32,973 nt of DNA from an uncultured Sporosarcina sp. Its GTDB lineage: Bacteria > Bacillota > Bacilli > Bacillales_A > Planococcaceae. The translations under genes were made by a program, and so were the position numbers. The stretch covers positions 1 to 32,973 of the forward strand of contig CANSAF010000030.1 of the NCBI GenBank assembly GCA_947644645.1. Direction: 5' to 3'. The notes under the pieces are model-generated. The model did not search any database. It saw only the letters and a program-made list of their open reading frames with translations, and was not told where the DNA came from. Each line of letters opens with the position of its first letter. The first letter of the stretch is position 1. Positions 1 to 32,973 of this stretch are shown here, in pieces.

Positions 1-107
1 AGTTTCAAACAGTGATTCCATACTTCAGCGGAAATGCGATTGCATTCAAATAAAGAGTCAATTGTCTCTTTACTTGCATAAAAATTTGTTTTCAAACAGC
101 GAATCAT
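1..107 (-). CDS. tnpB: TnpB-family RNA-guided nuclease, 5' fragment (runs off window)
   Basis: Only the first 35 codons are in the window, read leftward from an ATG at 107. The ribosome site AAAGGAGGTG lies in good position upstream. The peptide begins MIRCLKTNFYASKETIDSL and continues with FECNRISAEVWNHC, which resembles the N-terminus of TnpB (OrfB) proteins of IS200/IS605-type elements in Bacillales. It is quite different from the second TnpB at 12710-14053. The stretch at 197-276 behind it has the same two-hairpin layout as the left end of the second element, which supports the transposon assignment. Whether the gene is intact cannot be seen. Family assignment rests on N-terminal resemblance recalled from the family, so it is moderate. 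Confidence 0.6.
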   Translation of the reverse strand, partial: MIRCLKTNFYASKETIDSLFECNRISAEVWNHCLK

Positions 108-196
108 CTCAGGACACCTCCTTTCATAGTAAACTTTCTATTCTGTCTATTATAACTAGAAAGGAACAAACGTTCAAGTGTTACCCTTAACGAATT

Positions 197-280
197 GGCT
201 CTGATATTCGTCAGCCAAAATTCATCTTCCCCTTAGCGCTGGACTTTGCCCTTCACGCGCTTGAAGAGGGAGACTTCTTT
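197..280 (-). mobile_element. Left-end hairpins of the tnpB element at the window start
   Basis: Two inverted repeats lie side by side. A small hairpin at 197-216 pairs GGCT-TGA with TCA-GCC. A larger imperfect hairpin at 222-276 pairs TCATCTTCCCCTTAGCG with CGCTTGAAGAGGGAGA. The plus-strand loop holds TGGACTTTGCCC. The same layout and the same loop occur upstream of the second tnpB (14170-14237), and the minus-strand edge AAGAAG is shared too. The exact transposon boundary is not certain; it probably lies near 278-290. From there to the manA ribosome site (about 290-480) I see only A/T-rich sequence with an isolated TATAAT at 338-343 that has no good -35. Confidence 0.55.
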
Positions 281-496
281 TGGAGGGCTGTTAAAATCAC
301 TTCCAATGTGATAGTACTTTTGAAAACAGGGTATAGGTATAATGGAGATATCTACCGTATCATAATTATGACTTTAGTGTATCACATGGATGGGGTAAAG
401 GATTTAATTTTAGTTTCCAGTAAATTGTTGAAACGGGACAACTGATAAAATGCGTGTTAAAGTGTTTGAAGAATTAGTTTAGAAAGGATGATCATC

Positions 497-1441
497 ATGA
501 AAGAACCTTTGTTTTTAGAACCTATATTTCAAGAAAGAATTTGGGGAGGCACTGCTTTAAAAGATCAGTTCGGCTATGAAATTCCATCGGCGCATACAGG
601 AGAATGCTGGGCAATTTCAGCTCATCCAAATGGTCCTTCTACAGTGAAAAATGGTGTATTTGCAGGGAAGACGTTAATTGAATTATGGAAAGAACAACCG
701 GCACTTTTCGGCAATTATCCGTCAGATGTGTTTCCGTTATTAACGAAAATTTTAGATGCCAACGCAGACTTATCGGTTCAAGTACATCCAGACGATGCTT
801 ATGCAAAAGTACATGAAAACGGGGAACTTGGTAAAACGGAATGTTGGTATGTCGTTACTTGTAAAGAAGATGCGGAAATTGTGTTTGGACATACTGCAAA
901 AACGAAAGAAGAGTTTGTCCAACAAATAAATGACGGCAATTGGTCGGAATTATTAAGCACAGTAAAAATTCAACCAGGCGATTTTTTCTATGTTCCAAGC
1001 GGCACAATTCACGCAATTGGTGAAGGCACAGTGATTTTAGAAACGCAACAAAGTTCGGATACAACTTATCGTTTATACGATTACGACCGTGTTGGCCAAG
1101 ACGGGCAATTACGCGAATTACATATTGACCAATCCATTGCGGTTTCAACAATTCCGCACCAAGATCCAAATACAACGCCAGAAGAAAAAAATATTCCAAG
1201 TGCAGTCATTAAGAAATTTGTTGAAGCAGAATACTTCACTGTTTATAAATGGGATGTCAAAGGCCAAGCTACTTTTAATGGTTCAACATTTTTACTTGCA
1301 AGCGTCATTGACGGAGAAGGAGCACTTACTGTAAATGGTCAAACCTATTCAATTCAAAAAGGCGATCATTTCATCCTTCCAGAAAACATAGGAGAATTCC
1401 AAATCGAAGGCGAAGCCTCACTAATCGTTTCGCATGTTTAA
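497..1441 (+). CDS. manA: Mannose-6-phosphate isomerase, class I
   Basis: This enzyme interconverts mannose-6-phosphate and fructose-6-phosphate in the cytoplasm, linking mannose use to glycolysis and supplying mannose precursors. The protein is about 314 residues, the usual size for the short Bacillus-type ManA/Pmi. It opens with EPLFLEPIFQERIWGG and carries the zinc-site motif VQVHPDD followed by GKTECWYV. The active-site stretch GDFFYVPSGTIHAIG and the conserved YDYDRVG come later. An ATG at 488 is in frame but overlaps the ribosome site (AAAGG at 483-487), so ATG 497 is the better start. It stands alone and ends in a strong terminator. No sugar-transport gene is adjacent, so the physiological substrate source is not evident. 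Confidence 0.93.
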   Translation: MKEPLFLEPIFQERIWGGTALKDQFGYEIPSAHTGECWAISAHPNGPSTVKNGVFAGKTLIELWKEQPALFGNYPSDVFPLLTKILDANADLSVQVHPDDAYAKVHENGELGKTECWYVVTCKEDAEIVFGHTAKTKEEFVQQINDGNWSELLSTVKIQPGDFFYVPSGTIHAIGEGTVILETQQSSDTTYRLYDYDRVGQDGQLRELHIDQSIAVSTIPHQDPNTTPEEKNIPSAVIKKFVEAEYFTVYKWDVKGQATFNGSTFLLASVIDGEGALTVNGQTYSIQKGDHFILPENIGEFQIEGEASLIVSHV

Positions 1442-1467
1442 AAGCAAGTGAGCTTGTAAGAAAAAAG

Positions 1468-1513
1468 AAAGCGTTCAACCAACTAGTTCTCTAGTCAGTT
1501 GAACGCTTTATCT
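1468..1513. terminator. Bidirectional terminator hairpin after manA
   Basis: The arms AAAGCGTTCAAC and GTTGAACGCTTT pair perfectly around an inner CTAG-rich stem-loop. A-rich and T-rich flanks make it usable in both directions, between manA and the converging gene at 1645-2184. Confidence 0.85.
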
Positions 1514-1599
1514 TTAGGACTATGCTTTTTTATGTTTTAAGAAGCAACAACTCCTCAACCAGCAAACAACAACCCAAACTCAACGCAACCAAACAACGC

Positions 1600-1642
1600 G
1601 AAGCGTCCAAACAGCCCGCCCTACGGCTGTTTGGACAGCTTC
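1600..1642. repeat. 12-bp perfect-stem hairpin with 8-nt loop
   Basis: GTCCAAACAGCC (1605-1616) pairs perfectly with GGCTGTTTGGAC (1625-1636) around an 8-nt loop. GAAGC/GCTTC extends the stem after a bulge. It lies directly behind the stop codon of the minus-strand gene at 1645. There is no clear T-run, so it may be a terminator relic or a dispersed hairpin repeat. It shares geometry with the hairpin at 19244-19275. Confidence 0.6.
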
Positions 1643-1644
1643 CC

Positions 1645-2184
1645 CTAGATACAGGTAAACGAATTAATCTGGTTTAAGTCAATTCCCGTATATTCCCATC
1701 TTCTTCTGCGCGAATTCCATCGATAACCTGCGACAGACCTCGGTCCGACAAATACTGGGAAGAACCAAAAACCTTGTCTTCTCGATAGCCAAACATAAGT
1801 CATTCGAAACATACATCCAGCAATTGCACCTGGATCTACAGCACGTGTTTGTATTTCAGGATATTCAGGTGTCCAACTTGGAGGTGGCCCTTGTGGCGCG
1901 GTGTTTCCTCCCGGTTGCTGATTAGGCGGAAAAGATGGCTGTTGGTTTTGCCCCGGAAATCCTGGGAATCCAGGAAAACCTTGTGAAGGTCCGCCAAATG
2001 GAGGCCAAAATCCTGGTCTACCGCCTTGAAAATTTTGTGTTTGCGGATTGAAAGCCGGCTGTGGTCCGTAGCTAGGTATCGGAACGGGCCCGCCGTGTTG
2101 ATTTCTTCCACTATCATGATATCCTTCCGGCAATTGTGGATACCAAAAAGGATCATTCGATTGCCCAAATTGTTGATTTACCAT
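1645..2184 (-). CDS. Pro/Gly/Gln-rich protein with conserved C-terminal domain, unknown function
   Basis: A 179-residue protein with no signal peptide or membrane segment. Residues about 1-105 are low complexity, rich in Pro, Gly, Gln and Phe, with GFPGFPGFPG-like runs. From about residue 112 a compact domain rich in aromatic and basic residues follows (VDPGAIAGCMFRMTYVWL, then FWFFPVFVGPRSVAGYRW). It ends in GIDLNQINSFTCI. I recall similar C-termini in uncharacterised Bacillus proteins with variable proline-rich front parts, but no experimental role is known to me. The ribosome site GGAAGGAG sits 6 nt before the ATG. The composition would suit a surface or spore-associated protein, but nothing in the sequence proves it. 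The 290 bases in front (2185-2476) show no gene and no clear promoter. Confidence 0.75.
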   Translation of the reverse strand: MVNQQFGQSNDPFWYPQLPEGYHDSGRNQHGGPVPIPSYGPQPAFNPQTQNFQGGRPGFWPPFGGPSQGFPGFPGFPGQNQQPSFPPNQQPGGNTAPQGPPPSWTPEYPEIQTRAVDPGAIAGCMFRMTYVWLSRRQGFWFFPVFVGPRSVAGYRWNSRRRRWEYTGIDLNQINSFTCI

Positions 2185-2476
2185 TGAAAAACTCCTTCCA
2201 AAATCTTTCTCTCCTTACTTTATGCGAGCGACGGAAAGGACATCTAGACGATTGCCCGGAACCAAGAGCGAAGAATGTCTTTGATTAATAAAAGCCTGGA
2301 AAATCCTTTCATATTTGAATTTATTCATAAAATCCCAGAAAACCATCTCATTCTCGAATAAAAATCCTTTACCCTACTACCAAATCACCTTATTAGCATA
2401 GACTAAACTTTCTGAAAAAAGACACTTTTCCAACTTTAATCATGTAGACTAAATGTATAAGTAGAGGGGGCTGGCA

Positions 2477-3111
2477 ATGATGGGGAAAATTCAACGTTAT
2501 AGAGGGACGAAACTGAATACGAAAGGTTGGCAACAAGAGGCGGCACTTCGTATGTTAATGAATAATTTAGATGAAGAAGTCGCGGAGCATCCAGAAGAAC
2601 TCGTTGTTTACGGCGGAATTGGGAAAGCAGCTCGAAATTGGGAAGCGTTCGATGCGATTGTTCGTTCATTAAAAGAATTGGAAAATGATGAAACATTACT
2701 TGTGCAATCAGGAAAACCTGTAGCTATTTTCAAATCACATACGGATGCACCGAAAGTTTTAATTGCCAATTCAAATCTTGTTCCAGCTTATGCCAATTGG
2801 GAAACTTTTCACGAACTCGACCAAAAAGGACTCATGATGTATGGACAAATGACGGCGGGAAGTTGGATTTATATTGGCTCACAAGGAATTGTCCAAGGTA
2901 CATACGAGACATTCGCGGAGCTTGCAAAACAACATTTCGGAGAATCTTTAAAAGGAACGATTACTGTCACAGCAGGGCTTGGGGGCATGGGCGGTGCACA
3001 GCCACTAGCGGTGACGATGGCTGGCGGTGTTTGTATCGGAATCGAAGTCGATGAAACAAGAATCGACCGTCGAATTGAAACACGTTATACCGACTTGAAA
3101 ACAGATTCAAT
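2477..3111 (+). pseudogene. hutU: Urocanate hydratase, 5' fragment fused to hutI remnant
   Basis: About 211 codons of urocanase remain of the usual ~550. The NAD-binding stretch [15 protein letters not shown] is present, as are [12 protein letters not shown] and [12 protein letters not shown]. The C-terminal half with the catalytic cysteine region is missing. At about 3108-3114 the sequence passes directly into imidazolonepropionase (hutI) sequence in another frame. Reading on in the hutU frame adds a nonsense tail and stops at 3166. The front end is well kept: ribosome site AGAGGGGG at 2463-2470 and ATG ATG at 2477. The simplest explanation is a single deletion of roughly 1.7 kb that removed the end of hutU and the start of hutI. 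The product should be inactive. Confidence 0.92.
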
Positions 3112-3705
3112 GATGTTTTTTGTGAAGTTGGGGTATTTACACCGGAACAAACGGAGCGAATTTTAGAAGCAGGGAAAAAATATGGATTGATCCCCAAAAT
3201 TCATGCAGATGAAATTGAACCATATGGGGGCGCAGAACTTGCGGCAAAAGTTGGCGCGATTTCGGCGGAGCATTTATTAAAAGCGTCTGAGACGGGGATG
3301 GATAAGATGGCAAAAGCGGGGACGGTCGCTTGTTTATTACCCGCAACGGCACTTTACTTACGAGAGCAAGCAGCAGAAGGACGAAAAATGATTGACAAAG
3401 GCGTTCCTGTCGAGATTTCAACGGATTGTAACCCGGGTTCCTCGCCAACAACTTCCATGCCACTTGTGATGAATTTGGCTTGTATTTCCATGCGCTTAAC
3501 CCCTGCGGAAGCCTTAACCGCAGCAACGTATAATGCAGCTTGCGCGATTGGAATGGAAGATCAAGTAGGCTCATTGGAAGTCGGAAAACAAGGAGATTTC
3601 GTCCTTTGGGATATTGAAAACTACCAGAAGTTACAATATTTATTTGGCGTAAATCATGTGAAAAACGTGTGGAAAAAAGGGAAGCAGGTCGTTGGAAATG
3701 ATTGA
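3112..3705 (+). pseudogene. hutI: Imidazolonepropionase, 3' fragment
   Basis: About 197 codons remain of the usual ~420. In frame from 3112 it reads [13 protein letters not shown], then KIHADEIEPYGGAELAA, STDCNPGSSPT and MGLAC-like helices, all typical of HutI. The N-terminal part with the HxH metal ligands and the start codon is gone. A GTG/ATG-type internal start exists only around 3187, which would give a half enzyme. The frame differs from that of the hutU fragment in front, so no continuous fusion protein can be made. The stop at 3703-3705 overlaps the start of hutH, showing this was once a translationally coupled hutU-hutI-hutH operon. Confidence 0.92.
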
Positions 3706-5176
3706 ATTAACAGGAGAAACGTTAACATTATTAGAAATGAAGCAGTTATTAAGTCCTGGGGAAAAAGTATATTTAAATAAAGAAGCATTAGAAAAAGTCC
3801 AGAAAAGTCGTCAAGCTGTGGAGAAAATTGTTCGTGAAAATCGGACAATTTATGGCATTAATACAGGTTTTGGGAAATTTAGTGATGTGCATATTGATGA
3901 AAAAGATACGCGCGTGCTTCAACTGCACTTAATTCGCTCACATGCTTGTGGGGTCGGGGAACCTTTTCCAGAAAAAGTCTCCAGAGCGATGCTGATTTTA
4001 CGATTAAACGCATTGTTGAAAGGTTTTTCAGGAATTCGTGAGGAAGTTTTGGAACGTTTTGTTTATATGATTAACCATGAAATTCATCCAGTTGTTCCGC
4101 AACAAGGATCACTCGGGGCTTCCGGTGATTTAGCGCCCCTTGCTCATTTGGCGCTCGTCCTACTCGGTGAAGGTTTTGTTTGGCAAAACGGAGAAGTTGT
4201 ATCGAGCGAGGGAATTTGGGAGAAACATAAATTAGCACCGATTGTTTTAGAGGCGAAAGAAGGGCTCGCACTTATTAACGGTACACAAGCGATGACTGCG
4301 CAAGGCGTTGTTAATTATTTGGAAGCTGAAAAGCTCGCTTATGATAGTGAATGGATTGCGGCGATGACGATGGAAGCGCTTTATGGCATTACGGACGCAT
4401 TTCATCCCGCGATTCACGAAGCGCGCGGCTATCCGGAACAAATTGAGGTAGCGGGTCGCATGTTAGAGTGGCTAGAGGGGAGTCGTTTAACAACTGTCCA
4501 AGGAGAAAAGCGCGTACAAGATGCATATTCGATTCGCTGTATTCCACAAGTGCACGGGGCGAGCTGGCAAGTGCTTGGTTATGTGAAGGAGAAACTAGAA
4601 ATCGAAATGAATGCTGCGACAGATAATCCGCTTATTTTTGATGAAGGAGAAACGGTTGTATCAGGCGGCAATTTTCACGGCCAACCGATTGCCTTTGCGA
4701 TGGATTTCTTGAAAGTTGGAGTTGCGGAACTGGCGAATATTTCAGAGCGCAGAGTCGAACGTTTGGTGAATCCGCAATTGAATGAAGGTTTGCCACCATT
4801 TTTAAGCGCTGAACCAGGACTTCAATCTGGGGCAATGATTTTACAATACGCGGCTGCGAGTTTAGTTTCCGAAAATAAAACGCTTGCACATCCTGCTTCA
4901 GTCGATTCAATCCGATCTTCAGGCAATCAAGAAGATCATGTATCGATGGGAACAATTGGCGCAAGACATGCTTATTCAATCATAGAAAATGCGCGAAAAG
5001 TGTTGGCAATTGAAGCGCTTTGTGCGATGACAAGTTGTTTAATTCGCGGTAGTGAAAAAATGGGGGAGAAAACTTTTGGTAAATTACAGAAACTGAATGA
5101 AGTTACTGAACCAATTGGAGAAGACCGCGTGTATTCTATAGATGTTGAAAGAGTAGCAGCTTGGTTGAAAGGGTAA
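3698..5176 (+). CDS. hutH: Histidine ammonia-lyase, full length but pathway partners broken
   Basis: Deaminates L-histidine to trans-urocanate, the first step of histidine degradation. About 492 residues, near the family's usual ~505. The MIO-forming Ala-Ser-Gly is present in [13 protein letters not shown] near residue 141. Other active-site segments are kept: [43 protein letters not shown] and QEDHVSMG. In the stretch before QEDHVSMG the usual SIP(T/S)SA reads SIRSSG, an unusual Arg for Pro that may mark relaxed selection. ATG 3698 is preferred over TTG 3692; both overlap the hutI remnant. No hutP, hutG or transporter lies nearby. If expressed, it would make urocanate that the hutU fragment cannot process. 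Confidence 0.9.
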
Positions 5177-5216
5177 TAGATAGGGTATAGCTTTTGAAAG
5201 AATGGAGGAATGGAAA

Positions 5217-5726
5217 ATGGATGTGAAATTTCCAATTGGCAAACTACAAGTACCAGAGAAAGTAACATTGGCGGATGTTTCAGAATGGCTGCAAGAAATT
5301 GACAGGTACACAGATTAATTAAGAGAAGTCGTCGGGACATTGGATGAGGAACAATTGCAGAAAACGTATCGAGAAGGAAGTTATACAGTTCGACAACTCA
5401 TTCACCATATCGTGGATTCGCAGTTAATTATGTTCGGGCGTTTGAAACTAGCTTTAACAGATGATAACCCAGTCGTTCCAGCATTCGATCAAGATAAATG
5501 GGCAGTTCAACCAGATACGGAACTCCCTGTTGAAACATCTATTAAAATTTTAGAAGGCATAAATGCGCGCATTGTTGCGTTGGGAAGCAGCTTGACGGCG
5601 GAACAACTAGATCGCGTATTTACACATGAACATAACGGAGAAATTACAGTCGGGACGAAACTAGCTAAATTATGTTGGCACGAGAAACATCATTTAGCGC
5701 ATATTAAACTTGCATTGGAAAATTAA
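5217..5726 (+). pseudogene. DinB/YfiT-type putative metal-dependent hydrolase with in-frame stop
   Basis: Reading from ATG 5217 (ribosome site GGAGG at 5204-5208) gives MDVKFPIGKLQVPEKV up to DRYTD, then TAA at 5316-5318. The same frame continues without a break into LREVVGTLDEEQLQKTY and a complete YfiT-like domain. The metal-ligand histidines are in VRQLIHHIVDSQ and in the C-terminal WHEKHHLAHI. Relatives include B. subtilis YfiT and the bacillithiol transferase BstA. The expected residue at the stop is Glu or Gln, so a single base change is enough to explain it. Restart at TTG 5340 could give a 128-residue protein lacking the first helix. Its position after the broken hut locus suggests local gene decay, although a sequencing error at one base cannot be excluded. 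Confidence 0.8.
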
Positions 5727-5732
5727 AGATAG

Positions 5733-5777
5733 AAAGACGTTCAGTAGATTCTTGGTGGAATCTATTGGATGTCTTTT
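5733..5777 (+). terminator. Rho-independent terminator
   Basis: AAAGACGTTCAGTAGATTC pairs with GAATCTATTGGATGTCTTT, followed by a run of seven T. It closes the transcript of the YfiT-like pseudogene. Confidence 0.85.
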
Positions 5778-5862
5778 TTTATGGCGTTGAAGAGTTTTTT
5801 GGGGGAGAGTGGTAGGTTAAAAGTTGATTGTATTTTTGGTTTTTTAGTAGGAAATTGCTCTT

Positions 5863-5988
5863 GCGCGGATAAACAGTGCTGGGGCGCGGATAAACCACCG
5901 CCAAGCGCGGATAACGCCCCTCGAGCCGCGGATAAACCACGTCTGAACACGGATAAACTACCGCCAAGCGCGGATAACCCAACCCCCC
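5863..5988. repeat. Tandem array, six 21-bp units with core GCGCGGATAA
   Basis: Units start at 5863, 5884, 5905, 5926, 5947 and 5968, exactly 21 bp apart. The first ten bases follow GCGCGGATAA (units 4 and 5 vary at one or two of the first three bases). The remaining 11 bases are variable but C-rich; CACCGCCAA or TACCGCCAA recurs. The array lies between the terminator at 5777 and a candidate extended -10 promoter at 6031. Because 21 is a multiple of three, several frames stay open across it, so the open frames do not by themselves argue for a protein. A related array with TCCGCGC cores and the same period is at 22216-22299. Confidence 0.9.
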
Positions 5989-6030
5989 TCCAAAAAACCT
6001 TCAATAATTCAAAATCTCCCCCTCAAAGTT

Positions 6031-6039
6031 TGCTATACT
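6031..6039 (+). promoter_or_regulatory. Extended -10 promoter candidate for the exonuclease gene
   Basis: TGC-TATACT matches the extended -10 pattern TGN-TATAAT. No good -35 lies 17 bp upstream, which is common for extended -10 promoters. The ribosome site GGAGG follows at 6058. Confidence 0.45.
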
Positions 6040-6072
6040 AGAAAAAGCATAAAAATTGGAGGCATTATTGAA

Positions 6073-6960
6073 TTGAATACAAATGAAAAACCACATATTT
6101 TAATTATTGACGGGATGGCGCTTCTGTTCCGTTCATTTTTTGCGACTTCTGCGATGGGACATTTTTTCCCGAATCAAGCGGGTGTACCGACAAATGGTGT
6201 GCAAGGATTTTTGCGCCATACGATGACAGCCAAAACAATTTTTCAACCGACGCATTTAGCCGTTTGTTGGGATATGGGGGCGCATACTTTCCGAAATGAT
6301 TTGTACGATGGCTATAAAGCGAATCGTCCGGCGCCACCTGAAGAACTTGTGCCACAATTTGATATGGCGAGAAGTGCTTCGGAAGCGATGGGCTGGAAAA
6401 GTTACGGTGAAAAAGGTATGGAAGCAGACGATTTGATCGGTTCGATGATTGCGCACTGGGACGGAAAAGCGAATATTACGGTCGTGAGTGGCGATAAAGA
6501 TTTACTGCAATTGCTACGTCCAGGTGTACAAATCGCATTGATTAAAAAAGGGTATAGCGAATATGATATTTATACAGAAGAACGTTTTACTGAAGAATAC
6601 GGCGTAACACCTTTACAATTTATTGATATTAAAGCATTTACTGGAGATAGTGCGGATGGTTATCCAGGAGTGAAAGGCATCGGTCCGAAAACGGCGCTGA
6701 CACTTATTCAGAAATACAAGTCGGTAGATGGCGTCGTAGCGGCTTTGGATGAATTAACACCTGCTCGTCGAAAGAATATTGAGGCAGATATGGACATGCT
6801 GCATCTTTCTAGAAAACTGGCGGAAATCCATTGTGACTTAGAAGTCGAGTCGGCGATTGAAGAAATGACGATTCCGCTTTATGATGCGGCTGTCCAACAG
6901 CAACTTGAACAACTGGGTTATTCTCTTGTCATTCGACATGCCAATTCTTTATTTAATTAA
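6073..6960 (+). CDS. 5'-3' exonuclease (PolA N-terminal-domain type, YpcP-like)
   Basis: A stand-alone 295-residue flap/5'-3' exonuclease related to the N-terminal domain of DNA polymerase I; B. subtilis YpcP is the nearest type known to me. Metal-binding acidic clusters occur in order: ILIIDGMALLFRSFFA near the start, CWDMGAHTFRND, MEADDLIGSM and VVSGDKDLLQL. The helix-hairpin-helix region is TGDSADGYPGVKGIGPKTA. It would cut 5' flaps and RNA primers during lagging-strand synthesis and repair. The start is a TTG at 6073, 10 nt after GGAGG; the nearby ATG at 6083 is out of frame. Length matches the family. It forms a single-gene unit behind the 21-bp array. Confidence 0.88.
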   Translation: MNTNEKPHILIIDGMALLFRSFFATSAMGHFFPNQAGVPTNGVQGFLRHTMTAKTIFQPTHLAVCWDMGAHTFRNDLYDGYKANRPAPPEELVPQFDMARSASEAMGWKSYGEKGMEADDLIGSMIAHWDGKANITVVSGDKDLLQLLRPGVQIALIKKGYSEYDIYTEERFTEEYGVTPLQFIDIKAFTGDSADGYPGVKGIGPKTALTLIQKYKSVDGVVAALDELTPARRKNIEADMDMLHLSRKLAEIHCDLEVESAIEEMTIPLYDAAVQQQLEQLGYSLVIRHANSLFN

Positions 6961-6964
6961 CCAA

Positions 6965-7000
6965 CGAAGCCTTGCGAAATCTCGTGAGGCTTTTATGTTT
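6965..7000 (+). terminator. Terminator after the exonuclease gene
   Basis: AAGCCTtGCG and CGtgAGGCTT form a stem followed by TTTT at about 6992. Confidence 0.7.
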
Positions 7001-7096
7001 AATGCTACGACAAAAGGTAATGATATAAGCGATAGCTTGTGAATCTTTTCGTAGGGCGGTAAAGTAAGAATAAGAAAAGATAAGGGAGATAGTATT

Positions 7097-7645
7097 GTGG
7101 GAACGAGTTCCAGAAAAATTGAAATATTGGAAGCAGCTTCTAAAGTGGTTGCGGAAAAAGGGATTTTTAATTTAACATTTGACGCTGTTGCAAAAGAAGC
7201 GGGGTTAAGTAAAGGCGGATTATTGTATCATTTCCCTTCAAAAGAAGTGCTTGTGGAAGAAATGGTTGAACATTTAGCGGGGAATTACCGACGTAAAATT
7301 GATGAGCAAGCAACATCGGACGCTGTAGAAGAAGGTAAGTGGACACGTGCTTATTTAGATGTCACTTTTAAAAATACGTATAAAAATAAAAATATGCATA
7401 CTGGATTGCTTGCTGCAAAAGCGATTAATCCTGAATTACTTCAGCCAATTCGCGATGTTTATCAAGAATGGCAAGAAGCTGTTGATGATGACAATATTGA
7501 TCCGACGCTTGCAACAATTATTCGACTTGCGGCAGATGGGATTTGGCTTGCGGATCTTTTTGACATAAATCCGATTAGTGTAGAAAAGAAAGAAAAAGTC
7601 TATGGTACTTTAAAAAAGTGGATTGATGAAAATGGTCCTAAATAA
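7097..7645 (+). CDS. TetR/AcrR-family transcriptional regulator, probable repressor of the carnitine operon
   Basis: A 182-residue protein with a TetR-type helix-turn-helix at about residues 8-55: ILEAASKVVAEKGIFNLTFD, then VAKEAGLSKGGLLYHFPSKE. The C-terminal part is an all-helical ligand domain with no close match that I recognise. It starts with GTG behind AAGGGAGA. It reads in the same direction as the three catabolic genes 170 bp downstream. A 6-2-6 inverted repeat sits just after their promoter, so local control of that operon is a reasonable inference. The inducer could be carnitine or a CoA-linked intermediate, but nothing in the sequence decides this. Confidence 0.85.
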   Translation: MGTSSRKIEILEAASKVVAEKGIFNLTFDAVAKEAGLSKGGLLYHFPSKEVLVEEMVEHLAGNYRRKIDEQATSDAVEEGKWTRAYLDVTFKNTYKNKNMHTGLLAAKAINPELLQPIRDVYQEWQEAVDDDNIDPTLATIIRLAADGIWLADLFDINPISVEKKEKVYGTLKKWIDENGPK

Positions 7646-7706
7646 CTATTCATAAATGTTGTTCCAATAGGATTTTGCCAATAAAAGCTGGCTTCCTATC
7701 AATTGA

Positions 7707-7721
7707 TTGTAAGCGCTTACT
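7707..7721 (+). promoter_or_regulatory. cre site (CcpA catabolite control)
   Basis: TTGTAAGCGCTTACT fits every position of the cre consensus WTGNAANCGNWNNCW. It ends 13 bp before the -35 box of the carnitine operon, so glucose control of the operon is likely; whether it represses or activates cannot be told from position alone. Confidence 0.75.
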
Positions 7722-7734
7722 TATAGTGAATCAC

Positions 7735-7763
7735 TTGAAACGTTAATCTTGAACCTGTATAGT
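7735..7763 (+). promoter_or_regulatory. Sigma-A-type promoter of the carnitine operon
   Basis: TTGAAA at 7735-7740 and TATAGT at 7758-7763 are separated by exactly 17 bp. Transcription would start near 7770. Confidence 0.7.
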
Positions 7764-7778
7764 CGTACGTATTGAAAA

Positions 7779-7792
7779 ACCGTCTGGACGGT
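7779..7792. promoter_or_regulatory. Inverted repeat ACCGTC-TG-GACGGT, likely TetR-type operator
   Basis: A perfect 6-2-6 inverted repeat lies about 9 bp after the predicted transcription start and 11 bp before the ribosome site. A repressor bound here would block transcription. The regulator gene at 7097 is the obvious candidate. Confidence 0.6.
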
Positions 7793-7814
7793 ACAGTGAA
7801 AAGTGGAGGCGATC

Positions 7815-8711
7815 ATGATGAAAAATAAAGTTCTATTAACAGCAGCAGTAACGGGCGCGGGAGATACGACAGGCATTAGTGATTATGTTCCGGTAACACC
7901 AAAGGAAATTGCAGAATCTGCGATTGAATCAGCAAAAGCAGGGGCAACGGTTGCACATATTCACGCAAGAGACCCAATTACAGGTGGTGTCAGTCATGAC
8001 CGCGATCACTACAGAGAAATTGTGGACCGTATTCGTGAATCGGAAGTCGATGTTGTCATTAATATTACAGCAGGTGGCGGCGGAGATTTCATTCCAAATT
8101 TAAATACACCAGCAGCAGGTGGCGATGGTTCTTGGATTCAAACACCAGAAGAACGTCACGCACCAATTGGTGAACTACTTCCAGAAATGTGTACATTGGA
8201 CTGTGGAAGTGTCAACTTTGGCGATATGATTTATTTAAGCCCAACTGGATGGCTACGTGATCATGCAAAACTCATTCAACAAAGTGGTGTAAAACCTGAG
8301 TTAGAGTGTTTCGATACAGGGAATTTACGTTTCGCGAAACAACTGATTAATGAAGGATTAATAGATGGAGATCCGATGTTCCAATTTTGCTTAGGCATTC
8401 CTTGGGGCGCAGAGGCAGATGTGGAAACAATCACTTACATGAAAAATCGTTTACCAGAAAACGCACATTGGTCAGCGTTTGGAATTGGACGTATGCAAAT
8501 GCCAATCGCAATGCAAACAGCTTTACTAGGTGGAAACGTTCGTGTTGGATTAGAAGATAATCTTTATTTAACAAAAGGTGTGCCAGCGACGAATGAACAA
8601 CTGGTTGAGAAAGCCGTACAAATGTTGCATGCAAATGGTTTAGAAGTGATGACGCCACAAGAAGCACGCGAATATTATCAATTAAGAAATCCACTTGGGG
8701 GCAAAAAGTAA
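7815..8711 (+). CDS. cdhC: Beta-keto acid cleavage enzyme (DUF849/BKACE), probable 3-dehydrocarnitine cleavage enzyme
   Basis: BKACE enzymes exchange acetyl-CoA with a beta-keto acid. On dehydrocarnitine this gives acetoacetate and betainyl-CoA. The 298-residue protein shows the family's metal ligands HIH at about residues 48-50 (VAHIHARDP) and the Glu in VRVGLEDNLY near residue 247. It also has the glycine-rich INITAGGGGD. An in-frame GTG at 7803 is part of the ribosome site GTGGAGG, so ATG 7815 (or 7818) is the start. Its stop overlaps the next ATG (TAATG). The substrate is inferred from the two partner genes: BKACE members vary in substrate, but next to an L-carnitine dehydrogenase and a hotdog thioesterase carnitine is the natural choice. 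Confidence 0.85.
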   Translation: MMKNKVLLTAAVTGAGDTTGISDYVPVTPKEIAESAIESAKAGATVAHIHARDPITGGVSHDRDHYREIVDRIRESEVDVVINITAGGGGDFIPNLNTPAAGGDGSWIQTPEERHAPIGELLPEMCTLDCGSVNFGDMIYLSPTGWLRDHAKLIQQSGVKPELECFDTGNLRFAKQLINEGLIDGDPMFQFCLGIPWGAEADVETITYMKNRLPENAHWSAFGIGRMQMPIAMQTALLGGNVRVGLEDNLYLTKGVPATNEQLVEKAVQMLHANGLEVMTPQEAREYYQLRNPLGGKK

Positions 8712-9655
8712 TGAGTAAAAAATTAGCAGTTGTTGGAACAGGCGTAATCGGAAATGGATGGATTGCAAGATTTTTAGCGCAAGGTCATGATGTCGTTGCT
8801 TATGATCCGAGTGAAGGCACGGAAGAACGCACAAGAGAGGTCATTCAAAGAGCTTGGCCATCACTTGAAAAATTAGGCTTAGCAGAAGGCGCGTCGAAAG
8901 ATCGTTTAACATTCGTTCCAACATTGGAAGAAGCGGTGAAAGATGCTTATTTAATTCAGGAAAATGTGCCTGAACGTGAAGAGTTAAAGAAAAATGTACT
9001 GGCAAGCATTGATGCGCATGCGAAAAGCGATGCAATAATTGGTTCAAGTACATCGGGCATTATGCCTTCTGTTTTGCAGAACGGCTTAAAAAATCCGGAA
9101 CGTTTTATCGTTGCACATCCATTTAATCCGGTTTATATTTTACCACTTGTAGAACTTGTTGGTGGAAAACAAACGACAAAAGCAGTGATGGAACAAGCGG
9201 AAGAGTTCTATCAATCTGTTGGGATGAAAACATTGGTCATTCAAAAAGAAATTGAAGGGCATGTTGCAGACCGTTTAATGGAAGCACTTTGGCGTGAATC
9301 ACTGCATTTAGTGAATGATGGCATTGCGACGACAGAAGAAATCGACGCGGCGATTATTTACGGTGCAGGTTTACGTTGGGCACAAATGGGACCATTTTTA
9401 ACATTCCATTTAGCAGGCGGCGATCAAGGCATGCGCCATATGCTAGAACAATTTGGTCCAGCGCTCAAACTACCATGGACGAAATTAGAAGCACCAGAAT
9501 TAACAGATGAACTGAAAGAAAAAGTCATCGAAGGCTGCGAAACACATGCAGGAGATGCATCTGTAGCCGAATTAGAACGTAAACGTAATGAGTTTTTGGT
9601 AAAATTACTAGACTTAGTTGAAGAATATTGGCATGAGCCGAAAGCAAAGGCTTGA
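8711..9655 (+). CDS. cdhA: L-carnitine 3-dehydrogenase
   Basis: A 314-residue member of the 3-hydroxyacyl-CoA dehydrogenase superfamily, the size known for L-carnitine dehydrogenases. The NAD-binding GxGxxG is GTGVIG at residues 9-14. The catalytic region is IGSSTSGIMPS followed by HPFNPVYILPLVELV with His about residue 136. The C-terminal domain carries YGAGLRWAQMGPFLTFHLAGG, as in carnitine dehydrogenases. It oxidises L-carnitine to 3-dehydrocarnitine with NAD+. Unlike fadN in this window it has no crotonase domain. Its start overlaps the cdhC-like stop by one base, indicating translational coupling. Confidence 0.88.
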   Translation: MSKKLAVVGTGVIGNGWIARFLAQGHDVVAYDPSEGTEERTREVIQRAWPSLEKLGLAEGASKDRLTFVPTLEEAVKDAYLIQENVPEREELKKNVLASIDAHAKSDAIIGSSTSGIMPSVLQNGLKNPERFIVAHPFNPVYILPLVELVGGKQTTKAVMEQAEEFYQSVGMKTLVIQKEIEGHVADRLMEALWRESLHLVNDGIATTEEIDAAIIYGAGLRWAQMGPFLTFHLAGGDQGMRHMLEQFGPALKLPWTKLEAPELTDELKEKVIEGCETHAGDASVAELERKRNEFLVKLLDLVEEYWHEPKAKA

Positions 9656-9669
9656 GGAGGAAATTAAAA

Positions 9670-10134
9670 ATGTCATTTATGTATAAAGATCAAGTGCGTG
9701 CAGACTGGGTCGATTATAACGGTCATATGAATGATGCTGAATATGCGCGTGTCTTTAGCTTGGCGGTCGATGCATTTATGGATCATATCGGGCTAGACGC
9801 GGCAGGACGCGAGCAACATCACTATACAATTTTCACGCTTGAAACGCATTTATGTTATTTATTGGAAGCGAATGAAAATGAAGCACTTCAAGTAACTGCT
9901 CAGTTATTAGACGTTGATGAAAAGAGAATGCATATCTTTTTCACATTGGTGAATGGGGATAATGAACTTGTCGCAACGAGCGAACAAATGTTGATGGGCA
10001 TGGACACAACAGCAAATCGTCCAGCACCGTTCCCAGCACCTGTCCAATCAATCATTGACGAGATTTGGTCAAATGATCAAAAGGAAGAAGCGCCAAAACA
10101 AGCAGGTAGAACAATCGGTATTCGTCGAAAATAA
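9670..10134 (+). CDS. cdhB: Hotdog-fold thioesterase, probable betainyl-CoA thioesterase
   Basis: A 154-residue 4HBT-type thioesterase. The active-site motif DWVDYNGHMNDAEYARVF is at residues 12-29, where Asp15 and the NGHMN run match the family. The partner strand ETHLCYLLEA follows. In Pseudomonas the corresponding thioesterase releases glycine betaine from betainyl-CoA in the carnitine pathway, and the gene order here supports the same role. The ATG at 9670 is preceded by GAGGAGG overlapping the cdhA stop, so the in-frame upstream extension to 9652 is not used. The end of the protein is basic and probably disordered. A strong terminator follows. Confidence 0.82.
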   Translation: MSFMYKDQVRADWVDYNGHMNDAEYARVFSLAVDAFMDHIGLDAAGREQHHYTIFTLETHLCYLLEANENEALQVTAQLLDVDEKRMHIFFTLVNGDNELVATSEQMLMGMDTTANRPAPFPAPVQSIIDEIWSNDQKEEAPKQAGRTIGIRRK

Positions 10135-10142
10135 ATCATGAA

Positions 10143-10188
10143 AATCCCATTAGACCAATTTCGTTTGGTAGCTAATGGGATTTTTTTA
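10143..10188. terminator. Bidirectional terminator between carnitine operon and minus-strand cluster
   Basis: ATCCCATTAGACCAA pairs with TTGGTAGCTAATGGGAT, followed by seven T on the plus strand. A-rich sequence on the left gives a T-run for the minus-strand genes as well. Confidence 0.88.
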
Positions 10189-10235
10189 TGTGATGAAGCC
10201 TGTTTTTAAAATATCAAATTTGAACAATCATGCTC

Positions 10236-10478
10236 TTAAGGTAGCAGAATGAAAATATTAATAAGTATGCTAAATGCAGCTACAATGAACAGAAATATCG
10301 CTAAGCCATTCCTTTTTTCTTTGAGTTGATTAATTCCTAAGATAATCAGCATGATTCCTAACAGAATTTGAACATAAGGTACCGTGACAGATTCACCGGT
10401 TATTAGACTATAACTTGATACAGCAATAATGATGATGCCTAAAATCAATCCTGTGATTCTAATGATGATCAACTCCAT
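10236..10478 (-). CDS. Small membrane protein, 80 residues
   Basis: Three hydrophobic segments are seen at about residues 5-24, 33-50 and 58-78, joined by short loops with LKEKRN on the cytoplasmic side. It resembles small DUF3953-type membrane proteins of Bacillales, but I cannot assign it with certainty. It is the last gene of the minus-strand run and starts 12 nt after the stop of the 65-residue gene. The ribosome site is weak (AAAGCAG), so translation may depend on coupling. Confidence 0.6.
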   Translation of the reverse strand: MELIIIRITGLILGIIIIAVSSYSLITGESVTVPYVQILLGIMLIILGINQLKEKRNGLAIFLFIVAAFSILINIFILLP

Positions 10479-10489
10479 TCTGCTTTCGT

Positions 10490-10687
10490 TTACCGTTCAA
10501 TCAAAGTCGCTTCGTCATTTTCAATCTCAAAAATTAAAAAATCACCGTCTTCCTCAACGACTTCTCTCGCATATTTAAATTCGGGATCTCCAATCATTTC
10601 AAAATAATCCGTTTCTCTATTTAATTCAAAGACCGGACACTGGTCAAATCGAACATCTCCAATAAAGATGGCTCTCATTTTTTTCAT
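10490..10687 (-). CDS. Small acidic protein, unknown function
   Basis: The likely product is 65 residues, MKKMRAIFIGDVRFD through FEIENDEATLIER, rich in Asp and Glu with no membrane segment. The start at 10687 has the ribosome site AGAGGAG 8 nt away. A longer in-frame reading back to 10837 would overlap the upstream gene by 125 bases and is rejected. It lies 25 nt after the DUF3885-like gene, so the two are probably co-transcribed. An acidic partner directly behind a larger protein could be an immunity or accessory protein, but that is speculation. Confidence 0.6.
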   Translation of the reverse strand: MKKMRAIFIGDVRFDQCPVFELNRETDYFEMIGDPEFKYAREVVEEDGDFLIFEIENDEATLIER

Positions 10688-10712
10688 TTGATCATCTCCT
10701 CTAATTAAAAAA

Positions 10713-11372
10713 CTACAACGCCAAACCTTTCTCAATTTCTGCTCGATCATAATCAGCAACCCATTCATAATGCGTTTCGTAAAGCGTGCGTAATCGTTCA
10801 GGTTTTCGTGCAATGACTTCACAACCGCGGTCATCATAAATAAAAAAGATGATGTCTTTTGTTTGATTCACAAAGAAAACATCCGGATAATGCACAAAAT
10901 CTGTACCAAACTTTGGTTTTAATGGGAAATCTTCATGGATTGCTCCTTTTAGCAAACCTTCTATTTTCAAATCTTGCACTTTACAACATAAAGAGAATTG
11001 CTGCATTTCGAACAACTCTTGCTTATCCGTCTCAAAAGGATAAGGATATGTCTTCACTTGAAGATGTTTTAGTTGGCGTTGATCTTTCAAGTTTGGCGCA
11101 TATACTTTTATTTTTTGTGTTTGTTGTCCGACTTCCAAGTAAATATTTGTCACTAATATTAAATCATCATCTTTGTCAAATAAAGCTTTAAATATTGTAT
11201 GTACTTGCTTATATACTGTATTGAATCGTTCTAAATTCAACTGATCGTTTTCTGTAAATTGATAAATTTCTTCGCCGAGCGAAAAATGAGTACGCTTGTC
11301 CCATTGATGATAAATGCTTGGGATTAATTGTACTGTAGGGGAATTTTGTTCGAGATAAGTATTGATTTTCAT
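10713..11372 (-). CDS. DUF3885-like domain protein
   Basis: A 219-residue soluble protein. The C-terminal third, DIIFFIYDDRGCEVIARKPERL then LYETHYEWVADYDR, matches the pattern I associate with DUF3885 proteins of Bacillus (the FDDRG.(D/E)VIA core). The N-terminal part is mixed alpha/beta with LVTNIYLEV. No catalytic motif is evident and the biological role of the family is unknown to me. In Bacillus such genes often lie among other small unknown genes of toxin or immunity loci; here they stand with a lipoprotein and membrane proteins. The ribosome site GAAAGGTAG precedes the ATG. Confidence 0.7.
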   Translation of the reverse strand: MKINTYLEQNSPTVQLIPSIYHQWDKRTHFSLGEEIYQFTENDQLNLERFNTVYKQVHTIFKALFDKDDDLILVTNIYLEVGQQTQKIKVYAPNLKDQRQLKHLQVKTYPYPFETDKQELFEMQQFSLCCKVQDLKIEGLLKGAIHEDFPLKPKFGTDFVHYPDVFFVNQTKDIIFFIYDDRGCEVIARKPERLRTLYETHYEWVADYDRAEIEKGLAL

Positions 11373-11404
11373 AGTTTGCTACCTTTCTAGGATTATTAAT
11401 TTTA

Positions 11405-11914
11405 TTAAGCAGTAGGGAATGAAAATAAAATGAGTGCAACCAATAACGAAGAACCCGCCCAAGTTATCATTAGTTTTCTTCTAATGGTCATCTGTTTTGG
11501 CATAACTTTATGAATAAGGGACAGAACAAATAGATTAATCAAAAATAAAAAGTAATACGTGACGAAAAACATAATCCATGGCTGGGAAGAAATAAGAGAT
11601 TCCAAAGGTGTTGTAAAAAAGGTTGTGATAAAAATCAGCATGGAAATCGCTAGTAAAATTAAAATAATGACGAACATCTTATCCCAAATTTTATGCCGCA
11701 TAAATTCATTAGGCCTTTTTTCAGCGTAATTAAAAATAAGTTGATTGTAGATAAAAAATATAAATGCAATGGAGATGAACAGAATTAGTTGTTGAATTCC
11801 AGCATCAGTTAATTCAAAATAAACAATGCTAATATAACGATCGGCTGCAAATGTAAAAAGAATTAACATGAAAATGGGGATGCATTGTTTTAATATATAG
11901 GACTTATTTATCAT
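11405..11914 (-). CDS. Multi-pass membrane protein, unknown function
   Basis: A 169-residue protein with about five predicted membrane segments, beginning near residues 11-30, 40-60, 80-105, 112-135 and 148-167. Basic loops such as MPKQMTIRRK lie between the last two. No family is recognised. ATG 11914 is 6 nt behind AGGAGG, whereas the in-frame upstream ATG at 11932 lies ahead of that ribosome site, so 11914 is chosen. It sits between the lipoprotein gene and the DUF3885-like gene, all in the same direction. Confidence 0.65.
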   Translation of the reverse strand: MINKSYILKQCIPIFMLILFTFAADRYISIVYFELTDAGIQQLILFISIAFIFFIYNQLIFNYAEKRPNEFMRHKIWDKMFVIILILLAISMLIFITTFFTTPLESLISSQPWIMFFVTYYFLFLINLFVLSLIHKVMPKQMTIRRKLMITWAGSSLLVALILFSFPTA

Positions 11915-11982
11915 TCGTTTTCCTCCTATCATTTACAAGAAAGGCGTAAGTCTCTTCCAAGAATTACACCCTAAGTCAATTC

Positions 11983-12381
11983 TCATTGTAAAATATCTTT
12001 CAGCTCATTGGTTTGCTTTTCATTTAAAGTGAAATAAGACTCGGGACCTTCATATCCTTCAATCGTTAAAATCGACTGCCCATCGTTTTGTAGATAGACA
12101 TATCGCATGATTTCAGCAACGCCTTCTTTCGGACGATTTAATGAGAAAAAGAGTTGCGAATCTTTGTCAAAGTCTTCAGGTTCATCTATCTCTTTCGCTT
12201 CTGCCATGACGTCTCTTAAACGTTCAACCATTTTCGCATCCGTAATTTCTGTATGAATATTTACGCCGCTTCCTCCGTCATCTTCAAACGGCGTCCCTAC
12301 TTCAATGACTGCCTCTTTTGTACAGCCCACAAGCATCATTGTAAAACTAATTATTAATAGTACCCAAGTCCATTTTTTCAT
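11983..12381 (-). CDS. Small lipoprotein, unknown function
   Basis: A 132-residue secreted lipoprotein. The signal peptide MKKWTWVLLIISFTMM ends in the lipobox LVGC with Cys20, so the mature protein would be anchored to the outer face of the membrane. The mature part is acidic, with LRDVMAEAKEID and a YVYLQNDGQSILTIEGY segment. No enzyme motif is seen. ATG 12381 with AAAGGAG upstream is preferred over the in-frame TTG at 12387. The right end of the tnpB element lies only about 25-35 bp in front of the ribosome site, so the insertion probably cut this gene off from its original promoter. Confidence 0.75.
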   Translation of the reverse strand: MKKWTWVLLIISFTMMLVGCTKEAVIEVGTPFEDDGGSGVNIHTEITDAKMVERLRDVMAEAKEIDEPEDFDKDSQLFFSLNRPKEGVAEIMRYVYLQNDGQSILTIEGYEGPESYFTLNEKQTNELKDILQ

Positions 12382-12403
12382 CGTCAATCTCCTTTAATTC
12401 ATT

Positions 12404-12712
12404 GTGTAACGACTGTCAACATACCCCCACTGAGATAAAGCTTTTCAGTGGGGGCTTCGAGTTTATTACACAGGTCTTCCTTACCCACTTTGACGTTCTG
12501 TGTAACAAGCATTTCAAAAAATGCTCCCCAAAATACTGTTTTTGGTTGGGTGTGACGATAGTTTACCGCCTTCCCACTTGCACCACCCTTTCGAAAAAGA
12601 GCAGTTCTTTCCTGCGAGAGAAGCCACCACTCAGCGTTGCTGGCGTGTGCTACAAGCCCTGACAAATGTCCGGTACACAAGGATGGTTGACGCACCCACT
12701 AGACCGTGCCTA
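12404..12712 (-). ncRNA. Probable omega RNA (reRNA) region with right-end hairpin
   Basis: TnpB proteins use a guide RNA that runs from the 3' part of tnpB through the right end and into flanking DNA. This stretch is non-coding, GC-richer than its surroundings and full of pairing arms: TTACACAG with CTGTGTAA (12461-12512 area), GCATTT with AAATGC (about 12509-12524) and the terminal hairpin at 12424-12454. Read leftward, the guide would begin at the element edge, with flank beginning near AGTCGTTACACAATG in front of the lipoprotein gene. RNA boundaries are not visible from sequence alone. Confidence 0.55.
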
Positions 12713-14053
12713 GGCAGCGGTTTTACGTTTTTGAACTTCTAATATATATGGATTTTTGATGTTTAGATGCCCCTTGAAATCCACAACATTAGACTTTTTC
12801 AGTATATTTAATGCGCCATTGATATCTGCGTGAATACATTTCCCAGACAAACTTTGGTATTGTCCACGGTTGAGTCGTTTTCCGCTAAATGTATCGTTCA
12901 TTTTGTCATCAGAACACCAAACTGGCAATTCGTCTCCATCTAAAAAACTCGCTTTGGATGTGTAACTTTCCTCTTGTTTCACAAAACGGATGCCTTCTTT
13001 TAAACACTTGTTTTCGATGGCACATATTAACCTGTTAAATGGGATTTGAACAAAGTTTTGGTTGTTCTTTTTCCCTATGTTGACTTTTTGCTTCCAGCCC
13101 TCGTTATGTCCCATGACAATCGTGTCAATGTTTAATTCTTTGACTTTTTTAAACAACACGCCGATTGTTTGAGAAATATATCCGTTGATTTGAGCGTTAC
13201 GCTTATCCCATAACGTAGCAAGTCGATTTGTGACAACACGTTTTGAAATGCCATTTTCAATATTTTGTTGTTGGAGTTCGCTAATTGCTTTATTGAAATA
13301 CTGGTTAATAGATTTTAGTTTCTTGCCATTGATTAAGAAGGTATCACCATTATTCGTTGCACAACTGATGAATCTGTCTACACCTAAATCGCAACTTAGC
13401 ACATTATTCGTTGTCGTAGGTTGCTTTTTCATTTGAGCGATTTGCACTTCATACGTGTAGTGCACCTCAAAGAACCGACCATTTTGCTTCGGTACGATTT
13501 CAATGTAAGAGATTTTTTTGTGTAACAGGTTTTTAGGCATTCGAATTTTAATAGAACCAAAACGTTTCCGAAACGCCCTATTCGTCGGGATAGACCAATA
13601 TCCATCTTTGTCTACTTTTGGCACTTGATAGATTTCGACAATTCTCCTTTTCATTGATTTTGAATAATCAGGAAACTTAGGGCGCCCTGTAAACTTGCCA
13701 GGCTCTTTTTTCCATGCGGCTAGTGACTCGAAAAAGCTTTTCACCTCATTGAGTAGCGTTATACGAATCGCTTGTGCAGAGTTCGACTGAACGCCGTAAT
13801 AGTTGACGTCTTGTTTCATCGCCGCATCAATTTCTTTAGTTGTAGCCATCCGATTTTCGTTTAGATAACACTGTTTAATCGTATATAACCCAACATTTCT
13901 CAAGGCTTTAGCGCTATGTGTCATTCGTTGCAGCAGACGAAATTCCTTCGCGGTTAGTCCGGCACCCCCGATGTTTTGTTTTTGTGTAAAACGTTGAATA
14001 TTGTTTGTTTTCTTTTTTCTTCGTAACACCTTTGGGGCTTTTTTCCTTGGCAT
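12710..14053 (-). CDS. tnpB: TnpB RNA-guided nuclease lacking the zinc ribbon cysteines
   Basis: A 447-residue protein with a basic N-terminus (PRKKAPKVLRRKKK), an OrfB helix-turn-helix region and a RuvC domain. The RuvC acidic residues appear to be Asp222 in CDLGVDRFIS, Glu318 in MGHNEGW and Asp410 in HADINGALNIL, so it is probably catalytically competent. Where most TnpB proteins carry two CxxC pairs between motifs II and III, this one has YTSKASFLDGDELPVW then FSGKRLNRGQYQ with only isolated cysteines. I know similar zinc-free versions in other Bacillales tnpB-only elements. The ribosome site GGGAGGTG is well placed. The protein likely maintains the element by guided cutting. Confidence 0.9.
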   Translation of the reverse strand: MPRKKAPKVLRRKKKTNNIQRFTQKQNIGGAGLTAKEFRLLQRMTHSAKALRNVGLYTIKQCYLNENRMATTKEIDAAMKQDVNYYGVQSNSAQAIRITLLNEVKSFFESLAAWKKEPGKFTGRPKFPDYSKSMKRRIVEIYQVPKVDKDGYWSIPTNRAFRKRFGSIKIRMPKNLLHKKISYIEIVPKQNGRFFEVHYTYEVQIAQMKKQPTTTNNVLSCDLGVDRFISCATNNGDTFLINGKKLKSINQYFNKAISELQQQNIENGISKRVVTNRLATLWDKRNAQINGYISQTIGVLFKKVKELNIDTIVMGHNEGWKQKVNIGKKNNQNFVQIPFNRLICAIENKCLKEGIRFVKQEESYTSKASFLDGDELPVWCSDDKMNDTFSGKRLNRGQYQSLSGKCIHADINGALNILKKSNVVDFKGHLNIKNPYILEVQKRKTAA

Positions 14054-14169
14054 AGCTGTTCACCTCCCTTTGCTTTTCGGGATGATTCTACTTCCAAAAG
14101 TTCATTTCAGATTGCATAATCTATGATTAATTATACCATTATTGGGAAGAAACGAACAAACTTTCTGCC

Positions 14170-14237
14170 TGTCGGCTGACGACAATTCATCCCCATCTGA
14201 ATAGTTGGACTTTGCCCGTAACACTAATCAGATGGGG
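14170..14237 (-). mobile_element. Left-end hairpins of the tnpB element
   Basis: A small perfect hairpin (TGTCG-GCTGA-CGACA, 14170-14184) is followed after six bases by a large one: CCCCATCTGAATAGT (14191-14205) with ACTAATCAGATGGGG (14223-14237). The loop contains TGGACTTTGCCC, identical to the loop at 239-250. The two loci differ almost completely in stem sequence but keep pairing and spacing. Confidence 0.75.
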
Positions 14238-14504
14238 TCTTCTTGTCGGTGATGATAAAATTACGGGCAAAATTAATAAAAAAGTTAGCCAAATGATATT
14301 TTTCCTTAGCGCTAAAGCTGCACATAAATAGCATAACGGTACAAAGAGTCCCCACCATTTAAAAGTTGGCATAGCTGCTAGGTAAAGTGAAAAAGGGATA
14401 ATTAATACGAAAGAAACGACGAGAAATAATGGTTTCTTTTGAGCAATGGCAATCAAAGAAAAAACAATCGACGCAATCATAAAAGGCCAAAAAAGTATTG
14501 TCAT
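14187..14504 (-). CDS. Small membrane protein, C-terminus altered by the tnpB element
   Basis: A 105-residue reading with about three to four hydrophobic segments: ILFWPFMIASIVFSLIAIA, LFLVVSFVLIIPFSLYLAA, WWGLFVPLCYLCAALAL and IIWLTFLLILPVIL. The ribosome site AAGGAGG is excellent. The last 18-20 residues, from about SSPTRRPHL onward, are hydrophilic and are encoded by the left-end hairpin of the transposon; the stop lies in the hairpin foot. The original gene probably continued its last membrane segment, so this is likely a slightly truncated or extended version. It follows the C39-like gene by 56 bp. Confidence 0.6.
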   Translation of the reverse strand: MTILFWPFMIASIVFSLIAIAQKKPLFLVVSFVLIIPFSLYLAAMPTFKWWGLFVPLCYLCAALALRKNIIWLTFLLILPVILSSPTRRPHLISVTGKVQLFRWG

Positions 14505-14560
14505 TTTTATCCTCCTTCTTATTAAATGATACGTTATACTTTGGAAAAAGTTTCAAATTG

Positions 14561-15073
14561 TCATTTTTTAAGCGGTTCCACTTTCACAAATGCTAAAATT
14601 TCCGCATTTGGTTCATAAGGAAGCGATTGGAGTTGACTGGGGCGATTTTTTCCACCATTATCATGCACAAATAACCAAAGTCCATTTTCTTTTTCTTCGT
14701 AACCAACAACAGAGACCCAGTGATAATCATAGGAATAGCGCCCGCGCCAATGCCATGTAAACCATTTATCAAATTTTGCCGCAACAGGTCGGCCTTCATC
14801 GATTTGTTTTTTCATCTCTTCTATAGAACACTTTTGAACAAGCCAATCGTCCCCAAGAATTTTTGATAAGTTCCGAATGAAGTGATGCGTAAATAATCCA
14901 ATCGGTGTGCCACCAAGTTTTTTGTAGAGCAAATTAATATTTTGAAATTGACCCGGCAAGAAAAAGTCGAGGATTGCATAAGCTGTTACAGGACCACAGG
15001 CTGAATTTCGATAATATTTATGAATGTCCTCATCATATTGTGATTTTTTCTTTAATGAAATAGTTTTTTTCAT
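14561..15073 (-). CDS. C39-like (papain-fold) cysteine peptidase family protein
   Basis: A 170-residue protein with a peptidase C39-like layout. The nucleophile is likely Cys26 in NSACGPVTAYAIL, the general base His118 in YDYHWVSVVGY, and the third residue Asp138 or Asn139 in FVHDNGGKNRPS. A lysine-rich N-terminus (MKKTISLKKKSQYDED) replaces a signal peptide, so it appears cytosolic. No bacteriocin or transporter gene is near, so it is not an obvious leader peptidase. It starts with ATG behind GGAGATGA and is divergent from fadN; its upstream region contains a FadR-like box. It heads the minus-strand cluster later split by the tnpB element. Confidence 0.72.
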   Translation of the reverse strand: MKKTISLKKKSQYDEDIHKYYRNSACGPVTAYAILDFFLPGQFQNINLLYKKLGGTPIGLFTHHFIRNLSKILGDDWLVQKCSIEEMKKQIDEGRPVAAKFDKWFTWHWRGRYSYDYHWVSVVGYEEKENGLWLFVHDNGGKNRPSQLQSLPYEPNAEILAFVKVEPLKK

Positions 15074-15148
15074 TCAATCATCTCCATCAAAAGAAGTGTT
15101 TGTTCCTTCATATTATCACGTTTATCACCAGTTCTGTATAAAATGAAA

Positions 15149-15166
15149 TGAATGACCAATCATTAA
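15149..15166. promoter_or_regulatory. FadR-type operator, upstream copy
   Basis: TGAATGA-CCAA-TCATTAA matches the Bacillus FadR consensus (TGAATGA-N4-TCATTCA) with one mismatch. It lies between fadN and the divergent C39-like gene, 26 bp before the -35 of fadN. Confidence 0.65.
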
Positions 15167-15191
15167 TTTTATATTTTATTAGATAAAAATA

Positions 15192-15220
15192 TTGCGAAAA
15201 ATTGATTAATAGATTACAAT
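15192..15220 (+). promoter_or_regulatory. Candidate sigma-A promoter of fadNAE
   Basis: TTGCGA at 15192-15197 and TACAAT at 15215-15220 are separated by 17 bp. The start point would fall near 15227, ahead of the second FadR box. Confidence 0.5.
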
Positions 15221-15263
15221 AATATTCAGAAAGGTTTTTCTTTATATTTTTTTGAAAACTTTA

Positions 15264-15281
15264 TGAATGAGCATTCATTCA
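15264..15281. promoter_or_regulatory. FadR-type operator, perfect inverted repeat
   Basis: TGAATGA-GCAT-TCATTCA is a perfect 7-4-7 inverted repeat equal to the Bacillus FadR box. It lies 12 bp before the ribosome site of fadN. FadR (a TetR-type repressor released by long-chain acyl-CoA) should repress the operon here. Confidence 0.8.
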
Positions 15282-15306
15282 AGAGGGATAAAGGGAGGAA
15301 GAACAC

Positions 15307-17691
15307 GTGGCTTATCAAATAAAAAAAGCAGCTGTATTAGGATCGGGCGTAATGGGTTCTGGCATTGCAGCACATTTAGCGAACATTGGCATTCCAGTAC
15401 TTTTACTAGACATTGTTCCGAATGAATTAACTGAAGCGGAAGAAAAAAAGGGGTTAACATTAGAAAGCCCTGCAGTAAGAAATCGTTTTTCGGCAGGCGC
15501 ATTACAAAAATTAACAAAACAAAAACCAGCACCATTAACGACAAAAAGTAATTTATCACTGATCACTGCAGGGAACTTTGAAGATGATTTGGAACAACTA
15601 AAAGATGTTGATTGGATCATTGAAGTCGTTGTAGAGAATTTAGAAATTAAACAAAACTTATATGAAAAAATTGATGCAGTACGTACACCAGGCACAATCA
15701 TTTCATCAAATACTTCAGGCATCAGCATTGAAGCGATGAAAGAAGGACGCTCTGAAGATTTCCAAAAACATTTCTTAGGTACGCATTTCTTTAATCCACC
15801 GCGTTACTTGAAATTACTGGAAGTTATTCCGGCGAGCACAACAGCACCTGAAGTTGTTGAGTTCATGACAACATTTGGGGAAGATGAGCTCGGAAAAGGT
15901 GTAGTAATCGCGAAAGACACACCAAACTTCATTGCGAATCGAATTGGTACATATGGACTTTTAATTACGCTTCGCGAAATGGAAAAACGTGGGTATTCAA
16001 TTGGGGAAGTTGACTCTGTAACGGGGACGTTAATTGGTCGTCCAAAGTCCGCGACATTTAGAACACTTGATGTAGTGGGGTTAGACACTTTTGTTCATGT
16101 GGCAAAAAATGTCTATGACCAAACAGAAGGTGCAGAACAAGAAGTGTTTGATACGCCAGCATTTATGAAAAAGATGGTTGAAAACGGTTGGCTCGGTGCA
16201 AAAACGAAGCAAGGTTTCTATTTGAAAAAAGGCAAAGAAATTTTAGAATTGGACCGCGAAACATTTGAATACGTTCCAACGAAAAAAATGAAAACGCCTT
16301 CAATTGAAATGGCGAAGCAACAAAAAGGGCTCGCAAACCGTGTGAAATCACTTGTTTACGCGAAGGATCGTACTGGAGAAATCCTATGGAATATCTTCGC
16401 GCCAACGCTTGTTTATTCAGCAGAATTACATGGCGAAATTGCGGATGATATTGTTGCGATTGATAATGCGATGAAATGGGGATTCGGCTGGCAACAAGGT
16501 CCATTTGAAACATGGGATGCAATCGGCGTTGCGAAATCTGTTGAAAAACTGAAAGAAGAAGGTTATGAAATTCCAAGTCTTGTTCAAAGTTTATTGGATA
16601 AAGGCTATGAAACCTTCTATAAAGAAGAAGACGGGGAGCTTTACTATTTCAACGGCGAATCATATGTAGCTGTTCCTGTAAATGAAAAAGTCATTGATTT
16701 AAAACGTTATAAAAAGAAGCACGGCGTTCTGAAGAAAAATTCTGGTGCGAGTTTAATTGATTTAGGGGACGGGGTTTTATTACTCGAATTCCATTCACCA
16801 TCGAATGCGATTGGTCTCGATATTATTCAAATGATCAATTATTCAATTGAAGAAGTTGAGAAAAATTACAAAGGGCTTGTTATTGGAAACCAAGGCAAAA
16901 ACTTCTGTGTCGGTGCGAACTTAGGGTTAATTTTAATGGAAGCACAGGATGATAATATTTTCGAATTAGATTTTGTCGTTCGTTCATTCCATCAAGCGAT
17001 GCAAAATATTAAGTATGCGAAAAAGCCTATTGTTGCGGCACCATTTGCGATGACACTTGGTGGAGGTGCTGAGGTTTGTTTACCGGCAGCGCATATTCAA
17101 GCAACAACTGAAACGTATATGGGATTAGTAGAAGTAGGTGTTGGTTTAATTCCAGGTGGGGGCGGAAACGTCAACTTATATAAGAAGCATTTAAAAGGAT
17201 TACCAAACGGCGTTGGAATGGATTATCAAAACGTGGCGACTAAAGTATTTGAATCGATTGCAATGGCAAAAGTTTCAACTTCAGGCGATGAAGCACGTGA
17301 TAACAACTTCCTAGATTTTGCAGATGGCGTCAGCGTCAATGCAGATCACCAAATCTACGATGCGAAACAAGCAGCACTCGCTTTATATGAAGCTGGCTAT
17401 AAAGCACCGAAACGTGAAAAAATTCCAGTAACGGGTGCACCAGGCTACGCAACATTATTACTTGGCGCGGAAGGTATGCATTTATCAGGTTTCATCAGCG
17501 ATCATGATTTGAAAATCGCAAAAAAACTTGCTTATGTAATCGCAGGCGGAGAAGTTCCATACGGCACACTTGTCGATGAACAATACTTACTAGATTTAGA
17601 AAGAGAAGCCTTCCTAAGCCTAGTCGCGGACCCACTTTCACAACAACGTATGCAACATATGCTTGTGAAGGGAAAACCGTTGAGAAATTAA
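15307..17691 (+). CDS. fadN: Bifunctional 3-hydroxyacyl-CoA dehydrogenase / enoyl-CoA hydratase
   Basis: Catalyses the middle two steps of fatty-acid beta-oxidation. The 794-residue size agrees with B. subtilis FadN. The N-terminal dehydrogenase domain begins with the NAD motif LGSGVMGSGIA (residues about 11-21); its catalytic His is about residue 160 in HFFNPPRYLKLLEVI. The C-terminal crotonase domain carries GKNFCVGANLGL and PFAMTLGGGAEV for the oxyanion hole, then VGVGLIPGGGG. It starts with GTG 8 nt behind GGGAGGA. The gene heads the fadN-fadA-fadE operon, controlled by two FadR boxes. A 291-bp gap filled with structured repeats separates it from fadA. Confidence 0.95.
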   Translation: MAYQIKKAAVLGSGVMGSGIAAHLANIGIPVLLLDIVPNELTEAEEKKGLTLESPAVRNRFSAGALQKLTKQKPAPLTTKSNLSLITAGNFEDDLEQLKDVDWIIEVVVENLEIKQNLYEKIDAVRTPGTIISSNTSGISIEAMKEGRSEDFQKHFLGTHFFNPPRYLKLLEVIPASTTAPEVVEFMTTFGEDELGKGVVIAKDTPNFIANRIGTYGLLITLREMEKRGYSIGEVDSVTGTLIGRPKSATFRTLDVVGLDTFVHVAKNVYDQTEGAEQEVFDTPAFMKKMVENGWLGAKTKQGFYLKKGKEILELDRETFEYVPTKKMKTPSIEMAKQQKGLANRVKSLVYAKDRTGEILWNIFAPTLVYSAELHGEIADDIVAIDNAMKWGFGWQQGPFETWDAIGVAKSVEKLKEEGYEIPSLVQSLLDKGYETFYKEEDGELYYFNGESYVAVPVNEKVIDLKRYKKKHGVLKKNSGASLIDLGDGVLLLEFHSPSNAIGLDIIQMINYSIEEVEKNYKGLVIGNQGKNFCVGANLGLILMEAQDDNIFELDFVVRSFHQAMQNIKYAKKPIVAAPFAMTLGGGAEVCLPAAHIQATTETYMGLVEVGVGLIPGGGGNVNLYKKHLKGLPNGVGMDYQNVATKVFESIAMAKVSTSGDEARDNNFLDFADGVSVNADHQIYDAKQAALALYEAGYKAPKREKIPVTGAPGYATLLLGAEGMHLSGFISDHDLKIAKKLAYVIAGGEVPYGTLVDEQYLLDLEREAFLSLVADPLSQQRMQHMLVKGKPLRN

Positions 17692-17696
17692 TAATA

Positions 17697-17815
17697 AAAA
17701 GCTGAAGGCATCGTTAAGCCACGACAGGCATAAGTCGATTCAGCGACGTGGCTGTACTTGCCACATAGCTGAATTGCTTGTGACCCGAGTGGCTGATGCC
17801 TGAAGCTAGATTGAT
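17697..17815 (+). repeat. Structured GACAGGCATAAG repeat, type A (fadN-fadA gap)
   Basis: An outer stem pairs AGGCATC and AGCCAC on the left with GTGGCT and GATGCCT on the right (17791-17802). Inside it, CATAAG and GATTCAGC (17729-17744) pair with GCTGAATT and CTTGTG (17768-17782), and GTGGC-7nt-GCCAC forms the tip. GACAGG and TGACCCGAG remain unpaired and conserved. The copy at 27391-27500 has different stem bases that still pair. Confidence 0.8.
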
Positions 17816-17940
17816 AAAAAGCTGAAACCGCCTGATATAGATGCGACAGGCATAAGGCGAATCATTTAGTGCCAGACGCAGTCACAATTCGCTGAGGAAT
17901 GCGAATGGTGTCTGTGACTGGACACTAATAAAAAGCTGAG
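17816..17940 (+). repeat. Structured GACAGGCATAAG repeat, type B, with long hairpin
   Basis: This second unit begins AAAAGCTGAAACCGCCTGA and carries GATGCGACAGGCATAAG. A long imperfect hairpin (about 17868-17925) follows, whose tip pairs ATTCGC with GCGAAT and whose body pairs AGTCAC with GTGACT. Its head matches the second unit at 27508-27560, so A and B types occur as a tandem pair at both loci. Confidence 0.75.
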
Positions 17941-17982
17941 ACATTTATATAGAAGGAAACCGGAAAAGGGAGGAAATTAAAC

Positions 17983-19158
17983 ATGCGTGAAGCAGTTATT
18001 GTAGCCGGAGCGAGAACGCCAGTTGGAAGAGCGAAACGAGGCTCCCTGGCAAGTGTTCGACCGGATGATTTAGGGGCGTTGGCAATTCAAGAAACATTAA
18101 GACGTGCCGGCGGATATGAAGGTGCAATTGATGATTTAATTATCGGCTGTGCAATGCCAGAAGCAGAACAAGGTATGAATATGGCAAGAAATATTGGAGC
18201 ACTTGCGGGATTACCAGATACAACACCAGCCATTACAGTAAACCGTTTCTGTTCATCAGGTCTTCAATCAATTGCCTACGGTGCAGAAAGAATTATGCTT
18301 GGGCATTCCAAATCGATTTTAGCAGGCGGCGCGGAGTCGATGAGTATGGTTCCAATGATGGGAAATACAATTCGCCCGAACATTAAACTTGCGGAAACAG
18401 CACCAGAATATTATATGGGCATGGGGCATACGGCTGAACAAGTTGCAACGAAGTACGGCGTCAGTCGCGAAGATCAAGATGCATTTGCAGTACGTTCACA
18501 TGAAAGAGCAGCCGCAGCCATTGCAGCAGGCAAATTTGTCGATGAAATTGTACCAGTTGATGTCATCCAACGTCACGTCGATGACAGCGGTAAATTACAT
18601 GAAAAATCATTTACATTTGAAATGGATGAAGGAGTTCGTCACGGAACAACAACAGAAGTACTCGGAAAACTTCGTCCGGCATTCTCAGTAACAGGTTCAG
18701 TGACAGCTGGAAATGCTTCACAAACTTCTGACGGCGCAGGAGCTGTGCTCATTATGGCCCGTGAAGTAGCGGAAGCTGAAGGATTAACACCAATCGCGAA
18801 ATTCCGTTCATTCGCAGTCGGCGGCGTGCCACCAGAAGTAATGGGGATTGGTCCAATCGAAGCTGTTCCAAAAGCATTAAAACTTGCAGGATTAACAGTC
18901 GATGATATCGATTTATGGGAATTAAACGAAGCGTTTGCTTCACAATCTTTACAAGTAATTCGCCATCTAGGGTTAGATATGGATAAAGTAAACGTTAACG
19001 GTGGTGCAATCGCACTCGGTCACCCACTTGGCGCAACTGGAACAATTTTAACAATTCGTATGATGAACGAACTAAAACGCCAACAAAAACAATTCGGCGT
19101 CGTAACAATGTGCATCGGCGGCGGAATGGGCGCAGCAGGCGTATTCGAAATGCTATAA
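17983..19158 (+). CDS. fadA: Acetyl-CoA acyltransferase (3-ketoacyl-CoA thiolase)
   Basis: Performs the final thiolytic step of beta-oxidation, releasing acetyl-CoA. 391 residues, the same length as B. subtilis FadA. The nucleophilic Cys90 is in VNRFCSSGLQ. LNEAFASQ and the catalytic His347 in GGAIALGHPLGATG follow. The second cysteine, Cys377, is in CIGGGMGAAG. It has a strong ribosome site (GGGAGGAAATTAAAC before ATG). It lies between fadN and fadE with repeat-filled gaps on both sides, unusual for this otherwise compact operon. Confidence 0.96.
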   Translation: MREAVIVAGARTPVGRAKRGSLASVRPDDLGALAIQETLRRAGGYEGAIDDLIIGCAMPEAEQGMNMARNIGALAGLPDTTPAITVNRFCSSGLQSIAYGAERIMLGHSKSILAGGAESMSMVPMMGNTIRPNIKLAETAPEYYMGMGHTAEQVATKYGVSREDQDAFAVRSHERAAAAIAAGKFVDEIVPVDVIQRHVDDSGKLHEKSFTFEMDEGVRHGTTTEVLGKLRPAFSVTGSVTAGNASQTSDGAGAVLIMAREVAEAEGLTPIAKFRSFAVGGVPPEVMGIGPIEAVPKALKLAGLTVDDIDLWELNEAFASQSLQVIRHLGLDMDKVNVNGGAIALGHPLGATGTILTIRMMNELKRQQKQFGVVTMCIGGGMGAAGVFEML

Positions 19159-19159
19159 G

Positions 19160-19198
19160 AAAAGCTGAAGGCATCGTTTAGCCACGACAAGCTACAAC
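19160..19198 (+). repeat. Truncated type A structured repeat (fadA-fadE gap)
   Basis: AAAAGCTGAAGGCATCG then TTTAGCCACGACA matches the beginning of the type A units at 17697 and 27391, and then breaks off in the middle of GACAGG. It is followed by A/C-rich sequence and a hairpin. Confidence 0.65.
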
Positions 19199-19243
19199 CA
19201 AGTCACAAAAAGGAAACAATCAACAAACACACAAACAGGAAAC

Positions 19244-19275
19244 GTTCAGAAAGTCCAAACTTAGACTTTCTGAAC
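19244..19275 (+). repeat. 12-bp perfect-stem hairpin with 8-nt loop
   Basis: GTTCAGAAAGTC pairs perfectly with GACTTTCTGAAC around the loop CAAACTTA. No T-run follows and fadE starts 27 bp on, so it is not a standard terminator. The stem and loop sizes equal those at 1605-1636. Confidence 0.7.
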
Positions 19276-19302
19276 AGTGTAAATAAAAGGGAGGAATTTT
19301 AA

Positions 19303-21084
19303 ATGACAGAAACAAAAGAATTGGTAAAAGGCGGAGCGTTTTTAATTGAAGATATTGAGGCGGAGCGTGTATTTACGCCGGAAGATTTTACAGATGAGCA
19401 TAAAATGATTGCGCAAACAACGGCGGAATATGTGGAGAAAGAAGTAACGCCAGTTGTTGAAAACCTAGAAAATCATGAATTCGATCATTCAGTAAGACTG
19501 TTGAAAAAAGCAGGGGAACTTGGTTTATTAGGTGCAGATATTCCAGAAGAATATGATGGACTGGGTCTAGATAAAATTTCATCAGCATTAATTGCAGAAA
19601 AAATGTCTGTTGCGGGTGGATTTTCGATTACGCACGGTGCGCATGTGGGAATCGGTTCACTTCCAGTTGTTTTATTCGGAAATGAAGAGCAGAAGAAAAA
19701 GTATTTACCAAGCTCAGTAACGGCTGAAAAAATCTTTGCTTATGCATTAACAGAACCAAGTTCAGGCTCAGATGCTTTAGGCGCAAAAACAACTGCGACA
19801 TTAAACGAAGCAGGTACACATTATGTATTAAACGGTGAAAAACAATGGATTACAAATGCTGGATTTGCGGATGTATTTGTAGTTTATGCGAAAATTGATG
19901 GAGAACAATTCTCTACATTTATCGTAGAAAAAGATTTCCCAGGCGTTTCAGTAGGTCCGGAAGAAAAGAAAATGGGAATCAAATCTTCTTCGACACGTAC
20001 GTTAATCTTACAAGACGCAGAAGTTCCAGTAGAAAACTTACTAGGTGAAGTTGGTCGCGGGCATGTTATTGCATTTAATATTCTAAATATCGGTCGTTAC
20101 AAATTAGGTGTAGGAACAATTGGTGGATCGAAACGTGCACTTGAACTGGCAATTAAATATGCAAATGAAAGAAAACAGTTCAAAACACCAATTTCTTCAT
20201 TTAACTTAACAAAAGAAAAATTAGCAACAATGGCATCAAAACTATATGCATCTGAAAGTTTAATTTACCGTACGGTTGGAAACTTTGAAGAGCGAAATAG
20301 CGCGCTTTCAGCGGAAGAACAAAAAGACGGTAAAGCAATTGCGGCTTCAGTTGCAGAATATGCAATCGAATGTTCAATTAACAAAGTATTCGGTTCTGAA
20401 GTTCTTGATTATATTGCAGATGAAGCTGTTCAATTACACGGCGGCTATGGTTTCATGTCTGAATACGAAGTAGAGCGTATTTACCGCGACTCACGTATTA
20501 ACCGTATTTTCGAAGGTACAAATGAAATTAACCGACTGCTTGTACCGGGTACATTTATGAAGAAAGCAATGAAAGGCGAACTTCCATTACTACAAAAAGC
20601 GCAAGGCTTACAAGAAGAATTGCTCATGATGATGCCTGAAGAAGTTGGTGATGAAGCACTTGCAAGCGAAAAAGTACTTGTGAAAAACGCGAAGAAAATC
20701 GGTCTGCTTGCAGCGGGACTTGCAGCACAACGTTTTGGTACAAAATTAGAAGCAGAGCAGGAAGTTTTAGCGAATATTGCGGATATCGCGAGCAATATTT
20801 TCGCAATGGAATCTGTTTTACTGCGTACAGAAAAAGCTATTGGTCGTAACGGTGAAGAAAAAGAACAGCAAAAAATTCTTTACACAGAAATTTTCTGTCA
20901 AGAAGCATTTGAAGCAATTGAAAAAGACGCGAAAGAAACACTTCTTGCAGCAGTCGATGGGGATAATCAGCGCATGATGCTATCGGCATTACGTAAATTA
21001 ACACGTTCAAATCCACATAATCTTATTGCGAAGAAGCGTGCAGCAGCTGAATTATTAATTGAAGAAGAAAAATATACAGTTTAA
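19303..21084 (+). CDS. fadE: Acyl-CoA dehydrogenase
   Basis: Carries out the first oxidation step of beta-oxidation, passing electrons through FAD to electron-transfer flavoprotein. 593 residues, matching the long FadE (YusJ) type of Bacillus. The core has the FAD and substrate segments FAYALTEPSSGSDALGAKT and GEKQWITNAG. The catalytic Glu404 is in RINRIFEGTNEINRL, preceded by LHGGYGFMSEYEVERIYRD. A helical extension of about 160 residues follows, as in other family members of this length. The ribosome site GGGAGGAATTTTAA is strong. It ends the operon with a clear terminator. Confidence 0.95.
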   Translation: MTETKELVKGGAFLIEDIEAERVFTPEDFTDEHKMIAQTTAEYVEKEVTPVVENLENHEFDHSVRLLKKAGELGLLGADIPEEYDGLGLDKISSALIAEKMSVAGGFSITHGAHVGIGSLPVVLFGNEEQKKKYLPSSVTAEKIFAYALTEPSSGSDALGAKTTATLNEAGTHYVLNGEKQWITNAGFADVFVVYAKIDGEQFSTFIVEKDFPGVSVGPEEKKMGIKSSSTRTLILQDAEVPVENLLGEVGRGHVIAFNILNIGRYKLGVGTIGGSKRALELAIKYANERKQFKTPISSFNLTKEKLATMASKLYASESLIYRTVGNFEERNSALSAEEQKDGKAIAASVAEYAIECSINKVFGSEVLDYIADEAVQLHGGYGFMSEYEVERIYRDSRINRIFEGTNEINRLLVPGTFMKKAMKGELPLLQKAQGLQEELLMMMPEEVGDEALASEKVLVKNAKKIGLLAAGLAAQRFGTKLEAEQEVLANIADIASNIFAMESVLLRTEKAIGRNGEEKEQQKILYTEIFCQEAFEAIEKDAKETLLAAVDGDNQRMMLSALRKLTRSNPHNLIAKKRAAAELLIEEEKYTV

Positions 21085-21095
21085 GCAAATCCTAA

Positions 21096-21137
21096 AAATC
21101 CCTTTAGATGTACTCGGCATCTGAAGGGATTTTTGGT
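21096..21137 (+). terminator. Terminator of the fadNAE operon
   Basis: AAATCCCTTTAGATG pairs with CATCTGAAGGGATTT, followed by T's. Confidence 0.88.
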
Positions 21138-21165
21138 ATGATGAAGGGAGTGGAGGTTGAGGAAA

Positions 21166-21522
21166 ATGAAAATAACTTATTATGGCTATCCAAAATGTAG
21201 TACTTGCAGAAAGGCGCAAAAATGGCTAACAGATCAAGGCATCGATTTTGACGCAGTGAATCTAGTGGAAACACCGCCAACTGCAGAAGTATTAAAAGAT
21301 ATGATTGAAACATCAGGTTTTGAATTGAAGAAATTCTTTAATACGAGTGGAAAAGTGTATCGTGAGGAAAATTTGAAAGAGAAATTACCGACGATGTCAA
21401 CTGATGATCAAATTGCGCTTCTTGCTTCAAATGGCATGCTGATTAAGCGTCCAATTGTTTTTGGTGAGGGGAAAATTACTGTCGGCTTTAAAGAAGAAAC
21501 GTTTGAAGAAGTTTGGGGTTAA
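21166..21522 (+). CDS. ArsC/Spx-family thioredoxin-fold protein (YusI-like)
   Basis: A 118-residue protein of the ArsC/Spx family. It opens with ITYYGYPKCSTCRKAQKWL, containing a CxxC pair at about residues 11-14. The C-terminal part has GMLIKRPIVFGEGKITVGF, which carries the family's conserved KRP motif. Family members include arsenate reductases and the regulators Spx and MgsR; YusI of B. subtilis sits at the same place between fadE and gcvH. Its substrate is not known. The TTG at 21157 touches the ribosome site GGAGG, so ATG 21166 is chosen. Confidence 0.85.
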   Translation: MKITYYGYPKCSTCRKAQKWLTDQGIDFDAVNLVETPPTAEVLKDMIETSGFELKKFFNTSGKVYREENLKEKLPTMSTDDQIALLASNGMLIKRPIVFGEGKITVGFKEETFEEVWG

Positions 21523-21616
21523 GAGGGTTGAACCTATCTTGTATTTCGGGCTAAATTATGGCATGATAGAGATAAGAGAATAAATTTCATAACGCTTACA
21601 TCCGAACGATTTCAAG

Positions 21617-21645
21617 TTGATTTAATATCAATATTCGTCTATAAT
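21617..21645 (+). promoter_or_regulatory. Sigma-A promoter of gcvH
   Basis: TTGATT (21617-21622) and TATAAT (21640-21645) are 17 bp apart. The start point near 21652 leaves a leader of about 100 nt before gcvH that contains an imperfect palindrome at 21689-21724. Confidence 0.7.
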
Positions 21646-21754
21646 GAAATTGATATTAATTAAATAGGGTTTAAATTAAATTCGTTCGTGAATGAATTTG
21701 CATGAAAATTATGAAATGCATTCAATTAACTATTAAAATTATGGGGGCTATCAC

Positions 21755-22135
21755 ATGAACACACCTACAGAGTTAAAGTATTCTAAAGAGCACGAATGGG
21801 TAAAAGACGAAAACGGAAACTACCGTATTGGAATTACACATTTCGCACAATCTGAACTGGGCGACATCGTTTTCGTTGAACTTCCAGAAGAAGGCGACGA
21901 TATTGCGGCTGGCGAATCATTCGGTAGCGTTGAGTCTGTTAAAACAGTTTCAGAGTTATATGCACCAATTAGCGGTAAAGTTTTAGAAGTTAACGAAGAA
22001 TTAGAAGATAGTCCAGAACTTGTAAACGAATCTCCATACGAAGAAGCATGGATGATCGTTGTTGAGCCGTCAAACGCTGCAGAGCTAGACGAGTTAATGT
22101 CAGCTGAGCAATACGACGAAATGACAAACGAATAA
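21755..22135 (+). CDS. gcvH: Glycine cleavage system H protein
   Basis: The lipoyl carrier of the glycine cleavage system. In Bacillus it is also the obligatory intermediate from which lipoyl groups are passed to other 2-oxoacid dehydrogenases. 126 residues, the standard length. The lipoylated lysine is Lys63 in [14 protein letters not shown], followed by the conserved [11 protein letters not shown] and [11 protein letters not shown]. It has its own promoter and terminator; the other gcv genes are not in the window, as in B. subtilis, where gcvH also lies apart next to yusI. Confidence 0.96.
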
Positions 22136-22147
22136 TTGTAAATGTAA

Positions 22148-22196
22148 GGAGGCTGTCTCAAAAGTTACGAACTTTTGAGGCGGCTTCTTTTTTATA
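22148..22196 (+). terminator. Terminator after gcvH
   Basis: CTCAAAAGT pairs with ACTTTTGAG, extended by GGCTGT/GCGGCT pairing, with a run of six T at the end. Confidence 0.88.
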
Positions 22197-22215
22197 TGCG
22201 TGATAGGATTTAATA

Positions 22216-22299
22216 ATGTCCGCAGAAACACTGAAAATGTCCGCGCAATCGGCTATAATGTCCGCACAATTCCTAATAATGTCCGCGCAATCAATATTT
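22216..22299. repeat. Tandem array, four 21-bp units with core ATGTCCGCGC
   Basis: Units start at 22216, 22237, 22258 and 22279, exactly 21 bp apart. Each begins ATGTCCGC, then GC, AC or AG; AAT(C/T) follows in units 2-4. The bases just before each core are A/T-rich (often ATA). The core TCCGCGC is the complement of GCGCGGA, the core of the six-unit array at 5863. It lies between the gcvH terminator and a candidate promoter of yusF. Confidence 0.9.
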
Positions 22300-22300
22300 C

Positions 22301-22329
22301 GTGAAATTTTCAACTGAAATCTGTATCAT
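22301..22329 (+). promoter_or_regulatory. Candidate promoter of yusF-yusE
   Basis: GTGAAA (22301-22306) and TATCAT (22324-22329) are separated by 17 bp, directly behind the 21-bp array. The -35 is only a partial match, so this is tentative. Confidence 0.4.
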
Positions 22330-22366
22330 AAAAGGAAATATCCGAATTCTAGAAAGGGCGTTGGTT

Positions 22367-22717
22367 GTGGGGCGACGAAAAATCCTAATTGTAGAAGGAA
22401 AGGCAGATCGACTTCGGTTGCAGCAAATTTTGGCGGAGCCGGTGAAAATCATTTGTACATTTGGGACGATTAGTGAATATCACTTGGATGAATTGCTTGC
22501 ACCTTATGAGTTGGACGATTTATATGTCTTTGTTGATGCAGATCATACAGGGGAGAGAATTCGTCATTTATTCAAACAAAATTATCCAGAAGCGACTCAT
22601 TTGTATACAGATGAATTCCACAAAGAAGTGGAGACGACGCCTTTTCAGTTACTCGGTGAACAGCTTGAAAAACATTTTAAAATACAGCAACAATTTTTAG
22701 ATATAAAGGATGAATAA
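22367..22717 (+). CDS. Toprim-domain protein (YusF-like)
   Basis: A protein of about 116 residues that is essentially one Toprim domain, the fold used by primases, topoisomerases and RNase M5/OLD nucleases. The catalytic Glu is in ILIVEGKADRLRL and the DxD pair in LYVFVDADHTGERIR, with CTFGTISEYHLDEL between. B. subtilis YusF occupies the same place next to gcvH; its function is not known to me. GTG 22367 is 8 nt behind AAAGGG and gives a natural N-terminus VGRRKILIVEG; the longer reading from 22301 runs through the promoter and is rejected. It is followed after 2 nt by the yusE-like gene. Confidence 0.82.
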   Translation: MGRRKILIVEGKADRLRLQQILAEPVKIICTFGTISEYHLDELLAPYELDDLYVFVDADHTGERIRHLFKQNYPEATHLYTDEFHKEVETTPFQLLGEQLEKHFKIQQQFLDIKDE

Positions 22718-22719
22718 AA

Positions 22720-23019
22720 GTGGAGAATTGGACGCGTGAGCAATGGGAAAGTCAGATGAAAACCTCTGATAAAGTTCTATTTTATTTGTATACACCGATT
22801 TGTGGGACTTGTCAGGTGGCATCGAAAATGATGAATGTCATTGATGTGATGAAGGAAAACTTACCCATTGGCAAAGCAGATTTAAATTATTTAGAGGATG
22901 TTGCGATTGATTATCAAATCGAAAGTGTTCCTTGTCTATTAATCGCAGAACAAGGCGAAGTGAAAGAGAAGATTTATGCGTTTCAGTCAATTCCGTATTT
23001 ACTTGAAAAAATCGGTTGA
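22720..23019 (+). CDS. Thioredoxin-like protein (YusE-like)
   Basis: A 99-residue thioredoxin-fold protein. The redox-active pair is CGTC in FYLYTPICGTCQVASKM (about residues 28-31), and the cis-proline loop is IESVPCLLI with an extra cysteine beside the proline. It has no signal peptide, so it acts in the cytoplasm. The start is GTG 22720, two bases after the yusF stop, with AAGGATGA as ribosome site inside yusF. The electron donor or target is unknown. The stop codon lies inside the -35 box of the S-box transcript. Confidence 0.85.
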   Translation: MENWTREQWESQMKTSDKVLFYLYTPICGTCQVASKMMNVIDVMKENLPIGKADLNYLEDVAIDYQIESVPCLLIAEQGEVKEKIYAFQSIPYLLEKIG

Positions 23020-23044
23020 CAAAATTCGCTATAGGTGATAAATT
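23016..23044 (+). promoter_or_regulatory. Promoter of the S-box-metNPQ transcript
   Basis: A perfect -35 TTGACA (23016-23021) and TAAATT (23039-23044) are 17 bp apart. The -35 box overlaps the stop codon of the yusE-like gene. Confidence 0.75.
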
Positions 23045-23068
23045 TACTTTAATCAAATAATAAATTAA

Positions 23069-23240
23069 CTCTTATTTAGAGCGGCGGAGGGAAGTGCCCT
23101 GAGAAGCCCGGCAACCAGCACAGCAATGTGAAAAGGTGCCAAATCACGCAAAGTTATTGCTTTGGAAGATGAGAGATTGGATGAACGGTCTATTTAGCGA
23201 ACCTAACCCCTTTCTACTCTTTCGTAGGAAGGGTTTTTTA
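23069..23240 (+). ncRNA. SAM-I (S-box) riboswitch with terminator
   Basis: The aptamer has the S-box signature: TTAGAGCGGCGGAGGGAA, then CCCTGAGAAGCCCGGCAACC, AAAGGTGCCAAATC and GGAAGATGAGAG at the end of P1. The arms CTCTTATTT and AGATGAGAG close it. The terminator at 23205-23239 pairs AACCCCTTTCTAC with GTAGGAAGGGTT and ends in TTTTTT. With S-adenosylmethionine bound, transcription should stop before metN, so uptake is on only when methionine is short. Confidence 0.93.
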
Positions 23241-23278
23241 TTTTCATTCAACAGATGTATGCACCTGTTGAATGAAAA
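23240..23278 (+). repeat. 14-bp perfect palindrome between riboswitch terminator and metN
   Basis: TTTTCATTCAACAG pairs perfectly with CTGTTGAATGAAAA around a 10-nt loop, directly after the riboswitch terminator. A shorter hairpin (AATCACGC-AAAG-GCGCGATT) follows at 23291-23310 before the metN ribosome site. The right arm plus AATAT recurs at 31571-31584 before sufB. Confidence 0.75.
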
Positions 23279-23337
23279 TATCCGAACGTAATCACGCAAA
23301 GGCGCGATTGATTTTCTTTAAAAGGTGGAAAAATAAA

Positions 23338-24363
23338 ATGATTCATTTGCAAAATATAATAAAACAATACGGAACAGCTAAAAATAAAATCAAAGCTGTT
23401 GATGATGTATCACTTTCGGTTGAAAAAGGTGAAATATTTGGGGTAATCGGATATAGTGGCGCGGGAAAAAGTACGTTAATTCGCCTACTAAATGGACTGG
23501 AAATGCCGACGAGTGGATCTGTAAAAGTTGGCGGATTGGAAATTTCGTCGACAAAAGGAAAGCAATTAAGAATGGCGCGCCAAAAAGTAAGTATGGTGTT
23601 CCAACATTTTAACCTACTATGGTCGAGAACGGTGAAAGATAATATCGCCTTTCCACTTGAAATTGCGGGTGTGAAAAAAACAGAGCGCGAAAAAAGAGTG
23701 ATCGAACTGATTGAACTTGTCGGTTTAAAGGGCCGTGAAAACGCTTATCCGTCTGAATTATCAGGCGGGCAGAAGCAAAGAGTTGGCATTGCGCGAGCGC
23801 TTGCGAATGATCCAGAAGTTTTACTTTGTGATGAAGCGACTTCAGCATTGGATCCGGAAACAACGGATTCAATTCTGGACTTACTGACAGGCATTAATGA
23901 AAGACTAGGTTTAACGATTGTGTTAATTACACATGAAATGCATGTCATTCGTAAAATTTGTCATAGAGTTGCGGTCATGGAAGATGGGAAGGTCGTGGAA
24001 ATGGGGGATGTGTTGGATGTCTTCCAATCGCCAAAAGCAGCGATTACGAAGCGTTTCCTAGCGCAAGTGACGGAGCCTGATGCAGCAAAAGAAGCGATTC
24101 AGCATATCCAAGAAAATATTGCATCAGGGAAATTAGTTAAACTTGTCTTCGTCGGGGAACGTACGGAGCAGCCCGTACTTGCAAGTGTCATTCGAAAGTT
24201 TGACATCGATGTCAATATTGTTCAAGGAAATATTTCGCATACACAAGCAGGACCTTATGGCACGCTCATTTTGCAACTTGTCGGAGAAAATCAAATGGTC
24301 GAACAAGCAATTGACTACCTTCACGAACAACATGTACAAACGGAGGTAATCAACAATGCGTGA
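23338..24363 (+). CDS. metN: Methionine ABC transporter, ATP-binding subunit
   Basis: The ATPase of the MetNPQ importer for methionine and its sulfoxide. 341 residues. Walker A GYSGAGKST is at 38-46, the signature LSGGQKQRV at 141-149, and Walker B VLLCDE at 161-166, followed by the LITHEMHVIRKICHRVAVM switch region. The C-terminal NIL domain (from about residue 265, PVLASVIRKFDIDVNIVQG) is the methionine-sensing part that inhibits transport. ATG 23338 with AAAGGTGG is the start; a reading back to 23272 runs through the palindrome and is rejected. It overlaps metP by 8 bases. Confidence 0.96.
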   Translation: MIHLQNIIKQYGTAKNKIKAVDDVSLSVEKGEIFGVIGYSGAGKSTLIRLLNGLEMPTSGSVKVGGLEISSTKGKQLRMARQKVSMVFQHFNLLWSRTVKDNIAFPLEIAGVKKTEREKRVIELIELVGLKGRENAYPSELSGGQKQRVGIARALANDPEVLLCDEATSALDPETTDSILDLLTGINERLGLTIVLITHEMHVIRKICHRVAVMEDGKVVEMGDVLDVFQSPKAAITKRFLAQVTEPDAAKEAIQHIQENIASGKLVKLVFVGERTEQPVLASVIRKFDIDVNIVQGNISHTQAGPYGTLILQLVGENQMVEQAIDYLHEQHVQTEVINNA

Positions 24364-25024
24364 TGAATTTTTACAAAATGTAGATTGGGATAAAATGTGG
24401 CAAGCGACGAGAGAAACGCTTTATATGACAGCAATGTCGACTGTTTTTACGTTTGTTATTGGACTTGCTTTAGGTATTTTATTATTTTTATCGAGTCCCG
24501 GACAAATATGGGCGAATCGCTTCATTAATATGATTGTTGGAGCGTTAGTAAATATATTCCGTTCAATCCCATTTATTATATTAATTATTTTACTCATTCC
24601 GTTTACAAAGCTTTTACTTGGAACGATTCGTGGACCTGAAGCGGCACTTCCAGCTTTGATTATTGGTGCAGCGCCGTTTTATGCGAGAATGGTATTAATT
24701 GCCTTACAAGAAATCGATAAAGGGGTTATTGAGGCGGCGAAGTCAATGGGCGCAAAAACATCTACCATTATTTTCAAAGTTTTATTGCCAGAATCGATGC
24801 CAGCATTAATTTCAGGGATTACGGTTACAGCGATTGCGCTCGTTGGTTATACAGCAATGGCGGGTGTTATCGGGGCCGGGGGGCTTGGAACATTAGCGTT
24901 TTTAGATGGTTTCCAAAGAAGTCGTGAAGATGTCGTATGGGTGGCAACGATTTTAATCTTGATCATTGTCTTTATTCTTCAGTTTATTGGCGATTTCCTC
25001 GTTAGTAAGCTCGATAAAAGGTAG
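24356..25024 (+). CDS. metP: Methionine ABC transporter, permease subunit
   Basis: The membrane channel of the methionine importer; 222 residues with about five membrane helices. The conserved MetI-type stretch is present: NIFRSIPFIILIILLIPFT, then the EAA loop ALQEIDKGVIEAAKSMGAKTS that docks onto MetN, and GYTAMAGVIGAGGLGTLA. The ATG lies inside metN and the ribosome site GGAGG is in its last codons, so translation is coupled. Confidence 0.96.
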   Translation: MRDEFLQNVDWDKMWQATRETLYMTAMSTVFTFVIGLALGILLFLSSPGQIWANRFINMIVGALVNIFRSIPFIILIILLIPFTKLLLGTIRGPEAALPALIIGAAPFYARMVLIALQEIDKGVIEAAKSMGAKTSTIIFKVLLPESMPALISGITVTAIALVGYTAMAGVIGAGGLGTLAFLDGFQRSREDVVWVATILILIIVFILQFIGDFLVSKLDKR

Positions 25025-25075
25025 TAGCAGGCTTTGCTTGATTATTATAAAAAAAATTAAAGGGGCGTTTCCAAT

Positions 25076-25939
25076 ATGAAAAAATTATTATCAGCATTTT
25101 TATTATTAGCACTTTCAGTGGTGCTCGTTGCATGTGGTTCAAATAAGAGCGACAATGATGGCGATACGAGTACAAACAGTAGTGGCGGCGAAGATACAGC
25201 TGGAGAATTAAAAGAACTTGTTGTAGGTGCATCAAATGTACCACACGCAATTATTTTAGAAAAAGCACAACCAATTTTAAAAGAAAAAGGGATCGACCTT
25301 GTCATTGAAGAATACCAAGACTATGTATTACCGAATACGGATTTAGCAGATGGGGAAATTGACGCAAACTATTTCCAACATATTCCTTACTTAGAGTCTT
25401 TCATCAATGATCATAGTTTAGATTTAGTAAATGTAGGCGGCATTCATATCGAGCCAATCGGTGTTTATTCAAAAGAATACGCTTCACTTGATGAGCTTCC
25501 AGAAGGTGCAACGATTTTAATGAGTAACTCTGTTGCAGACCATGGACGTGTACTTGGCATGCTGGAAGCGCAAGGTTTAATTACACTTGCAGATGATATT
25601 GACAAAACGAAAGCAGAAGTAAAGAATATTGTAGACAATCCGAAAAACATTCAGTTTGACGCGAATTATGAAGCAGCATTATTGCCACAACTTTATAATA
25701 ATGATGAAGGGGATGCAGTATTAATTAACTCAAACTATGCGATTGACGCAGGTATTAATCCACTAGAAGATGCAATCGCAATCGAAGAGTCGGATTCTCC
25801 ATATGTAAATATTATTGCTGTTCGTTCAGGTGATGAAGATCAGGAAGAAATTAAAGCGTTAATCGACGTACTGACATCTCAAGAAATTCAAGACTTCATT
25901 TTAGAAGAGTGGAAAGGGTCAGTTGTTCCTGTGAAATAA
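25076..25939 (+). CDS. metQ: Methionine-binding lipoprotein
   Basis: The 287-residue substrate-binding lipoprotein (NlpA family) that delivers methionine to MetNP. The signal peptide MKKLLSAFLLLALSVVLVAC ends in lipobox LVAC with Cys20, followed by a Ser/Asp/Gly-rich linker. The binding domain has LVVGASNVPHAIIL, ANYFQHIPYLESF and NSNYAIDAGINP, which are standard for the family. The ribosome site is AAAGGGGCG. It ends the operon with a strong terminator. Confidence 0.96.
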   Translation: MKKLLSAFLLLALSVVLVACGSNKSDNDGDTSTNSSGGEDTAGELKELVVGASNVPHAIILEKAQPILKEKGIDLVIEEYQDYVLPNTDLADGEIDANYFQHIPYLESFINDHSLDLVNVGGIHIEPIGVYSKEYASLDELPEGATILMSNSVADHGRVLGMLEAQGLITLADDIDKTKAEVKNIVDNPKNIQFDANYEAALLPQLYNNDEGDAVLINSNYAIDAGINPLEDAIAIEESDSPYVNIIAVRSGDEDQEEIKALIDVLTSQEIQDFILEEWKGSVVPVK

Positions 25940-25948
25940 TGAAAAATG

Positions 25949-25999
25949 CGGGGCGTTTAGAAAGGGGTTTTTGACTTTCTAAACTGCCTCGTTTTTTTT
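25949..25999 (+). terminator. Terminator of metNPQ
   Basis: CGTTTAGAAAG pairs with CTTTCTAAACTG, extended by GGGGC/GCCTC, and ends in eight or more T. Confidence 0.88.
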
Positions 26000-26121
26000 A
26001 TGTGTATGCTAATCAGAGAAAGTAAAGCGCTTATATTTGTTGGGGAGTGTGAATTTCCTTCTACAAGCGAACTTTCTATTGAATATTCGAAAAAATGTTC
26101 GTTTTAAATTTTAAAAATAGA

Positions 26122-26150
26122 TTGTTTTGTCGGAAAAATGATGGTACATT
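26122..26150 (+). promoter_or_regulatory. Candidate promoter of the symporter gene
   Basis: TTGTTT (26122-26127) and TACATT (26145-26150) are 17 bp apart. A small palindrome, TAGTA-TCG-TACTA (26157-26169), lies right at the predicted start point. The rest of the gap 26000-26120 shows nothing I recognise. Confidence 0.45.
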
Positions 26151-26210
26151 ATTGAGTAGTATCGTACTATATTTGAACATATAATATGAAGTAAAAAAGG
26201 GGGAAGTAAA

Positions 26211-27386
26211 ATGAAATTTAAGCTAGGGCTAATCGGAAAAATTATTATTGCCATTGCGCTTGCTGTTGGTTTAGGTTTATTAATTCCAACGATTCATGAA
26301 GGTTTTGCAAATATATTTGTTCGTTTCTTTGCGACTTTTAATATGATTTTCGGTGGTTTCTTAAATTTTGTTGTGCCATTAATTATTATTGGGTTTATCG
26401 CACCAGGAATTGCGAAGCTGGGTAAAGGTTCTGGAAAACTACTCGGAATTGCAACAGCATTTGCTTATGGTTCAACGATTGTTGCGGGAGTTATGGCTTA
26501 TTTTGCTGCATCGACATTATTACCTAGTTTCATCGGAAATGTGTCAGAGGCAAGTATTGGAGAAGCGACAAGAGCAGCAGGAACGGCATTTTTCGATCTT
26601 GAGATGGAGCCAATTATGGGCGTAATGACAGCGCTTGTCATTGCATTTTTATTCGGGATTGGAATGGCTTCAATTGGTAGTAAAACGATTCTATCTTTCT
26701 TTGATGAGTTAAATTTATTAGTAGAAAAAGTAATTTCTTTCGTCATTATTCCATTATTACCATTTCATATTTTCGGAATCTTTTTAAACATGACTTATAC
26801 AGGGGAAGTTGCAAAAGTACTATCTGTGTTTGCGGTCGTATTTGTGATGGTTATTGTCCTTCATTTAATCATGCTGACGATTCAATATACAGTTGCGGGT
26901 GCAATGTCTGGGAAAAACCCATTCTTCTTAATGAAAACGATGGCGCCAGCTTATTTTACAGCACTTGGTACACAGTCATCAGCAGCAACAATTCCAGTTA
27001 CACTTCGTCAAGCACGTTTAACAGGTGCTTCTGAAAAAGTAACGGATTTTACAGTCCCATTATTTGCGACAATTCACTTATCAGGAAGTACAATTACACT
27101 TGTATCTTGTTCAATTGGTGTTTTACTGATGAACGGTTTACCGGTCAACTTTATTGAATATTTCCCATTCATTTTAGCATTAGGCGTAACAATGATCGCA
27201 GCACCAGGCGTTCCAGGTGGTGCGGTAATGGCAGCAGTTGGCTTGCTTGCATCAATGCTTGGCTTCTCAGAAGCAATGGTTGCTCTAATGATTGCACTTT
27301 ACATGGCGCAAGATAGCTTCGGAACAGCAACAAACGTAACAGGCGACGGCGCAATCGCAATTATGGTGGATAGATTTACTAAATAA
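26211..27386 (+). CDS. Dicarboxylate/amino acid:cation symporter (DAACS family)
   Basis: A 391-residue membrane protein of the DAACS/SDF family, which imports acidic or neutral amino acids or C4-dicarboxylates with Na+ or H+. About eight membrane helices plus two re-entrant loops are expected. Family motifs: GTQSSAATIPVTLRQA (first hairpin loop), IHLSGSTIT, APGVPGGAVMAAVG (second hairpin loop) and DSFGTATNVTGDGAIAIMVDR. The Asn-Val-Thr-Gly-Asp stretch is the cation and substrate site. The exact substrate cannot be told; the absence of the conserved Arg typical of acidic substrate carriers would point to serine/threonine or neutral amino acids, but this is uncertain. It stands alone, followed by structured repeats. 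Confidence 0.9.
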   Translation: MKFKLGLIGKIIIAIALAVGLGLLIPTIHEGFANIFVRFFATFNMIFGGFLNFVVPLIIIGFIAPGIAKLGKGSGKLLGIATAFAYGSTIVAGVMAYFAASTLLPSFIGNVSEASIGEATRAAGTAFFDLEMEPIMGVMTALVIAFLFGIGMASIGSKTILSFFDELNLLVEKVISFVIIPLLPFHIFGIFLNMTYTGEVAKVLSVFAVVFVMVIVLHLIMLTIQYTVAGAMSGKNPFFLMKTMAPAYFTALGTQSSAATIPVTLRQARLTGASEKVTDFTVPLFATIHLSGSTITLVSCSIGVLLMNGLPVNFIEYFPFILALGVTMIAAPGVPGGAVMAAVGLLASMLGFSEAMVALMIALYMAQDSFGTATNVTGDGAIAIMVDRFTK

Positions 27387-27389
27387 CTA

Positions 27390-27502
27390 AAGGCTGAAGG
27401 CATCGTTTAGCAGCGACAGGCATAAGTCAGTTCAGCTATGTAGCGCCTTTTGCTACCTAGCAGAACTGCTTATGACCCGAGCCTTTGCCTTTGGAAGCTG
27501 GA
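27390..27502 (+). repeat. Structured GACAGGCATAAG repeat, type A (after the symporter)
   Basis: AAGGCA (27397-27402) pairs with TGCCTT (27486-27491). CATAAG-t-CAGTTC (27421-27433) pairs with GAACTG-CTTATG (27463-27474), and CTA-t-GTAGC-7nt-GCTAC-c-TAG forms the tip. Compared with the copy at 17697 the stems have changed on both sides while pairing is kept. TGACCCGAG is conserved after the stem. Confidence 0.8.
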
Positions 27503-27507
27503 TAAAT

Positions 27508-27562
27508 AAAAGCTTCAACCGCCTGAAAAGATGCGACAGGCATAAGTCTGGCGCTAAGCCTA
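27508..27562 (+). repeat. Structured GACAGGCATAAG repeat, type B (short copy)
   Basis: AAAGCTTCAACCGCCTGA then AAAGATGCGACAGGCATAAG matches the head of the type B unit at 17816. After TCTGGCGCTAAGCC it stops without the long hairpin seen in the first locus. Confidence 0.7.
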
Positions 27563-27572
27563 TCAAACAATA

Positions 27573-27632
27573 AAAAGAAACGTTTTTTCTCAATCATGAA
27601 TTCCTAATTGAGAAAAGGCGTTTCTTTTATAT
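27573..27632. terminator. Terminator between the symporter and suf
   Basis: AAAGAAACG plus TTTTCTCAAT pair with ATTGAGAAAA plus CGTTTCTTT, followed by T-rich sequence. It is the apparent transcript end of the symporter, placed after the repeat pair. Confidence 0.85.
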
Positions 27633-27691
27633 TTTTAAAGGAAATCGGCAACAATGAAAGTGAATGCTATTTCCACTATAGCTGAATCAAA

Positions 27692-27758
27692 CATTTGCAA
27701 GGGAACGATTTATCGGTTAAGATTAGAATTATACTAAATTGAGAATGGCTATCCATTC
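27692..27758 (+). promoter_or_regulatory. suf operon control region
   Basis: A possible promoter is TTGCAA (27693-27698) with TAAGAT 17 bp later (27716-27721). A perfect inverted repeat GAATGG-CTAT-CCATTC at 27743-27758 lies between it and the ribosome site GGAGG. No named factor is assigned to the repeat. Confidence 0.4.
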
Positions 27759-27784
27759 GCATTCATTATATTGGAGGTATAGGA

Positions 27785-28561
27785 ATGGCAACTTTAGAAA
27801 TAAAAGGCCTTCACGTTGAAATTGAAGGTAAAGAAATTTTAAAAGGCGTCGACTTGACGATCAACACAAATGAGATCCACGCAATTATGGGTCCAAACGG
27901 TACAGGAAAATCTACGCTTGCACAAGCGATTATGGGTCACCCACGATATGAAGTAACAGCAGGTACAGTCATGCTTGATGGCGAAGATGTACTTGAAATG
28001 GAAGTAGACGAGCGTGCACAAGCAGGTCTATTCCTAGCAATGCAATACCCAAGTGAAGTAGCGGGTGTTACAAACGCAGACTTCTTACGTTCAGCAATTA
28101 ACGCACGTCGTGAAGAAGGCGACGAAGTTCCATTAATGAGCTTCATTCGCGAACTTGATGCGAAAATGGAAACATTAGAAATGCATGAAGATATGGCAAC
28201 ACGTTACTTAAACGAAGGATTCTCAGGCGGAGAGAAAAAGCGTAACGAAATCCTTCAGTTAATGATGTTAAAGCCTAAATTTGCAGTATTAGATGAAATT
28301 GACTCAGGTCTTGACATCGACGCACTTCGCATCGTTTCTAAAGGTGTTAACGAAATGCGCGGAGAAGGCTTTGGTTGCCTGATCATCACGCACTACCAAC
28401 GCTTATTAAACTACATCACTCCAGACCATGTACACGTAATGGCTGGCGGTAAAGTTGTTAAATCTGGAGGACCAGAACTTGCACAAAAACTTGAAGAAGA
28501 AGGTTACGACTGGGTTTACGAAGAGCTAGGTATCGAACAAACAGAAGAGCAAAACGCATAA
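27785..28561 (+). CDS. sufC: Fe-S cluster assembly ATPase SufC
   Basis: The ABC-type ATPase of the SufBCD scaffold complex that builds Fe-S clusters in the cytoplasm. 258 residues. Walker [10 protein letters not shown] is at 36-44, the altered signature FSGGEKKR at 146-153 (Glu replacing the usual Gln, typical for SufC), and Walker B FAVLDE at 166-171, followed by the D-loop SGLDIDAL. The first gene of the operon; ribosome site GGAGGTATAGGA. Confidence 0.97.
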
Positions 28562-28579
28562 GAAAGGGGACAAATCAAA

Positions 28580-31549
<2,970 letters not shown>

Positions 31550-31557
31550 TGTATTCA

Positions 31558-31590
31558 TTCAACGTTAATTTTGAATGAAAATATGAATAC
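31558..31590 (+). repeat. Inverted repeat between sufU and sufB
   Basis: TTCATTCAA pairs with TTGAATGAA around a short loop, and an outer GTATTCAT/ATGAATAC pair encloses it (31551-31590). TTGAATGAAAATAT is shared with the palindrome before metN. It may cause processing or pausing between sufU and sufB; it has no T-run. Confidence 0.55.
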
Positions 31591-31603
31591 GGAGGAATAA
31601 AAA

Positions 31604-32973
31604 ATGGCTAAAAAAATGCCTGAAATCGGCGAATATCAATACGGTTTCCATGATGAAGACGTATCTGTGTTTCGTTCAGAACGTGGATTAACGCGTAAAA
31701 TCGTCGAGGAAATTTCATCTATGAAAAATGAGCCAGAGTGGATGCTCGACTACCGTTTAAAATCTCTAGAACTATTTTACAGCATGCCAATGCCACAATG
31801 GGGCGGAGACTTAAGTGGTTTAAACTTTGACGAAATCACATACTACGTAAAAGCTTCTGAAGCAACTGAACGTTCTTGGGATGAAGTACCAGAAGAAATT
31901 AAACGCACATTTGATAAGTTAGGGATTCCTGAAGCAGAGCAAAAATATCTTGCAGGTGTTTCTGCACAGTACGAATCTGAAGTTGTTTACCACAATATGA
32001 AAGTTGAACTTGAAGATCAAGGAATTATCTTTAAAGATACAGACTCTGCACTTCAAGAAAACGAAGAAATCTTCAAAAAGTATTGGGGTACAGTAATTCC
32101 AAACTCTGACAATAAATTCGCTGCTTTAAACTCAGCGGTTTGGTCAGGTGGTTCATTCATTTACGTGCCACCAGGTGTAAAAGTCGAATCGCCATTACAA
32201 GCATATTTCCGTATTAACTCGGAGAATATGGGGCAGTTCGAACGTACTTTAATCATCGTAGACGAAGGCGCAAGCGTTCATTACGTTGAGGGATGTACAG
32301 CACCAATTTTCACAACGAACTCACTACACAGTGCTGTCGTTGAAATTATCGTTAAAGAACATGGTTATTGCCGTTATACGACAATCCAAAACTGGGCGAA
32401 CAACGTTTACAACCTCGTTACAAAACGTGCAGTTGTAGAAGCGCACGGAACAATGGAATGGATTGACGGTAACATCGGTTCTAAATTAACGATGAAATAC
32501 CCAGCAGTTCTCCTTAAAGGCGAATATGCACGTGGTATGACATTGTCAATTGCTCTTTCAGGAAAAGGGCAACACCAAGACGCGGGTGCGAAAATGATGC
32601 ACTTAGCGCCAAATACGTCATCGACAATTGTTTCTAAGTCGATTTCTCAAAATGGTGGAATCGGAACGTACCGTGGAATCGTTCATTTCGGACGTAATGC
32701 AAAAGGCGCTCGTGCAAATATCGAGTGTGACGCATTACTAATGGATGACATTTCAGTTTCTGATACAATTCCATACAACGAAATTTTAAACGATGACATT
32801 TCACTTCAACACGAAGCAAGTGTTTCTAAAGTATCTGAAGACCAACTGTTCTACTTAATGAGCCGTGGTGTTCCAGAGCTAGAAGCAATCGAAATGATCG
32901 TACTCGGCTTTATCGAGCCATTCACAAAAGAACTACCGATGGAATACGCAGTAGAAATGAACCGCTTGATTAA
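31604..32973 (+). CDS. sufB: Fe-S cluster assembly scaffold SufB (3' end outside window)
   Basis: The main scaffold subunit on which the Fe-S cluster is assembled. It opens with [20 protein letters not shown] and is read in one frame to the window end, about 456 codons. Most of the expected ~465 residues are therefore present. Core segments: VYVPPGVK-like [12 protein letters not shown], then VEGCTAPIF with the cluster-related Cys, FQAGAKM-like [13 protein letters not shown], and [19 protein letters not shown]. The ribosome site GGAGG lies 8 nt before the ATG. The gene closes the order sufC-sufD-sufS-sufU-sufB. Confidence 0.96.

Follow-up and report, generated by a model that had tools for sequence, protein, structure and literature searches.

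The window, by which we mean the whole 32,973-nucleotide stretch of DNA analysed here, comes from an uncultured Sporosarcina sp. and contains a tandem array of short direct repeats between two genes on the forward strand. The upstream gene (5340 to 5726, + strand) is predicted to encode a protein of the DinB_2 superfamily (Pfam PF12867, E 5.5e-18). It is followed by an intrinsic terminator, comprised of a 20-pair stem and then a T run (5733 to 5776, + strand), that parts the gene from the array lying beyond it. Downstream of the array is a gene for a 5'-3' exonuclease (6073 to 6960, + strand; Pfam PF02739 and PF01367). The array (5863 to 5977, + strand) contains six CGCGGATAA-type cores that start at 5863, 5884, 5905, 5926, 5947 and 5968, which confirms the original prediction of 21-bp steps throughout with zero slip. 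That prediction let the array run to 5988; its start is correct, but the last core stops at 5977. The 9-mer CGCGGATAA is exact in five of the six cores and the 10-mer GCGCGGATAA in four, copy 4 being CCGCGGATAA and copy 5 ACACGGATAA. TRF recovers the array at 5884-5981 with a score of 91. Comparison of the flanks of 16 arrays showed that the array is preceded by a diverged copy (5841 to 5862, + strand) of an AT-rich leader found elsewhere in this genome. An extended -10-like motif, TGCTATACT, can be read before the exonuclease gene (6031 to 6039, + strand). The motif is present as predicted, but its distance from the last core is approximately 55 bp rather than 45, and a promoter scan found no -35/-10 pair.

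We searched the source genome for two consecutive units (up to one mismatch) and found 63 matches, with none for the backwards-read control. Counting the array in the window, these form 16 arrays at 13 loci. Thus, the predicted recurrence at intergenic sites, with a fixed 21-bp phase and varying spacers, was observed at 13 intergenic places. There are 96 exact copies of CGCGGATAA in the genome, 76 of them inside arrays. The core is without enrichment outside arrays because the 20 remaining copies compare with 16 copies of the reversed 9-mer. Each repeat unit is formed by a 9-bp core and a 12-bp spacer. Eleven of the 16 arrays have five exact cores, and the others have three, four or six. The nine core columns are invariant across the 61 units counted, an invariance for which the search pattern itself selects. 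The spacer columns carry little information, with a weak YYnRA preceding the next core.

When the 16 arrays were set side by side, the leader side was found to be conserved and the opposite side was not. The leader, with the consensus TTTTTgTTAAAAATaTGttnTaG, is recognisable upstream of all 16, the most diverged copies being those of the window array and of L033. At three loci the leader and array are duplicated in tandem as two modules each, with the nearest cores 111-112 bp apart. Terminator-like hairpins are seen by eye upstream of most of these arrays. The similar leader and the tandem duplications would both be expected if the arrays were non-autonomous mobile elements, in which leader and direct repeats form an end that is recognised by a transposase, copied, and tolerated at the 3' ends of genes. 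TnsB, for example, binds its repeats at the ends of Tn7. Mobile elements of this kind, carrying repeats for their own enzyme, are the strongest rival to the explanation we favor, and we return to them below.

The window contains a second array in another dialect (22216 to 22286, + strand) that is formed by four ATGTCCGC cores at 21 bp and alternates two unit types, giving a period of 42. It lies downstream of a gene for the glycine cleavage H protein (21755 to 22135, + strand; Pfam PF01597), with a terminator-like hairpin visible by eye between the two at about 22150-22193. When up to two mismatches were allowed, this second family (TGTCCGC, 21 bp) matched 31 times in the genome, compared to none for the control, spread over about eleven loci by manual count. 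It too has two alternating unit types and some 18-bp steps; one of its arrays, at L088 4562-4710, mixes steps of 21 and 18 bp. Contig C50 (L087) carries a third motif, GTAAACTC, repeated with a 21-bp period. Other period-21 hits in this genome include two at L040 1847-2206 that by eye resemble a Cys-rich coding repeat and one in L031 that is weak. The window also contains a SAM riboswitch at 23069-23175 (Rfam RF00162).

We examined where arrays lie relative to genes, using codon-usage gene calls and gaps of 100-3000 bp. Arrays were found in 10 of 75 convergent gaps, 17 of 373 co-directional gaps, and 1 of 107 divergent gaps (Fisher p 0.0007 for convergent versus divergent). Because arrays are commoner in convergent gaps and nearly absent from divergent ones, they belong to the 3' ends of genes. 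This location does not support the original link between the array and the promoter of the exonuclease gene. In its favor, the array precedes that gene, and of 30 loci in the genus, six including the window have some array at this position (L183, L196, L198, L202, L207 and L210; L186, with a weak 20-bp signal, was left out of this count). However, each of the six uses a different motif, arrays of the window's kind are found at 12 other places, and in one relative (L185) a -10-like motif precedes the exonuclease gene with the array absent. Another relative (L186) has a similar -10-like motif with the weak 20-bp signal only. Given this preference for the 3' ends of genes and the scarcity in divergent gaps, the reading as a promoter operator fails; we rejected an operator of the exonuclease gene on the 3'-end bias, L185 and the differing motifs, and regard it as very improbable. 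We also considered an orientation along the leading strand. The six places listed for G015 all fit, but G046, G246 and G031 do not, as judged from coarse GC skew, and this idea was dropped.

At some loci (L046, L127 and L129) the array starts where the preceding gene has its stop codon, or within that codon, and the array of L046 starts inside the 3' end of that gene. Such positions would suit an RNA element that acts in transcripts as a repeated protein-binding or structured motif. By contrast, the window array follows a terminator, as most of the arrays in this genome seem to do, and a spacing constrained to the single base is unexpected for RNA. We folded five array segments, two being the opposite strands of the window array and three coming from elsewhere, and obtained z-scores of -0.52 to 0.87. 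With folds near those of shuffled sequences and no Rfam hit at the window array, RNA structure was rejected, and we consider a role in RNA to be highly unlikely.

The original prediction mentioned similar arrays in other Planococcaceae, and pattern searches of relatives' genomes bear this out. A pattern of three cores (up to one mismatch) matched 6 of 121 genomes of the family. Four GCGGA cores at 21 bp gave matches in 66 of 261 genomes of the order, which is an upper figure for this core, some of the matching sequences clearly being coding or repeats of other kinds. In 9 of the 261 the reversed control also gave matches; for G204, G227, G200 and G085 these came from arrays with another core. 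In a sample of the class, 7 of 161 genomes matched, four of them outside the family, of which only G350 resembles an intergenic array. A scan of named genomes returned 40 stretches with CGCGGATAA arrays, many in species of Planococcus, Planomicrobium, Neobacillus and Bacillus, together with a few matches, such as one in Nocardioides, that are probably unrelated. In the Neobacillus and Bacillus arrays (L046, L054, L065, L070 and L075) the last or near-last unit is often the variant CGCGGATAT. The three-core pattern had no match in viral contigs and the window array had none in plasmids. These results led us to reject the idea that the CGCGGATAA array comes from a phage or plasmid, and they also count against mobile elements.

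We also surveyed 71 stretches of 20 kb (1.42 Mb) at round preset coordinates in 19 related genomes, which were picked for prior matches to the array patterns so that the rate is not a family average. This yielded 57 non-coding periodic arrays, 41 of which have a period of 20, 21, 40, 42, 62 or 82. Among these 41 two-turn arrays, 12 of which come from the single stretch L151, the period is 21 in 27, 20 in five and 42 in six. Periods of 19, 22 and 24 were absent among the 57; one array has a period of 18, one of 23 and two of 52. Non-coding arrays of period 52, or about five helical turns, were seen in another genus (L099 of G254, 7325-7783, and L098, 5586-5774). At least one two-turn array was found in 12 of the 19 genomes. 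A control shuffled in blocks of two bases returned a single hit, of period 46. We also counted 339 core-to-core steps in 48 arrays, nine having been excluded as coding and the 48 including a few that are doubtful (for example, L096 5124, L098 and L153 19245). The step is 21 bp in 235 cases and 20 bp in 51, with 8 steps of 19, 4 of 18 and 1 of 22. In outgroups, covering 359 kb of 20 further Bacilli, 12 non-coding arrays were found, several of them tRNA clusters by eye, and a single one has a period of 21. That array consists of GTTTAACGATCTGGACAACAA units, occupies L291 (G279:C1) 7109-7521 and comes from another family of Bacilli.

As 21 is a multiple of three and open frames cross some arrays, a hidden coding repeat of seven residues was considered. 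The survey repeats counted as coding have periods that are multiples of three, except for two of period 41 (L110), and none has a period of 20; five arrays of 20 bp and one of 40 bp are found among the non-coding repeats. In addition, shifts within units keep the length but not the frame, as seen by eye. Since period-20 arrays exist in the survey only among the non-coding repeats, coding heptads were rejected, and we give this explanation next to no credence.

We compared core and spacer in eight pairs of orthologous arrays. By register, 2 of 360 core sites, 80 of 384 spacer sites and 389 of 2285 flank sites differ; the loci had been selected by exact matches to three cores, which favors intact cores and inflates core conservation. 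The spacers drift at about the rate of the flanks. Indels within the arrays are whole 21-bp units (21; 18 + 3; 21), barring one 14-bp run at an array edge, and the flanks have 45 indel runs. Between orthologs the number of units also varies by whole units. In a 20-bp dialect, L127 (found by its period) and L129 (found by synteny), from two species, have four and eight units, with near-constant cores and variable spacers by eye. Thus, both core and period vary less than the spacers in the eight pairs, as would be expected from the selection on core and period originally proposed, with a contrast that is inflated by ascertainment. A less biased pair is that of G097 and G105 on the 3' side of an acetyltransferase gene. 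The contrast is small there, with differences at 2 of 45 sites in the cores and 4 of 60 in the spacers, and in L218, which was not caught by the pattern, two of six cores have a change.

These data bear on a neutral explanation, in which the arrays are minisatellites that grow and shrink without function under a mutational process favoring two-turn duplications. Consistent with this are the orthologs differing by whole units, the small contrast between core and spacer in the less biased pair, the mixed steps of 18-21 bp in some arrays, and the tolerance of 3' regions for neutral DNA as well. Long, homogeneous, near-identical arrays also exist in other dialects; the CGCGGATAA arrays of the source genome and of Planococcus have diverged spacers with an exact period. 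On the other hand, the eight pairs retain exact spacing and persistent cores, in a sample biased toward them, while their spacers change at the flank rate, and the shared leader and the five exact cores in 11 of 16 arrays of the source genome also speak against neutral growth. Neutral repeat growth, which the original prediction had listed as a possibility, is therefore a poor account of exact spacing with diverged spacers, and we hold it to be rather unlikely.

The motifs vary both among genomes and inside single genomes. Consensus cores include GCGG-ATAA, GGTG-ATAA, ACCG-ATAA, ACGC-ATAAA, GATC-ATAA, GCCA-ATAA, CGACTAAA, CTATACG and others. From this list, many dialects appear to consist of a variable half followed by a common AT stretch. 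The dialects tend to retain their own step. Arrays of ACGCATAAA and GATCATAA have 20-bp steps in L153, L154, L155 and L157, and the CGCGGATAA arrays of the source genome and of Planococcus have steps of 21 or multiples of it. Mixed 20- and 21-bp steps occur in 3 of 44 CGCGGATAA clusters of named genomes (L063, L066 and L079), 18- and 19-bp steps occur in some arrays, and an ATGCG array in L117 is irregular. A 20-bp dialect, CGNSGATATAAT, was found in all five Planococcus genomes searched (control 0). Further dialects are seen in the Planococcus-group genome G097 (L127 5999-6226, L128 105-382, L149 833-1010 and L150 17828-17984), with no counterpart in the G105 sequence compared. This diversity means that one reader protein cannot serve all dialects, which, like the steps that depart from a fixed spacing, counts against the binding-site explanation given below.

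At a slot next to an acetyltransferase gene of Planococcus, dialects may have replaced one another or arrived independently. We examined 16 of the 30 loci returned. Each of the five nearest orthologues (L214-L218) is accompanied by an array 3' of the gene; four, from Planococcus-group genomes, use a 21-bp dialect and the fifth (L217, G088) a 20-bp one. Of these, L214, L215 and L216 had previously been caught by the core pattern, and L217 and L218 had not. Ten more distant loci have no array within 450 bp, and a fragment, L229, gave a weak 18-bp signal only. In L151 (G105:C1:50001-70000, Planococcus), composite repeats of approximately 235 bp combine GC-rich hairpins with four or five CTATACGAC units spaced by 21 bp, with three to four copies at each of five places inside 20 kb (2804-3862, 9219-9840, 11050-11610, 14942-15544 and 18399-19064). 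A single slot holding different dialects in different species, the several dialects per genome, and the composite of hairpins and arrays in G105 are all compatible with mobile elements. Against these stand the polarity of the arrays, the orthologous arrays that stay in place across several species, and the conservation of cores after insertion, which, in a biased sample, is unexpected for dead copies. Taken together, we judge a mobile origin to be unlikely, if still the most serious competitor.

Of the original interpretation, the recurrence, the presence in relatives and, subject to the ascertainment bias, the constraint on core and period are supported, and the link to the exonuclease promoter is not. 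The explanation we favor, at about an even chance of being correct, is that the arrays are putative chromosomal iteron-like binding sites for DNA-binding proteins arranged head to tail. The exact spacing, the free spacers and the shared leader suggest a protein that recognises every core and makes contact with its neighbor two turns away. Each core, with approximately four to five specific bases and ATAA or a similar AT stretch, would be read by one protein subunit. The bound subunits would line up head to tail along a single helical face, two turns apart (21 bp, with 20 bp in other dialects), and contact between neighboring subunits would constrain the core and the step and leave the intervening bases free. 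We infer both the binding and the oligomerisation of such a reader from this geometry. Instead of working as a promoter operator, a bound row at the 3' ends of genes, often beyond the terminator, may mark a boundary or anchor the chromosome, a role that the location of the arrays suggests. Different dialects would reflect different or diverged proteins. More tentatively, the arrays could belong to a chromosome-organising system of Planococcaceae and some Bacillaceae in which the motif shifts genome-wide with its reader protein and dialects swap at gene-end slots, with the step of approximately two turns kept. If correct, the arrays would represent a widespread DNA element that preserves its helical geometry as its sequence diverges from one species to the next. 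It would also provide a handle on a new class of bacterial DNA-binding protein for which changes in the recognition sequence and in the protein could be observed together.

Several known systems resemble these arrays in part. CRISPR repeats and their unique spacers are each about 25-40 bp long, compared to the 9-bp core and 12-bp spacer found here. The similarity of TTATCCGCG to the DnaA box led us to consider a DnaA-like reader. The sequence agrees with TTATCCACA at seven of nine bases, but the core departs from the TTATNCACA consensus at two positions and the other array dialects do not fit. A search of the source genome for the DnaA C-terminal domain gave one match, and with this single domain a DnaA paralogue was rejected as the reader. 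The REP units of enterobacteria are palindromes in alternating orientation. Like REP and BIME sequences, which contain protein sites, the arrays are dispersed, intergenic and at the 3' ends of genes; unlike them, they are direct repeats in phase and lack marked structure, the five folded segments showing no palindromic stem-loop that folds better than shuffled sequence. In Beggiatoaceae, TAACTGA heptamers also form genome-wide intergenic sets of direct repeats, with few copies in each and a reader that is not known; they lie mostly just upstream of start codons, where a role at the RNA level has been proposed, and the available portion of that report makes no mention of the two-turn spacing that distinguishes the arrays described here (PMC4679880). 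Searches of PubMed Central, mostly covering open-access papers, found no description of such arrays among the papers listed. A Pfam search with six proteins of the window found no Rep protein. The iterons of plasmid replication are head-to-tail direct repeats of approximately 17-22 bp with a conserved core and helical phase. The arrays are likewise tandem direct repeats in the 17-22 bp range and in helical phase, and they differ from iterons in being chromosomal, in having many intergenic copies, and in having dialects that vary within a genome.
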